NCBI RefSeq assembly: GCF_029846715.1
Contig: NZ_JARVWW010000003.1
Span: forward strand, 124,001 to 188,000
Length of the DNA: 64,000 nucleotides
Reading direction: 5' to 3'
Source: Bradyrhizobium nivariense
GTDB taxonomy: Bacteria > Pseudomonadota > Alphaproteobacteria > Rhizobiales > Xanthobacteraceae
The notes beneath the pieces were generated by a model. The model was not told the origin of the DNA. It saw only the letters and a program-made list of their open reading frames with translations, and made no database searches. Positions 1 to 64,000 of this stretch are shown here, in pieces. The first letter of the stretch is position 1; each line of letters starts with the position of its first letter. The translations under genes and the position numbers were made by a program.

Positions 1-1425
1 CGCACGCGCGACTACGTGATCCGTCGCGAGTTCGACGTCTCCGAGGGCGATGCCTACAACCGCGCGCTGGTCGACCGTGCCGAGCGCCGCTTGAAGAACC
101 TCGACTATTTCAAGAGCGTCAAGATCACGACGGAGCCCGGCTCGTCGAGCGACCGCGTGATCCTGCTCGTCGACATGGAAGAGAAATCGACCGGCGACTT
201 CTCGGTCTCCGGCGGTTACTCCACGACGGACGGCGCGCTGGCCGAAGTCTCGGTCTCCGAACGCAATTTGCTCGGCCGCGGCCTGTTCGCCAAGGCATCG
301 GTGACCTATGGCCAGTACGCGCGCGGCTACTCGCTGTCGTTCGTCGAGCCCTATCTGCTCGACTACCGTGTCGCGCTGGGTCTCGACCTCTATCAGCGTG
401 AGCAGAAGTCCAACAGCTACATCTCCTATGGCACCAAGACGCTCGGTTTCTCGCCGCGCCTCGGTTTCTCCCTGCGTGAAGATCTGTCGCTGCAGCTGCG
501 TTACTCGATCTACCGGCAGGAAATCACGCTGCCGTCCTACTTGGCGAACTGTAACAACATCGTCGGTTCGTCGGCCTTCAACCCGAGCCCGGCCTTCGCC
601 GCGTCGCAGACGCCGGCAATCGACCTAAGCTCGACCAATGGCCTCGGCTGCTACAGCGACGGTGAAGCCTCGCTGCCGGTGCGCAAGGAGCTTGCCAACG
701 GCAAGACGCTGACCTCCGCGCTCGGCTACACGCTGTCCTACAACACGCTGGACAATAACAAGAACCCGACCGACGGCCTGCTCGTCGATTTCCGTCAGGA
801 CTTTGCCGGCGTCGGCGGCGACGTCTCCTACCTGAAGACCGTGGCGGACGGAAAGTACTACACTCCGCTGGTTTCGGACATCGTCGGCCTCGTCCACCTT
901 CAGGGCGGCATTTTGACCAAGATGGGCGACGATCTACGCATGCTCGACCACTTCCAGATGGGCGCGAATCTCGTCCGCGGCTTTGCGCCGAACGGCATCG
1001 GCCCGCGCGACCTCAATCCCTTCGGTACGCAGGACGCGCTTGGCGGCACCAAGTATTGGGGCGCTTCGTTCGAATTGCAGATGCCGTTCTGGTTCCTGCC
1101 GAAAGAAGTGGGTCTGAAGGGCGCGGTCTATGCCGATGCCGGCGGCTTGTATGACTACAAGGGACCGACGACGTGGGGCGTGACTGGCGAAACGACCACG
1201 CCGGGTAACTCTGGCTGCACGGCGTCGACCACCAATCCGGCCACGCCGGGAACCTGTACCGGCCTGATTTACGACGACAGCAAGGTTATCCGATCGTCGG
1301 TCGGCGTCGGCCTGATCTGGGCCTCGCCGTTCGGTCCGCTGCGCTTCGACTACGCCGTGCCGCTCAGCAAGGGCAAGTACGACCGTACGCAGGAGTTCCG
1401 GTTCGGCGGCGGCACCTCGTTCTAA
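1..1425 (+). CDS. bamA: Outer membrane protein assembly factor BamA, 3' part
   Basis: C-terminal 474 codons of BamA, the outer-membrane Omp85 protein that inserts beta-barrel proteins. The reading frame is open from base 1, so the signal peptide and first POTRA domains lie upstream of the window. Residues 1-60 look like the end of the last POTRA domain ([15 protein letters not shown], then [12 protein letters not shown]). The rest is the 16-strand barrel, with the conserved VRGF motif ([14 protein letters not shown]) in the loop-6 region and a C-terminal phenylalanine (FGGGTSF) expected of a Bam substrate signature. Two Cys/Gly/Thr-rich stretches look like surface loops. It heads a co-directional series with lpxD, fabZ and lpxA, an envelope cluster typical of proteobacteria. 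Identity is secure; only the 5' end is missing. Confidence 0.96.
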
Positions 1426-1437
1426 TTCGATCAGCAC

Positions 1438-1483
1438 GGCACGATCCGGATCGCTGGAGCCGGTTTCCGAAAGGGATCGTGCC
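1438..1483. repeat. Intergenic palindrome between bamA and lpxD
   Basis: A perfect 10-base inverted repeat (GGCACGATCC at 1438-1447 and GGATCGTGCC at 1474-1483) encloses a 26-base spacer containing the partly complementary tttccg/cgga. The layout resembles the dispersed rhizobial elements at 6440 and 56923, which also combine a GATCCGGA arm with a TTTCCGAAA arm. It could act as a transcript-end hairpin after bamA, but there is no T-run. Confidence 0.6.
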
Positions 1484-1550
1484 AATCCAAGAGATGAGGC
1501 ATGATGCGGCCTTGCCGCTTCGTGCCGAAGCCGGACCGCGACGGGGTGGA

Positions 1551-2618
1551 ATGGCGCAGCCGACCTTCTTCACAAAACCGCCTGCCTCAGCGCTGGCTGA
1601 CATTGCCACGCTGACCAAGGCGGAGCTGGTCGATCCCGCCAGGGGCGGCCAAATCATCACGGGCCTTGCTTCGCTCGACGAAGCGGGCCCGATGCATCTG
1701 GCGTTCTTCGACAATCTCAAATATGCCGACGAGCTCAAGGCAACCAAGGCCGGGGCCTGCCTGGTGAGCCCGCGTTTCGAGGCCCGGGTGCCCGCGCATG
1801 TGGCGGTGCTGCGGGCGACGCAGCCGTTCCGCGCCTTCGTCAGGATCGCGCGGGAGTGGCATGGCGATGCGCTCCGGCCGCAATCCTGGACCGGCAACGA
1901 CGGCATTGCGCCATCGGCGATCATTGACCCCACGGCCAGGCTCGAGGACGGCGTGATCGTCGATCCCCTGGCCGTGATCGGCCCTGACGTGGAGATCGGC
2001 AGCGGCACGGTGGTCGGTGTGGGGGCCGTGATCGGCCCCGGCGTCAAGATCGGCCGGGACTGCAATGTCGGCGCGCGCACCGCCATCCAGTGCGCGCTGA
2101 TCGGCAACGACGTGTTGATCCACCCGGGCTGCTCGATCGGCCAGGACGGTTACGGCTTCATCTTCTTCGGGCCCGAGGGCCATCTGAAGGTGCCCCAGAC
2201 CGGCCGCGTGCTGATCCAGAACAATGTGGAGGTCGGCGCCGGCACCACCATTGATCGCGGGTCCTTGCGCGACACCGTGATCGGGGAAGGGACCAAAATC
2301 GACAATCAGGTCCAGATCGGCCACAATGTGACCATCGGCCGGCACTGCCTGCTGGCAGCCCAGATCGGGCTCGCCGGCAGCCTGACCCTCGGCGACAACG
2401 TGGCGCTGGGAGCGAAGGTAGGCATCAACAATCACGTCAAGATCGGGGATGGAGCGCAGGTGACGGCCATGAGTGGCGTCAAGGACGACGTTCCTCCCAA
2501 CGGACGCTGGGGTGGTTTTTTTGCCAAGCCGACCAGGCAGTGGTTCAAGGAAATTTTGGCGGTGGAGCGCTTGGCGCGCGACAGCAAGGCCGATCCGAAG
2601 CAGGAGGAACGGGAGTGA
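1551..2618 (+). CDS. lpxD: UDP-3-O-acylglucosamine N-acyltransferase LpxD
   Basis: Third step of lipid A synthesis: transfers a 3-hydroxyacyl chain from acyl carrier protein to the 2-amino group of UDP-3-O-acylglucosamine, in the cytoplasm. About 355 residues: an N-terminal uridine-binding region (residues 1-100), then a left-handed beta-helix of hexapeptide repeats (residues ~110-310, e.g. [29 protein letters not shown]) with the catalytic-histidine context QIGHNVTIG, and a short C-terminal helix. I chose ATG 1551 (MAQPTFF) because it follows ggggtgga and gives the usual family length; the frame is open to 1479. The stop overlaps the fabZ start by four bases, so the two are translationally coupled. 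Confidence 0.95.
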
Positions 2619-3076
2619 CGGACGAAGCACCGGTCAGGTTCGAGCTTGTGGACATCAACATGATCCTGCAAACGCTCCCGCACCGTTTTCCAATGCTGCT
2701 GATCGATCGCGTGATCAACATCCGTACCGATTACAGCGGCATCGGCATCAAGAACGTCACCTTCAACGAGCCGCCGTTCCAGGGCCACTTTCCCGATCGC
2801 CCGGTCTATCCCGGCGTCATGATGATCGAAGCAATGGCGCAGACTGCGGGTGTGATCGGCATCAAGTCGGTCGAGGGCACCGAGAAGCCGCGCGCGGTCT
2901 ATTTCCTGACCATCGACAAGTGCAAGTTCCGCAAGCCGGTGCTGCCCGGCGATACCATCGAATATCACATGCGCTCAATCGGCCGCCGCAAGGCCATGTG
3001 GTGGTTTCACGGCGACGCCAAGGTCAACGGGCAGGTGGTCGCGGAGGCCGATGTCGGCGCCATGCTGACCGACTGA
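2615..3076 (+). CDS. fabZ: 3-hydroxyacyl-ACP dehydratase FabZ
   Basis: Dehydrates 3-hydroxyacyl-ACP in fatty acid elongation and shares its substrate with LpxA and LpxD, which explains its place in the cluster. 153 residues with a hot-dog fold; the active-site histidine is in LPHRFPML and the catalytic glutamate in the central helix after [20 protein letters not shown]. The start is GTG 2615, overlapping the lpxD stop (GTGA) and preceded at 2602 by aggagg, a strong ribosome site placed inside lpxD. The frame is open further upstream but the longer version has no homology-like sequence. Confidence 0.95.
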
Positions 3077-3086
3077 GCGGTCTGGC

Positions 3087-3410
3087 TCATGCGCGGCAAT
3101 CGTAACGGCTGCCGGCCGTCTCGCGGGTGATATTCCGGTTGAAGAACTGGCCCATGGACGGAGCGCCCAGGAGGCCGTCGACCATCTCGGCCGCGACGCC
3201 GCAATAGCGGTCATACCTGCCGTCGATCGCGACCACGAGGTTCTGCTGCGCACGGTCGTAACAGACGCGCTGAAGCACCGTGCTGCGGCTGATGTCGCGG
3301 CATTCGAATGTCGCGAGGTCGATCGGGCGGCGTTCGCCGGTCTCGACCGTCTCGGAGACGATCGGTGCGGTCGCGAGCTGTGCGAGCAGAAGTGCCAGGG
3401 CCCTGACCAC
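3087..3410 (-). CDS. Small exported KTSC-domain protein
   Basis: 107 residues from a GTG start. Residues 1-20 (MVRALALLLAQLATAPIVSE) look like a signal peptide. The rest matches the KTSC domain pattern: a tyrosine-containing beta-hairpin (CYDRAQQNLVVAI, YDRYCGV) followed by an amphipathic segment ending in APSMGQFFNRNI. KTSC domains also occur at the C-terminus of some lysyl-tRNA synthetases; their role is not known. Three cysteines remain in the mature part. It lies antisense between fabZ and lpxA, ten bases from the fabZ stop, and so interrupts an otherwise co-directional lipid A operon. Function unknown. Confidence 0.6.
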   Translation of the reverse strand: MVRALALLLAQLATAPIVSETVETGERRPIDLATFECRDISRSTVLQRVCYDRAQQNLVVAIDGRYDRYCGVAAEMVDGLLGAPSMGQFFNRNITRETAGSRYDCRA

Positions 3411-3585
3411 GATACCTGAAGCTCCGCGTGAACTTGTTGATGAGCCGGGAAGGCTGCCTCATCCGGCACTTGAAACACGGAGAGATGATACGTCACTGGA
3501 CAGATCGGGCATAGTCGCGCTAACCACCGGAAAACCGAATGACTTCAACGCATAACCAGCCCTTCTTGACGAGTTAGATTGCTTG

Positions 3586-4377
3586 ATGAGCAAGATTGAT
3601 CCCACCGCACGGGTCGAGGACGGCGCCGTGATCGGCGAGGGCACCGAGATCGGACCCTATTGCATCATCGGCACCAATGTCGTGATCGGCGCGAACTGCA
3701 AGCTGATCGGACATGTTCATGTCACGGCGCAGACCACCATCGGTGACGATTGCACCATCTATCCCTTTGCCTCGCTCGGCACCCCACCGCAGTCGCTCAG
3801 CTATCGTGGCGAATTGACGAAGCTAAAGATCGGTTCGGGCTGCACCATCCGCGAGTCCGTGACCATGAACGCCGGCACCGTCGCAGGCGGCGGCATCACG
3901 GAGGTCGGCGACCGCAACTATTTCATGAACTGCAGCCATGTCGGCCATGACTGCAATGTCGGCAACGACGTGATCTTCGCGACCTCGGCCACGCTCGGCG
4001 GTCACTGCGAGATCGGTGATTTCGTCTTCATCGGCGGTCTGTCCGCGGTGCACCAGTTTACCCGCATCGGCCCGCAGGTGATGGTCGGCGGCGTGTGCGG
4101 CGTGCGCGACGACGTCATTCCGTTCGGCCTCGTCAACGGCCAGTATGCTGTGCTCGAAGGCCTCAACCTGATCGGCATGAAGCGGCGCAAGTTCACCAAG
4201 CAGCGGCTTGCGACCGTGCGCGCGTTCTACCAGAAGCTCTTCCACGGTCCCGGCACCTTTGCCGAACGGCTGGAGGCGGCGCGGCCGCTCGCCGGCGAAG
4301 ATCCGGCGATCGCCGAAATCCTCGACTTCATCGGCAAGGGCAGGCGCCCGCTCTGTCTTCCCGCCATCGCGAAGTGA
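3586..4377 (+). CDS. lpxA: UDP-N-acetylglucosamine O-acyltransferase LpxA
   Basis: First step of lipid A synthesis: acylates the 3-OH of UDP-GlcNAc from 3-hydroxyacyl-ACP. 263 residues: left-handed beta-helix of hexapeptide repeats over residues 1-190 (IDPTARVEDGAVIGEGTEIG, HVGHDCNVGNDVIFA) and a C-terminal helical domain (KRRKFTKQRLATVRAFYQ). The catalytic histidine is in the NCSHVGHD stretch. ATG 3586 follows an in-frame TTG at 3583; I take the ATG. It has about 175 bases of its own upstream space because of the antisense KTSC gene, so it may have its own promoter. lpxI follows after 19 bases. Confidence 0.96.
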   Translation: MSKIDPTARVEDGAVIGEGTEIGPYCIIGTNVVIGANCKLIGHVHVTAQTTIGDDCTIYPFASLGTPPQSLSYRGELTKLKIGSGCTIRESVTMNAGTVAGGGITEVGDRNYFMNCSHVGHDCNVGNDVIFATSATLGGHCEIGDFVFIGGLSAVHQFTRIGPQVMVGGVCGVRDDVIPFGLVNGQYAVLEGLNLIGMKRRKFTKQRLATVRAFYQKLFHGPGTFAERLEAARPLAGEDPAIAEILDFIGKGRRPLCLPAIAK

Positions 4378-4396
4378 TGATGGGATGGCCGCGGGT

Positions 4397-5254
4397 ATGA
4401 CATCGGCGGCTTCGGAGATTGCATCACCGGTCGGCGTGGTCGCAGGCGGCGGCGCCATGCCGTTCGCGGTCGCCGACTCGCTCGCTGCCCGCGGCATCAC
4501 ACCGGTGTTGTTTCCCCTTCGGGGAGCCTGCGATCCGGCGCGGGTGGAGAAATTCCGCCATCGCTGGATCTCGGTCGGCCAGCTCGGCCGCGCCATGCGG
4601 CTGTTTCGCGAGGAGGGCTGCCGCGACCTGATCTTCATTGGCACGCTGGTACGCCCCTCGCTCTCGGAGGTCCGGGTCGACTTCACGACGCTCCGGCTGC
4701 TCGGCAATGTCATCCGCGCCTTCCGCGGCGGCGACGATCATTTGTTGTCCGGCGTCGGGCGCATTCTCGAGCAGGGCGGCTTTCGCATGGTCGGCATCAA
4801 GGATGTTGCGCCCGACCTGCTGATGCCCGAGGGCTGCATCAGCCGCGCCTGGCCGAGCGACACCGGCAAGACCGACATCGAGCGCGGACGCGCGGTGCTG
4901 ACCGCGCTCGGTCCATTCGACATCGGCCAGGCTGCGGTCGTGATCGACGGCCATGTGGTGGCGGTCGAGGATATCGAGGGCACCGATGCGCTGCTCGCGC
5001 GCGTGGCGCGCCTGCGCGAGGAGGGCCGCATCCGCGCCGCCACCGGGCGGGGCGTACTGGTGAAGGTACCAAAGAGCGGGCAGGATTTGCGCTTCGACCT
5101 GCCGACGATCGGCCCGCGCACCCTCGAGGGCGTCGCCGCCGCAGGGCTGGCAGGCATCGCCGTCGTCGCTGGCAACACCATCGCGGCCGAGCCGCAGGCG
5201 ATGATTGCGCTCGCCGACGCAAAATACCTCTTCGTCATCGGCTTGCCGGCGTGA
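4397..5254 (+). CDS. lpxI: UDP-2,3-diacylglucosamine pyrophosphatase LpxI
   Basis: Hydrolyses UDP-2,3-diacylglucosamine to lipid X and UMP; LpxI replaces LpxH in most alphaproteobacteria. 285 residues from ATG 4397 (an alternative in-frame ATG is at 4385). N-terminal domain starts VGVVAGGGAMPFAVADS, and the central GGDDHLLSGVGRILE segment is typical of the LpxI (DUF1009) family. The C-terminal domain contains VLVKVPKSGQDLRFDLPTIG and the closing AGNTIAAEPQAMIALAD. The position between lpxA and lpxB is the standard arrangement and supports the call. The stop codon shares one base with the lpxB ATG. Confidence 0.94.
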   Translation: MTSAASEIASPVGVVAGGGAMPFAVADSLAARGITPVLFPLRGACDPARVEKFRHRWISVGQLGRAMRLFREEGCRDLIFIGTLVRPSLSEVRVDFTTLRLLGNVIRAFRGGDDHLLSGVGRILEQGGFRMVGIKDVAPDLLMPEGCISRAWPSDTGKTDIERGRAVLTALGPFDIGQAAVVIDGHVVAVEDIEGTDALLARVARLREEGRIRAATGRGVLVKVPKSGQDLRFDLPTIGPRTLEGVAAAGLAGIAVVAGNTIAAEPQAMIALADAKYLFVIGLPA

Positions 5255-6435
5255 TGCAAGGCCGCGATCCCAAGCGCAAGATCTTCCTGATCGCGACGGA
5301 GGAATCCGGCGACCGGCTCGGCAGCGCCTTGATGAAGGTGCTGCGGCAGCGGCTCGGCGACGGCGTGCAGTTCGTGGGCGTCGGCGGCCGCACCATGGCG
5401 CGCCAGGGTCTCGAGACGCTGTTTCCGATCGAGGAGCTCTCGATCGTGGGTTTCGCCGCGGTGGTGCAGCAATTGCCGAAGATCCTGCGGCTGATCCGCG
5501 AGACCGCAGAGGCCGTGACCGAGGCCGCGCCGGACGCGCTCGTCATCATCGACAGCCCCGACTTCACCCACCGTGTCGCCCGCCGCGTGCGGGCGCGCAA
5601 TCCGGCGATCCCTATCGTCGACTATGTCTCGCCCCAGCTCTGGGCTTGGCGGCCGGGACGGGCGCGGACCATGCTCGGCTACGTCGATCATGTGCTCGGC
5701 CTGTTGCCGTTCGAGCCGGAGGAATATCGCAAGCTCGGCGGGCCGCCATGCAGCTATGTCGGCCATCCCCTGATCGAGCAACTGCCCTCGCTGCGGCCGA
5801 ACGCGGAGGAGCAGAAGCGCCGCGACCGCGAGCCGCCGGTTTTGCTGGTGCTGCCCGGCAGCCGCCGCAGCGAGATCAGGCACCATCTCGACGTGTTCGG
5901 CGCAACGCTCGGCCGGTTGCAGGCGGAAGGCCGTGCGTTCGAACTGATGCTGCCGACCATGCCGCATCTCGAAGCCACCATCCGCGAAGGCATCGCGAAC
6001 TGGCCGGTCAAGCCTCAAATCGTGATCGGTGAAAACGAGAAGCGCGCCGCCTTCCGCATCGCGCGCGCGGCGCTGGCAAAATCCGGCACGGTGACGCTGG
6101 AGCTCGCATTGTCAGGCATTCCGATGGTGACGGCCTATCGCGTCGGCGCGATCGAAGCCTTCATCCTGCGCCGCGCGATCCGCGTCTCCTCGGTGATCCT
6201 TGCCAATCTCGTGATCGGCAAGGACGTCATTCCGGAGTTCTTGCAGGAGGAGTGCACGCCGGAGAAGCTGGCGCCCGCGCTGTCGGAGCTTCTGACGGAT
6301 TCACCGCTGCGCCGACAGCAGGTGGAAGCGTTCGCCCAGCTCGATACGATCATGTCGACCGGCAACAAGTCGCCGAGCGTGCTCGCAGCCGACATCCTGC
6401 TGGCGACGATGCGCAAGAGCAGGCGGGCGCCTTAG
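5254..6435 (+). CDS. lpxB: Lipid-A-disaccharide synthase LpxB
   Basis: Condenses lipid X with UDP-2,3-diacylglucosamine into the tetra-acyl disaccharide of lipid A; peripheral inner-membrane GT19 glycosyltransferase. 393 residues with the family hallmarks: N-terminal ATEESGDRLGSALM, the VGVGGRTMARQGLE segment, VDYVSPQLWAWRPGRA, CSYVGHPLIEQ, LLVLPGSRRSEI and the nucleotide-binding AKSGTVTLELALSGIPMV. ATG 5254 overlaps the lpxI stop (TGATG); a GTG one codon earlier is also possible. It is the last gene of the lipid A cluster; a dispersed palindromic repeat follows at once and the next gene is on the other strand. Confidence 0.96.
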   Translation: MQGRDPKRKIFLIATEESGDRLGSALMKVLRQRLGDGVQFVGVGGRTMARQGLETLFPIEELSIVGFAAVVQQLPKILRLIRETAEAVTEAAPDALVIIDSPDFTHRVARRVRARNPAIPIVDYVSPQLWAWRPGRARTMLGYVDHVLGLLPFEPEEYRKLGGPPCSYVGHPLIEQLPSLRPNAEEQKRRDREPPVLLVLPGSRRSEIRHHLDVFGATLGRLQAEGRAFELMLPTMPHLEATIREGIANWPVKPQIVIGENEKRAAFRIARAALAKSGTVTLELALSGIPMVTAYRVGAIEAFILRRAIRVSSVILANLVIGKDVIPEFLQEECTPEKLAPALSELLTDSPLRRQQVEAFAQLDTIMSTGNKSPSVLAADILLATMRKSRRAP

Positions 6436-6439
6436 TTTT

Positions 6440-6481
6440 GAGCTTTCGGAAAACCGCTGCACACTTTTCCGAATCATGCTC
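6440..6481. repeat. Dispersed palindromic intergenic element
   Basis: The sequence has the arms ttcggaaaaccgctg and ttttccgaatcatgctc, a diverged version of the element at 56923-56971 and of a repeat common in Bradyrhizobium intergenic regions. It lies between the convergent ends of lpxB and the SDR gene, and its last base is part of the SDR stop codon. It marks the edge of the sugar-uptake cassette. Confidence 0.65.
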
Positions 6482-7248
6482 TAGCCGAGGCCAGCGTCGA
6501 CCTGAAAACACTGGCGCGTGACGCGCTGGCTCTCGTCGGATGCCAGGAACAGCGCCATGTTCGCGATGTCGTCGGGCGTCACCGCATCGGGAATGGCCTG
6601 GCGCGTGCGCAGCTCGGCGATCGCCTGCTCATCCGGATACCACATCCGGCGCTGACGCTCGGTGATCACCATCCCCGGCGCTATCGCGTTGACGCGGATG
6701 CGGTCGGGACCGACCAGCCGGGCCAGGGAGTTGGTGAAGCCGACGATCGCGGCCTTTGCCGCGGCGTAGACCGGCAGCGCCGGCGCGCCGCGCATCCAGG
6801 CAATCGACGACATGTTGATGATCGAACCGCCGCCGCGTGCCTGCATCTGCGGCACCACCGCTTGCGCGGCAAAGAAGACGTGCTTGAGGTTGACGCCGAT
6901 CATCCAGTCGAACTCGGTGGGCGTCACCTCGGCCAGCACCTGACGCTGATCATTCGCGGCGTTGTTGACGAGGACCGCGGCATCGCCAAGCGATCCGTGA
7001 ACGTGCGCCATGGCGCCGCGCAAGGCGTCGATGTCGAGCAGATCGCACGGCACGAACAATGGTGCGGTCCCGGACGCGGCCTTCACCTCCGCGACCAGCG
7101 CCCGGCCGGCTGCCTCATCGAGATCCAGGAGCGCGACGCGAGCCCCCTGGGCCGCGAACGCCCGCACGAAGGCGGCACCGATGCCGCTGGCGCCACCGGT
7201 AATCAACACCACGCGATCCTTAAGACCGGCATAGCTCGTCTTTGTCAT
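6481..7248 (-). CDS. Short-chain dehydrogenase/reductase of a sugar-uptake operon
   Basis: 255 residues, classical SDR oxidoreductase. Cofactor-binding TGGASGIGAAF is near residue 18, a central NNAAN motif, the catalytic serine in the NMSSIAW segment and the catalytic YAAAK pair (Tyr/Lys) near residue 160. An acidic residue after the second strand (LLDLDE) favours NAD(H) over NADP(H). The true start is ATG 7248, which overlaps the stop of the upstream ABC ATPase gene (ATGA); the longer open frame upstream is out-of-frame ATPase sequence. As the last gene of the operon it probably oxidises the imported sugar or sugar alcohol; the substrate cannot be told from sequence. Confidence 0.9.
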   Translation of the reverse strand: MTKTSYAGLKDRVVLITGGASGIGAAFVRAFAAQGARVALLDLDEAAGRALVAEVKAASGTAPLFVPCDLLDIDALRGAMAHVHGSLGDAAVLVNNAANDQRQVLAEVTPTEFDWMIGVNLKHVFFAAQAVVPQMQARGGGSIINMSSIAWMRGAPALPVYAAAKAAIVGFTNSLARLVGPDRIRVNAIAPGMVITERQRRMWYPDEQAIAELRTRQAIPDAVTPDDIANMALFLASDESQRVTRQCFQVDAGLG

Positions 7249-8354
7249 GCGATCAGTCGCTCCGTCTCGGGGTCGAACAGGCAGATGCGGCGCGTATCGA
7301 GCGCGAAGGGGGCGGGGGCGCCAGGTGTGGGGCGGATATCCGGCGTGATGCGCGCCAGCGCAGTCTCGCCGCCAAGCCGCAGCAGCACGATGGTTTCGGC
7401 CCCGGTCGGCTCGATCATCTCCACGGGCGCGCTGACGACGATGGGCGCATCGCCGGCAAACACGCGGCTGCCCTCGGCGATGCATTCGGGCCTGATCCCG
7501 AACACCACCTCGCGGCCGACAAAGGGCGCCGCGGCGTCGTATCCTTGCAGGCGGACACGAACCTCGTCCGGCCGCCCCGCACCGATCACGACCACGGGCC
7601 CGCCGGCATCGGCCTCGAGCCGTGCCGGCATCGTGTTCATCGGCGGCGAGCCCATGAAGCGTGCCACGAACAGGTTGGCGGGATAGCGATACACGGTGTC
7701 AGGGTCGGCAAACTGCTGCACCACGCCCCGGTGCATCACGGCGATGCGCGTCGCCATTGTCATCGCCTCGATCTGGTCGTGGGTGACATAGACGATGGTG
7801 GCACCGATGCGCTGGTGCAGCCGCTTGATCTCCATCCGCATCTCGACGCGCAGCTTGGCGTCGAGATTGGAGAGCGGCTCGTCGAACAGGAAGAGCAGGG
7901 GATCGCGCACCAGCGCCCGGCCCATCGCCACGCGCTGGCGCTGGCCGCCGGACAATTGCGACGGCTTGCGGCCGAGCAGCGGCTCGATCTGGAGCAGCCG
8001 GGCCACGTTTGCCAGCGCCTTCTCCTGCTCCGCCTTGGCTACGCGTCGGCATTCCATGCCGAAGGTGATGTTCTGGCGCACCGTCATCGACGGATAGAGC
8101 GCGTAGGACTGGAACACCATGGCGATGTCGCGGTCCTTCGGTGGGATGTCGTTGACGACACGTCCGCCGATTTCCACGGTGCCTGCGCTCGGGCGGTCGA
8201 GCCCGGCGACGATGTTGAGCAGCGTGGACTTGCCGCAGCCGGATGGGCCGACCAGCACGGTGAATTCACCGCTCTCGATGTCGAGATCGATGCCCTTCAG
8301 CACCTCCAGATTGGCGTAGCGCTTGGACAGGGAGCGAATGCTTAGTGCTGCCAT
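7245..8354 (-). CDS. Sugar ABC transporter ATP-binding protein, UgpC/MalK type
   Basis: 369 residues. Walker A GPSGCGKSTLL near residue 39, signature LSGGQRQRVAMGRAL near 135, Walker B LFLFDEPLSNLD near 155 and the switch histidine in YVTHDQIEAM. The C-terminal third is the TOBE/OB regulatory region typical of CUT1 carbohydrate importers (PANLFVARFMGSPPMN). It powers the two permeases encoded immediately upstream. The start is ATG 8354, ten bases after the upstream permease stop. The substrate is not readable from the ATPase; UgpC-like and MalK-like names are both used for this family. Confidence 0.94.
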   Translation of the reverse strand: MAALSIRSLSKRYANLEVLKGIDLDIESGEFTVLVGPSGCGKSTLLNIVAGLDRPSAGTVEIGGRVVNDIPPKDRDIAMVFQSYALYPSMTVRQNITFGMECRRVAKAEQEKALANVARLLQIEPLLGRKPSQLSGGQRQRVAMGRALVRDPLLFLFDEPLSNLDAKLRVEMRMEIKRLHQRIGATIVYVTHDQIEAMTMATRIAVMHRGVVQQFADPDTVYRYPANLFVARFMGSPPMNTMPARLEADAGGPVVVIGAGRPDEVRVRLQGYDAAAPFVGREVVFGIRPECIAEGSRVFAGDAPIVVSAPVEMIEPTGAETIVLLRLGGETALARITPDIRPTPGAPAPFALDTRRICLFDPETERLIA

Positions 8355-8364
8355 GACGACCCCA

Positions 8365-9222
8365 TCATTTCACAGCCCCGGCAGTGAGGCCGCGTACGAA
8401 ATACCTGCCGCCGAGGAGATAGATCAACAAAGTGGGCAGCGCTGCGATGATCACCGCCGCGCTCTGCACGCCGTGCTGCGGGATATCTGCGATCGCGGCA
8501 GAAAGCGCAATGAGGGCGGCCGTGACGGGTTGCTGCTGGCCGGTCGTAAATGTCACGCCATAGAGGAACTCGTTCCAGATGTGCGTGAACTGCCAGATCA
8601 CGGTGACGATCAGAATCGGAGACGAGAGCGGCAGAATGATGCGCCAGAAAATACGGAAGAACCCGGCGCCATCGATGCGCGCCGCCCTGATCAGTTCGTG
8701 TGGAATGGCGACGTAGTAGTTCCGGCAGAACAGCGTGGTGAAGGAGAGCCCCTGGATCGTGTGAATCAGCACGAGACCCGTCAGCGTGTTGATGAGACCG
8801 ATGTCCCGCAGCACGATAGTCCAGGGCAGCAAGCGCATCTGCTGGGGAAGGAAGAGGCCAAGGGTCACGATGCCGTAGATCCAGCTATCGCCGCGAAAGC
8901 GCCAGAGCGACACGGCGTAACCGGCGACAGCACCGAGCAGGGTGGAGAAGATCGTCGCGGGAATCGTGACGAGTGCGGAGTTCAGCATGTACGGTCGGAT
9001 GCCGGCGCAGGTCTCGGCGACACAGAAGCCGCTCCAGGCGGTGGCGTAGTTGCCCCAGGCCCATTGTTGCGGCCAGCCGATCATCGAGGCCTGTGCGATC
9101 TCCTCGTTGGTGCGGAGCGAGTTCAGAACGACAACAACCAGTGGCGCGAGATAAGCTGCCGCGAACAACGACACGACGAGATAGATCAGGATTCGGCTCG
9201 GCGCGAAGGTTCTGTCACCCAT
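8365..9222 (-). CDS. Carbohydrate ABC transporter permease, MalG/UgpE type
   Basis: 285 residues with about six membrane spans, beginning at a hydrophobic first helix (ILIYLVVSLFAAAYLAPLVVV). The EAA loop that docks on the ATPase is present (ELIRAARIDGAGFFRIFW followed by RIILPL). The periplasmic loop after the first helix is typical of the MalG subfamily. The start is ATG 9222, eight bases inside the end of the preceding permease gene; the frame is open upstream but that part is antisense-like shadow sequence. It forms the channel together with the product of 9215-10144. Confidence 0.92.
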   Translation of the reverse strand: MGDRTFAPSRILIYLVVSLFAAAYLAPLVVVVLNSLRTNEEIAQASMIGWPQQWAWGNYATAWSGFCVAETCAGIRPYMLNSALVTIPATIFSTLLGAVAGYAVSLWRFRGDSWIYGIVTLGLFLPQQMRLLPWTIVLRDIGLINTLTGLVLIHTIQGLSFTTLFCRNYYVAIPHELIRAARIDGAGFFRIFWRIILPLSSPILIVTVIWQFTHIWNEFLYGVTFTTGQQQPVTAALIALSAAIADIPQHGVQSAAVIIAALPTLLIYLLGGRYFVRGLTAGAVK

Positions 9223-10144
9223 GGGTTGCCCGCCGCCGCTGGAAATAACGCCACGCTGCATACGGCAGCAGCACCGCGAGCAGAATGAGCAGCATGAGTA
9301 CCGCCGCCGCCGCACCTCGGCCGAGCTGGCCACGCTGGAACATGAGGTCGTAGACGACCAGAGCCGGCAGCTGCGTCGCGATTCCGGGCCCGCCATTGGT
9401 GAGCGCGCGGACGAGGTCGAAGGCCGAAATCGCGAACTGCAGCTGCACGACGACGACGGTGATGGTGATCGGCCAGAGCGTCGGCAGAATGACGCGCCAA
9501 TAGGTCCGGACCGGTCCCGCGCCGTCGATCTGCGCGGCCTTGATGATGTCGGCGTCGACGGAGCGAAGGCCGGCCAGGAACAGCGCCATGGCGAAGCCCG
9601 ACGATTGCCAGATCGCAGCGATGACGATGGTCCAGATCGCCATGTCGCGGTCGACCAGCCAGTCGAACCGGAAAGAGGTCCAGCCGAGGTCATGGACGAG
9701 CTTCTGGATCCCGATACCGGGATTGAGCAGCCAGCTCCAGACCGTGCCGGTGACGACGAACGACACCGCCAGGGGGTACAGGAAGATGGTACGCAGCACG
9801 TTCTCGCCGCGAATGCGCTGATCGAGCAGGATCGCGAGCGCGAGACCGGTGATCAAACTCAGCAGCACGAAAGCGGTGCCGAACAGCAGCAAATTGTCGA
9901 AGGCGATATGCCAGTTCCGCGACGCCATCACCGCATTGTAATTGCGCAAACCCACCCAGCCCGAGACCGGAACCAGCGTGGATGGCGTGAACGAAATCCA
10001 GATCGTCCACAGCGAAAACGAGATGAGATGCGCGGCGGACAATAGCAGCGGCACCCAGATCATCAGATACTCTGGCAGCCGGCCGACCACGCCTGATATC
10101 GCCGGCCGGCCGGGCCGCGTTGCTGTGGACGCGACGTCGGTCAA
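9215..10144 (-). CDS. Sugar ABC transporter permease, MalF/UgpA type
   Basis: 309 residues with six predicted spans (LMIWVPLLLSAAHLISFSLW first) and the EAA motif IIKAAQIDGAGPVRTYWRVI, then LPTLWPI. It pairs with the downstream MalG-type permease. The only suitable start is TTG 10144, whose TTGA overlaps the binding-protein stop by four bases, an arrangement that supports the rare start codon. Short length (no large periplasmic P2 loop) fits UgpA-like rather than enteric MalF proteins. Confidence 0.91.
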   Translation of the reverse strand: MTDVASTATRPGRPAISGVVGRLPEYLMIWVPLLLSAAHLISFSLWTIWISFTPSTLVPVSGWVGLRNYNAVMASRNWHIAFDNLLLFGTAFVLLSLITGLALAILLDQRIRGENVLRTIFLYPLAVSFVVTGTVWSWLLNPGIGIQKLVHDLGWTSFRFDWLVDRDMAIWTIVIAAIWQSSGFAMALFLAGLRSVDADIIKAAQIDGAGPVRTYWRVILPTLWPITITVVVVQLQFAISAFDLVRALTNGGPGIATQLPALVVYDLMFQRGQLGRGAAAAVLMLLILLAVLLPYAAWRYFQRRRATHG

Positions 10145-11426
10145 CGCGAACCCTCGACGGCCTCGGCGAGGCGGGTGACCGCCTGATCCGGCGTAATCGT
10201 CTTGTTCTTTACGTACTCGGTGAATACGTCGATCATCGCTGCGGTCAGGCCGTTTTCCTGCGCCATGTTGTGCGCGAGGCTCAGGACGGCCTGATTGTTG
10301 GCGACAGCGTCCTTGAGTGCGGCTGCGGTTCGCCGTTGGCCATCCGACCAGCCTTCACCGGACAGATCGACATCGGTGCGCACGGGTATCGATCCCGTGA
10401 TCTGTGAATACATGGTCTGGATCGCCGGATCCATGACGAGCTGGGCCATCAACGCCTGACCGGCCTGCAGATCGGGCTCCTTGCGCTGCCAGAAGATGAA
10501 GGCATCGGCATTCAGCAGGAACACCGGCTTGCCATTGTCGCTGGGGCCTGGCGCGATGACGAAGTCGTCGAACTTGAAACCGGCGTTGCGCAGGACGCCC
10601 TGCGCCCACCCGCCCATGATCATCATGCCCATGTCGCCGTCGACGAAGCGCTTCAAATTGGTGGCGTAGGGTTGGGCGCCGACATTGGGGTCCATCCAGT
10701 TGGTGATCTTGCGCATCTGTTCGAAGGCAGCCTTGATCTCGGGACCCTCCAGGGCCTTCTTGTCGAGGTTCATGATGGCCGCGCGATATGCGATGGGGCT
10801 GATGCCGGCGAGCGAGGCCTCGAATTTTTGCCCATCGTCGGCGCGAGTACCACCGTTGGCGACAGGAAAGGTGACCCCGCCGGCTTTCATCTTCTCAGCA
10901 AGATCGTTGAAATCAGCCCAGGTGACGGGGATCTTGTCGGCCTTAGCTTTGTCCATCGCGCGCTTGGAGAGAAACAGCATGTTGGTGCTGTAGATCTGCA
11001 ACGGCAGCGCAATCCACCTGCCCTCCGGCTTGTGCAATTTTGCAAGGTCCGGCGCGACGACCTTTTCGTAGCCGGCGGCAGCGACGACGGCGTCGAGATC
11101 GACGGTCGGGCAATCTTCGACCACGCCGCAATCTCGGGGCCCTTGAGCTGCGAACAGGCCGGCGGATCTCCGGCGATGATCTGAGCGCGCAGCTTGTTCA
11201 TCATCTCTGTGGTGAACCCGGGGACGGGCGAGTGCTGCCAGACCCCGCCTTTCTCCTCGAATTTCTTGCCAAGCGCCGTGATCGCCGCCCCGTCGCTGCC
11301 CGCGGACCATTGCGAGATCGCGGTCAGGCGCGGCTTGACTGCACCTTGCGCGCGGGCAAATGCCGGCAGTGCGAGCGCGGCCGCAGATCCAGCGAGCAGA
11401 CGGCGCCTTGTTGTGGTGATCGGCAT
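10141..11426 (-). pseudogene. Family 1 sugar-binding protein with a one-base frameshift
   Basis: Periplasmic receptor of the ABC importer, split over two frames. The first ~105 codons from ATG 11426 encode a twin-arginine-type signal (TTRRRLLAGSAAALALPAFA) and the mature N-terminus (SQWSAGSDG...GFTTEMMNKLRAQIIAGD). At about 11108-11110 the frame changes and the rest continues as ~323 good codons to 10141 (DLDAVVAAAGYEKVVAPDL...PVRTDVDLSGEGW). Restoring one C in a CCC run on the coding strand gives IAPTVDLDAV and an intact 428-residue protein of normal family length. The ribosome site gggaggaac is good. Either a real inactivating mutation or a homopolymer sequencing error; the rest of the gene looks under selection. 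Confidence 0.85.
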
Positions 11427-11483
11427 GGCAAGTTCCTCCCGGTGTGAACTCTTTCGCGCGAGAGCCGCGCGGCGTCAGGTATC

Positions 11484-12674
11484 TCAGGCGGCCTCCGTCG
11501 ATGCGGCCGGCATGCCGCCGCGGCAAGCGAGGCAGAAAGCCGCGAATGCCAACGCGGCCCGCGGATCATTGCCATTCGACGGCGGCACGAAAGCGAGCGA
11601 CACTTGCGCATGCTTGCGACCGCCCAACAGGCAGGCGTCGATCCCCTCGACGAGGGCGTTGCGATCGTCATCGGCGAGAAGCGACGGCCAGCCGCTGATC
11701 GCGACGCCCTTGCACGGCTTCACGTTCAGCGTGTTGCCGATCGCAAGGCCAAGCCGGAACAGCCGCCGGCGCAATTCCTGCCGCACGCGCGACGTGAGTG
11801 GCATCGCGGTCACCCATTCGCTGCCGAGCTGAAGCAACTCGGCTTCCGCGACGCCGAGAAGCTCGGCCAAGGCGGGAAGCGACGTATAGGCCTCGACGCA
11901 GCCATGATGACCACAGCGGCAAGTTGGTCCGTCGGCTCCGAACACCATGTGGCCGAGCTCGACCGGCTGGAGGGCATCGTCCTCGATCGGATCATCCATC
12001 CAAGCGCCCGCGACGCCCTGGCCGACGAAGACGAAGAGATGCGCGCTGCTGAATGGATAATTCTCCGTGCGGCAGCGGTGAAAGATGGCGTGCGCGACGA
12101 CCGAATTGGTGAACTCGACCGGCACGCCGGCAAACATGCCGCCGAGCATCTCGCTGATACGCCCGACGTCGCAGGGAATGATCGGATTGCTTGATGAGCC
12201 CAACCGGCCGAGGCCCGGAATGGAGATGCCGATCTGCGCGAGGGGGATGCGGCGCCGCCGCGTCCAGTCGCGCAGCAATGTCAGCGCCTCGTGAAACACC
12301 CGGCCCACGGTCGCAACGGTCGGCGTCTTCGGTAGCGGTACATGCCCGGTGTAGTGCAGCTCACCGGACAGGCCCCCAACGCCGACGCTGAGGCGCTGGG
12401 TGGTCAGCTCGAAGGCCGCGAGCGCCACCGAGCCGTCGAGCGACACGAGGCCCGTCGGGCCGCCGACATAGGGGGCAGGGCGCCGCACTTCCTCGATCAG
12501 GCCTTCGGCCTTCAGATCAAACAGGATACGCGACAGGCTCGCTTCCGACAGGCGTACGGCCTTGGCCAGCGGCGGGCGAAACGAGCCGCCCGACTGAAGC
12601 AGATGAGTCAAAATGGCAGCACGCGTCTGCCGCCGACTTCTCGGCTGCTCCGGCATTTCCATCCCTGTCGTCAT
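11484..12674 (-). CDS. ROK family transcriptional regulator
   Basis: 396 residues. N-terminal winged helix-turn-helix (residues ~12-75, RAAILTHLLQSGGSFRPPLA then SEASLSRILFDLKAEGLIEE), then a ROK sugar-kinase-like domain with the zinc motif CRCGHHGC followed by VEAYTS and a glycine-rich ISIPGLG. NagC/XylR-type ROK repressors sense a sugar and control uptake genes. It is the first gene of the operon, 57 bases upstream of the binding-protein gene, and so most likely controls it. ATG 12674 is used; another ATG lies four codons downstream. A ttacttagtgtaag palindrome directly upstream of the start may be its own operator. Confidence 0.9.
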   Translation of the reverse strand: MTTGMEMPEQPRSRRQTRAAILTHLLQSGGSFRPPLAKAVRLSEASLSRILFDLKAEGLIEEVRRPAPYVGGPTGLVSLDGSVALAAFELTTQRLSVGVGGLSGELHYTGHVPLPKTPTVATVGRVFHEALTLLRDWTRRRRIPLAQIGISIPGLGRLGSSSNPIIPCDVGRISEMLGGMFAGVPVEFTNSVVAHAIFHRCRTENYPFSSAHLFVFVGQGVAGAWMDDPIEDDALQPVELGHMVFGADGPTCRCGHHGCVEAYTSLPALAELLGVAEAELLQLGSEWVTAMPLTSRVRQELRRRLFRLGLAIGNTLNVKPCKGVAISGWPSLLADDDRNALVEGIDACLLGGRKHAQVSLAFVPPSNGNDPRAALAFAAFCLACRGGMPAASTEAA

Positions 12675-12805
12675 TCTTACTTAGTGTAAGAATTTGCGCG
12701 CGGAGCGCTTCGGCTGTCAAGGCGTTTGCCGGCGCGATGCATGGACTTGTTGTTGTGCGCGGCAGCAAGAAGGGGAGTTCGTGACCCCACAACGTCATCA
12801 AACAA

Positions 12806-12835
12806 AAACGGCGCCATCGGAAGATGGCGCCGTTT
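12806..12835 (-). terminator. Rho-independent terminator of gltA
   Basis: A 13-base stem (aaacggcgccatc/gatggcgccgttt) closes on a four-base loop and is followed on the minus strand by a T-rich tail (tttttgttt is formed with the stem end). It sits 23 bases after the gltA stop. Confidence 0.85.
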
Positions 12836-12857
12836 CGAAAGCCGTAATGGCTCGACC

Positions 12858-14162
<1,305 letters not shown>

Positions 14163-14320
14163 CGTAGGTCCCCGATGTATGGTGAAACGGGCCGGACCCG
14201 GAAGGCCCCGGCGAGATCGCGGGGCAGGCCGGATGTTCCAGAAGGTACGGATGAGATGGGTATATTATTGCTGTGTGCGCTGCAAGATGGCGCCACGCAT
14301 GGTCGACTTACGTCGTAGCC

Positions 14321-15748
14321 CTAACCCTTGGCCTGGTCGTCAAGCCGGCCCAGGCTTTCCTGGCGTCCCAGGATGTCCAAAACCTCGAATATGCCGGGCG
14401 ACGTCGTCCGCCCGGTCAGCGCCGCCCGCAGCGGCTGGGCGACTGCGCCCAGCTTGAGACTATTTTCCTCGGCAAAAGCGCGCAGCGCGGCTTCCGTGGC
14501 GCCGCCGCTCCACGTCTCGACTTTCTCCAGCGCGGAATGAAGCTGACCGATCAGCTTGCGGTTTTCAGGCGTCAGCAGCGCTGCCGCCTTGGGATCAAGC
14601 TGCAGCGGCCGGTCGGCGAAGATGAAACAGGCGCCGTCGATCAGCTCGATCAGCGTCTTGGCGCGCTCCTTCAGGGCCGGCATGGCCTTCAGGAGCTGCG
14701 CGCGCGTGGTGTCGTTTAACTTGGCCTTGAGCTCGTCGCGGCTGGGCACGACGTGGTCGAGCACGTCCTCGAACATCTTCACGAGTGATTGATCGTCAGC
14801 ATTGCGGATGTAATGGCCGTTGAGGTTTTCCAGCTTGGCAAAATCAAAGCGGGCGGCGGCACGGCCGACGCTGGCGAGGTCGAACGCCGCGATCATCTCC
14901 TCGGTCGAGAAGATTTCCTGGTCGCCATGGCTCCAGCCGAGCCTGACGAGGTAGTTGCGGAGCGCGGCCGGGAGGTATCCCATGGCGCGGTAGGCATCGA
15001 CGCCCAGCGCGCCATGGCGCTTCGACAGCTTTGAGCCGTCCGGGCCGTGGATCAGCGGGATGTGGGACATGCTCGGCAGCGCCCAGCCCATCGCATCGTA
15101 GATCTGCTTCTGGCGCGCCGCGTTGATCAGATGGTCGTCGCCGCGGATGACATGGGTAACGCCCATGTCGTGGTCGTCGACCACCACCGCGAGCATGTAG
15201 GTTGGGTTGCCATCGCCGCGCAGAAGCACGAGGTCGTCGAGGTTCTCGTTCTGCCAGACCACGCGGCCCTGGACCTGGTCCTCGATCACGGTCTCGCCGG
15301 TCTGCGGCGCGCGCAGCCGGATCGTCGGCTTGACGTCGTTTGGAGCCGTCGCCGGATCGCGGTCGCGCCACAGGCCATCATAGAGGCGGGTGCGCCCTTC
15401 CGCGCGCGCCTTCTCGCGCATCGCGGTGAGCTCCTCGGCGGTGGCGTAGCAGCGATAGGCCTTGCCGTCGGCGAGCAGCTGCTCGGCGACGGCACGGTGG
15501 CGGGCGGCGCGGCTGAACTGGTAGATGACGTCGCCATCCCAGCCGAGCTCCAGCCATTTCAGGCCGTCGAGGATAGCGCCGATCGCCGCCTCCGTGGAGC
15601 GCTCCCGGTCGGTGTCCTCGATCCGGAGCAGCATCTTGCCGCCGTGCTTCTTCGCATAGAGCCAGTTGAACAGCGCCGTGCGGGCGCCGCCGATATGGAG
15701 GAAGCCGGTGGGCGAGGGAGCGAAGCGGGTGACGACGGAATCGGTCAT
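14321..15748 (-). CDS. gltX: Glutamyl-tRNA synthetase
   Basis: Charges tRNA-Glu; class I synthetase, 475 residues. The HIGH motif is in [16 protein letters not shown] and the KMSKS counterpart in [12 protein letters not shown]; the anticodon-binding C-terminal domain follows (residues ~330-475). ATG 15748 opens [13 protein letters not shown]. It is divergent from glnS across 144 bases, so two closely related synthetases for glutamate and glutamine share one control region. Confidence 0.97.
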
Positions 15749-15892
15749 TCTTGGCAGGGCCTATGCATTGGAGGCGGTGGTATATAGCAGGACCGCTGCA
15801 TAACTAAAGCCCGGCAGCGGACGGCTTAAGGCCTTGGCTCAGCGTCCCGAATTTGGCAGAAGGGCCGCTGATTTCCCTACAGGATTTTCGTA

Positions 15893-17569
<1,677 letters not shown>

Positions 17570-17588
17570 CAAAGGCTGAGGGGGCGAC

Positions 17589-17981
17589 ATGCAGGTCGAA
17601 GCGGATGTTATCGTTTCCGCGATCATCGTGAAATGGTGCGCCGGCTTCGCCAAGCTCGACGCGACCGCACTCGCCTCGCTCTATTCGAACAACGCGTTCT
17701 TCTTCGGCTCCAACCCGAAGCTCTATCGGGGCAGGGACGGCGCTGCCGACTATTTCAATGGCCTGCCGCGCTGGCGTTCGTCGAGCGCGGTCTTTTCCGA
17801 AGTGCAGGCGGCGCAAGCCGGCCCAGACCTCATCAACATGGCCGCGATCGCCTCGTTCGACCTCGGCGAGGAAGGTCCGCCGCTGTCGGTGAAGATCACC
17901 TGGGTGATCGTTCGCGAGGACGGCGACTGGAAAATCGCGAGCCACCACGTGTCCTCGAAGATTCCACTGATCGAGCGATAG
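17589..17981 (+). CDS. SnoaL/NTF2-like small protein
   Basis: 130 residues with the cone-shaped SnoaL/DUF4440 pattern: a first helix (VSAIIVKWCAGFAKLDATAL), ASLYSNNAFFFGS, then beta-strands ending in ITWVIVREDGDWKIASHHVSS. Members include ketosteroid isomerase-like enzymes and many non-enzymatic proteins, so no reaction can be assigned. It is 19 bases downstream of glnS on the same strand. No signal peptide. Confidence 0.82.
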   Translation: MQVEADVIVSAIIVKWCAGFAKLDATALASLYSNNAFFFGSNPKLYRGRDGAADYFNGLPRWRSSSAVFSEVQAAQAGPDLINMAAIASFDLGEEGPPLSVKITWVIVREDGDWKIASHHVSSKIPLIER

Positions 17982-17985
17982 GCCT

Positions 17986-18027
17986 CGTCATTCCGGGCTC
18001 GCGACTTCGTCGCGCCCCGGAATGACG
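17986..18027. repeat. Palindromic intergenic element, possible bidirectional terminator
   Basis: Outer arms cgtcattccggg and cccggaatgacg are perfect complements, and an inner hairpin (gcgac-ttc-gtcgc) fills the middle. The same arms recur as a dispersed element in Bradyrhizobium genomes. It sits between the convergent SnoaL-like gene and glnA and could end both transcripts. Confidence 0.75.
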
Positions 18028-18056
18028 GTGAATACCGCTCCTTTTCAACTTCCCGT

Positions 18057-19487
18057 CTAGATGTCGTAGTACAGATGAAATTCGTAAGGATGCGGTCGCA
18101 GCCGGATCGCGTCGATCTCTTTCTTTCGCTTGTAGTCGATCCAGGTCTCGATCACGTCGGCAGTGAATACGTCGCCGCGCAGCAGGAATGCGTGATCGCG
18201 CTCGAGCGCGTCGAGCGCCTGGTCCAGCGATCCCGGCGTCGACTTCACCTTCTTGGCTTCGGCGGGCGGGAGGTCGTAGAGATTCTTGTCAATCGGGCTG
18301 CCCGGGTCGATCCGCTTGTCGATACCGTCGAGGCCGGCCATAAGCATTGCGGCAAAAGCCAGATAGGGATTGCAGGAGGGATCGGGCGAACGAAATTCGA
18401 CGCGCTTTGCCCGCGGGTTCGGCGAATACATTGGAATCCGGCAGCAGGCCGAGCGATTGCGCTGGGAGTAGACCAGGTTGATTGGAGCCTCATAGCCCGG
18501 CACCAGACGTCGATAGGAGTTCGTCGTCGGGGCGCAAAGCCCGCACAACGCCCACGCGTGGGTCAGGAGCCCGCCGATGTAGTAGCGGGCGAGCTCGCTC
18601 AGCTGGGCGTAGTCGTCCTTGTCGTAGAACAGGTTGGTCTCGCCCTTCCACAGACTTTGATGAACGTGCATGCCCGACGCGTTGTCCTCGAACAGTGGTT
18701 TCGGCATGAAGGTGGCCGTCTTGCCGTACTGATGCGCGGTGTTCTTGACCACGTATTTGTAGATCATCAAATTGTCGGCCATGCGGGTGAGGGTGGTGAA
18801 GCGCATGTCGATTTCGTTTTGGCCGCCAGTTGCGACCTCATGGTGATGAGCTTCGATCTGGATTCCGAGCTGCTCCATCGTCAGCACCATTTCAGTGCGT
18901 AGCGCCTGCATGCTGTCGGTCGGGGGAACGGGAAAATATCCCTCCTTCGGGCGCGGCTTGTGAGCCAGATTCGGCTCTTCGTCCTTGCTCGTGTTCCAGC
19001 TGCCTTCGCTGGAATCGATCTCATGCAAGGCGTAATTGATCCCCTGACCGTAGCGCACGTCGTCGAAGACGAAGAACTCCGCTTCCGGCCCGAAATAGCT
19101 GGTATCGGCGCGTCCGGTGCTGTTGAGGTGGGTTTCGGCCTTCTGGGCGATGTAGCGGGCATCCCGGCTGTAGGACTGGCCGGTCACGGGGTCGCGGATG
19201 TTGCAGATGAGGACCAGCGTCTTTGCGGGACTATAAGGGTCGACGAAGGCCGTGGTCGGATCGGCGACGACGAGCATGTCGCTTTCCTGGATCTCCTGGA
19301 AGCCGCGGATAGATGAGCCGTCGAATCCAATACCCTCGTCGAGAGCATCGACATTCACTGCGCTCGGCGGGACCGAAAAATGTTGCCAAACCCCCGGCAA
19401 GTCGGTGAACCGCAGATCGATCATCTGGACCTTCTCGTCCTTGATGGCCTTCACGAGATCTTCGGCGGTCGCGCATTTTGGAACCAT
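18057..19487 (-). CDS. glnA: Type I glutamine synthetase
   Basis: ATP-dependent amidation of glutamate, 476 residues, dodecameric family. Metal and substrate motifs are present: [10 protein letters not shown] near residue 53, [17 protein letters not shown], the glycine loop after [26 protein letters not shown] and [14 protein letters not shown]. The tyrosine in KNLYDLPP corresponds to the adenylylation site of GSI-beta enzymes. The C-terminus [15 protein letters not shown] resembles actinobacterial/Deinococcus-type GSI more than the usual rhizobial GlnA, and no glnB precedes it, so it is probably a second, paralogous enzyme. Function as a glutamine synthetase is well supported; physiological role is not. 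Confidence 0.9.
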
Positions 19488-19652
19488 GGCTTCGCTCCCA
19501 GATCAGCGTCCTGAGATCGCGTTCCGTTCGGCCGCGGCCGAGCGGCTTGCGACGGACTGTGGTCCACGTTCACAGTCGGCGTCGCGCCAGCCTTAAGCCC
19601 GGCATGGCGCGGTACTCGCGGTCACGCAGCCTTTGCACGCGTGCCGGCAGCC

Positions 19653-19835
19653 TCAGCTTTGATGTGGCCCGCGCATCAGCTTCATCGCGTCTTCGATATG
19701 CCGCCAGGTTCTTGCCAATTCGAGCTCGCCCTTCTGCTCGAGATCGATGGCGTTCTGAGCGGCTTCGGCGATGGCTTTGGGGCCATGTGCTTCCAGCAAC
19801 TGCCGAGCGTAATCGTGGATTTCCATTTCTCGCAT
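19653..19835 (-). CDS. Small protein of 60 residues, unknown function
   Basis: From ATG 19835 preceded by gaggaag; product starts MREMEIHDYARQLLEAHGPK. Composition is helical, charged and soluble (AIAEAAQNAIDLEQKGELELARTWRHIEDAMKL split over two helices). No known domain recognised. A longer open frame upstream exists but lacks protein-like composition. It stands alone between glnA and the SPW gene. Confidence 0.6.
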   Translation of the reverse strand: MREMEIHDYARQLLEAHGPKAIAEAAQNAIDLEQKGELELARTWRHIEDAMKLMRGPHQS

Positions 19836-20045
19836 GGCGTCATCTTCCTCATGCTGGGCGCAAACTGAGCGGCGCCGAGAACGGTCGATATTGACACCCG
19901 TCAAGCGTCGATAGTCTGCATCCTGGTGCGCCGCACTCGCAAGTGCCCTTTCCGGGGTACAGGCAGCCGGGATTGGATGCCGGCTCTTCGGTCGGCAATC
20001 GCGGCAACACAATGCAGGCTGGAGGGATGCTTCTTGAGCGTTGCG

Positions 20046-20090
20046 TCCCCATATATGTAGCCCCGCATACATAAATGTGGGGAGGGAGGT
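20046..20090 (+). promoter_or_regulatory. Long hairpin abutting the SPW ribosome-binding site
   Basis: Bases 20046-20059 can pair with 20068-20083: tcccc with gggga, ata with tgt, and tatgta with tacata, with a two-base bulge and an eight-base loop, giving about 14 pairs. The 3' arm runs straight into the Shine-Dalgarno ggagggaggt (20081-20090) seven bases before the ATG. It could be an RNA hairpin that limits translation or a DNA operator. Confidence 0.4.
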
Positions 20091-20097
20091 GAGCACT

Positions 20098-20460
20098 ATG
20101 CGTATCCAACATTGGCAAGACGCTGTCAGCCTGCTGGTGGGCGTATGGCTGGTCCTGTCGTCCTTTGTCCTGGGTCTATCCGGGGCAACTGTCTGGTTCA
20201 CCATTGCACTCGGGCTCGGCGTCATGCTGTTTGCCCTAGAAGCCTTTGTCATCCCGTCCTACCTGGAAGAATGGGGCGAAATGCTGCTGGGCCTGGCTCT
20301 GGTCGTGGCGCCTTGGTCCCTTGGTTATGAGTCCGTATCCGCCACGGTGAGCAGCGTATCGTCGGGCCTATTGGTGATCTTGCTCGCTGCCTGGGAATTG
20401 ATGACCGATCGCGAGGTCACCGCCTGGTGGCACGATCACTGGCATCACCGAGCCGGCTGA
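20098..20460 (+). CDS. SPW-repeat membrane protein
   Basis: 120 residues, four membrane helices arranged as two similar halves: HWQDAVSLLVGVWLVLSSFVLG, a second helix, then EEWGEMLLGLALVVAPWSLGY and a fourth helix. This is the SPW repeat family of small integral membrane proteins, whose function is unknown. The C-terminus is His/Trp-rich (WWHDHWHH). ATG 20098 has an excellent ribosome site. It is monocistronic, and a long hairpin precedes it. Confidence 0.85.
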   Translation: MRIQHWQDAVSLLVGVWLVLSSFVLGLSGATVWFTIALGLGVMLFALEAFVIPSYLEEWGEMLLGLALVVAPWSLGYESVSATVSSVSSGLLVILLAAWELMTDREVTAWWHDHWHHRAG

Positions 20461-20524
20461 GAAGGAAGCCAGTCCGCTCTTCTCCGACCGCCATCGGCTG
20501 GCGGCCGGAGGAGAGTTGATCACG

Positions 20525-21853
20525 TCACAAGGCGGTTCTGGGCTCGATCGGTTGCCAGATGCTGATCTTGCGGGTCTCCGGCATCAGGAAGACGGCAAGC
20601 ACGAAGCACACAGCGGGGACCACGATCGGGTAAATCAGCGCATAGCCGATGCTGCCGGTGGCCGCGAAGGCGGCCGAAGTGATGAACGGCACCAATCCGC
20701 CGCCCCAGCCATTGCCGATGTGGTACGGCACGGACACCGAGGTGTATCTGATCCTGGCGGGAAAGAATTCCGCCAGAAACGCGCCGACCGGCCCGTACAC
20801 CATCCCGACGTAGCAGACGAGGATGAAGATGATGAAGATCGCGGTCGGATAGTTGATATTTCCGGGCTGCGTGACCGCCCCCAGCCACAGATACAGCGGG
20901 TAGTACGTGATCGCGGCGAGCAGCATGCCTCCGAGGATCACCGGCTTGCGGCCGATCTGATCCGACAGCCAGCCAAAGAAGATCAGGCTCGGCGTTGCAA
21001 TGAGTAGCGCAGCTCCCACGATGTAGGCGGAGGTCAATGCGTCCACCTTGGAGACCTGCTGTAGAAAGTAAAGCGCCCAGAACTGACCGCTGTACCAGAC
21101 CACGCCCTGTCCGATCAGGACCACAATGGCGATCCCGATGAATTTGATGTTCGAACTGAGGAAGGCCTCCTTCCACGGATTACTCGTCATCTGGCCGCGG
21201 GCTCTGATTTCCTGGAAGATCGGCGTCTCCTGGAGCTGGAGCCGAATGTAGATCGCGATGGCCACGAGCAGGAAGGACACCAGGAACGGAACGCGCCACG
21301 CCCATTCATCGAATGCCTGATTACCGGCATACGTCCGCGTCAGGACGATCACGGCCAGCGACACGACGATCCCGAGAGTCGGAGAGGTCTGGAGCCAGCC
21401 GGTGTAGTAGCCGCGCCGGTCGTCCGGCACATGCTCGGCAACGTAGGTGATGGCGCCACCATATTCGCCACCGAGGCACAGGCCCTGGATCATCCGCAAG
21501 CCGAAGAGAACGAACGCGGCCGTGAGGCCGATCGACTGGTAGGTCGGGATCAACCCGATCGCTCCCGTGCCCAATCCCATTCCGCTGAGCGTGATGAGGA
21601 ACGTGTATTTGCGGCCGACCCGATCCCCCATCCATCCGAACAGGAATGCGCCCAACGGACGGATCAGGAACCCTGCCGTGAACAATGCGATCGTGCTGAG
21701 GAGGGCCGCAACGGGATGGGACTGCTCAAAGAACTTGACCGATAGAACTGCGGCCAGGCTGCCAAAGATGTAGAAATCATACCATTCGATGACGTTTCCC
21801 ACCGATGCAGCGATAATCACGCGGCGAAAATCGCTCGGTACTTGTAGGGCCAT
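20525..21853 (-). CDS. MFS transporter of the metabolite:H+ symporter (MHS) family
   Basis: 442 residues, 12 membrane helices. MHS hallmarks: ASVGNVIEWYDFYIFGS at the start, GWMGDRVGRKYTFLIT in the loop 2-3, GLCLGGEYGGAITYVAEH in helix 4/5, and GWLSDQIGRKPVILGG in the second half. Relatives include ProP (betaine/proline), KgtP (2-oxoglutarate), citrate and shikimate transporters, so a small organic acid or osmolyte is likely. ATG 21853 is preceded by aggagtt, which decides against an upstream TTG. Monocistronic, convergent with the SPW gene. Confidence 0.9.
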   Translation of the reverse strand: MALQVPSDFRRVIIAASVGNVIEWYDFYIFGSLAAVLSVKFFEQSHPVAALLSTIALFTAGFLIRPLGAFLFGWMGDRVGRKYTFLITLSGMGLGTGAIGLIPTYQSIGLTAAFVLFGLRMIQGLCLGGEYGGAITYVAEHVPDDRRGYYTGWLQTSPTLGIVVSLAVIVLTRTYAGNQAFDEWAWRVPFLVSFLLVAIAIYIRLQLQETPIFQEIRARGQMTSNPWKEAFLSSNIKFIGIAIVVLIGQGVVWYSGQFWALYFLQQVSKVDALTSAYIVGAALLIATPSLIFFGWLSDQIGRKPVILGGMLLAAITYYPLYLWLGAVTQPGNINYPTAIFIIFILVCYVGMVYGPVGAFLAEFFPARIRYTSVSVPYHIGNGWGGGLVPFITSAAFAATGSIGYALIYPIVVPAVCFVLAVFLMPETRKISIWQPIEPRTAL

Positions 21854-22238
21854 GTGCAACTCCTATGGTTTCAAGACATCATCTCCTCGCACTTCAGCGG
21901 TCGGTCTTCTCGCGGAGTCGGTGATGCGAGGCGTTGCAGGCGCCCAATTCAGTTGCGCCGGCAACACCTGGCCTCAGGGGTTTTGGACCACCTGAGGCGA
22001 GCTCCAGCGGCCTTAGAACCGCGAGCCTCCACTGCCCCTTGCCCGTCTGTCGGGGAGGCGGGGAAATCAGTGTAATCCCGCCGGGAGCCGGCACCTTATG
22101 AGACTTTCGGCTCAATCAGCTCGATCCGAGGCTATTCCGTCCCAGGATAGGAGAAGCTCAGGGCGCACCTGCCGGTCTGTCATCAACGAACGGAAATGCC
22201 TCTCAAGCGTTGTGTGGGACGCCAACAAGGAACCCACC
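21854..22238. other. Intergenic region without a recognised gene
   Basis: It should hold the promoters of the divergent MHS transporter and DUF2171 genes. The only structure seen is a perfect 8-base inverted repeat, gcctcagg (21971-21978) and cctgaggc (21991-21998), with a 12-base spacer. Short open frames here have no protein-like features. Confidence 0.5.
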
Positions 22239-22473
22239 ATGCAGAACATCGCAGAACATATGGAAGTCATCGGCGCCGACGGCGTCCATGTCGGCACCGT
22301 CGACCGCGTCGAGGGCAACCGCATCAAGCTGACCAAGAAGGACAGCGGCGAGGGCAGCCACAAGGGGTCACCACCACTTCATCGACAAGGGCCTCGTCGC
22401 CGATGTCGAGGGCAACAAAGTCCGGTTGTCCGCCAAGGCGGACGTTGCCGTGACGATGGAAGAGGAAAAGTAG
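22239..22473 (+). pseudogene. DUF2171 small protein with a one-base frameshift
   Basis: From ATG 22239 the first ~42 codons match DUF2171 (MQNIAEHMEVIGADGVHVG then TVDRVEGNRIKLTKKDSGEG). A run of four G at 22364-22367 shifts the frame; dropping one G restores HHHFIDKGLVADVEGNKV and RLSAKADVAVTMEEEK and an intact 77-residue protein ending at TAG 22471-22473. Family role unknown; members are small soluble proteins often found in rhizobia near stress genes. Either a recent mutation or a homopolymer sequencing error. Confidence 0.75.
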
Positions 22474-22567
22474 GGCCGTTACGGTTCGTTCCTGATCTGT
22501 ACCGCTATTCGCCCGCCTGCACGTTCCGGTAGCTTCGGCTTTCGTTGCGTATCGGCGGGTGCAGGGA

Positions 22568-24847
22568 ATGGCGGAGCCGGGCCGGACGGTACGGTCGCAG
22601 GGGATCGCGGGGACTTGGCCCGCGGGCCGCACCGCGTCCGCGGGCGGCCTCGCACCTGCAGGCCTCGACCTCTGGACATCGCTGGCCGAGACCCTGCGCG
22701 CGTGGCTACGCGCCGAGGCTGGCGCTGGGCGGCTGTTGCCATGGGTGCCGGTCGCCTTCGGCGGCGGCATCGCACTCTACTTTGCCGCCGATCATGAGCC
22801 GGTGCTGTGGGTCGTTGCCACGACCGCCATCGCGCTCATGCTTGGCGCGGCTCTATTGCGGCGGAGCCGGCTGTTCGCCCCGGCGCTTCTGATCGCGGCG
22901 GTCGCGGCCGGCCTTGCCGTTGCGACCTGGAAGACAGCGCGCATCGCCCACCCGGTGCTGGCAAAGCCGCTCTATTCGGTGTCGTTGTCGGGCTTCGTCG
23001 AGGCCCGCGACATCCGCGAGCGCACCGACCGTTTCGTGTTGCGCGTCACCACGATGGAGGCGCAGCGCAGCGACATCAGGCTCGAGCGCGTGCGCCTGTC
23101 GGTCCGCAAGGGCACCGCGCCGGAGGTCGGCAGCTTCGTTCAGCTGAAGGCGCGACTGATGCCGCCGCTCGCGCCGGTACGGCCCGGCAGCTACGATTTC
23201 TCCCGCGACATGTTCTTCCAGGGCATCGGTGCCTCCGGTTTTGCAATGGGCGCAATCACGGTGGCGGCGCCGCCTGAGACCGGCGGCTTGCGGCTGCGTT
23301 ACGCGGCCTTCATGCAAGGCCTGCGCGATGCGATCGACGCGCGCATCCGCGCTACGCTCGATGGCGACAATCGCGCGATCGCGACCGCGCTGCTCACGGG
23401 GCGGCGCGATGCGATCACCACGCCCGTCAACGACGCGATGTTCATCTCAGGACTCGGACACGTACTCTCGATCTCCGGCTACCACATGGCGGTGGTTGCC
23501 GGTGTCGTGTTCTTCGCGGTGCGCGCCCTGCTCGCTCTGATCCCGGGGCTGGCGGCGGGCTTCGCCATCAAGAAATGGTCGGCGGCCGCGGCGCTGGTCG
23601 CCGCTGCGTTCTACCTGCTGCTGTCAGGCGCGGAGGTCGCAACACAAAGATCGTTCTTCATGACCGCGGTGGTGCTGATCGCGGTGATGGTCGATCGCCG
23701 CGCCATCACTTTCCGCACGCTTGCCGTGGCCGCGCTGATCGTGCTGGCGGTCGCGCCGGAGGCGCTGGTGCATCCGAGTTTTCAGATGTCGTTCGCTGCG
23801 ACGCTCGGGCTCGTCGCACTGGTGCAGATCGGCATGCCGAACCTGTTCGCGTCGCCGGATCATTCGGCGACCGCGCGCATTGCAATGTGGGGCGGCCGCG
23901 AGATCGCGATGCTGTTCATGGCTTCGCTGATCGCGGGACTTGCGACCACGCCCTATGCCGCCTTCCACTTCCACCGCGTCACGCCGTTCGGCGTGCTCGC
24001 CAATCTCGGCGCGATGCCGGTGGTCTCGGCGCTGGTAATGCCGGCGGGGCTGTTAGGGCTGCTTGCGGCTCCCTTCGGGCTCGACAGCGTGTTCTGGTGG
24101 CTGATGGGGATCGGCATCGACTGGATGGTTGCGGTGTCGCGCTGGGTCGCCGCATTGCCGGGCGCGGTCGGCCATATCCCGGCTTTCGGCATTGCACCTC
24201 TGATCGCGGCGAGCCTGGGGATCATCGTGCTGGGCCTGTTGCGCACGCCGTTACGCTGGTCCGGCGCCCTGGTGCTGCTGGCTGCGATCCTCTGGGGGCT
24301 GTCGGTGCGGCAGCCCGACATTCTGATTGCCGGGGATGGCCAGAGTGTCGCGGTCCGGGGCAGGGACGGACATCTGCATCTGATCAGGGCGAGCAAGGAC
24401 GGCTTTTTGCTCAAAGAGTGGTTAGCTGCCGACGCCGATCCGCGCGATGCCGGCAGCGCCTCGCTGGCCGACGGCGTGTCTTGCGACGAAGCCGGCTGCG
24501 TGACGCCGCTCGCCGACGGCAGGCTGGTCGCGCTGGCACTGCGCATCGACGCACTGGCGGACGATTGCAGCCGGGCCGCGCTGGTGGTGACGGCACGTCC
24601 CGCGCCGCCCGATTGCGCCGCGATGGTGGTCGATCGGCAGCGGCTCGCCAGCCAGAGCGCGCTGGCGCTGACGCAGCGTGGTGACGGTTTTGCGGTTCAG
24701 GCGGTGAGGGCGAGAGGCACGAGCCGCCCCTGGTTGCCGGCCGGCGCCGGCGCAGGTGATTTCGATGGCAGTCTTGCGCCGAAGACGGCCGCGCCCCGCA
24801 CCCGGGACGCAACGCCGGCGGAGACCGACTTGCAGGCCGAGGATTGA
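22568..24847 (+). CDS. comEC: ComEC/Rec2 family competence-type membrane protein
   Basis: About 759 residues. Residues ~50-110 hold membrane helices, followed by the DUF4131 region (ARDIRERTDRFVLRV...GTAPEVGSFVQLKARL) and the Competence domain (FISGLGHVLSISGYHMAVVA, LLSGAEVATQRSFFMTAVVL, HPSFQMSFAATLGLVAL). ComEC forms the inner-membrane channel for incoming single-stranded DNA. The C-terminal ~180 residues sit where other ComEC proteins carry a metallo-beta-lactamase domain, but no HxHxDH motif is visible. Start uncertain: ATG 22568 or GTG 22559. It is head-on to the lexA-side genes; comEC close to gltX and lexA is usual in relatives. Confidence 0.92.
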   Translation: MAEPGRTVRSQGIAGTWPAGRTASAGGLAPAGLDLWTSLAETLRAWLRAEAGAGRLLPWVPVAFGGGIALYFAADHEPVLWVVATTAIALMLGAALLRRSRLFAPALLIAAVAAGLAVATWKTARIAHPVLAKPLYSVSLSGFVEARDIRERTDRFVLRVTTMEAQRSDIRLERVRLSVRKGTAPEVGSFVQLKARLMPPLAPVRPGSYDFSRDMFFQGIGASGFAMGAITVAAPPETGGLRLRYAAFMQGLRDAIDARIRATLDGDNRAIATALLTGRRDAITTPVNDAMFISGLGHVLSISGYHMAVVAGVVFFAVRALLALIPGLAAGFAIKKWSAAAALVAAAFYLLLSGAEVATQRSFFMTAVVLIAVMVDRRAITFRTLAVAALIVLAVAPEALVHPSFQMSFAATLGLVALVQIGMPNLFASPDHSATARIAMWGGREIAMLFMASLIAGLATTPYAAFHFHRVTPFGVLANLGAMPVVSALVMPAGLLGLLAAPFGLDSVFWWLMGIGIDWMVAVSRWVAALPGAVGHIPAFGIAPLIAASLGIIVLGLLRTPLRWSGALVLLAAILWGLSVRQPDILIAGDGQSVAVRGRDGHLHLIRASKDGFLLKEWLAADADPRDAGSASLADGVSCDEAGCVTPLADGRLVALALRIDALADDCSRAALVVTARPAPPDCAAMVVDRQRLASQSALALTQRGDGFAVQAVRARGTSRPWLPAGAGAGDFDGSLAPKTAAPRTRDATPAETDLQAED

Positions 24848-24858
24848 GCGGATCGGCC

Positions 24859-24944
24859 AGAGCATCTTCGGCTCCGATTGAATCAGAACCGAAGCTCTGG
24901 ATTCTGACGCGTTTTCTTCACGCGAACCGGTATCCACTTCGCTC
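24859..24944. repeat. Composite dispersed intergenic repeat
   Basis: First part 24859-24898 is a near-palindrome, agagcatcttcggctccgat facing atcagaaccgaagctct. Second part 24906-24944 contains gacgcgttttcttcacgcga and ccggtatccacttcgctc, another hairpin. Both parts together are a familiar dispersed repeat of Bradyrhizobium intergenic regions. It lies between the convergent comEC and triple-GAF genes and probably ends both transcripts. Confidence 0.7.
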
Positions 24945-24945
24945 T

Positions 24946-25887
24946 CTAGAGATACCAGGCCAGCACGGCGTCGAGCCCGGAATTGCCGATGACCGGCAGG
25001 GCCACCATCCGGCTCAGTCCGGATGCGCGGGCCTCAAGGCCGGCGACCGAGCCGTCATGCGCGAGCTCATCGTTGAGCGCGGGCATGCCGGTGGCCCAGG
25101 CCCCGCCGATGCTGCCTTCGCCCCTGGCGATGGATTTCGTCGCATAGAGCGCGGCAAGGTCGGTCTGCGCACTGCAATCGCCGGCGCGAAACACCAGCGC
25201 CGAGCGGATCTGGTTCGGGACCCAGATCTCGAAGCGTCGCGCAATCGGCGTGGCCTGCGCCGAGAGGAATGTCAGGACCCAGGTCTGGTCCGTGCCGGTC
25301 CGATAGGGCACGCCCACGCCGAGATTGATCCCGACCTTGGCCGCGTCCTCCCAGCGCAGGAAGCTCCTGGCGTCGTGCAGGTCCTTGATGATCAGCGGCA
25401 GGCCCGCCTTCCAGGTGCGTCCAGGCAGGCCAAAGCCGCGAGGAAATTTGGTGTGGCGAGAGTTGAACTCGAACATATCGGCGGTGCCGTAATAGCCGTC
25501 GACGAGCCCCATCTCGTGGGAGACATCAGGGTCGTTGTGCCAGAGCTCGATCGCGCCGACATGCGCTTTGCCGTCGCCGCAGAACAGCACGATGACGGCC
25601 TGGAGGAATTCGCCTGCAAACACCGGTACCGCGACGCCGCAGGTGAGGCCGGCTACGAGCGCCTGATCGGTCCGTTTGAAATAGGAATTGGCGAATCTGG
25701 TGAGGATTTCGGGGTGGCCCGAGGCCCAGGCCTTGCCCGGAAGTCCCTCGTCATATCCGAAGTGCAACTCTTCGCTGACGGCCTTGAACGCGGACAGCCC
25801 TTCGCCGTAGAGGCCGCCACCAAATTCCAGCCGCATGCGCGTCCGGTCGGGTACCCAGAGTTCAACGACGCGAAGGAAGGTTTTCAT
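24946..25887 (-). CDS. Protein made of three tandem GAF-like domains
   Basis: 313 residues from ATG 25887, no signal peptide and no output domain. Three homologous units cover the whole chain: residues ~7-110, 112-217 and 218-313. Each starts with an (E/I)LW or EIW strand (VVELWVPD, AIELWHND, RFEIWVPN), carries a GLPGKAW / GLPGRTW / GSIGGAW motif followed by xxGxP, and ends in a hydrophobic hairpin (CGVAVPVFAG, LGVGVPYRTG, MVALPVIGN). The motif tryptophans are residues 54, 159 and 264, exactly 105 apart. The GxxGxxWxxGxP pattern is that of GAF sensor domains. It may bind a small ligand or another protein; no function is known to me. Longer in-frame starts upstream look non-coding. Confidence 0.8.
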   Translation of the reverse strand: MKTFLRVVELWVPDRTRMRLEFGGGLYGEGLSAFKAVSEELHFGYDEGLPGKAWASGHPEILTRFANSYFKRTDQALVAGLTCGVAVPVFAGEFLQAVIVLFCGDGKAHVGAIELWHNDPDVSHEMGLVDGYYGTADMFEFNSRHTKFPRGFGLPGRTWKAGLPLIIKDLHDARSFLRWEDAAKVGINLGVGVPYRTGTDQTWVLTFLSAQATPIARRFEIWVPNQIRSALVFRAGDCSAQTDLAALYATKSIARGEGSIGGAWATGMPALNDELAHDGSVAGLEARASGLSRMVALPVIGNSGLDAVLAWYL

Positions 25888-26112
25888 CGAGCGTGTCCGC
25901 CGTCTCAAGCCCTTGACAGCATCGGTCATTTGGCTGCGAAGCGGACGTTCATAATTCAGGCAGGGCGGCTCAAACTTCGTGCTGCGCAGAGGCGCAGCGG
26001 CTTGATCAATCCGATCGGATTTCGCTGGACGCGACCGCACCATCTCGCCGGCCACGGCCGGCGATGGCAATTCAATCCTGGCCTCCAACCTCTCGGCCGG
26101 AGGGCGGCTGTG

Positions 26113-26547
26113 TCAGCCGATCGGCAGGCGGGTGACCGTCGGCTGCCTGTCGGCGATGATCTCCGGCTTGTGCTCGCGATCAGTGACCGGCTGGGTCACC
26201 GGCAGTTGCAGCACGGTTGCCTGCTGGCCCTCGACGAGCTGAGTCACCAGCACGTATTTGCCGTCGGGGAATTCAATCGCGTCATGATGGCGGTCGGGAA
26301 TGTGCGGATCGATCTTGCCGAACTTGCCGACGCGGGAATTGATGGTACGCGTCCAGATCCAGCGATTGTCGTAGCGGACGTTGTCGGTGAAGGCGAGCTC
26401 CGTTCCCGGCAGCAGGCAGACGGCCACGGTCGGATCGGCTGCGGACGCAAAACCACGCGTCGAGGTGCCGCGGAAGCTTGTCGTGACGATCGTCTCGCCG
26501 ACTTCGGCGGGACGCGACGCGACGGCATGCAGGCTGTAGTCACACAT
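26113..26547 (-). CDS. Conserved hypothetical protein, 144 residues
   Basis: ATG 26547 with aggagc seven bases upstream; begins MCDYSLHAVASRPAEVGET. The central part is rich in charged and aromatic residues (DNRWIWTRTINSRVGKFG, HHDAIEFPDGKYVLVTQL), suggesting a small beta-rich soluble fold. No signal peptide or membrane helix. I recognise it only as a type of short protein common in Bradyrhizobium; no domain or reaction can be named. Confidence 0.75.
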   Translation of the reverse strand: MCDYSLHAVASRPAEVGETIVTTSFRGTSTRGFASAADPTVAVCLLPGTELAFTDNVRYDNRWIWTRTINSRVGKFGKIDPHIPDRHHDAIEFPDGKYVLVTQLVEGQQATVLQLPVTQPVTDREHKPEIIADRQPTVTRLPIG

Positions 26548-26726
26548 CGGGTGCTCCTCAGGCTGGGATAGCGCCCGCGTCTCTTATCGAGGCGCAGGCC
26601 TCTATCAGAGTGGAAACACGCAAAACTCTACTTGGTTGTGGGCAAATCTGCGGCTGGTTTCCGCAAGCCGCGATCACATTATCTTTTAGGAACAAAGGCT
26701 GCTGCGATGCATTCGGGAGGCGCGTG

Positions 26727-26927
26727 TCAACGCCCTGCGGACGCCGACCAGCCCGAATATTGCCAGCCTGGCTGCGACGGTTGCGCGATCGCATTCCGCG
26801 CGTTGCGGACTTGATCGCTGACCGCTGTTTCCTTGCGGACATGGTGACGCGATTGTGCGGCAAATGCTGGCGACGCTGATGCTGCGATCAGCGCCGCCGC
26901 AACTGTGCTCAGAATGATTTTGCGCAT
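26727..26927 (-). CDS. Small secreted protein of 66 residues
   Basis: ATG 26927 with a strong gaggaga ribosome site. Residues 1-23 (MRKIILSTVAAALIAASASP plus AFA) form a clear signal peptide with an AFA cleavage motif. The mature ~43 residues are basic and hydrophilic, with HHVRKE near the start and PGWQYSGWSAS near the end. No family recognised. Monocistronic between the 26113 gene and lexA. Confidence 0.65.
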   Translation of the reverse strand: MRKIILSTVAAALIAASASPAFAAQSRHHVRKETAVSDQVRNARNAIAQPSQPGWQYSGWSASAGR

Positions 26928-27107
26928 GACTTCTCCTCGAACCTGAAGGCCGCGAAGCCCCTGGGTGCTTCGTGCGGCGTATCGAGGATCTAGCGCCGGA
27001 GGTGGGCCCGGATAATCTGTGCAGAACCAGAAAGACTATCCAGCCCGAGCGGACAATGATCCGCTCCAATCTCTGATCGGGCTGCCGATCGGAAGCGCGC
27101 GCGGCGC

Positions 27108-27139
27108 CAAGGACTCCCGGTATCAAGGACTCCCGGTAT
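27108..27139. repeat. Perfect tandem 16-base duplication at the lexA 3' end
   Basis: The unit caaggactcccggtat occurs twice without gap (27108-27123, 27124-27139). The second copy reaches into the lexA stop codon. It is partly similar to the last lexA codons (gtacttccggta), so it may have arisen by slippage there. Confidence 0.8.
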
Positions 27140-27840
27140 CAGTACTTCCGGTACAGCCCGATCAGCTTGCCCTGAATCTTCACCCGGTTCGGCGGCAGGA
27201 TACGCACCTCATAGGCCGCGTTGGCGGGCTCGAGCGCGATCGAGGCGCCGCGGCGGCGGAAGCGCTTGAGGGTCGCTTCCTCGTCGTCGATCAGCGCCAC
27301 CACGATGTCGCCGGTATCGGCGCTCTCGTTGCGCTGGATCAGCGCCATGTCGCCGTCGAGGATGCCGGCCTCGACCATGGAATCGCCGCGCACTTCGAGC
27401 GCGTAGTGCTCGCCCGAGCCGAGCATGTCGGGCGGTACGCTGATAGTGTGGCTGCGGGTCTGCAACGCCTCGATCGGCGTGCCGGCCGCGATGCGGCCCA
27501 TCACCGGCACCGCAACGGGACGCTCGCCCTCGTCCGCAGACAGGCTGGAGCTCGCGCGCACCTTGCCGAGATTGCCCTCGATGACGCTCGGCGTGAAGCC
27601 GCGGCGGCTGCCGGCGGCTGCCTGGAGCTCGGGCAGCTTGATGACTTCAATCGCACGGGCGCGGTTGGGCAGGCGCCGGATGAAGCCGCGCTCCTCGAGC
27701 GCCGTGATCAGGCGATGGATACCCGACTTCGAGCGCAGGTCGAGCGCATCCTTCATCTCGTCGAAGGAAGGGGGCACGCCGCTTTCCTTCAGACGTTCAT
27801 TGATGAACCGCAGAAGCTCGTATTGTTTGCGCGTTAACAT
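27139..27840 (-). CDS. lexA: SOS repressor LexA
   Basis: 233 residues from ATG 27840 ([17 protein letters not shown]). Winged helix DNA-binding domain in residues 1-70 ([20 protein letters not shown]), linker, then S24 peptidase domain. Self-cleavage Ala-Gly is in [11 protein letters not shown], the catalytic serine in [11 protein letters not shown] and the catalytic lysine in EATLKRF. It represses SOS genes and is cleaved with RecA-ssDNA help. A GTTC-N7-GTTC box ~100 bases upstream indicates autoregulation. It lies downstream of moeA on the same strand, as in relatives. Confidence 0.97.
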
Positions 27841-27940
27841 CTCGACCAAAGTCCCCCGATTGATGCCGTTCGATTCCGAGACGCTGAATTCAGCAATAAG
27901 CCGCTACACGCTCGAAACAAATCATGAACGGACACTATAT

Positions 27941-27955
27941 GTTCGATATGTGTTC
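27941..27955 (-). promoter_or_regulatory. LexA box (GTTC-N7-GTTC)
   Basis: gttc-gatatgt-gttc, the directly repeated SOS box known for alphaproteobacterial LexA, about 100 bases upstream of the lexA ATG in the moeA-lexA gap. A further GAAC lies 11 bases to its left. Confidence 0.75.
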
Positions 27956-28016
27956 CGCAACTGCTTAATTTACCGTGAACAGAGCGAAGTTCGCGGAACC
28001 CGCATTGTCGAGGCAC

Positions 28017-29228
28017 TCAGACGGGGAGCCGCAACACCTCGCAGGGCGTGCCGGCTTCAGCCTTCGGCGCGAACGGTGCGCGCACGAGAAGTACCTGTGC
28101 CGCAGCGAGATTCGCAAGCAGCGAAGAGTCCTGATGACTGACGGGAAGGGCGATGCGCGTGCCGTCGTCGCGCTCCTCCAGGCGCGCGCGCAGATAGTCC
28201 TCGCGCTGGTCGTTGGCGCCGACGTCGCGGCCGAGCACGGCGCGCTCACGGCGATGGTGAATCACCGAACGGCCCGACAGGGCGCGAATCAGCGGCACCA
28301 TGAACAGGAAGGCGCATACATAGGACGACACGGGATTGCCCGGCAGGCCGATCACGCCCATGGCGCCGAGCCGTCCATGCATCATCGGCTTGCCCGGCCG
28401 CATCGCGATCTTCCAGAACGCCATCGCGATACCTTCGTCCCTCAGCGCCTGCTGGACCAGATCGTGGTCGCCGACCGATGCGCCGCCGGTCGTGATCAGG
28501 ATGTCGGCGCCGCTCTCGCGGGCGCGGCGGATGCCGGCGGTGGTGGCCTCCAGTGTGTCGGCGGCAATACCGAGGTCGATGGTCTCGGCGCCCTCGCTGC
28601 GGGCGAGCGCATGCAGGGCGTAGCCGTTGGAATAGACGATCTGGCCGTGACCAGGCGTGGCGCCCGGCATCACCAGCTCGTCGCCGGTGGCGAGAATCGC
28701 GACCTTCGGACGCCGGCAAACGGCAAGGTGCGGATGATTCATCCCGGCGGCGAGCGCGAGGTCACGCTCGGTGAGACGGATTCCCGTGCGCAGGAGCACG
28801 TCGCCCTCGCGGAAATCGACGCCGGCGGGCCGGATGTGCCGTCCTGCGATCGCGGCTTCCTTGATCGTGATGCGGTTGCCGTCAGCGACCGTGTCCTCCT
28901 GGATCACGACGGCGTTGGCGCCGTCGGGAACGACGCCGCCGGTGAAGATCCGCACGGCCTCGCCGGCGCCGACCGTTCCCGCGAACGGCCGACCCGCTGC
29001 GACCTCGCCGATGACGGTGAGCTTCGAATCGATCGTCGCGGCGTCAGCTGCGCGCACGGCGTAGCCGTCCATCGCCGACATCGCCTGCGGCGGCTGCGTA
29101 CGCCGCGCTGCGACGTCGCGCGCGAGCACGCGATGGTAGGCTTCGTCGAGGGAAACCATCTCTTCGGGCAGCGGCTCTGCACTCGCCAGCACCGCGGCAA
29201 GCGCGTCAGAAACCGGCATCAAGGCCAC
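28017..29228 (-). CDS. moeA: Molybdopterin molybdenumtransferase MoeA
   Basis: Inserts molybdate into adenylylated molybdopterin, the last step of Moco synthesis. 403 residues with MoeA domain order: N-terminal domains I/II (MSAMDGYAVRAADA, VRIFTGGVVPDGANAVV), the MoCF-binding domain III (ILATGDELV, ILITTGGASVGDHD, GKPMMHGRLG, GLPGNPVSS) and C-terminal domain IV. GTG 29228 is preferred to ATG 29219 because caggag lies nine bases before it. In relatives moeA follows trpD-trpC-moaC; here 12.4 kb of other genes separate moeA from moaC. Confidence 0.95.
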   Translation of the reverse strand: MALMPVSDALAAVLASAEPLPEEMVSLDEAYHRVLARDVAARRTQPPQAMSAMDGYAVRAADAATIDSKLTVIGEVAAGRPFAGTVGAGEAVRIFTGGVVPDGANAVVIQEDTVADGNRITIKEAAIAGRHIRPAGVDFREGDVLLRTGIRLTERDLALAAGMNHPHLAVCRRPKVAILATGDELVMPGATPGHGQIVYSNGYALHALARSEGAETIDLGIAADTLEATTAGIRRARESGADILITTGGASVGDHDLVQQALRDEGIAMAFWKIAMRPGKPMMHGRLGAMGVIGLPGNPVSSYVCAFLFMVPLIRALSGRSVIHHRRERAVLGRDVGANDQREDYLRARLEERDDGTRIALPVSHQDSSLLANLAAAQVLLVRAPFAPKAEAGTPCEVLRLPV

Positions 29229-29359
29229 GGCGAAAACTCCTGCTCGGCACGTTCGGGCGAATGTTCCGCAAGTCTTCTAGCCGAGCGCGGGCGCAGAGGC
29301 AAAAACAGCTGAGAGGGCGCAATTCATCCCGCTGCTTCACATTGTTCTGGAAGGCATGA

Positions 29360-29452
29360 TCAAGTCCGGCGAGGCATGGTCCAGAGAACGAGGCAGATCG
29401 GCAGAAGAGTGGCCATGGTAAAAACGAGAATGACGAGCGCCACGGCCAGCAT
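29360..29452 (-). CDS. Possible 30-residue membrane miniprotein
   Basis: ATG 29452 lies four bases after the stop of the 92-residue gene upstream, with gagag as a weak ribosome site. The product MLAVALVILVFTMATLLPIC, then LVLWTMPRRT, is a single hydrophobic helix with a basic C-terminus, the typical look of small membrane proteins. It rests only on composition and tight spacing. Confidence 0.35.
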   Translation of the reverse strand: MLAVALVILVFTMATLLPICLVLWTMPRRT

Positions 29453-29455
29453 CGA

Positions 29456-29734
29456 TCAGCTCTCTATCTGCCCGGGACTTACGTCGGGCGCTTTCGGCCC
29501 TTGATCCTTGTCGGGGAGCGGATCGGCCCGGGATTTCAGGTCGGCGGCCTTGCTCACAAGCTTGGCCGAAAGGTCCGAGTCTGAAGTTGTCCTGGCGAAT
29601 TCAAGAAGAAGAGATGCCTGCTTGGTGAGGTAGGTTTTGCCCAACACGATGATGCGTCCGTCCGTAGAGATCCCAACGGACTCTAGAGTCCGGAACCCGG
29701 TATTCCGTTCCCGGAACTCTGTATAAAAATGCAC
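29456..29734 (-). CDS. Hypothetical protein, 92 residues
   Basis: GTG start at 29734. Residues 20-40 form a short strand pair (VGISTDGRIIVLGKTY) and residues 40-75 an amphipathic helix (ASLLLEFARTTSDSDLSAKL then VSKAADLKSRAD), followed by a Pro/Asp-rich tail. Short proteins with this helix pattern are frequent in Bradyrhizobium, but I know no function. No signal peptide. The possible membrane miniprotein at 29360-29452 follows at once. Confidence 0.5.
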   Translation of the reverse strand: MHFYTEFRERNTGFRTLESVGISTDGRIIVLGKTYLTKQASLLLEFARTTSDSDLSAKLVSKAADLKSRADPLPDKDQGPKAPDVSPGQIES

Positions 29735-29815
29735 AAAGTGATCGGGTTCCTCAGCTTCTTCAAAATTAGTTCCGACGGGGCCGTGCCTCCTGGGTCTCGC
29801 GACGGCGGATTGTCG

Positions 29816-30448
29816 TCAGATACCCAATGCCTTCAATGCGTTCCCGACGTCACGTGGCGAGGTCACATGGACCGCCGTCAAGCCGCGCGCCCGCGCTCCC
29901 TCGATGTTTTCAGCAAGATCGTCGAAGAACACGATACGCCCGGCGGGTACGCCGATCGCAGCGATCACGTGGTCGAAGGCCTCGGCATCCGGCTTGCGCA
30001 GGCCGATGCTGGACGACAAATACAGCTCGCGGAAATGGCCGAGGAGATCGGCATATTCCTGCGAGAAATAGTCCACGTGCGGCCGGTTGGTGTTGGAGAA
30101 GGCGTAGAGCGGCATCTGCTTCGCCGCCCGCGGCAACAGCTCGGCGATGTCAGGCATTTCGCCGGCGAAGATCGCGTTCCAGCCTTCCAGGAACTGCGCG
30201 TCCGAAATGCCGATTCCGAGCGAGGCTCGCAATGAGGCGAAATAGTCCTCGTCGCTGATCTTGCCGACCTCATGCAGCCGATAGGCTTCGCTGTCCCGCA
30301 CATAGCGCGCGACGATGGATTCTGGCTTGCAGCCGGCATGTCCCGCCCAGCAGGCGATCGCCTTGGAGAAATCGATATCGAGCACCACGCGGCCGAGATC
30401 GAACAGAAGCGCATCCGCGCTGCCGGGAGAGAGCGATGTCACCTGCAT
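29816..30448 (-). CDS. HAD superfamily (subfamily IA) hydrolase
   Basis: 210 residues from ATG 30448. Motif I is LLFDLGRVVLDIDF (nucleophile Asp in FDLG), motif II the serine in YAFSNTN, motif III the lysine in GLRKPDAEAF, motif IV FFDDLAENIEGAR. The helical cap between motifs I and II fits subfamily IA, as in YihX-like phosphatases that act on sugar phosphates, or haloacid dehalogenases. Substrate unknown. It is eight bases downstream of the hydroxy-acid oxidase gene; the product of that oxidation pathway could be its substrate, but this is inference. The longer open frame upstream is a shadow of the oxidase. Confidence 0.88.
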   Translation of the reverse strand: MQVTSLSPGSADALLFDLGRVVLDIDFSKAIACWAGHAGCKPESIVARYVRDSEAYRLHEVGKISDEDYFASLRASLGIGISDAQFLEGWNAIFAGEMPDIAELLPRAAKQMPLYAFSNTNRPHVDYFSQEYADLLGHFRELYLSSSIGLRKPDAEAFDHVIAAIGVPAGRIVFFDDLAENIEGARARGLTAVHVTSPRDVGNALKALGI

Positions 30449-30456
30449 CCTTTCAC

Positions 30457-31590
30457 TCAGTATCGATATGGCTCGTGGTCGAACAGCGGAAACGCGCTGA
30501 ACACGCTCGGCGCGTTGGTTGCGGTCGCAGCATGCAGGCAGGATTTGTCGACCTCGGCGAACGAGGTCGCACCCAAGAGGCCGAGGCAGCGCAGCACTTC
30601 GTCCTCGAGTAGCTCCAGCATGCGCGCCACGCCGGCTTCGCCGGCCGCCGCCAGCGCCCAGCATTGCAGCCGGCCGATGCCGACGAGGTCGGCGCCCGCC
30701 GCGATCGCCTTGACGATGTCGGTGCCGCGGCCGAAGCCGCCATCGACCATGATCTTGGCGCGGCCGTTCACGGCATCGACGATCTCGGGCAGCACATGCA
30801 TGGCGCCGCGGCCGTGATCGAGCTGACGACCGCCATGGTTGGAGACGTAGATCCACTCGACGCCGTGATCGATCGCGATCAGCGCGTCCTCTGGCGTCGC
30901 GATGCCCTTGAGGATCAGCGGGATCTTGAACGTGTCCTTGATCATCTTCACCGTCCGCCACTCCAGGCCTTTCTGGAAATCGCCGCCGGTGGCTCGCAGG
31001 CGGCTCTCGCGAACGTAACGCTTGGCGATGTCGCGTTCGCGACGGCTGTAATGAGCGGTATCGACGGTCAGGCAAAAGGCGGCATAGGCGTTGTTCTCGG
31101 CCCGGCTGACAACGTCAGCGACGAAGGCATCGTCGCCGCGCACATAGAGCTGGTAGAGGCGCAGCGCGTCGGGTGCCGCCTCGGCGGTCTTCTCGAGGCC
31201 GGGCTCGGACACCGAACTCAGCATGTGCGCCGCACTGAAAGTCCCGCAGGCGCGTGCCACGCTCGCCGCACCATCCGGATCGAAGATCTCGAGCGCGCCG
31301 ACCGGGGCGAGCACCACCGGCAGGCGCATCTTGCGGCCGAATTGCTCGACCGAGCCGGCGACCTTGCTGACATCGCGCAGCACGCGCGGACGGAAGGCGA
31401 TCTCGTCCAGCGCCATGCGGTTGCGACGCATCGTGGTCTCGGTCTCGGCGGCGCCGACGATGTAGTCCCAGGCGTTCTGGTTGAGATTGGCGCGCGCCTT
31501 GCGGATGAATTCGTGTAGGTTCTGGAACGGCTCGGCGCTGGCGCCGAGTTCGACGTTCCTCTCCGGCTGGATGCGGGGCGCGTCATCCAT
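30457..31590 (-). CDS. FMN-dependent alpha-hydroxy acid oxidase/dehydrogenase
   Basis: 377 residues, TIM barrel of the lactate oxidase / glycolate oxidase / LldD family. The N-terminal part has NAWDYIVGAAETETTMRRN, the flavin site includes LAPVGALEIF and YQLYVRGD, the catalytic histidine-arginine pair is in SNHGGRQLDHG, and the FMN phosphate loop is in VDGGFGRGTDIVKA then GADLVGIGR. ATG 31590 has gggagg upstream. Oxidises an L-2-hydroxy acid to the oxo acid; the exact substrate (lactate, glycolate, mandelate) is not decided by sequence. Operon with the HAD hydrolase. Confidence 0.92.
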   Translation of the reverse strand: MDDAPRIQPERNVELGASAEPFQNLHEFIRKARANLNQNAWDYIVGAAETETTMRRNRMALDEIAFRPRVLRDVSKVAGSVEQFGRKMRLPVVLAPVGALEIFDPDGAASVARACGTFSAAHMLSSVSEPGLEKTAEAAPDALRLYQLYVRGDDAFVADVVSRAENNAYAAFCLTVDTAHYSRRERDIAKRYVRESRLRATGGDFQKGLEWRTVKMIKDTFKIPLILKGIATPEDALIAIDHGVEWIYVSNHGGRQLDHGRGAMHVLPEIVDAVNGRAKIMVDGGFGRGTDIVKAIAAGADLVGIGRLQCWALAAAGEAGVARMLELLEDEVLRCLGLLGATSFAEVDKSCLHAATATNAPSVFSAFPLFDHEPYRY

Positions 31591-31886
31591 TGTTGTCCTC
31601 CCGAGAATTTGAAGTCTTATTGTCATCGCCTATCGTGTCCGGCCCTCCAAAACCATCCTAAAATCGCATAGCTGCGAGGCGTGGGCTGGCGGACCGATTC
31701 CCGGCTTGCACGAAACGATTTCGGAACGTTGCCAAAAGTTTAGGCCCGGGCGAAGGGATTTTTACGGTCTACCCGCCGGCGTGGCGTCCCGGCCTTGAAG
31801 AAACCAGAATGGTATTGTGAACAGCGGGCTGGATCGCCATTTGCTTGGCGCCTCCGAAGCCCCAGAGCAAAAAGGCCAGCCTCTCC
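31591..31886. other. Divergent intergenic region between oxidase and S41 protease
   Basis: Nearly 300 bases that must hold both promoters. No clear -35/-10 pair, palindrome or small gene could be named. The S41 frame remains open up to a TTG at 31845. Confidence 0.4.
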
Positions 31887-33224
31887 ATGCGGAAAACCCT
31901 GCTGTTCCCCCTGGGCGCGCTCACCGGAGCGTGTCTGACCCTTCTGGTAGCCAGTCCGCACGGCGGCGTATGGGCAGCACGGGCGGCAGCGAGCGCGGAT
32001 GACGCCTATTCCCAGCTCAACTTGTTCGGCGAAGTGTTCGAGCGGGTGAAGGCGAGCTATGTCGAGAAGCCTGACAATGCCAAGCTGATGGAAGGCGCGA
32101 TCACCGGCATGGTGACCTCGCTCGATCCGCACTCGCGCTATATGAACGACAAAGCCTGGACCGAGATGCAGGAGACCACCTCCGGCGAGTTCGGCGGGCT
32201 CGGCATCGAGGTCACGATGGAGGAGGGCCTCGTCAAGGTCGTCTCGCCGATCGACGACACGCCGGCGTCCAAGGCCGGAATCATGTCGGGCGACCTCATC
32301 AGCAAGATCGATGGCGATGCCGTCCAGGGCATGACGCTCGAGCAGGCCGTCAACAAGATGAAGGGGCCGGTCGACACCCAGACCAAGCTCACGATCGTGC
32401 GCAAGGGGGCCGACGCCCCGCTCGACGTCGCGATCAAGCGCGAGATCATCCATGTGCGCCCCGTGCGCTTCCACGTCGAGAACGGCGATATCGGCTATAT
32501 CCGCGTCACCTCGTTCAACGAGCAGACCACCGATGGCCTGAAGAAGGCGATCGCATCGATCTCCAGGGATGTCCCGCCCGAGAAGCTGGTCGGGTACGTG
32601 ATGGACCTGCGCAATAATCCGGGCGGCCTGCTCGACCAGGCCGTGTCGGTGTCGAGCGCATTCCTGCAGCGCGGCGAGGTCGTCTCGACCCGCGGCCGCA
32701 ATGCCGAGGAGACCCAGCGCTTCACCGCGCATGGCGGCGACCTCACCAAGGGCAAACCGCTCGTGGTTCTCGTCAACGGCGGCTCGGCTTCGGCCTCCGA
32801 GATCGTGGCCGGCGCATTGCACGATCACAAGCGCGCGACCATCATCGGCACGCGTTCGTTCGGCAAGGGCTCGGTACAGACCATCATTCCGCTCGGCACC
32901 GGCAACGGCGCACTGGCGCTGACCACGGCGCGCTACTACACGCCGTCGGGCCGCTCGATCCAGGCCCAGGGCATCGCGCCCGACATCGAGATCCTCCAGG
33001 ACGTGCCGCCCGAGCTGAAGGGCCGGATGGACACCATGGCGGAGTCCCAGATGCGCGGCCATCTGCAGGCGGCCGATGGCACGGAGCAGACCGGATCGCA
33101 GTCCTATGTCCCGCCGGAAGAGAAGGACGATAAGGCCCTGCATACGGCGTATGACTTCCTGCACGGCCAAACCGCGAACGCTGTCGCGGCCAAGCCTGCG
33201 CCGAAGGCCGCGGTGCCGAACTAA
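31887..33224 (+). CDS. S41 family C-terminal processing peptidase (CtpA type)
   Basis: About 445 residues. Signal peptide/anchor at residues 1-30 (MRKTLLFPLGALTGACLTLL), a helical dimer segment (ASYVEKPDNAKLMEGAITGM), PDZ domain (GLGIEVTMEEGLVKVV...GDLISKIDGDAV), and the serine protease core with catalytic Ser in NGGSASASEIVAGALHDH and Lys in SFGKGSVQT. These periplasmic proteases trim or degrade proteins by their C-termini and often act on cell-wall hydrolases. C-terminal tail is Ala/Pro/Lys-rich. In many alphaproteobacteria ctpA stands with a murein peptidase gene; here it is alone and followed by a strong terminator. Confidence 0.94.
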   Translation: MRKTLLFPLGALTGACLTLLVASPHGGVWAARAAASADDAYSQLNLFGEVFERVKASYVEKPDNAKLMEGAITGMVTSLDPHSRYMNDKAWTEMQETTSGEFGGLGIEVTMEEGLVKVVSPIDDTPASKAGIMSGDLISKIDGDAVQGMTLEQAVNKMKGPVDTQTKLTIVRKGADAPLDVAIKREIIHVRPVRFHVENGDIGYIRVTSFNEQTTDGLKKAIASISRDVPPEKLVGYVMDLRNNPGGLLDQAVSVSSAFLQRGEVVSTRGRNAEETQRFTAHGGDLTKGKPLVVLVNGGSASASEIVAGALHDHKRATIIGTRSFGKGSVQTIIPLGTGNGALALTTARYYTPSGRSIQAQGIAPDIEILQDVPPELKGRMDTMAESQMRGHLQAADGTEQTGSQSYVPPEEKDDKALHTAYDFLHGQTANAVAAKPAPKAAVPN

Positions 33225-33246
33225 GCCTCGCCAGTTCCAGACATCG

Positions 33247-33288
33247 ATCGCCCGGGAGTGGTTGACCGCTCCCGGGCGATTTCGTTTT
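33247..33288 (+). terminator. Rho-independent terminator of the S41 protease gene
   Basis: Perfect 12-base stem atcgcccgggag/ctcccgggcgat with a ten-base loop, followed by ttcgtttt, 23 bases after the stop codon. Confidence 0.9.
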
Positions 33289-33298
33289 GGACGCCGTC

Positions 33299-33436
33299 TC
33301 AGCTGGGGTTCATGGCCGCAAAGGTGACCTCATAGCAGCCGTCGCGCTCGGCCCAGCGCCGGGCGCGGTCGCGCTCGACCAGCACTTCGTCGCGGGGATG
33401 GACCCGCTGAGAATCTGCCAACGACGCGACTTCCAA
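33299..33436 (-). other. Possible gene remnant or 45-residue ORF
   Basis: From a TTG at 33436 the minus strand reads LEVASLADSQRVHPRDEVLV, then RRWAERDGCYEVTFAAMNPS and TGA. The composition is protein-like, but there is no ribosome site and no ATG or GTG; the frame runs on upstream into the EamA gene. It may be the 3' end of an eroded gene. Confidence 0.25.
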
Positions 33437-33438
33437 GT

Positions 33439-34299
33439 TCAAATTGGTCGAGCGCTCGGTCTTAGCTGAGTGACGGCGACGCCGGAGATCGCGAGCAGCC
33501 CGCCGATCATCAATTTTGGAGTCATGCGTTCACCAAGGAACAACACGCTCGACATCAAGGCGAACACCGGAAGCAGCAGACCGAAGGGTGCGACGCGGCC
33601 CATGGAGCAACGCCCGATCAGCCAGAACCAAAGGCCAAACCCGACAATTCCTCCGATGAAAATCGTGTAGGCCAGTGCCAGCCAACCATGCCCGTCCGCC
33701 GTGACAAGGCTCGCCGCTTGTCCATGTTCAAGGAGCAACGACATCACCATGACCTGCGGCACCGTGAGCAGCGACGACCACCCCATCAACATCAGGGGAT
33801 CAAAAGGACCGTAGCGTTTGGTCAAGACGTTGGACACCGCGAATGCGAAGGCTGCGCCGACCACGAGCAGCAGCGGAAGCGCATTTGCCGACAGACCAGG
33901 CCCTGCTGCCAGCACGACCACGCCGACGAATGCAAGCACCACTCCAGCGGACGTGGTGAGAGACGGCCGCTCCGCAAGCAGCGGCCAGGCCAGCAGGACG
34001 GTGAAGGGCGTGGCGAGTTGAATTGCGACGGCCGACATGCTTCCCGAGCCGAGGCCGAGGCCAACATAGAAGAGCCCGAAGTTCAGTCCGCCAAGGAAAA
34101 ACGAAATCGCTGCGATCGGGCCAAACTGTTGACGTGCGGGCCTTTTGACAAAGGGAACAAGCAGCAGCGCGATGGCTAGGAAGCGCAGCGCGAGGAAGAA
34201 GAGGGGTGGAAACTCCATAACGCCAACTTTGATGGCCACGAATTGATAACCCCAGAGCAAGGGGACGACCACCGCGCAGACGATCTGAATGGCAGACAT
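33439..34299 (-). CDS. EamA/DMT family inner-membrane transporter
   Basis: 286 residues, ten membrane helices in two EamA halves (starting CAVVVPLLWGYQFVAIKVG, and second half LLLVVGAAFAFAVSNVLTKR). Family members export metabolites such as amino acids or S-adenosylmethionine; substrate here unknown. I chose ATG 34299 because the upstream extension to 34608 has non-membrane shadow sequence and runs through a palindrome. It follows the TetR gene on the same strand, and both carry the same palindrome in front, so it is probably regulated by that TetR protein. Confidence 0.88.
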   Translation of the reverse strand: MSAIQIVCAVVVPLLWGYQFVAIKVGVMEFPPLFFLALRFLAIALLLVPFVKRPARQQFGPIAAISFFLGGLNFGLFYVGLGLGSGSMSAVAIQLATPFTVLLAWPLLAERPSLTTSAGVVLAFVGVVVLAAGPGLSANALPLLLVVGAAFAFAVSNVLTKRYGPFDPLMLMGWSSLLTVPQVMVMSLLLEHGQAASLVTADGHGWLALAYTIFIGGIVGFGLWFWLIGRCSMGRVAPFGLLLPVFALMSSVLFLGERMTPKLMIGGLLAISGVAVTQLRPSARPI

Positions 34300-34315
34300 G
34301 GCATCGTTCTTTTCA

Positions 34316-34329
34316 AGACCATTCGGTCT
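34316..34329. promoter_or_regulatory. Probable TetR operator in front of the EamA gene
   Basis: agacc-attc-ggtct, a perfect 5+5 palindrome 17 bases upstream of the EamA ATG, matching the one at 34996. Confidence 0.65.
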
Positions 34330-34369
34330 AGATATAGGCGTGCGAACAGCGGAAACGTCCATGGTTTGT

Positions 34370-34984
34370 CTACCTGATGAAGCGGTCGAGAAAAGCGTCA
34401 ACGGTGGCTTGCGAAATGATCCGTGTCGGTGCCGTTTTACCGACCACCCGCAGGCCCTCGACGAAACAGACGAGAATTCGGGCGGCACTCGAAGGCTCGA
34501 CACCATCGGCCAGCTTGCCCGCTGCCTTCGCACGGGAAAGTGCACCAGCCACCCGAGCCTCCATGGCTTTGAAAAAGCTCCCGATGCGACGATCAATTTC
34601 GGCATCACGGCCAGCCAGTTCCATGGCTGTGGCTACCAACAGGCATCCGCGCCGACCATTGGCACCGCTGTTGCGGTCAACGTAGCCGGCAAGGTAGGCC
34701 CGCAGGCCGTCGACCGGCTCGCTGCGGGGGTCGAGTTCGATATCCATCCGTGTCAAGGCAATGGCAATGTAGCGATCAAGCGCAAGCAGGAAGAGCGAGT
34801 GCTTGTCACCGAAAGCGGCGTAAAGGCTGCCCCGCGAGAGCTTCGTCGCACGAAGAAGGTCCGGGAGCGCCGTGGCGTGATAGCCGCGGGACCAGAACAC
34901 GCCCATCGCGCGTTCGACAGCTGCTTCCATGTCGAAACTTCGGGGACGGCCACGGGGCGAGGGAACTGGGTTCTGGCGGCGCAT
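34370..34984 (-). CDS. TetR/AcrR family transcriptional regulator
   Basis: 204 residues. N-terminal helix-turn-helix: AMGVFWSRGYHATALPDLL followed by TKLSRGSLYAAFGDKHSLF (residues ~26-66). The C-terminal ligand domain contains GRRGCLLVATAMEL and a final FLDRFIR; the former is typical of the TetR_C_16/AefR-like groups. Probable autorepressor: a palindrome lies at the promoter 12 bases upstream of its start. The regulated partner is most likely the EamA transporter downstream. Confidence 0.93.
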   Translation of the reverse strand: MRRQNPVPSPRGRPRSFDMEAAVERAMGVFWSRGYHATALPDLLRATKLSRGSLYAAFGDKHSLFLLALDRYIAIALTRMDIELDPRSEPVDGLRAYLAGYVDRNSGANGRRGCLLVATAMELAGRDAEIDRRIGSFFKAMEARVAGALSRAKAAGKLADGVEPSSAARILVCFVEGLRVVGKTAPTRIISQATVDAFLDRFIR

Positions 34985-34995
34985 CGCTTATATAT

Positions 34996-35009
34996 AGACC
35001 AAATGGTCT
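34996..35009. promoter_or_regulatory. Probable TetR operator in front of the tetR gene
   Basis: agacc-aaat-ggtct palindrome within an AT-rich stretch (tatatatagacc), overlapping the expected -10 region of the tetR gene. Same half-site as at 34316. Confidence 0.65.
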
Positions 35010-35120
35010 TCAATTCCAAGCCTGGCGCCGTTTGGCTGTCCGCCAATGTCATCTCTGGCTCATGAGCAGGAATGCTCCGAGCAATTGCGGGGTTTCCGCT
35101 CAGCTGTATGAGGACAGGCG

Positions 35121-37841
35121 CTAGCCTGCTTCGCGGCGTCGGCTCTCTTGGTCGCCGTGCTGGACGAGACGGCTGCGATGGAGCGCGAACAGCTCCAGCA
35201 CCTTGTCGGCGGGCTTCGCAGCGCTGAACAGATAGCCCTGCATCTCGGAGCAGCCGAGCGCGCGGAGCAGCCGCCGCTGCTCCTCGGTCTCGACGCCCTC
35301 GGCCGTGGTGGTTATGCGGCGGGCGGCTGCTAAGTTGACGACGGCCTGGACGATGCTGGCGGAGCCGTCGGGGCCGGCGATGTCGTTGACGAAGCAGCGG
35401 TCGATCTTGATCTTGTCGAACGGGAAGCGGTGCAGATAGCTCAGCGAGGAGTAGCCGGTGCCGAAATCGTCGAGCGCGATGCGGACGCCGATGGCGCGGA
35501 GTTGATGCAGGATCGCAAGCGCGGTGTCGTCGTCACGGATCAGCACCGCCTCGGTGATCTCGAGCTCGAGCCGGCTGGCCGGAAAATTGGAGGCGGCGAG
35601 CGCCGCCATGATCTTCAGCGCCAGCGTGCCGCTCTTGAACTGCACCGGCGAGACGTTGACGGCGAGGCGGATGTCGTCGGGCCAGTTCGCCGCGTCCCGG
35701 CAGGCGGTCGCCAGCACCCATTCGCCGATCTCGTTGATCAGGCCGGTGTCCTCGGCGATCGGGATGAACTCGGCCGGCGAGACCATGCCGCGTTCGGGGT
35801 GGCGCCAGCGCACCAGCGCCTCGCAGCCGGTGATGCGGTCGTCCTTCAGGGCGAGGCAGGGCTGGTAATAGACCTCGAGGCCGCCATGGGCGATGGCGTG
35901 GCGCAGGTCGATCTCGAGCTGCCGCCGCTCGTGGATCTTGGCGTCCATCTCCGGCTCGAAAAAGCGGTAGGTGCGGCGTCCGGCGGCTTTGGCGGCGTAC
36001 ATCGCCATGTCCGCGTTCTTCAGGATTTGGTCCAGCGCCGTTCCGTGTTCCGGCGCCAGCGCGATGCCGATGCTGGCGTCGGTGGCAAGATGATGGCCCA
36101 TGCAGTCGAACGGCGCGCGGATGGCCTCGAACAGCCGCGCGACCAGCTCGTTGACCTGGTCCAGCGACGTCACCGCGCTCTGTACGATGGCGAATTCGTC
36201 GCCGCCGAGCCGCGCCACGAAGTCCGCCGGACCCGCGCACCGGCGGAGGCTCTGCGCGACCGCCTTCAGGAGTTCGTCGCCGACAAGGTGCCCGAGCGCG
36301 TCGTTGACGCCCTTGAACTCGTCGATGTCGATGTAGTGCACCGCGAGTTGTTCGTCTCCGGCGACGAGAGCCAGTTCCTCGCGCAGATGTTCGTGGAACA
36401 TGGTGCGGTTAGGCAGGTCGGTCAGCGCGTCGTAATGAGCGAGATGGGTGATGCGCTCCTCGATACGCCGGCGCTCCGTGATGTCCTCATGCGTCGCCAC
36501 CCAGCCGCCGTCGGTGAGCGGCTCGTTGACGATCTGGATCGAGCGACCGTCGGAGGTATCGATCACCATCGAATTGCGCGCATGGATGTCGCGCAGGACC
36601 CGCGCGACATACTGGTCCAAATCGCCTGTGAACGAGCCGGTGGCCCTGCGGTGCGCAATGATGTCGTGGAAGCTGCAGCCGGGTCTCACGATTGCGGCCG
36701 ACAGCCCGTACATCTCGATGTAGCGCTGATTACAGATCACGAGCTGCTGCGAGGCGTTGAACAGCAGCAGGCCCTGGGTCATGTTGTTGACGGCGCGGTC
36801 GAGACGCTGCTTTTCCAGCGTCAGCCGTTCCCGCGAAAGGCGGTGCTGCTCCAGGAGCTTGCGTACGATCGCGATCAGCACGCCCGCGATGGCGAGCGCG
36901 GAAGAGGCGGCGACCGAGATCAGCATGCCGATCTGCTCGCGCCAGTCCGTCAGGGCCGCCGCGCGCGTCGTGGTGGCCATCATCAGGATCGGGAAGTGCG
37001 GCAGGGCGTGTGAGGAAATCAGCCGGTCCTCGCCGTCGACGGGGCTCATCAAGCGGCCGGCAAAATGGTCGAGCCCGAAGACCCTTTGATGCGCGAACGG
37101 TCCGTTCTTGAAATTCCGCCCCATCAATTCGCTGGAATGGGGATAACGGGCGAGCAGCGTGCCGTCCCGGTGCAGCATCGAGATCGTCGCGCCCTCGCCG
37201 AGCACGGCGGACTCGAAGAACTTTTCGAAATTTGCCGGCTCGATGCCGCGTCCGACCACACCCATGAATTCGCCGTTTGGTCCGACGATCTTGCGCACGA
37301 TCAGGATGGTCCAGGCGCCGGAGACGCGGCTGTGCAGTGGCTCGATCAGGACGTCGGGAGCATAGGGATCGTACCGGAAGGTCCGGAAATAGGCGCGATC
37401 GGCAACGTTCACGTTCGGAGCTGGCCATGCCGTCGACGAATTGATCAAATTGCCTTCGGCATCGATGATGTTGACGCCGCCCATGTAGGGCAGTGCCTCG
37501 ATCTTCGAGCGCAGCATCCGGTGGATGTCCTGGCCGGAGAGGCGTTTGCGATAGTCCGCTGCACTGGTGATGCCGGTCGCGCGAACGTGGTCGACAAAAT
37601 CCTTCTGGATGACGGCGAAATCCTGCAATTGCTGGTCGAAATGATGGGCAAGCATCAGCACGGTGTTTTCCAGCTCGCGGCCGGAGTTGCGCAGCGCACG
37701 TTCGCGGAAATTCTGCGCCATCAGCGTCGCGCCGACGGCGATCGCCGCGATCAGCAGCGTGCCGCCCACCACCAGCCAGCGGATCGGTCCGCTGCGCACG
37801 AAGGCCCGGTCAAAAAGGCGACTGCAGAATCTCGTCATCAT
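35121..37841 (-). CDS. Membrane diguanylate cyclase/phosphodiesterase (dCache-PAS-GGDEF-EAL)
   Basis: About 906 residues. N-terminal membrane helix (WLVVGGTLLIAAIAVGATLM), a large periplasmic sensor domain of Cache type (residues ~50-300: LENTVLMLAHHFDQQL, VADRAYFRTFRYDP, GVVGRGIEPANF), a second membrane helix (ISVAASSALAIAGVLIAIV), a PAS domain (LLFNASQQLVICNQRY), GGDEF with intact RLGGDEFAIV, and EAL with intact CEALVRWRHPE and DDFGTGYSSL. Both c-di-GMP making and degrading activities are therefore possible. Start uncertain (ATG 37841, ATG 37838 or TTG 37874). No linked signalling partner; the Flp pilin gene is divergent to it. Confidence 0.93.
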   Translation of the reverse strand: MMTRFCSRLFDRAFVRSGPIRWLVVGGTLLIAAIAVGATLMAQNFRERALRNSGRELENTVLMLAHHFDQQLQDFAVIQKDFVDHVRATGITSAADYRKRLSGQDIHRMLRSKIEALPYMGGVNIIDAEGNLINSSTAWPAPNVNVADRAYFRTFRYDPYAPDVLIEPLHSRVSGAWTILIVRKIVGPNGEFMGVVGRGIEPANFEKFFESAVLGEGATISMLHRDGTLLARYPHSSELMGRNFKNGPFAHQRVFGLDHFAGRLMSPVDGEDRLISSHALPHFPILMMATTTRAAALTDWREQIGMLISVAASSALAIAGVLIAIVRKLLEQHRLSRERLTLEKQRLDRAVNNMTQGLLLFNASQQLVICNQRYIEMYGLSAAIVRPGCSFHDIIAHRRATGSFTGDLDQYVARVLRDIHARNSMVIDTSDGRSIQIVNEPLTDGGWVATHEDITERRRIEERITHLAHYDALTDLPNRTMFHEHLREELALVAGDEQLAVHYIDIDEFKGVNDALGHLVGDELLKAVAQSLRRCAGPADFVARLGGDEFAIVQSAVTSLDQVNELVARLFEAIRAPFDCMGHHLATDASIGIALAPEHGTALDQILKNADMAMYAAKAAGRRTYRFFEPEMDAKIHERRQLEIDLRHAIAHGGLEVYYQPCLALKDDRITGCEALVRWRHPERGMVSPAEFIPIAEDTGLINEIGEWVLATACRDAANWPDDIRLAVNVSPVQFKSGTLALKIMAALAASNFPASRLELEITEAVLIRDDDTALAILHQLRAIGVRIALDDFGTGYSSLSYLHRFPFDKIKIDRCFVNDIAGPDGSASIVQAVVNLAAARRITTTAEGVETEEQRRLLRALGCSEMQGYLFSAAKPADKVLELFALHRSRLVQHGDQESRRREAG

Positions 37842-38154
37842 GATCGATCGTTGTCGTGCACACGTCAGGGTCAATTCTTGGTCCCGGAAACATCCGCTGG
37901 TTTAAGGGAACGGAGTGGAAGCGAAGTTAGGAAGCTGGGTTAATGCGCCGTGAATGGACACTCACAAAAGCAATCAATGCGCGGGACGCGAGACCTGCAG
38001 GAATTGCAGGAAGCTTCCGCGCGGCCGGACAATTTCTGCCGGCCATCGCGATGATCAATCGAAGCTTAACCATCTAAGGTGCTGGCGATCCTTAAGTTCG
38101 CATTGGCACACGACTCGCGAGCGTCTTCGCAACGACGCGGAGGAGGATACGATC
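37842..38154. other. Intergenic region upstream of the Flp pilin gene
   Basis: Contains at 38103-38118 the sequence ttggcacacgactcgc, with the GG-N10-GC spacing of sigma-54 promoters but a poor -12 element, and at 37940-37954 ttaa-N7-tgaa, one mismatch from the CtrA consensus. Neither is proven. No gene was seen. Confidence 0.35.
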
Positions 38155-38319
38155 ATGAAGAATACTTTGAAGAAATTTCTCGCCGACGAAACCGGCGCAA
38201 CCGCGATCGAGTACGGCCTGATCGCCGCCGGCATCGCGCTTGCGATCATCACCGTGGTGAACGGCATGGGCAGCAGGCTCAGTTCAAAATTCGGGTCGAT
38301 CAGTGCATCGCTGCGCTGA
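38155..38319 (+). CDS. Flp family type IVb pilin
   Basis: 54 residues from ATG 38155 with the strong ribosome site ggaggagg. The prepilin peptidase site and Flp motif are present (DETGATAIEYGLIAAGIALA: cleavage after Gly, then ATAIEY), followed by the hydrophobic helix and a short Ser-rich tail. Flp pilins form thin adhesive tad pili. No tad/cpa assembly genes are in the window, so this is an orphan pilin gene as often found in Bradyrhizobium. Its last 20 bases overlap the convergent MFS gene. Confidence 0.92.
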   Translation: MKNTLKKFLADETGATAIEYGLIAAGIALAIITVVNGMGSRLSSKFGSISASLR

Positions 38320-39556
38320 TCGGGCGGGTTTCGCCGCGCGGCAGTATCGCCACCACGATCAGCGCTGCGACGATGTTCGCGGCGGCGCTGATCAGGATCG
38401 GCAAAGTATAGCTGTGATTGACGTCGTAGGCGAAGCCGGCCGCACTCGGACCAACCAGCGTGCCGAACGCCACGCTGGTGTAGAGGATGCCGATGATTCC
38501 ACTGACGTTGCGTCCGCCAAAATAGTCCATGACCACAGAGGGCAGCACCGCGACCCAGCCGCCGTAGAACACGCCGTAGAAGAAGGCAAAAGCGGCGAGG
38601 GTCCGGACATCAGCGGCAACGGCCCAGATCGCCATCGCGAACGCCATTCCGATCAGGACCATGATCAGGGAGCGATCGCGGCCCATCCGGTCGGCGACCG
38701 CGCCGAGAAAGAACCGGCCCGCGGTGCTGCCGGCCCCGATCACGCCGAGCAGCAGCACCGCAGAGGACGCCGCGACCCCGTGATCGCGCGCGTAAGGCAC
38801 GAGATGAACGAATGGGACGAAGGCGCCGAACGAGCAGACCAGACACGATACATAGAGGGCGGCAAACCGCGTCGACCGGACGGCCTCGCGCACCGAGGCG
38901 CCGCCGGCGCTGTTTGCATCCGCCGTGTCGCGAGGCGGATCGCCGTCGGGTCGGAGGCCGCGGTCCTTCGGATCATTCTCGATTAGCAGCGACATCCCGC
39001 CGCCTAGCACCAGTGCGATCGCGCCCAGCACCAGATAGGCGCCGCGCCAGCCCAGCGATGCGATCAGCAATGAGGCGAGCGGCGGCATTGCCAGCGTACC
39101 GAGCCCGATGCCGCTCACCGCGAGCCCAGAGGCGAAGCCGCGGCGCTTGACGAACCAGCGTTGCACCGCGCCGATTGCTGGAACATAGGCGCAGCCCACG
39201 CCGAGGCCGACGCCGAGCCCGTAGGCGAGATAGACCTCCACGAGGGAACGTGCAGCGCTCGCGGCCGCAAGTCCAGCCGCCATCAGGATCATACCCGCGA
39301 CGGCCAGTGGACGCGAGCCGAGCCGGTCGGCGAGGGGGCCGCTGACGAGTCCGAGGGCGAAGTACAGAAAGCCCGCAATCGAGAACACTAGCGAGATTGA
39401 GCCGCGGGAGGCGCCGAAATCGCGCTGGAGCGGCTCCAGAAATGCGCTGAATGTGTAGGCGGAACCAAAGCCGACGAACATGACGGCAAATGCCGCCACG
39501 ACGACGAACCAGCCGTGGAAAATGCTTCGCCCAGCGGGTTTGAATGGAATGGTCAA
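38300..39556 (-). CDS. MFS transporter, monocarboxylate/oxalate-formate type
   Basis: 418 residues, 12 helices. Start region HGWFVVVAAFAVMFVGFGSA and FSAFLEPLQRDFGASRGSIS, typical of the MCT/OxlT-like branch that carries monocarboxylates; loop 2-3 motif GPLADRLGSRPLAVAG; second half LGAVADRMGRDRSL. Start is TTG 39556, whose TTGA overlaps the amidase stop, so the two genes form an operon: a transporter for a substrate or product of the amidase would be logical. Its 3' end overlaps the Flp pilin gene by 20 bases. Confidence 0.87.
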   Translation of the reverse strand: MTIPFKPAGRSIFHGWFVVVAAFAVMFVGFGSAYTFSAFLEPLQRDFGASRGSISLVFSIAGFLYFALGLVSGPLADRLGSRPLAVAGMILMAAGLAAASAARSLVEVYLAYGLGVGLGVGCAYVPAIGAVQRWFVKRRGFASGLAVSGIGLGTLAMPPLASLLIASLGWRGAYLVLGAIALVLGGGMSLLIENDPKDRGLRPDGDPPRDTADANSAGGASVREAVRSTRFAALYVSCLVCSFGAFVPFVHLVPYARDHGVAASSAVLLLGVIGAGSTAGRFFLGAVADRMGRDRSLIMVLIGMAFAMAIWAVAADVRTLAAFAFFYGVFYGGWVAVLPSVVMDYFGGRNVSGIIGILYTSVAFGTLVGPSAAGFAYDVNHSYTLPILISAAANIVAALIVVAILPRGETRPISAAMH

Positions 39557-40969
39557 TGCTGCCTCCGCGAGGTGAGGGAAGGATGGCGACGATGCCAGGA
39601 CGTGACACGCTGGAACGCTGCGCCGGCCCGAACCAGCGTGGCCTCGTCGAGATGGGCGGCGACAAGCTGGAGCGCGATCGGCAGTCCGTCCGCCGATGCA
39701 CCACCTGGTAGCGTGATCGTGGGATGACCGGTCATGTCGAACGGGCAGGTGTAGCGCTGCAGCTTCGCGATCAGATCCGGCTGCTCGCCGAGCGTCCGGA
39801 TCATGCTCAGCGTCAACGGCGCGAAAGGGTGTACCGGGATCAGCAGCAGGTCGATGGTCTCGAACAGCGCAGTCACCTGGCCGCGCAGTGCCAGCCGCCG
39901 CAGCAGGATCTTCTGATAATCGAGACCGGAGAGTGCGCGACCAGCCTCGAGCAGCGAGGCGAGGATCGGACCGTACTCATTCTTGCGGGCAGGATAGGTC
40001 GCCTCGTGCGCGACCGCAGCTTCCACCGCACAATGAGGGGTCCAGTCGGCAATCGCCTGTCTTACGTCGGGAAATCTGACGTTGACGGTGTGGGCGCCAA
40101 GCGCGCGGAAAGCATCAATGGCGTTCGCCAACACCTGCTCTGTCGCAACGTCCACATCGTCGCTGTTCCAGGCAGCGTCGAGGCCGATCCGCAAGCCCCG
40201 CACGTCCTGTGCGGCCGCGGCAAGATAGTCGGGCACCGGATTGAGCAGTGACGTCGGGTCGTTCGGGTCGTGTCCGGCGATGGCCCCAAGCAGCACGCCG
40301 GCATCGACAGCGCTGCGGCCGATCGGTCCGATATGATCGAGTGTCGCGGCCAGCTCGAACGCGCCGTGGCGGCTGACGCGGCCCCAGCTCGGTCAGGCCG
40401 TTGGCGGCGGACGGCCAGCGGATCGAGCCGCCGGTGTCGGAGCCGAGCGAGCCGAAGCAAAGTCCGGCGGCCGTCGCAACCGCCGAGCCGCTGGACGAAA
40501 TGCCCGGCCAGTAATCCGGATTCCATGGATTTTTCGGTGGCGTCACCAACGGGTGGTGATCGGAATAGGCGCCCTCGGTGAGCTGCAACTTGCCGAGCAC
40601 CACGGCGCCTGCATCCTTGACCCTACGCGCGACGGTCGCATCTTCACCGGGACGAAAATCGCGATGAAGCGTGGTGCCGGCCGCCGTCGGAATGCCCCTG
40701 GTCCAAAATAGATCCTTCAGCGCAATCGGCACGCCATGCAGCGGGCCCCGATACTGGCCATTTGCGATTTCGGCATCCGCGGCTTTCGCCTCGGCGATAG
40801 CCGTTTCCGCCATCACGTGAACGTAGCTGCCGAGTTCACGGTCCAGGGCGTCGATACGGTCGAGTTGCGCGCGCGTCACGTCCAGCGCGGAGATTTCGCG
40901 CGCCTTGAGGCGTGCAGCAAGCTCGGTGAGTTCGAGATAATGCAAGAGCTCGGCCACGGCGTTCTCCAT
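39553..40969 (-). pseudogene. Amidase signature enzyme disrupted by a frameshift
   Basis: Amidase-signature hydrolase (AtzF/GatA-like). From ATG 40969 the first ~197 codons are good: catalytic lysine in PIALKDLFWT, the cis-serine in GISSSGSAVA and the nucleophile in GSDTGGSIRWPSAANG. At about 40385 the frame shifts; the remainder continues in another frame from WGRVSRHGAFELAAT to 39553 (...GHPTITLPGGASADGLPIAL). Comparison with the usual GLT-LKPTWGRVS sequence of the family suggests that 11 bases are missing; adding 11 gives exactly 476 codons. Divergent from the CGNR regulator gene and followed by a transporter gene. Confidence 0.82.
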
Positions 40970-41013
40970 TTTGTCATCGCAACCCCGCTCGATTTCGACG
41001 AGGAGGAGGTCAA

Positions 41014-41073
41014 CACTAGTATAATCAATATACTGGTGTCGGTTGCTGTCAACCGGTAAATATGTTTTACTGG
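41014..41073. promoter_or_regulatory. Paired operators between amidase and CGNR genes
   Basis: Two related palindromes: cactagtata-atcaa-tatactggtg (41014-41038) and ccggtaaa-tatgt-tttactgg (41053-41073). Both have a five-base spacer and similar half-sites (tayACTGG); their centres are about 37 bases apart. They occupy the shared promoter region and are likely binding sites for the CGNR regulator or another factor. Confidence 0.6.
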
Positions 41074-41098
41074 TGTCTCAAATTCCTCCGGTGTTCCG

Positions 41099-41689
41099 AT
41101 GTCGAAAGAGTCACGCAAGTTCCAGGTTCCTGACGCGTTGGCGAACGTCTACGATTTCGCCAACACGCTCGATGTTCGCCACTTCTCGCATTTCGGGGTG
41201 GAGCACCCGCAGAGCGACGAAATTGCCGGGATGAAGCAGATCGCGGACTGGATGCAGGAGCGCGGCCTCGGCGCCGGCGGACGCATCACGCCCGCAATGT
41301 TAGCTACCGCGCTGCGGCTGCGCGGAGCGCTACGCGCCTATCTGCAATGCGACCCAGCCGAGCGGCGCCGGAACAAGGAGGTTCTCGGCGCGCTCGGTGA
41401 CGCGCTCGCAGCGTTTCCGTTGCGGGTGGAGGCGCGGGTTGGCCGCGGCGCAGCATTGTCGGCGATGCGCGAGGATGCGCTCGCCGGCCTGTCGGCTATC
41501 GCCATCGAGCTGCACAACGCAACGCTTGTGGGAACGCTGGACCGGCTGAAGATGTGCGCCTCGGAGGAATGCCGCCGGGTGTTCTTCGACCGGTCGAAAC
41601 CATCGACGCGGCGGTGGTGCATGTCGACGCTGTGCGGCAATCGGATGAAGACGCGTGCCTATCGCGAGCGGCAACGCGAGGCGAAATAG
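41099..41689 (+). CDS. ABATE/CGNR zinc-finger transcription regulator
   Basis: 196 residues. N-terminal ABATE-type ligand domain (LANVYDFANTLDVRHFSHFG, then ...LRLRGALRAYLQ), C-terminal CGNR zinc finger with CASEECRRVFFDRS, WCMSTLCGNRMKTRAYRER; the four cysteines expected for zinc are CASEEC and C...C. These stress-type regulators usually stand next to the genes they control. It is divergent from the amidase-MFS operon with two palindromes between, so it probably regulates it. No strong ribosome site precedes ATG 41099. Confidence 0.9.
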   Translation: MSKESRKFQVPDALANVYDFANTLDVRHFSHFGVEHPQSDEIAGMKQIADWMQERGLGAGGRITPAMLATALRLRGALRAYLQCDPAERRRNKEVLGALGDALAAFPLRVEARVGRGAALSAMREDALAGLSAIAIELHNATLVGTLDRLKMCASEECRRVFFDRSKPSTRRWCMSTLCGNRMKTRAYRERQREAK

Positions 41690-41700
41690 ATCAGCGGCAA

Positions 41701-42279
41701 TCAGGCCCGGTAGTGGCCGGACTTGCCGCCGAGCTTCTCGACCAGGTGGATGCCCTCGATGCGCACGCCGCGTTCCACCGCCTTGATCATGTCGTAGATG
41801 GTGAGGCAGGCGACCGAGACGGCGGTGAGCGCCTCCATCTCGACGCCGGTCGGGCCCGTGACCTTCACGCTGGCGCGGACGAGGCAGCCCGGCAGCTTTG
41901 CGTCGGGCTCGATGTCGACCGTGACCTTCGACAGCGCCAGCGGATGGCAGAGCGGGATCAGCTCCGAGGTGCGCTTGGCCGCCATGATGCCGGCGATGCG
42001 CGCGGTGCCGAGCACGTCGCCTTTCTTGGCGTTGCCGGACACGATCAGATCAAGCGTCGCCTTGCTCATGACGACGCGTCCTTCCGCGACCGCGAGCCGC
42101 TCGCTCGCGGGCTTGTCCGACACGTCGACCATCCGCGCCTCGCCGGAAGCGCCGATATGGGTGAGGGCAGGGCCGGTCTTCTCGTCCGACGGCTTGGACT
42201 TGGCGGATTTGGATTTGGCAGATTTGGCCTTGGCGGATTTGGTCTTGGCGAACGAAGTCTTGGACGGCTTGCGAGTCAT
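41701..42279 (-). CDS. moaC: Cyclic pyranopterin monophosphate synthase MoaC, with a Lys/Ser tail
   Basis: Converts the MoaA product into cyclic pyranopterin monophosphate in Moco synthesis. The MoaC core starts near residue 38 ([20 protein letters not shown]) with [18 protein letters not shown], the catalytic region [18 protein letters not shown] and [11 protein letters not shown]. The first ~35 residues are an extra low-complexity tail made of AKSKS-like pentads, encoded by imperfect 15-base tandem repeats at about 42185-42265. Core enzymes are ~160 residues; this one is 192. It follows trpC by one base, an order known in Bradyrhizobium relatives. Confidence 0.95.
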
Positions 42280-42280
42280 G

Positions 42281-43099
42281 TCAGCGCGTGCCCGTCGCGC
42301 GCGTAGTTTCGCGTGCGAGCAGCGTGCGCGTCGCAGCGGTGACGTCGGCTTGGCGCATCAGGCTCTCGCCGACCAGGAAGGTCGACATGCCGACGCGCTC
42401 GAGCCGGGCGAGATCGGCGGGCGTGAAGATGCCGCTCTCGCCGACCATCAGCCGGTCCCCGGGGATCAACGGGGCCAATGTTTCGCTGGTCGCAAGCGTG
42501 GTCTCGAAGGTGCGCAAATTGCGATTGTTGACGCCGATCATCGGGGAACGCAGCTTCAGCGCGCGGTCGAGCTCGGCGCGGTCGTGGATCTCGATCAGCA
42601 CGTCCATGCCGTAGGCGAGGGCGGCGTTCTCGAGGTCTTTTGCCGTGGCATCATCGAGCGCCGCCATGATGATCAGGATGCAGTCGGCGCCGTGCGCGCG
42701 GGCCTCCGCCACCTGATAGGTGTCGAACATGAAATCCTTGCGCAGCACCGGCAGTGACGTGGCCTCGCGTGCGGCTACCATGAAGTCGAGATGGCCCTGG
42801 AACGACGGCGTGTCGGTCAGCACCGAGAGGCAGGCCGCGCCGCCGGCCTGATAGGCCTTGGCGAGCAGCGGCGGATCGAAATCGGCGCGGATCAGGCCCT
42901 TTGACGGCGAGGCCTTCTTGACCTCCGCGATCAGCGCGTAGTCGCCGTTGGCGTGCTTGGCCTTGATCGCGCGCGCGAAGCCGCGCGGTGCTGCTTGCGC
43001 CTTGGCCTTCGCCTCCACCGCGGACAGCGGCTGTGCGCGCCTGGCGGCGGCGATCTCCTCGCGCTTGTAGGCTTCGATCTTGGTCAGGATGTCCGACAT
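42281..43099 (-). CDS. trpC: Indole-3-glycerol phosphate synthase
   Basis: Fourth step of tryptophan synthesis, 272 residues, TIM barrel. Motifs: start [18 protein letters not shown], catalytic [47 protein letters not shown] and [11 protein letters not shown]. It is six bases downstream of trpD and one base upstream of moaC, hence cotranscribed. Confidence 0.97.
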
Positions 43100-43105
43100 G
43101 TCAGC

Positions 43106-44119
43106 TCAGCTGTTGGAGACCGCGATCAGATGCTTCAGCCGCGCGTTCGCCGCGCCGCTGTCGAGCGCCTTCACTCCAATCGCAACGCCCTCCTTGAGGT
43201 CCTTGGCGCGTCCGGCCAGGACCAGCGCGGCGGCCGCGTTCATCAGTGCCACGTCGCGATAGGGGCTCGGCTTGCCGTCGAGCACGCTCTGCAAGGCGAT
43301 CGCATTCGCGTCGGCGTCGGCGCCTTTGAGTGCACCGGCCTCGCAGCGCGGCAGGCCGGCGTCCTCCGGCGTCACCTCGAAATTCCGGATCTCGCCATTG
43401 TGGAGCGCGGAGACGAAGGTCGGGCCGGTGAGGGTGATTTCGTCGAGGCCATCGGAACCGTGCACGACCCAGGCGGATTCGGAGCCGAGGTTCTTGAGCA
43501 CTTGCGCCAGCGGCTGCACCCATTGCCGGGAGAATACGCCGACCATCTGCCGCTTCACGCCGGCCGGATTGGACAAGGGGCCGAGCAGATTGAAGATCGT
43601 GCGTGTCGCCAGCTCGACCCGGGTCGGGCCGACGTTCTTCATGGCGGGATGATGGGCGGGGGCGAACATGAAGCCGATGCCGCATTCGCGCACGCAGCGG
43701 CCGACCTGCTCCGGCCTCAGATCGATCTTCACCCCGAGCGAAGCCAGCACGTCGGCGGCGCCCGAGCGCGACGACAGCGCGCGATTGCCGTGCTTGGCCA
43801 CCGGCAAACCCGCGCCCGAAACGATGAAGGAGGCGCAGGTCGAGACATTGACCGAGCCGGAACCGTCGCCGCCGGTACCGACGATGTCGACGGCGTCCGC
43901 GGGCGCGTCGACTGTGAGCATCTTGGAGCGCATCGCCGAGACCGCGCCGGTGATCTCGTCCACGGTCTCGCCACGCACCCGCAGCGCCATCAGGAGGCCG
44001 CCCATCTGCGAGGGCGTAGCCTCGCCGGACATCATGGCGTCGAAGGCGGAAGCCGCTTCGTCACGCGACAGGCTGGCGCCGGTCGCCACTTTTCCAATGA
44101 TCGATTTCAGGTCGTCCAT
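43106..44119 (-). CDS. trpD: Anthranilate phosphoribosyltransferase
   Basis: Second dedicated step of tryptophan synthesis: joins anthranilate with PRPP. 337 residues. Motifs: PRPP loop [60 protein letters not shown]. First gene of trpD-trpC-moaC; it starts 14 bases after the PpiD-like gene, so that gene may share the transcript. No trpE/G or leader peptide is in the window. Confidence 0.97.
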
Positions 44120-44133
44120 CGCGTGCTTTCAAC

Positions 44134-46032
44134 TCACTGGTTCGCGCCGGTCACCTGCGCGAAGGCGGCCTGATTAATGGTGGTCCCGATGTCGGTTTCA
44201 AGCTTGTTGACGTAGGAAGCGACCTGCTCCTCGGTCTGCGCGCGGTCGAGACTGTCCTTCAGCTTCTTGACCGCTTCCGAAGCGGCGTCGACCACGGGAT
44301 CGATGATCTCGGTGACGCGGAATACGATCACCTCGGTGCCGCCGGTCACCGGCGTCTGCCCGACGCCGTCCTTGGCCGCGCGGAAGGCGGCCGACACGAC
44401 TGTTGCGGGCACGCTGGCAGGCGAGTCGTCGCGCTTGAAGCCGCTCGCGGTCTCGACCTTGGCGCCGATCGCGGCTGCTTCGTCGGCGAGCTTGCCGCCG
44501 GATTCGAGCTTCTGCACCACCTCGGTCGCCTTGGCCTTCAGCTTGGTCGCGATCTGGTCCTGCCGCCAGCGCGCCTCGACCTGGTCGCGAACCTCGTCGA
44601 GATTGCGGTCGCGCGAGGGCGTGATGGCAAGCACGTCGTACCAGACAAAGCCGCCCTTGAACGAGATCGAGTCGTTGTCGACGCCGACATCGGTGTTGAA
44701 GGCCTGCGACACCAGGTCGAGGCCCTGCGGAATGCTGGAGACCGGCTCGCCGTTCGGGGTGCGGCCGGAACGGTCGACGGCGTCGACGGTCACGGCGGTG
44801 AGGCCGAGCTTCTGCGCCGCGTCGATCACGCTGGAGCCTCCGCCACGCTCGTCTTCCATCTTGTCGCGGAGATCGGCGACCTTGACGCGCGCGCGCTCGG
44901 TGGCGATCTCGCGCTTGATGTCGCCGGCAAGGCTCGCGTAGTTCGCCTCATTGCCCGGCTCGATCTTGTCGACCTTGACGATCGACGTGCCGAGACGGCC
45001 CTGGATCGGCTGGCTGATTTCGCCCGCGGGAAGCGCGAAGACGGCGTCGCCGATGGTCGGATCGAGCGAAGACTTGGTCACGAGTCCGAGGTCGACGTCG
45101 GATGCGCTCAGTCCGCGCTCCTTGCCGAGATCCTCGAACGACATCCCGCCGATGAGCCGCTCGCGTGCGATCTGCGCCTCGGCGGCATTGGGAAATACGA
45201 TCTGATGGATCTGGCGCTTCTCCGGCGTGCCGAGCCGGTCCTTGCGCTGATCGAACAGTTTCTTGGCGTCGTCGTCCGACACCTCGCTCCACTTGCCGAT
45301 CTCCTCCGGCGAGACCACGACGAACGCGATCTTGCGATATTCGGGCGCGCGGAACTGGACCTTGTGATCCTCGAAATAGGCGGCGAGCGCCTCGGGCGAG
45401 GGTACGTCGATGGCGCCTGCCTGGGCTGCGTCGAGCCTGACGAATTCAATGGCGCGCTGCTCGTTCTGGAAGCGCATCAGCACGTCGAGCATCGCCTTCG
45501 GCGGCTCGAGGCCGGCACCGATCGTGCCGGTGATCTGCCGGCGCAGCGAGACCTTGCGCTGCTCGGAGACGTAGCGCTGCTCGGTATAGCCGAAATTGCG
45601 GATCACGGACTGGAAACGGTTCGGATCGAAGCTGCCGCCGACGCCCTTGAAGTTCGGGTCGTTCATGATGACCTGGCGGATCTGGTCGTCGGACTGGCCG
45701 AGCCCGAGCCGGCGCGCCTCTTCGTCGAGGGCGGCTTCCGCGATCGTCTGCTGGAGCACCTGACGGTCAAGGCCGAAGGCGCGCGCCTGGTCAGGCGACA
45801 GCGGACGGCCGAACTGGCGGCTGATCTGTTGCAGGCGGTCCGTATAGATCTGGCGGAACTCGTTCAGCGAAATCTCGGTTCGGCCGATCTTGGCCAACGT
45901 GGACTGCCCGAAGCCCTTGAAGATGTCGGCGATGCCCCAAACGCCGAAACTGATGATCAGCACGCCCATCACCACGGCCATAATGGTCTTGCCGAGCCAG
46001 TTTGATGAGGCCTTGCGCATTCCTCGAAGCAT
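44134..46032 (-). CDS. PpiD-like periplasmic peptidyl-prolyl isomerase/chaperone
   Basis: About 632 residues. Single N-terminal membrane anchor (MAVVMGVLIISFGVWGIADI) after a basic start, SurA-N-like helical chaperone region (residues 50-170), a parvulin-type domain in the middle (KRQIHQIVFPNAAEAQIA... GDAVFALPAGEISQPIQGR) and a second, degenerate parvulin-like region near the C-terminus. PpiD helps newly secreted proteins leave the Sec translocon, in keeping with secG in the neighbourhood. ATG 46032 is used; a TTG three codons upstream is less likely. It is divergent from tpiA. Confidence 0.9.
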   Translation of the reverse strand: MLRGMRKASSNWLGKTIMAVVMGVLIISFGVWGIADIFKGFGQSTLAKIGRTEISLNEFRQIYTDRLQQISRQFGRPLSPDQARAFGLDRQVLQQTIAEAALDEEARRLGLGQSDDQIRQVIMNDPNFKGVGGSFDPNRFQSVIRNFGYTEQRYVSEQRKVSLRRQITGTIGAGLEPPKAMLDVLMRFQNEQRAIEFVRLDAAQAGAIDVPSPEALAAYFEDHKVQFRAPEYRKIAFVVVSPEEIGKWSEVSDDDAKKLFDQRKDRLGTPEKRQIHQIVFPNAAEAQIARERLIGGMSFEDLGKERGLSASDVDLGLVTKSSLDPTIGDAVFALPAGEISQPIQGRLGTSIVKVDKIEPGNEANYASLAGDIKREIATERARVKVADLRDKMEDERGGGSSVIDAAQKLGLTAVTVDAVDRSGRTPNGEPVSSIPQGLDLVSQAFNTDVGVDNDSISFKGGFVWYDVLAITPSRDRNLDEVRDQVEARWRQDQIATKLKAKATEVVQKLESGGKLADEAAAIGAKVETASGFKRDDSPASVPATVVSAAFRAAKDGVGQTPVTGGTEVIVFRVTEIIDPVVDAASEAVKKLKDSLDRAQTEEQVASYVNKLETDIGTTINQAAFAQVTGANQ

Positions 46033-46254
46033 TTGGTCCAACTTGTTTGGCAGGAGGGGAACGGGAGCGCGTCTTAATGCAGATTCCGCAAAAGCGCGTC
46101 ACCAAATTGATCGATCATCATAAAGTGGCGGCTTTCCCCCCGCAACCTCAGGTCCGGCAGGCTTTCGATCCCTGCGGTTAAAAGCCCCTGGTCTCTGGAA
46201 CTGCCACGGGACCTCTGCTAGCGCATGCACAAACCGAATTTGCTGGAATTTGAC

Positions 46255-47010
46255 ATGACCGATGCCATCCGCCCCCTGATCGCCGGCAACTGGAAAATGA
46301 ACGGCCTGAAGGCCTCGACTGCCGAATTCGACGCCATGCTCAATGGTGCGGCAGAGGTGGCCGGCAAGGCCGATTTGCTGGTCTGTCCGCCGGCGACCCT
46401 GATCGCAGCTTTTGCGGAGAAGGCGCGCGGCAAGAAGGTCGCGGTGGGGGCCCAGGATTGCCATCCCAAGGCCTCCGGCGCCCATACCGGCGATATTGCC
46501 GCCGAAATACTGGTGGATGCAGGCGCGACCGCCATCATCGTCGGCCATTCCGAGCGCCGCGCCGACCACGGTGAGGGCGATGCCCTGATCCGGCAGAAGG
46601 CCGAGGCCGCATGGCGCGCCGGGGTGACGGCGATCGTCTGCATCGGCGAGACGCAGGCCCAGCGCGATGCCGGTCAGACCCTGGATATCCTGCGCGGCCA
46701 GCTCAACGGCTCGCTGCCGGATGGCTCAACTGCGGCCAAGCTGGTCGTCGCCTACGAGCCGGTCTGGGCGATCGGCACCGGCCTGACCCCCACGGCCCAG
46801 GATGTCGAGCAGATTCATGAGTTTATCCGGGAACTCCTGACCTCCCGGTTCAAGGCCGACGGCGGAAAGATGCGGATTCTCTACGGCGGCTCAGTCAAGC
46901 CCTCAAATGCGGCCGAGCTGATGGCGGTTAAGAATGTCAACGGCGCGCTGGTCGGCGGCGCCAGCCTGAAGGCGGCCGATTTCCTTGCGATTGCCAGGGG
47001 CTGCGCCTAG
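46255..47010 (+). CDS. tpiA: Triosephosphate isomerase
   Basis: Interconverts dihydroxyacetone phosphate and glyceraldehyde 3-phosphate. 251 residues. Catalytic residues are in GNWKMNG (Lys), GHSERR (His) and [11 protein letters not shown] (Glu); phosphate loop [22 protein letters not shown] 46255 (MTDAIRPL) chosen over an upstream ATG at 46225, which would add ten unsupported residues. Followed by secG and pyrG, a conserved alphaproteobacterial order. Confidence 0.97.
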
Positions 47011-47150
47011 CTAAGCTTGGAGCGCGATCCGGACGGATCGGGGGTGGCAATGCCGTTTCCGATCGTGTAACACCGCGCAACTTCAGGAAAACCCGCGAAG
47101 CGCGATCGGCTGCCGGTACCGGCGCTATCGGCTTGTGACGGAAGGATACT

Positions 47151-47537
47151 ATGCAGACCGTTATCATCGTCATCCACCTCATGATCGTGGCCGTCATGAT
47201 CGGTGCCGTCCTACTCCAGAAATCGGAAGGCGGCGGCCTCGGCATGGGCGGCGGCGCGGGCTTTATGTCGAGCCGAGGCACCGCGAACCTCTTGTCGCGT
47301 ACGACCGCGATCCTGGCCGCGGGCTTCTTCCTGACCAGCCTGTTCCTGTCCTGGCACGCCGGCTACAACCGTGCGCCCTCGTCGATCATCGGTGCGCCGG
47401 CGTCGCAGACCCAGCCGGCCGGCGGCGGGCCGATCGCGCCGCCGACCTCGGGCGGCATCCTGGATTCGCTGAAGAAGGCCGACGAGCAGCAGCAGGCTCC
47501 GGCACCGAGCGGCCCGCAGGTGCCGCGTTCGCAATAA
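47151..47537 (+). CDS. secG: Protein translocase subunit SecG
   Basis: 128 residues: two membrane helices (MQTVIIVIHLMIVAVMIGAVL and TTAILAAGFFLTSLFLSW) joined by the conserved LLQKSEGGGLGMGGGAGFMS loop. The C-terminal ~60 residues are a Pro/Ala/Gln-rich tail, common in rhizobial SecG. Part of the SecYEG translocon. Confidence 0.95.
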   Translation: MQTVIIVIHLMIVAVMIGAVLLQKSEGGGLGMGGGAGFMSSRGTANLLSRTTAILAAGFFLTSLFLSWHAGYNRAPSSIIGAPASQTQPAGGGPIAPPTSGGILDSLKKADEQQQAPAPSGPQVPRSQ

Positions 47538-47691
47538 AGCAGGGGGGCCATGCAGGGCGGCTTCTACCGTCCCGCACCAACAAGCCCCATCAAGGCTCTG
47601 TCACCACTCTTAGTTTTGGCTCACCCACAGGCCCGCAAAATCTTTGGGGCGGAATACGAATCGCTTTGGCGAATCGAATTCGAGGGATTAG

Positions 47692-49335
<1,644 letters not shown>

Positions 49336-49340
49336 TCGGC

Positions 49341-50003
49341 TCAGCTTGCGGCGGTGCAGTCACGTTCGAAATCCATCGGCTCCGGCGCGACCGGCATTGA
49401 CGTATCAGGCGCAAGCGTTCCCGTGACGAGCTTCATCTGCGGCCGTCGCGTCAGCTTGTAGACGGCGGCCGGCGGCACGTTCAGCAGGGCACGATCCACC
49501 AGCTTTGCGCGCAAGCCGAGCCGGTCGAGCACCGGCCGCGGGATCGGGCAACTCATGCCGTAGGTGAACTGGTAGAAGGCGCCGCCGGGGCGGACATGGC
49601 TGAACGCGCCGCCGACGATCGAGACGACCTTGCGCGTCGACATGTTGAGCAGCGGCAGACCGCTCACGACCGCGCCGACGGGCGCGCCGTCATAGAGGCG
49701 CTCCGTCGCCAGCCGCCCCGCATCCATCCACAAAACGCGCGCGTTGGGAAAACGCAGCTGCAGCAGCTTCATGAAGTCGGAGCCGTACTCGATCAGCGTG
49801 AGGTCCTGCTGACGCACGCCGCGGTTGAGCAGCTTGTAGGTGAACGCGCCGGTGCCGGGGCCGAGTTCGAGAACCGGGCCGGTCGATGCGGTGATCTCGC
49901 GGGTGATGAGATCGGCCAGCGCCGCGCCCGACGGCGCGATCGCGCCGACGCGACGCGGGGCTGACATCCATGACAGGAAGAACGAGAGGAAATCGTTGGG
50001 CAT
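49341..50003 (-). CDS. SAM-dependent methyltransferase, PmtA/phospholipid N-methyltransferase type
   Basis: 220 residues. SAM motif I LELGPGTGAFTYKLL near residue 47, followed by LTLIEYGSDFMKLL, and VVSGLPLLNMS (motif IV position, normally a substrate-binding segment in the PmtA group). The N-terminal FLSFFLSWMSAPRRVGAIAP is typical of PmtA-like enzymes that methylate phosphatidylethanolamine, or related rRNA-methylase-fold proteins. ATG 50003 has ggag seven bases upstream and is preferred to GTG 50009. The reaction is likely but unproven. Confidence 0.82.
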   Translation of the reverse strand: MPNDFLSFFLSWMSAPRRVGAIAPSGAALADLITREITASTGPVLELGPGTGAFTYKLLNRGVRQQDLTLIEYGSDFMKLLQLRFPNARVLWMDAGRLATERLYDGAPVGAVVSGLPLLNMSTRKVVSIVGGAFSHVRPGGAFYQFTYGMSCPIPRPVLDRLGLRAKLVDRALLNVPPAAVYKLTRRPQMKLVTGTLAPDTSMPVAPEPMDFERDCTAAS

Positions 50004-50106
50004 GCGCACTCCGGCGTCTTGGTTGCGCCTCGCAGGTCAGAAGTGAGGCGGCCGAATAATCGCTCGCGTGCATTGCGACAGCATTGCGTGCGGCATGCCG
50101 ATAGAG

Positions 50107-51483
50107 TCAATTCTCCCGGACCGGTGGCAGCGACATCCTGAAGCACGTGCCGCCGATCGCTCCGTCCGCGACCGAGATGTGGCCGCCATGCAGGAGCACG
50201 ATCTCGCGCACCATGTTGAGGCCGAGGCCGGCACCGCGATCGAGCGGCGTCAGCCGGTAGAACGGCTCGAAGATCTGTTCGCGCTGATCGGCCGGAACGC
50301 CGGCGCCTTCGTCCGAGACTTCGATGCTCGCGGGCCTGCTGACACGAATGCCGATGGTGCCGCGGCGAGGGCCGTGCTGGATCGCATTCTGCACGAGGTT
50401 GGTCAGCGCGCGCTCCAGCGCCGCCGCGTCGCCGATCGTTTCGATCGGCGTGGCGGGGGCATCCAGCGCCAGCTCGTAGCCGGCGGCAATTGCCAGCGGC
50501 GCGAGATCTGCGGCCGCGCTTTGCGCGATTGCGACGAGGTCGACGCGCGAGAAGGGATGACCGCAGCGGTCGAGCCGCTGAATGTCCAGCAGTTGCTCGG
50601 CAAGCGTTGCCAGCCGCGCGGAATCCTCCAGCAACCGGGTCTTGTCCGGCCCTGGCGGAAGCGACTCCAACCGCGTGTTCAGGATCGCGATTGGCGTGCG
50701 CAACTCGTGTGCGGCATCGGCGACGAAGCGTTTGTGGCGGGCATAGCCCTGGTCGAGCCGCGCCAGCGCGTCGTTGACCGCGGTCACCAGCGGCACGACC
50801 TCCAGCGGAATCCGGGCCAGCGACAGTCGCGCGCCGCGTTGGTGGATGTCGATGCGCCGCGCCTGATCCGCCGTGGTGTCTAGCCCCTTGAAGGCGCGCT
50901 GCACGATCATCGGCGTTGCGATGAAGGTCGCCGTTCCCATGAGGAGCAGGCCGGGCAGGGCGATGCCGAGGAGTGCAAGCGATGTCATGAACAACGCCTT
51001 GGCGCCGGTGAGTCTGCCTTGCGTCGCCGTGATGATCTGCACATTGCCGGCGTCGGTGTCGACCCGTTTCAACCGCGCCGGGGACTTGCGCGGATCGTCC
51101 TCGAACAGTTGCCAGCCGAGCCGCGCCTGGCTGATCTGGTCGAGGCCGCTGCCGATCGCGGCGAATTCGACCGGCACGGCGCCTTCGCTGAGCGAATGTC
51201 CCTGCCTGTCGCGGACCAGGAACCAGAGGTCGGGGGTCTCGCCGCGCAATTGCTTCAGCTCGGTCGTCGATCGCAGGGCCAGGTCGCCTTGCGCATCGCG
51301 CGCGAGCGCGTGCTGGACAATTTCGATCACGCGATCTTCGTCACGCTCGGCGATCACGAAGCCCGACGCGCACAATGCCCCGACGACGACGGCAACGAGC
51401 GCCGTGAGCAGCGCCGCCTGGAGCGACAGCAGGCGCCAGCTCAGCCGCGAGCGCAGGCAATAGGGATCGTCGTGCTTGCTCAT
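50107..51483 (-). CDS. Two-component sensor histidine kinase, QseC-like
   Basis: 458 residues, two membrane helices (residues ~20-45 and ~165-190: ALFMTSLALLGIALPGLLLMG) around a periplasmic domain with TPDLWFLVRDRQGHSL. HAMP-like linker, HisKA with the phosphorylated histidine in FVADAAHELRTPI, and HATPase with NLVQNAIQHG, DEGAGVP and GLGLNMVREIV. It overlaps the response-regulator gene by four bases (ATGA), so kinase and regulator form one unit. Signal unknown. Confidence 0.93.
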   Translation of the reverse strand: MSKHDDPYCLRSRLSWRLLSLQAALLTALVAVVVGALCASGFVIAERDEDRVIEIVQHALARDAQGDLALRSTTELKQLRGETPDLWFLVRDRQGHSLSEGAVPVEFAAIGSGLDQISQARLGWQLFEDDPRKSPARLKRVDTDAGNVQIITATQGRLTGAKALFMTSLALLGIALPGLLLMGTATFIATPMIVQRAFKGLDTTADQARRIDIHQRGARLSLARIPLEVVPLVTAVNDALARLDQGYARHKRFVADAAHELRTPIAILNTRLESLPPGPDKTRLLEDSARLATLAEQLLDIQRLDRCGHPFSRVDLVAIAQSAAADLAPLAIAAGYELALDAPATPIETIGDAAALERALTNLVQNAIQHGPRRGTIGIRVSRPASIEVSDEGAGVPADQREQIFEPFYRLTPLDRGAGLGLNMVREIVLLHGGHISVADGAIGGTCFRMSLPPVREN

Positions 51484-52154
51484 GGCAGCTTCTTCAAGAG
51501 ATAGCCGACGCCGCGAATGCCGTGGATCTCCACGCGCGCATCGGCTTCCGAGAGTTTGCGGCGCAGCCGCGACACATGCGTATCGAGCGCATTCGACTGG
51601 ATCTCGTCGTCGAAACTGTAGACGGCTTCTTCCAGCGCAGAGCGCAGCACGGTCCGGCCCATGCGGCGGACCAGGGCTTCCAGCACGAGGAGCTCGCGCC
51701 GCGGCAGCTCGAGCGGTGCCCCGTCGATGCTTGCCTCGCGATGGCCGAAATCGAAGGCGAGGCGGCCGGCGTGCATGATGTCGGGCTGCATCCCGGCGGG
51801 CCGGCGCAGCACGGCGCGCAGCCGCGCCAGCAATTCCTCCACCGCGAACGGTTTTGCCAGATAATCATCCGCCCCGCAGTCCAGTCCGGCGACCCGGTCG
51901 GCGAGTTCGCCGCGCGCCGTCAACACGATGATCGGCACGCCGTCGGCGCGCGCCCTCAGTTTCGGGATCAGGCTGAGACCGTCGCCATCGGGAAGCTGGC
52001 GATCGAGCAGGACGGCGGCGTGGACGTCGGCAGAAATGGCCTCTTCCGCCTCGGCGAGCGTGGGGGCGTGGTCCACCACCATGTCGTAGCGCTTCAGCGC
52101 CGACGCCAGCGCGTCGGCCATTTCGGCCTCGTCCTCGACGAGCAAAATCCGCAT
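51480..52154 (-). CDS. OmpR/PhoB-type response regulator
   Basis: 224 residues. Receiver with the acidic pocket (LLVEDEAEM), phosphorylated Asp in VLLDRQLPDGD, and KPFAVEEL lysine; C-terminal winged helix (LELPRRELLVLEALVRR..., NALDTHVSRLRRKL, IRGVGYLLKK). ATG 52154 has gaggtg upstream and is preferred to GTG 52163. First gene of the pair with the kinase. Targets unknown. Confidence 0.94.
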   Translation of the reverse strand: MRILLVEDEAEMADALASALKRYDMVVDHAPTLAEAEEAISADVHAAVLLDRQLPDGDGLSLIPKLRARADGVPIIVLTARGELADRVAGLDCGADDYLAKPFAVEELLARLRAVLRRPAGMQPDIMHAGRLAFDFGHREASIDGAPLELPRRELLVLEALVRRMGRTVLRSALEEAVYSFDDEIQSNALDTHVSRLRRKLSEADARVEIHGIRGVGYLLKKLP

Positions 52155-52351
52155 GATCCGCACCTCAACCTCAATCGCGCCAATCTAGCGGCCGTATCAT
52201 TGCGGCAGCATTACGGGAACCGGCTCTCGAGGAGGTGGCCTTGAGCGGGCTCAGCCATGCGCGGAACGCCACAGGGGGCGGCCGAGCGGGCCTCAAGACA
52301 CTGTCAGTGCCAGCCGTTATAACCGCCGGACTTGATCAGGGAGGAACATGA

Positions 52352-52678
52352 ATGATCTACGAAATGCGCATTTATCGCTGCGTGCCCGGCCGCCTGCCGG
52401 CACTGCTCAAGCGGTTCGAGACCGCCACGCTGAAGCTGTGGGAAAAGCACGGCATCAAGCAGGCCGGGTTCTTCACGACGCTGATCGGTGAATCCAACCA
52501 GGAACTGACCTATTTCCTGGCCTGGGAGTCGCTCGCCGAGCGCGAGAAGAAGTGGGGCGGCTTCATGACCGATCCGGACTGGATGAAAGCGCGCGCCGAG
52601 AGCGAGGCCGACGGCCAGATCGTCGGCAACATCGTCAGCCAGATCCTAGCGCCGACCGCCTTCTCGGCGGTGAAGTAG
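52352..52678 (+). CDS. NIPSNAP family protein
   Basis: 108 residues, single NIPSNAP/dimeric alpha-beta barrel domain: MIYEMRIYRCVPGRLPALLK, LWEKHGIKQAGFFTT and LTYFLAWESLAEREKKW. The family has no clear biochemical function in bacteria. ATG 52352 follows gggaggaac. It may be cotranscribed with kdsA, 125 bases downstream. Confidence 0.88.
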   Translation: MIYEMRIYRCVPGRLPALLKRFETATLKLWEKHGIKQAGFFTTLIGESNQELTYFLAWESLAEREKKWGGFMTDPDWMKARAESEADGQIVGNIVSQILAPTAFSAVK

Positions 52679-52803
52679 TGGCTGCCGGCGCGAGGACGTC
52701 GCCGGGAGCCTGGGCGCAACCCTGATATTCTGGGAGCCCAGGCCGAATGGGGTTGATCCGCCCTTCATCGCGGCTATGGTCGCGCCGAAACGAGGGATTT
52801 GCC

Positions 52804-53667
52804 TTGAGCTCTTCGACGTCAGCGGCGCCGGTCATCACCATTGGCAAGGTCAAATTCGGCAATGATCTGCCGATCTCGATCATTGCCGGGCCGTGTCAGC
52901 TCGAAAGCCGCCAGCATGCGCTGGAGGTGGCTTCCGCACTGAAGGAGATCGCCGCGCGGCTGCAGATCGGCCTCGTCTACAAGACGTCGTTCGACAAGGC
53001 CAATCGCACCAGCGCGTCGGCTGCGCGGGGGCTAGGACTGGCGCAGTCGCTGCCGATTTTCGCCGAAATCCGATCGTCGCTCGGCCTGCCGGTCCTGACC
53101 GACGTGCATGACGCAGCGCAGTGCGCCGAAGTGGCGCAGGCGGTGGACGTGTTGCAGATCCCCGCCTTCCTGTGCCGGCAGACCGATCTGTTGCTGGCGG
53201 CGGCCGCGACCGGCAAGGTCGTCAACGTCAAGAAGGGGCAATTCCTCGCGCCCTGGGATATGGCGAACGTCGTGTCCAAGATCACGAGCGCGAACAATCC
53301 GAACGTGCTCGTCACCGAGCGCGGCGCCTCCTTCGGCTACAACACGCTGGTCTCTGATATGCGCGCGCTGCCGATCCTGGCGCGGACCACCGGCGCGCCC
53401 GTGATCTTCGATGCGACTCATTCGGTGCAACAGCCGGGCGGGAAGGGGACGTCTTCCGGAGGCGAGCGCGAATTCGTGCCGGTGCTCGCACGCGCAGCCG
53501 TCGCTGTCGGTGTTGCCGGCGTCTTCATCGAGACCCATCCCGACCCCGACAGCGCGCCGTCCGACGGACCCAACATGGTGCCGCTGCGCGAGTTCGAAGG
53601 GCTGATCCGAAAGCTGATGGCATTCGACGCGCTCGCCAAAGAATCTGTCAAAACCGGCCCGCGCTGA
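52804..53667 (+). CDS. kdsA: 3-deoxy-8-phosphooctulonate synthase
   Basis: Condenses phosphoenolpyruvate with arabinose 5-phosphate to KDO 8-phosphate for the LPS core. 287 residues from TTG 52804, which follows gaggg; a longer frame from 52747 has no ribosome site. Motifs: [69 protein letters not shown] and [12 protein letters not shown]. The cysteine in the AGPC segment suggests the metal-dependent type. MFS gene overlaps its stop by one base. pyrG-kdsA-eno proximity is conserved in alphaproteobacteria. Confidence 0.95.
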
Positions 53668-54875
53668 TGCAGCGAGGCGAGGCGCGGCCGCACGATCACG
53701 GCCTGCCGGCCGCGCTTTACGTCATCTCCGGTGCAAGCTTCGCCGCAGCGCTCTCGGCGCGCGCGCTCGATCCGGTGCTGCCGCACGTCGCCGAGGATTT
53801 TGGCGTCAGCATCGCGACCGCTGCCGGCTTTGCCGCGGTGTTCGCCTTCACCTTTTCGATCATCCAGCCGATTGTCGGCGCCGCCGCCGATCTGTTCGGC
53901 AAGACGCGGCTGATGATCGGCTGCCTCGCGCTGCTCGGCCTTGCCAACATTCTGGGCGCGCTTTCGACCTCGTTCTCGGTTCTGTTCGCGACCCGCATCC
54001 TCGCCGGCATCGGCTCCGGCGGCGTGTTTCCGGTGGCGCTCAGCCTGACCAGCGATCTCGTCGGTCCGGAGAAACGCCAGGTCGCGATCAGCCGCACGCT
54101 CGCCGGCGCGATGACCGGCAATCTCCTCGGCGCCTCGGCCTCCGGCCTGATCGGCGATTTCCTCGGCTGGCGCGGCGTGCTGGCGGTGCTCGGTGTGCTC
54201 GTGCTCGTTGCGTCGATCGCGGTGGCCGCCGGTTTTCGTGGCGCCAAGGTCAAGCATCCGCCGAAGACGAGCCTGTCGGCGCTGAAGGCCGGCTATCGGA
54301 CCATCTTCACCAACCCGAACGCCTATGTCTGCTATTCGGCGGTGTTCATTGAAGGCTGCTGCGTGCTCGGCCTGTTTCCCTACATTGCCTCGTTCCTGTT
54401 CGAGCTCGGACAGACCTCGCTCTCGATCGCCGGTCTCGTCATCGCGGGCTTTGCGGTCGGCGGCTTGTTCTACACGCTGACGGTGTCGCGCCTGCTGCCA
54501 TGGCTGGGCATGAAGGGAATGATGATCGCGGGCATGACGCTGGTGGCCTCGCAGCTCGTTGTCGTCGCCTTCGGCCCACGCTGGGAAGTGCAGGCGCTCA
54601 ATCTCATCGTGATGGGATGGGGCTTCTACATCGCCCATGGCTGCCTCCAGATGTTTGCCAGCGAGCTCTCGGTCGAGGCGCGTGCCACCGCGCTGTCGCT
54701 GCATTCGTTCTTCTTTTTCATGGGGCAGACGGTCGGGCCGCTCGCCTATGGCCTTGGCCTCCAGCATGGCGGCAAGATGCCGACCCTGTTCGCGAGCGCA
54801 GCGATCATGGTGGTGCTGGGATTCGTCTGCGCCCGGCTGCTGAAGCAGCGGGCGCCGGGAGACGCGCGGGTCTGA
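53667..54875 (+). CDS. MFS transporter
   Basis: 402 residues, 12 helices. Motif A-like loop PIVGAAADLFGKTRLMIG, helix 4/5 ARILAGIGSGGVFPVALSL and DLVGPEKRQVAISRTLAGA. The family look is that of drug/sugar-efflux type DHA1 transporters. Starts at ATG 53667 that overlaps the kdsA stop (TGATG), so it is translationally coupled to kdsA. Substrate unknown; role in LPS is not suggested by the family. Confidence 0.88.
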   Translation: MQRGEARPHDHGLPAALYVISGASFAAALSARALDPVLPHVAEDFGVSIATAAGFAAVFAFTFSIIQPIVGAAADLFGKTRLMIGCLALLGLANILGALSTSFSVLFATRILAGIGSGGVFPVALSLTSDLVGPEKRQVAISRTLAGAMTGNLLGASASGLIGDFLGWRGVLAVLGVLVLVASIAVAAGFRGAKVKHPPKTSLSALKAGYRTIFTNPNAYVCYSAVFIEGCCVLGLFPYIASFLFELGQTSLSIAGLVIAGFAVGGLFYTLTVSRLLPWLGMKGMMIAGMTLVASQLVVVAFGPRWEVQALNLIVMGWGFYIAHGCLQMFASELSVEARATALSLHSFFFFMGQTVGPLAYGLGLQHGGKMPTLFASAAIMVVLGFVCARLLKQRAPGDARV

Positions 54876-55019
54876 CGGACGTATCAAGTTACCGCTCTTC
54901 GTGTTTTAGCAGGATCAACGCCGCGCGTGTCTTGGGTCTGGCGTCACCGTGCCACAGCCGCCCGTCGTATGCATGGCACGCGGATTGCTTCCCTTTTGAG
55001 CAAATCAAGGTGTGAGACC

Positions 55020-56894
55020 GTGGACGCTCAGCCCATCCGTTGGCCCAGCGCAGCAAGCGCGACCCGATCGACCGGATACCCCACCAGGTCACCACTGCGG
55101 CGTTTCCTGACCGATTGCTACGAGGAGTTCAGGGCCGACAGTTCGGGCGAACTCGCCGACTACATTCCCGAGCTGAAGCGTGCCAATCCCGATGATTTTG
55201 GCATCGCGCTCGTCACCATCGACGGCCACGTCTACGAGGTCGGCGACAGCGCGGTGCCGTTCACGATCCAGTCGGTCTCGAAGGCCTTCGTGTTCGCGCT
55301 GGCGCTGGAGACGGTGGGCGAGGAGCGCGTCGCGGCCACGATCGGGGTCGAGCCGAGCGGTGAGGCCTTCAATTCGATCCGGCTCACCAACGACAACCGC
55401 CCTTTCAACCCGATGGTCAATGCCGGCGCGATTGCCTGTTCGGGCCTGATCTACGAGGTGGACGGGAACGGCGCCTTCGAGCGCGTCCGCTCAAAGCTCA
55501 GCCAATTCGCCGGCCGCGAGCTCGGCGTCGACGAGGCCGTGCATGCCTCGGAAACCGCAACCGGCAACCGCAACCGGGCCATTGCCTGGCTGCTGCGGAA
55601 TTACGCGGTGCTGCCGGACGACGTCGACGCCGTGCTGGACGTGTATTTCCGCCAATGCGCGATCCTGGTCACTGCGCGCGATCTGGCGGTGATGGCGGCA
55701 ACGCTCGCCAATCGCGGCATCAATCCAGTAACCGGCGTGCAGGTGATCACGCCGCACATCGTCGCGCGCACGCTGTCGGTGATGACGAGCTCGGGCATGT
55801 ACGACTATGCCGGCGAGTGGACCTATCGCGTCGGCATCCCCGCCAAGAGCGGCGTTGGCGGCGGCATCGTCGCGGCGCTGCCTTCGCAATTGGGACTCGG
55901 CACCTTCTCACCGCTGCTGGACAATCACTTCAACAGCGTGCGCGGCCTCAAGGTCTGTGAGGCGCTGTCGGCGCGGTTCGACCTGCACATGCTCAACCGC
56001 AACGCTGACGTTCGCAGCAGCGTCATGGCCGACTATGATATCTACGGCATCTCGTCGCGCCGCAGCCGCCAGCCGCACGAGCAGCAGATTCTCGATGATC
56101 GCCACAGCGATATCCGGATCCTTGAGCTCGTCGGCGCGCTCAATTTCGGCACCATCGACTACGTCACACGAAGACTCACCAGTGAGCCGCCGAACGCGCC
56201 GCTCCTGATCATCGATTTCCGCCGCGTCCCCGACATCACCGCAGCCGGCGCAGAGCTTCTGGGTGAGGCGCTGACGGCGCTCGGCAATGCCGGCATCACC
56301 ACGGTTCTATCAGGCTTCGAGGAGACGTCCGCGGTGTGTGCCGCGATTTCCGCGCGCACGGCGGATCCGCGAAGGCTGCGGCGCTTCGCGCTGCTCGACG
56401 ATGCGATCGAATGGGCCGAGGACCAGGTGATCTATCGCTTCGGCGGCTTCACCGACGTGAAGGAGAGCGCGCATCTCGGCGAACAGGCGCTGCTGGCCGA
56501 GCTCGACGCCGACGAGATCGGCGCTATCGTCAAGCTCTCGACCACGCGCCACTACACTGCCGGCCAGCGCATCGTCGCGGCCGGAGCGCCCGCCAATTCG
56601 CTGTTCTTCCTCCAGAGCGGCATGGTCAGCGTCAAATTGCGAAGCGGCGTGCGGCTGGCCTCGCTCGGACCCGGCATGGAGTTCGGCGAGATGGCAATCC
56701 TCGAAAGAAGCCGCAGCGCCGACGTCTTCGCCGATACGCTCGTGACCTGCCTCGAACTGCCGCTCGACAGTTTTGCCGACTACCGCCGGCTGCATCCCGA
56801 GACCTCGCTGAAGATCATGCGCAACCTCGCCGCAATATTGGCGCGGCGGCTGGTGGCAGCCAACGCCAAGGTCGACCTGCTCAGCGCTTATTAG
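55020..56894 (+). CDS. glsA: Glutaminase fused to STAS and cyclic-nucleotide-binding domains
   Basis: 624 residues from GTG 55020. Residues ~25-330 are a serine-dependent glutaminase (EC 3.5.1.2) with the SxxK motif in FTIQSVSKAFVFAL, NPMVNAGAIACSGL and IPAKSGVGGGIVAAL. Residues ~365-470 are a STAS domain (LVGALNFGTIDYVTRR, LLIIDFRRVPDITAAGAELL). Residues ~490-615 are a cNMP-binding domain (GAPANSLFFLQSGMVSVKL, the phosphate-cassette-like GMEFGEMAILERSRSADVFA). The enzyme makes glutamate and ammonia; the two extra domains suggest control by partners or nucleotides. Known in other rhizobia as a long glutaminase A. Ends before two dispersed repeats. Confidence 0.92.
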   Translation: MDAQPIRWPSAASATRSTGYPTRSPLRRFLTDCYEEFRADSSGELADYIPELKRANPDDFGIALVTIDGHVYEVGDSAVPFTIQSVSKAFVFALALETVGEERVAATIGVEPSGEAFNSIRLTNDNRPFNPMVNAGAIACSGLIYEVDGNGAFERVRSKLSQFAGRELGVDEAVHASETATGNRNRAIAWLLRNYAVLPDDVDAVLDVYFRQCAILVTARDLAVMAATLANRGINPVTGVQVITPHIVARTLSVMTSSGMYDYAGEWTYRVGIPAKSGVGGGIVAALPSQLGLGTFSPLLDNHFNSVRGLKVCEALSARFDLHMLNRNADVRSSVMADYDIYGISSRRSRQPHEQQILDDRHSDIRILELVGALNFGTIDYVTRRLTSEPPNAPLLIIDFRRVPDITAAGAELLGEALTALGNAGITTVLSGFEETSAVCAAISARTADPRRLRRFALLDDAIEWAEDQVIYRFGGFTDVKESAHLGEQALLAELDADEIGAIVKLSTTRHYTAGQRIVAAGAPANSLFFLQSGMVSVKLRSGVRLASLGPGMEFGEMAILERSRSADVFADTLVTCLELPLDSFADYRRLHPETSLKIMRNLAAILARRLVAANAKVDLLSAY

Positions 56895-56922
56895 CCGGAA
56901 CCGCACCGCTTGCTGGACATTA

Positions 56923-56971
56923 GAGCATGATCCGGAAAAGTGGGAAGCGCTTTTCCGAAAAGATCATGCTC
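56923..56971. repeat. Dispersed palindromic intergenic element
   Basis: Arms gagcatgatccggaaaag and cttttccgaaaagatcatgctc form a long imperfect hairpin, well known in Bradyrhizobium and related intergenic regions. Same family as 6440-6481. May end the glutaminase transcript. Confidence 0.8.
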
Positions 56972-56982
56972 AAACAACAACC

Positions 56983-57023
56983 TAAAGCGCGATGATGATT
57001 CATCCTCATCTCATCGCGCTTTA
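56983..57023. repeat. Second dispersed palindrome
   Basis: taaagcgcgatgatgatt faces catctcatcgcgcttta; arms of about 12 bases are complementary. A second family of common rhizobial intergenic repeats, 11 bases from the previous one and 7 bases from the queF stop. Confidence 0.75.
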
Positions 57024-57030
57024 GAAACGT

Positions 57031-57483
57031 TCAGCCCCGCCCGCGATACGGCGCGACGCCTTGCTCGGGCACCCAGAGGCCCTTCGGCGCGCGGCCGGTC
57101 TGCCAGAACACGTCGATCGGGATGCCGCCGCGCGGATACCAATAGCCGCCGATGCGCAAGAACTTCGGCTTGATCTCGCTCGCGATGCGCTTGCCGATCA
57201 TTACGGTGCAGTCCTCGTGGAAGGCGCCGTGATTGCGGAAGCTCGCGATGTAGAGCTTGAGCGACTTCGACTCCAGCAGCCACGCAGCCGGTGCGTAGTC
57301 GATCATCAGATGTGCGAAATCCGGTTGTCCCGTGACCGGGCAGAGCGAGGTGAATTCCGGCACGGTGAAGCGCACCAGATAGTCCGTGCCCGTTTGCGGA
57401 TTCGGCACGCGGTCGAGCTGGGCTTCTTCCGGCGTGTGCGGCCATTCGACCGCGCGGCCGAGCTGAAGGGATTTCTTCGCCAT
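57031..57483 (-). CDS. queF: NADPH-dependent 7-cyano-7-deazaguanine reductase
   Basis: Reduces preQ0 to preQ1 on the way to queuosine in tRNA. 150 residues, short (YkvM-like) QueF type. Catalytic cysteine in [14 protein letters not shown], the QueF signature [16 protein letters not shown] and the downstream [15 protein letters not shown] 57483 chosen; the frame is open upstream to 57522 but without features. Cotranscribed with the beta-propeller gene 51 bases upstream. Confidence 0.95.
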
Positions 57484-57534
57484 TGTCGTCACATCCTGTT
57501 TCGCGTGCCGGGATGGACGCAAATGCCGCTGTCG

Positions 57535-58512
57535 TCAACCGGCGGCGACCGTCTGGATCATGACGATCCGGTCGTTGCCGGACTCGCAGCCCCAGAGCTC
57601 GCCCGGCCTGCCGTCGAGCTGGCGCACATTGGCATTGGCTTTGTCGCTGGCGAATACGTTGAACTTTTCGGTGGCGGGATCGAAGCGGACGATGGCGTTA
57701 GCGGAGAAATCGGTCAGCCAGACCTTGTCCTTGTCGTCGACATAGACCGCGTAGGTGCGGGGACGTTCGCCGGGCAGCTTCCAGGTCTTCCAGGAGGCTC
57801 CCACGGGATCGTGCACCGAGACGTGGCCGCTGTTCCACTCGCTGACCCAGATCCGGCCTTTCGAATCCGACCAGACCCGTCGCGAACCCTGGCTCGGCGT
57901 TGGCGGCTCGACCACACTGGCGCTGCCCGTCGCCAGATCGATCTTGGCAATATAGCTGCCGGCAAGCGAGGCATACCAGACGTCGCCCTTGGGCGTGACG
58001 GCGATGCCGTAGGGGCCGACGCCCTTGGGCGCCCTGAACACGTCCATCCCGCCCGAGTTCGGCTTGAGCCGGCCGTAATAGCCGGACTGGCCGGTGAACC
58101 AGTAGGTGCCTTCCTTGTCGAACACGCCGGTGTTGAGATTGGCGTCGGCGAACTTTTCGGGCAGGCGGAACAGCGTGACCTTGAGGTCGGAAGGATCGAC
58201 GCGGGCGATCGCATTCTGGCCGCCCTCGGTGATCCATGGCGCGCCGTCGGGGCCAATGGTCACGCCGTGCGGGGCGGCGCCCTGGCCGAGGCTGACCGTC
58301 TTATAGCTGCCATCCTTCGGATCGAGCCTGCCGAGCATGCCCTTGCCCTGGGCCGTAAACCAGACCGTGCCATCAGGGGCGGGGGCAAGGTCGTGCAGAC
58401 CGATGCCGGAGCTGATCGGGAAGTATTTTGTCCGGAACGGCCCTTCCTGCGCAAAACTTGGGCGGGCCGCGAGGAGGGCGGCGCTCGAGGCAAGAAACTG
58501 GCGGCGATTCAT
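57535..58512 (-). CDS. Exported streptogramin-lyase-like beta-propeller protein
   Basis: 325 residues. Tat-type signal peptide (MNRRQFLASSAALLAARPSF). Mature part is a six- or seven-bladed propeller: repeated blades with PDGTVWFTAQGKGMLGRLDP, PDGAPWITEGGQNAIARVDP, KGDVWYASLAGSYIAKID and KGRIWVSEWNSGHVSV. This is the Vgb/virginiamycin B lyase-like family, but the many exported homologues are not proven lyases. No antibiotic-related genes near it. Divergent from eno. Confidence 0.85.
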   Translation of the reverse strand: MNRRQFLASSAALLAARPSFAQEGPFRTKYFPISSGIGLHDLAPAPDGTVWFTAQGKGMLGRLDPKDGSYKTVSLGQGAAPHGVTIGPDGAPWITEGGQNAIARVDPSDLKVTLFRLPEKFADANLNTGVFDKEGTYWFTGQSGYYGRLKPNSGGMDVFRAPKGVGPYGIAVTPKGDVWYASLAGSYIAKIDLATGSASVVEPPTPSQGSRRVWSDSKGRIWVSEWNSGHVSVHDPVGASWKTWKLPGERPRTYAVYVDDKDKVWLTDFSANAIVRFDPATEKFNVFASDKANANVRQLDGRPGELWGCESGNDRIVMIQTVAAG

Positions 58513-58668
58513 GGCGTTACCCCGACTGTTTCAGATTGAGGTTTTGCGCGCGGACCAGATGCCCTTAAGCTTAGTCCTGGAGGCTTCACGCGTCAGTCGA
58601 AGCACGCCGTCCAAGCGTTCACATTTGCTTGCGCTCCGTGTAAGACCCGCGGCACCGATCAGCCCTAA

Positions 58669-59970
<1,302 letters not shown>

Positions 59971-60004
59971 GCCGGCGCTTAGACAAGAACAGGGGAGGAT
60001 CGAC

Positions 60005-61144
60005 ATGACCGACGGCAAGACCGGACTGCAACTGCGTTCGCTGATCAAGAAGAGCGGAGAACTCGAGATCTCGCTTCTGGACGTGCCGACCCCCGAACCC
60101 GCCGCGGACGAGGTCGTCGTCCGCGTCGAGGCGGCGCCGATCAATCCGTCCGACCTCGGTCTCCTGATCGGCGCGGCCGATATGAGCACGGCAAAGGCTT
60201 CGGGCGACAAGGGCGCTCCCGTCATCACCGCGAAGGTGCCGGAAGGCGCGATGCGGGCGATGGCAGGCCGGCTCGACGAGTCCATGCCGGTCGGTAACGA
60301 GGGCGCGGGCGTCGTGATCAGGACCGGCTCGTCGGATGCCGCGAAGGCACTGATGGGCAAGACCGTCGCCATGATCGGCGGCGCGATGTATACGCAATAT
60401 CGCACGCTAAAAGTGCGCGAATGTCTGCCGCTGCCTGAAGGCACCACGCCGGCGGAAGGCGCGTCCTGCTTCGTCAATCCGCTCACCGCGCTCGGTATGA
60501 CCGAGACCATGCGGCGCGAGGGTCACAAGGCGCTGGTGCACACCGCGGCGGCCTCCAATCTCGGGCAGATGCTGAACAAGATCTGCATCAAGGACGGCAT
60601 CCCGCTGGTCAACATCGTGCGCAGCAAGGAGCAGGCCGACATCCTGCACAAGATCGGCGCCAAATACGTCGTCGATTCCACCGCGCCGAGCTTCCTCGGC
60701 GATCTCACCAACGCGCTGGTCGAAACCGGCGCCACCATCGCCTTCGACGCCATCGGCGGCGGCAAGCTCGCCGGCGACATCCTTAATTGCATGGAAGCCG
60801 CAATCAACAAGACGGCCAAGGAGTACAGCCGGTACGGCTCCAACGTGCACAAGCAGGTCTATGTTTACGGCGGGCTCGATGTCCGCCCGATCGAGCTGCC
60901 GCGCGGCTTCGGCATGGCCTGGGGCGTCGGCGGCTGGCTGCTGTTTCCGTTCCTGATGAAGATCGGGCAGGCGGACGGGGCCAGGCTGCGCCAGCGCGTC
61001 GTCGACGAATTGAAGACCACCTTCGCCAGCCATTACACCAAGGTGGTGTCGCTTTCCGAGGCGCTCGATCCCGCCAACATCGCGGTCTACGCCAAACGCG
61101 CCACCGGCGAAAAATTCCTCATCAATCCGAATAAATCTTCGTGA
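60005..61144 (+). CDS. Quinone oxidoreductase-like zinc-type dehydrogenase (MDR family)
   Basis: 379 residues of the medium-chain dehydrogenase/reductase superfamily. N-terminal GroES-like domain (ISLLDVPTPEPAADEVVVRV, INPSDLGLLIG, PVGNEGAGVVIRTGSS), then Rossmann region (ALVHTAAASNLGQMLNKICI, IAFDAIGGGKLAGDIL). No obvious catalytic zinc cysteine pattern, so NADPH quinone or enal reductase activity is more likely than alcohol dehydrogenase. ATG 60005 follows ggggagg. Ends in GEKFLINPNKSS; this ending is repeated 1 kb downstream. Confidence 0.9.
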   Translation: MTDGKTGLQLRSLIKKSGELEISLLDVPTPEPAADEVVVRVEAAPINPSDLGLLIGAADMSTAKASGDKGAPVITAKVPEGAMRAMAGRLDESMPVGNEGAGVVIRTGSSDAAKALMGKTVAMIGGAMYTQYRTLKVRECLPLPEGTTPAEGASCFVNPLTALGMTETMRREGHKALVHTAAASNLGQMLNKICIKDGIPLVNIVRSKEQADILHKIGAKYVVDSTAPSFLGDLTNALVETGATIAFDAIGGGKLAGDILNCMEAAINKTAKEYSRYGSNVHKQVYVYGGLDVRPIELPRGFGMAWGVGGWLLFPFLMKIGQADGARLRQRVVDELKTTFASHYTKVVSLSEALDPANIAVYAKRATGEKFLINPNKSS

Positions 61145-61163
61145 TCTGCGACGGCGCGTGACC
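61100..61163. repeat. Left copy of a 64-base imperfect direct repeat
   Basis: Covers the last 15 codons of the dehydrogenase and 19 bases after. About 11 differences in 64 bases from the copy at 62116-62179 (roughly 83% identity by hand alignment, including gcgaaaaattcc and tcgtgat). Confidence 0.7.
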
Positions 61164-61172
61164 TGGGGGGAG

Positions 61173-61191
61173 GGGCCGGCCGCGCCGGCCC
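61173..61191 (+). terminator. Possible terminator hairpin after the dehydrogenase gene
   Basis: Eight-base GC-rich stem gggccggc/gccggccc with a three-base loop, 29 bases after the stop. It lacks a good T-run, so efficiency is uncertain. Confidence 0.4.
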
Positions 61192-61212
61192 AACCTCGCT
61201 TGATCGACATGT

Positions 61213-61518
61213 TCATGCCTGAGCAGTCGGGCGAACGACGATCTCGCCGACATCCACGCTATCTGGTTGAGCTATCGCGAACGCGATGGCTTCTGCGATA
61301 GCGCTCGCCGGAATGGCCAGTGCCTTCATGCTCGCCTGCCCCTGCTCCCGTAGCGCGGAATCCGTCATGGAGGATGGAAGCTCGGTATCGACATAACCGG
61401 GGGAGATGGTCGTCACCCGAAGCGACGGGCCAGCCTCCTGACGAAGTCCTTCGGAAATCGCTCTGACGGCATTCTTCGATCCAGCGTAGACGGCCATTGT
61501 CGGAACGATCTTGATGCC
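61213..61518 (-). pseudogene. SDR oxidoreductase, C-terminal fragment
   Basis: About 100 residues. It starts inside the domain with the active-site segment AGIKIVPTMAVYAGSKNAVR (YxxxK intact) and continues to the C-terminus (RVTTISPGYVDTELPSSMTD, ...VVRPTAQA). The Rossmann NAD-binding half (about 145 residues) is missing: at ~61518 the SDR-like sequence ends and AraC-like sequence begins on the other strand. An ATG at 61497 exists but the product could not bind cofactor, so I call a pseudogene. Confidence 0.75.
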
Positions 61519-61519
61519 G

Positions 61520-62154
61520 GCGCGGGGAGCGATACCGTTCTGCTTGCCGGCAGTTTCGGTTTCGAAGCGTCAGACGCCGAATTGCTGCTCGATGCGCTGC
61601 CTCGCTTTCTGCTCATACCATCGCGCAGTCCGTCGGCACCCGTCATTCATTCCACGCTCCAGATTCTCGACCTTGAAATCAGGGGGACAGGAATCGGAGC
61701 GGCCGCGCTCACCGACAGGCTCGCCGACGTCCTGCTCGTCCAGGTGCTCCGTGCAGCGCTGGATCAGAGTGCCGGCGAGGGTCTTGGATGGATCAACGCG
61801 CTGGTCGATGCCAGGATCGGCAAGGCGATCAGGCTGATGCACGAAGACGTCGCTCACCCCTGGACCCTGGAAGCATTAGCCGACGCGATCGCCATGTCAC
61901 GATCTGCGTTTTCGAAGCGGTTCAAGTCGCTGGTGGGGCTCGCGCCGCTCGACTACCTCCTTCGGTGGCGTATGCGGCTTGCACGCGATCAGCTGCGACG
62001 CGGAGCGACCGTTTCGGCAACCGCCGCGCAGCTGGGATATTCGTCGGAGAGCGCCTTCGGACATGCCTTCAAACGAATCTACGGCCAGGCACCGAAGCGA
62101 TATTGGGGCGGACAGGCCAACGGCGAAAAATTCCCCATCAACCCAAATAAATAA
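61520..62154 (+). pseudogene. AraC family regulator, truncated at the 5' end and altered at the 3' end
   Basis: Open frame from ~61520 (GSDTVLLAGSFGFEASDAEL then LLDALPRFLLIP). This is the end of a cupin_6-type N-terminal domain; about 80-100 residues before it are absent, no start codon with ribosome site is present. The two helix-turn-helix parts are intact (WTLEALADAIAMSRSAFSKRF; VSATAAQLGYSSESAFGHAF, then KRIYGQAPKRYW). The last ~13 codons (ANGEKFPINPNK) come from a copy of the dehydrogenase 3' end, not from AraC sequence. A product starting at TTG 61582 is conceivable but unlikely. Confidence 0.75.
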
Positions 62155-62179
62155 TCGTGATGTGCGAGGGCACGTCACC
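62116..62179. repeat. Right copy of the 64-base imperfect direct repeat
   Basis: Resembles the dehydrogenase gene end at 61100-61163; supplies the last codons and stop of the AraC fragment. Differences are partly silent (aat/aac, ccg/cca), as between homologous genes of two strains. Confidence 0.7.
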
Positions 62180-62274
62180 GAAAGAAGGTCTTGCCTTCTG
62201 AGCGAAGCGGGAGATTATTCCGCCGCCATTGAAAGCGGAAAAACCGCAAGGCGCGCTCAGAAGGGGACCTCTCC

Positions 62275-63273
62275 ATGACCGATCTCAATCGCCGCCATTT
62301 GCTCGCGGGCGCCGCCGCCCTCAGTGCGGCTGTCGTGACCAGGCTTGGACCGACCGCCGCCAATGCCGCAGTGCCGCAAGCCGGCACGCAGGCGCCAGGC
62401 TTCTACCGCTATAAGGTCGGCAGCTACGAGTGCACCTCGATCAACGACGGCGCGCGCACTTTCCCGATGCCGGACAAGTTCGTCGTCAACGCGCCGAAGG
62501 AGGAAGCTCTGGCTGCGGGCGAGGCGGCCTACATGCCGAAGGGCATGGTCACGGTGCCGTTCAATCCGCAGCTCATCAACACCGGCTCCAAGCTCGTGCT
62601 GATCGATACCGGCAACGGCGTTGCCAATCTCGAGCCGAGCAAGGGCGCGGTCGGTCGCACGCTGCAGAACCTCCAGGCCGCCGGCGTCGACCCCAAGAGC
62701 ATCGACGTCGTGCTGCTCTCGCATCTGCATCCCGACCACACCAACGGCATTCGTCTCGCCGACGGCGCGCTTGCCTTCCCCAATGCGGAGATCATGGTGC
62801 CGGGCAAGGATTGGGAGTTCTGGACCAGCGAGGACAACGCCGCCAAGGCCGAGTCCAACCCGATGATGAAGAACTACTTCGCCAACGTGAAGAAGACCTT
62901 TGCCGGCCTCGAATCCAAGGTGACGAAGTACGAGGGAGGCAAGGAGGTCGCGCCTGGCATCACCTCGATCGCGACGCCGGGCCACACGCCGGGTCACACC
63001 TCGTTCGCGGTCGCCTCTGGTGATGCCAAGGTGCTGATCCAGTCCGACGTCACCAACATCCCGGAGTTCTTCCTGCGCAATCCGGACTGGCATGTGGTGT
63101 TCGACACCGATGCCGCGCTGGCACAAGCGACCCGCCACAAATTCTACGACATGGCGGCGGCCGAGAAGGCGACCGTGATCGGCTTCCACTTCACGTTCCC
63201 CTCGATCGGCCATGTCGAGAAGGACGGCGCCAAATATCGCCTGATCCCGTCGGCGTGGAATCCGACGATCTGA
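62275..63273 (+). CDS. Exported metallo-beta-lactamase-fold hydrolase
   Basis: 332 residues. Tat signal (LNRRHLLAGAAALSAAVVTR ... ANAA). Zinc motif HLHPDH in VVLLSHLHPDHTNGIRLADG, second histidine in ITSIATPGHTPGHTSFAV, aspartate in LIQSDVTNIPEF and a last histidine in VIGFHFTFPSIGH. The arrangement is like lactonases (AttM/AHL lactonase-type) and other class B MBL-fold enzymes; exact substrate unknown. ATG 62275 follows aaggggac. A terminator follows. Confidence 0.92.
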   Translation: MTDLNRRHLLAGAAALSAAVVTRLGPTAANAAVPQAGTQAPGFYRYKVGSYECTSINDGARTFPMPDKFVVNAPKEEALAAGEAAYMPKGMVTVPFNPQLINTGSKLVLIDTGNGVANLEPSKGAVGRTLQNLQAAGVDPKSIDVVLLSHLHPDHTNGIRLADGALAFPNAEIMVPGKDWEFWTSEDNAAKAESNPMMKNYFANVKKTFAGLESKVTKYEGGKEVAPGITSIATPGHTPGHTSFAVASGDAKVLIQSDVTNIPEFFLRNPDWHVVFDTDAALAQATRHKFYDMAAAEKATVIGFHFTFPSIGHVEKDGAKYRLIPSAWNPTI

Positions 63274-63300
63274 TCGGGGTGAGACGTTTGCACAAGAGAT

Positions 63301-63330
63301 CGGGCCGCCGCTTGGCGGCCTGATTGTTTT
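63301..63330 (+). terminator. Rho-independent terminator of the MBL-fold gene
   Basis: Nine-pair stem cgggccgcc/ggcggcctg (one G-T pair) with loop gctt, then attgtttt; 28 bases after the stop. Confidence 0.85.
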
Positions 63331-63449
63331 GGGCAACCGTTCAGAAACTCAGTGTTTCCAAATCGCACCGGTCCATGCACTTGCATCCATCGCTGGGGAT
63401 CGTTTAAGTGCCGCCCCGGCACTCCCGCTGAAGATTTCGAGGACACCCC

Positions 63450-64000
63450 ATGGCCTACAATATCGTCACGATCGCCGGCAGCCTGCGCAAGGACAGCTTT
63501 TCGCTGAAGATCGCCAATGCGCTCGCCAAGCTCGCGCCGGCCTCGCTCAAGCTTGAGGTCGTCACGCCGGCCGGCATCTCGTTCTTCAACCAGGACCTCG
63601 AGGGCGCGCCGCCGGCCGACTGGTTGTCTTTCCGCGAAAAGATCCAGAAGTCGGACGGCGTTATCTTCATCACGCCTGAATACAATCGCGCGATCCCGGG
63701 CGTGCTGAAGAACGCCATCGACGTCGCCTCGCGGCCCTATGGCAAGAGCTCATTCAACGGTAAGCCGGTCGGCATCATCTCGAACTCGCCGGGCCCGCTC
63801 GGCGGCGTCAGCGCCGCCAAGACGCTCCAGAACATCCTGCCGGGTATTTCCGGCCCGATCATGCAGCAGCCGGAAGCCTATTTGAACGCAGTCGGCGACG
63901 CCTTCGATGCCGACGGCAATTTGGCCAAGGACTCGCTGAAGCCCGTGCTCCAGGCCTATCTCGACGCGTTTGCGGCGCACGTGGCGAAGCATCACGGCTG
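63450..64000 (+). CDS. NADPH-dependent FMN reductase, cut at the window end
   Basis: 183 codons are visible; the last two bases (tg) after the Gly codon would form TGA with the next base, so the gene is probably complete to within one base. Flavodoxin-like fold: IVTIAGSLRKDSFSLKIANA (FMN phosphate loop), GVIFITPEYNRAIPGVLKNA (signature PEYN) and VGIISNSPGPLGGVSAAKTL. Related to ChrR/YieF and azoreductase-type NAD(P)H:FMN/quinone reductases. Soluble, probably part of oxidative stress defence. Confidence 0.93.
   Translation, partial: MAYNIVTIAGSLRKDSFSLKIANALAKLAPASLKLEVVTPAGISFFNQDLEGAPPADWLSFREKIQKSDGVIFITPEYNRAIPGVLKNAIDVASRPYGKSSFNGKPVGIISNSPGPLGGVSAAKTLQNILPGISGPIMQQPEAYLNAVGDAFDADGNLAKDSLKPVLQAYLDAFAAHVAKHHG

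Follow-up and report, generated by a model that had tools for sequence, protein, structure and literature searches.

Distant full-length relatives of a Bradyrhizobium protein built of three GAF units belong to nitrate-assimilation (nas) operons, of which the gene, here given the working name GAF3, is a recurrent, optional member. The starting point was a window of 64,000 nucleotides of Bradyrhizobium nivariense DNA, i.e., the whole stretch that was analysed. Described nas systems, as far as the passages seen extend, comprise NasS-NasT control, transporters, and two reductases, and among the matches listed, the titles, abstracts, and passages of open-licence papers contain no description of a GAF gene in nas operons. 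That several families place such an optional GAF-only gene between nrtC and nirB hints at a sensor or helper that has yet to be studied, and GAF3 probably serves nitrate use in one of these roles. This provides a lead on function for a gene annotated in the records of its relatives just as 'GAF domain-containing protein' or as hypothetical. If GAF3 binds nitrate or nitrite, the idea developed for NreA of Staphylococcus would extend to assimilation, and plant nitrate sensing could be compared with a bacterial counterpart.

The gene and its three units are located as follows.

24946..25887, minus strand: GAF3 gene (working name), 313 aa with three GAF-like units; the coordinates include the stop codon.
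25573..25887, minus strand: GAF unit 1 (aa 1-105), with GLPGKAW, FKR, and C103; the most conserved unit, with model strands and helices at residues 5-104.
25258..25572, minus strand: GAF unit 2 (aa 106-210), with GLPGRTW and FLR; the lowest single-unit profile score.
24949..25257, minus strand: GAF unit 3 (aa 211-313); the fastest evolving unit, with W264 not conserved outside the Bradyrhizobium group.

A longer mechanical open reading frame at this place (380 aa, TTG start) begins further upstream; the 313-aa start was chosen over it because M1 is invariant in alignment A1, which joins the window protein with 51 of 62 close relatives. The first-pass annotation had described three GAF-like units spaced exactly 105 residues apart, each opened by an ELW/EIW strand. 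The GLPGKAW, GLPGRTW, and GSIGGAW motifs recur as claimed, with the GxxGxxW tryptophans at W54, W159, and W264 and xxGxP after each, and the openings were found as VELW, IELW, and FEIW starting at residues 8, 113, and 219. When the protein was shuffled, at least one GxxGxxW...GxP motif occurred in 15 of 20,000 shuffles. Self-comparison places the alignments of units 1 and 2 (score 88; best of 2000 shuffles, 54) and of units 1 and 3 (score 92; best of 2000 shuffles, 58) far above chance, and that of units 2 and 3 is weak (score 44, reached by 9 of 2000 shuffles); repetition is clear between unit 1 and each of the other two and marginal between units 2 and 3. In A1, whose 52 rows include the window protein, 41 rows keep the exact spacing, and the second interval is 103, 104, or 110 in the other 11. 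In relatives beyond the Bradyrhizobium group, the first interval ranges over 102-106 and the tryptophan is missing from the third motif; the exact 105 is therefore a trait of the lineage, not a structural rule.

The reading of the window protein as three GAF units is supported by its GAF_2 score, a three-domain model, and structural matches, and neither outcome that the first-pass annotation had named as refuting it was observed. The whole protein scores 51.4 bits against Pfam GAF_2 (PF13185; gathering score 28.6), with three stretches counted at the loose limit of E 10 and one passing E 0.01. Each third also matches GAF_2 by itself, in every case below the gathering score: 24.1 bits (E 4.6e-5) for unit 1, 14.8 bits (E 0.034) for unit 2, and 19.1 bits (E 0.0016) for unit 3. 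The plant family bHLH-MYC_N is the second Pfam family in the window protein (33.4 bits), and NCBIfam has no family for it. An AlphaFold2 model built from 52 aligned sequences (mean pLDDT 81.2, pTM 0.86) contains three separate GAF-like sets of strands and helices, i.e., three domains and not one single domain; the pLDDT is below 50 at residues 122-147 and 172-176 of unit 2, and the isolated unit 2 gives no usable prediction (pLDDT 38), which speaks neither for nor against a GAF fold there. Among the best 50 matches each from Foldseek and VIA-align 2, most carry titles of GAF or GAF-like proteins; they include a cyclase tandem GAF, plant EGL3/MYC3, fRMsr, NreA, and Nlh1/2, and the matches to GAF structures span model residues 1-300. 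The scores do not single out any one of these as the nearest; among solved chains, Nlh1 (profile E 0.00065) and EGL1 (0.0017) come closest in sequence.

An output domain was found in GAF3 neither by Pfam nor in the AlphaFold2 model, as the first-pass annotation had proposed in suggesting that the three units fill the protein. The 22 non-Bradyrhizobium proteins (36-51% identical to the window protein) measure 306-320 aa and carry no added domains; the GAF-only architecture is therefore a family trait. Gene fusion was considered on account of open frames of up to 1210 aa around the relatives and was rejected, since the start nearest the alignment gives 306-320 aa; this nearest-start rule found no start codon in locus L104. 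Across the family, all 25 rows keep E9, W11, G48, G51, W54, P59, R72, P88, E114, and W116, and likewise G153, G156, W159, G186, P194, E220, W222, P269, and P298, with R178 kept in 24 and C103 in 23 of the 25 proteins. W264 is kept in three of the 25, all of the Bradyrhizobium group, and in none of the 22 relatives outside it, and the third unit had no GAF match in the three relatives tested by thirds. The three units are thus clearest in Bradyrhizobium, and elsewhere the protein has two clear units and a diverged third.

With a profile of the close set, homologues were found in 16 of 296 genomes of a family sample (12 of the same genus), in 1 of 289 genomes of a class sample (the own genome alone), and in 11 of 398 genomes of a phylum sample (seven of the same genus); a wider profile found 24 among 397 genomes of an order sample (eight of the same genus). 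Furthermore, a plasmid search revealed GAF3 in records of Ponticoccus alexandrii, Haematobacter massiliensis, and a Comamonadaceae bacterium, and a fourth plasmid record gave a partial GAF match only. Markers from the annotated Ponticoccus nas operon were then searched in the 22 non-Bradyrhizobium loci, and GAF3 lies inside a nas cluster in 19 of them. In 18 of those 19, the gene order is nrtC (nitrate-transporter ATPase), GAF3, and nirB (nitrite reductase), with nasT and nasS ahead of nrtA in 12 of the 18. The linkage is shown by three named, annotated records. In Ponticoccus, the start of GAF3 overlaps the stop of nrtC by one base, as expected for co-translated genes, and in L106 the two genes are ~1.1 kb apart with small ORFs between them. 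On the Comamonadaceae plasmid, GAF3 follows nirB, nirD, a molybdopterin oxidoreductase, and cobA. The exceptions are L104, in which GAF3 is convergent, and hence not co-transcribed, with an operon of cyanase and a nitrate-type ABC transporter; L133, in which GAF3 stands outside a nas operon and tail-to-tail with a molybdopterin oxidoreductase (7113-9467); and L138, which has no nas neighbours. Near GAF3 in L133, an ORF at 14511-14972 was named MoaE-like by eye. In L136, the nirB adjoining GAF3 (10783-12021) looks shortened and runs into nasA, with no nirD match. Cyanase-like genes occur within nas operons in L105 (3295-3762), L106 (3240-3695), and L146 (412-849), which suggests a possible joint use of nitrate and cyanate.

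The window gene lies outside a nas cluster according to the marker search, and its neighbours are the following.

22559..24847, plus strand: ComEC-type competence protein, the convergent downstream neighbour; Pfam Competence 204 bits.
26116..26547, minus strand: 144-aa ORF (MCDYSLHAV...), the upstream neighbour on the same strand; it recurs in 31 loci that have the comEC-lexA-moeA context.

In Bradyrhizobium, GAF3 is unlinked to nas and patchily kept. The own genome holds one clear copy (both weaker matches listed exceed E 0.1), a contig scan gave 62 loci (58 named Bradyrhizobium, 63-95% identical), and 17 of 36 genomes of a same-genus sample carry the gene (16 full length, one truncated). Two main contexts are found, one with comEC, the 144-aa ORF (which has no Pfam match at E 0.01), lexA, and moeA, and a second with other neighbours; the comEC, lexA, and moeA clusters are common to 32 of the 62 loci, and L075, L082, and L083 carry GAF3 elsewhere than in both. 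The marker search found no nasT, nasS, nrtA, nirB, nirD, nasA, cysG, or cynS in 64 Bradyrhizobium-type loci, a set consisting of the 62 loci and of 20 kb around each of two further copies, the window gene and the gene of genome G075. In L056, L062, and L065, an ABC transporter set 33-42% identical to NrtB and NrtC adjoins GAF3.

The patchy distribution, the missing nas markers, and broken or truncated copies (L078, L081, L084, L019, and L021) are what would be expected if GAF3 in Bradyrhizobium were a relic with no present role. The gene is split by about 1 kb in L081 (5001-7039, Bradyrhizobium barranii subsp. apii), the match in L078 is broken into two pieces that overlap, as a frameshift would cause, and the matches in L084 and L019 stop near residue 213. 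Such a relic is nevertheless very improbable: the dN/dS of GAF3 against nine Bradyrhizobium relatives is 0.15-0.23, which demonstrates purifying selection, most copies have full-length frames, and both of two different contexts retain an upstream block. Unit 3 has the highest dN/dS (0.28-0.37). In a 35-row tree, whose midpoint root is arbitrary and several of whose branches are long, nas-linked proteins stand on both sides of the midpoint and the Bradyrhizobium group lies beside L104; an old link to nas with a later exit from the operon in Bradyrhizobium would fit this pattern, which does not prove it.

The optional status of GAF3 was evident from eight nirB loci of GAF3-free genomes, hand-picked mostly for high NirB identity. 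Five of them (L142, L144, L146, L147, and L149) join nrtC directly to nirB, which makes GAF3 optional in the nas operon; of the other three, two show no nrt genes within the stretch, and in the third the transporter arrangement is different. Outside Bradyrhizobium, full NirB is found in 12 of the 16 genomes with GAF3 and in 123 of the 366 that lack it (one-sided Fisher p 0.001, in a test that ignores phylogeny and in which seven of the 16 GAF3 genomes are one genus); most NirB genomes are consequently without GAF3. In the order-level test, genome G1200 was scored as NirB-negative, though a shortened nirB adjoins its GAF3. Within Bradyrhizobium, the corresponding counts are 8 of 17 vs 3 of 19 (one-sided p 0.047, confounded by two clades), full-length NirB being missing in 9 of the 17 GAF3 genomes. 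Co-occurrence with NasA was discarded as a link to GAF3 in Bradyrhizobium because it is uninformative, NasA being present whether or not GAF3 is: all 36 genomes match at E 1e-30, 35 of them strongly (about 48-69% identity) and G030 at about 31%. The window genome has no full-length NirB; its NasA-type reductase lies on another contig and is preceded by a 422-aa frame like the N-terminal part of NirB. According to passages of PMC4724949, B. japonicum has a NasC-Flp-NirA system, with nasC and nirA at separate loci under NasS-NasT. By analogy, we infer that the NasA gene and the 422-aa frame of the window genome resemble this arrangement.

The place of GAF3 before nirB in 18 loci and its architecture without an output domain are also compatible with a scaffold, a chaperone, or an allosteric subunit of NirB (or of the molybdenum enzyme NasA) in place of an anion sensor, and the tail-to-tail molybdopterin oxidoreductase of L133 and the moeA near GAF3 in the window context would agree with such a role. 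We regard it as unlikely, because the five otherwise similar operons that dispense with GAF3 indicate that NirB does not as a rule depend on it, L104 combines GAF3 with cyanase and a transporter and has no NirB or NasA match of nas type, the Bradyrhizobium genomes with GAF3 so often have no full-length NirB, and strong NasA-type matches occur there irrespective of GAF3.

The preferred reading, which is held tentatively and at somewhat less than even confidence, is that GAF3 is a soluble, cytoplasmic, NreA-like receptor for nitrate, nitrite, or a related small anion. GAF3 would be part of the pathway for nitrate and nitrite assimilation, and perhaps for cyanate use too. A small nitrogen oxyanion or a pathway product would bind one or both of the conserved first two GAF units and change the shape of the protein, which would then make a protein-protein contact with a partner from the same operon; unit 3 would be mainly structural. 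Having GAF units and no output domain, GAF3 must act via binding partners, and its position between nrtC and nirB suggests NasS/NasT, the NrtC transporter ATPase, or NirB as candidates, comparable to the action of NreA on NreB. The nas and cyanase neighbours suggest small-anion ligands, and R72 and R178, in units 1 and 2, could form an anion site. The three-unit architecture without an output domain, the genomic linkage, the optional presence, and the selection are observed; the ligand, the partner, and the direction of control are inferred. In Bradyrhizobium, the gene stands apart from the nas operon and is maintained by purifying selection, with an upstream block of its own.

The evidence for this receptor is the linkage to nas in 19 of 22 loci, the cyanase and transporter operon beside GAF3 in L104 and the cyanase inside the nas operons of L105 and L106, the co-occurrence with NirB, the linkage on both sides of the tree, the low dN/dS, the matches to GAF folds including fRMsr, plant MYC/EGL3, NreA, and Nlh, the GAF domain of plant NLP proteins with the disputed nitrate binding of NLP7, the match of the Comamonadaceae relative to GAF_NLP, and the conserved R72 and R178. 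Against it stand the facts that NreA is not the preferred structural match and was not found by sequence, that GAF_NLP is matched by 3 of 25 members, that the 64 Bradyrhizobium-type loci have no nas markers, and that 9 of 17 Bradyrhizobium genomes with GAF3 have no full NirB. Furthermore, FxR residues occur also in L098, a multi-domain general sensor protein, so the FxR pattern is not specific to nitrate. The term GAF is absent from the main text of a NasT regulon study of B. diazoefficiens (PMC6759348).

NreA (PDB 4iuk and 6k2h) resembles GAF3 in being a soluble GAF-only protein in a nitrogen-oxyanion context and is among the structural matches, at a Z of 10.6 vs about 13 for fRMsr and plant MYC. 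It differs in having a single unit, against three in the 313 aa of GAF3, and in working with the NreBC two-component system in nitrate respiration. Neither phmmer nor a profile matched NreA in the PDB sequence search. In three loci inspected for a histidine kinase, the annotation of L139 and L140 shows none in the stretches covered, and L141 has one ~7 kb from GAF3. NreA without nitrate binds NreB and inhibits its kinase activity, as stated in passages of PMC8139620; passages of PMC8199190 are also cited on the supporting side of the receptor.

The GAF domain of plant NLP proteins (Pfam GAF_NLP) belongs to nitrate signalling, a role of the kind proposed for GAF3. The Comamonadaceae relative scores 27.8 bits as a whole protein against a cut-off of 24.1, and its matching unit alone scores 23.3 bits, just under that cut-off; the window protein has no match, and at E 0.01 GAF_NLP is matched by 3 and bHLH-MYC_N by 23 of the 25 members. 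Passages of PMC9310391 describe plant NLP proteins as containing a GAF domain together with RWP-RK and PB1 domains, whereas neither RWP-RK nor PB1 matches the window protein or is among the five families that the 25 members yield at E 0.01. NLP7 is said by others to bind nitrate, and its role as a specific receptor is doubted in the passages seen of an opinion paper (PMC9731675). The GAF_NLP match may reflect just a shared GLPG-W subfamily. Somewhat unlikely is the bolder proposal of a tandem triple-GAF receptor class that senses nitrate, nitrite, or cyanate in assimilatory operons, in which two units able to bind a ligand and a third that is degenerate and structural, of a GAF type related to plant NLP nitrate sensing, would add a second layer of control to NasS-NasT.

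Other known systems are alike in fold. The N-terminal domain of plant bHLH-MYC proteins (PF14215) has a GAF-like fold and the GLPG-W region, with EGL3 and MYC3 near the top of the structural matches, but it is a transcription-factor domain that binds proteins (JAZ and MYB, according to structure titles), and GAF3 has no bHLH part. The GAF domains of Nlh1/Nlh2 from Aquifex are the best solved-structure match by sequence, although these proteins are named transcriptional regulators in the PDB and the match covers one unit only. fRMsr is likewise a soluble GAF-only protein, level with MYC3 as the top structural match (Z 13.1 to 3rfb), yet it has a single unit and is an enzyme, and the likeness is one of fold only. 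The tandem GAFs of cyclases and phosphodiesterases (1ykd and 1mc0) share the tandem units and give the best Foldseek E-value, whereas their unit arrangement does not superpose on that of GAF3 (rmsd 19-26 A). Such tandem GAFs regulate enzymes whose output domain is catalytic, and a domain of that kind is present neither in GAF3 nor in the 22 extracted relatives. These likenesses leave room for a general GAF sensor or redox protein, acting through a cyclic nucleotide, reactive nitrogen species, or the conserved C103, that is carried in nas operons by chance: the cyclic-nucleotide protein 1ykd is the best Foldseek match (19 A rmsd over both units), the stand-alone GAF enzyme fRMsr is level with MYC3 at the top of the second structural comparison, C103 is kept in 23 of 25 proteins, and nitric oxide is, in passages of PMC4724949, a by-product of nitrate assimilation in Bradyrhizobium. 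We consider such a general sensor rather unlikely, since linkage to the operon in several families argues for a role in the pathway.

Upstream of the window gene, one further feature was recognized.

25957..25982, minus strand: block GCACGAAGTTTGAGC..CTGCCTG, 70-95 nt before the start codon.

Most of 31 aligned Bradyrhizobium leaders, drawn from two unrelated contexts, have a similar block. Its exact pattern, with a variable spacer, occurs once in the genome, and the block is a possible promoter or operator. A search for a sigma-54 promoter in the 313 bases upstream gave no hit with up to three mismatches, and Rfam gave one sub-threshold match on the leader, on the opposite strand. A shared, covarying RNA hairpin ahead of the start codon had been suspected by eye and was rejected, because the consensus fold of 26 leaders (L050, L051, L057, L069, and L079 of the 31 being left out) consists of three pairs at -0.97 kcal/mol. 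The leaders of the window (z -0.82, 36 of 200 shuffles as good) and of L051 (z -0.05, 86 of 200) fold like shuffled sequences, and an RNA structure common to all leaders is not supported. Leaders of a second clade fold better than their shuffles, in L056 at 4930-5010 with a z of -4.13 (0 of 200 as good) and in L068 at 4930-5010 with a z of -2.95 (1 of 200), and a hairpin is possible in this one clade.
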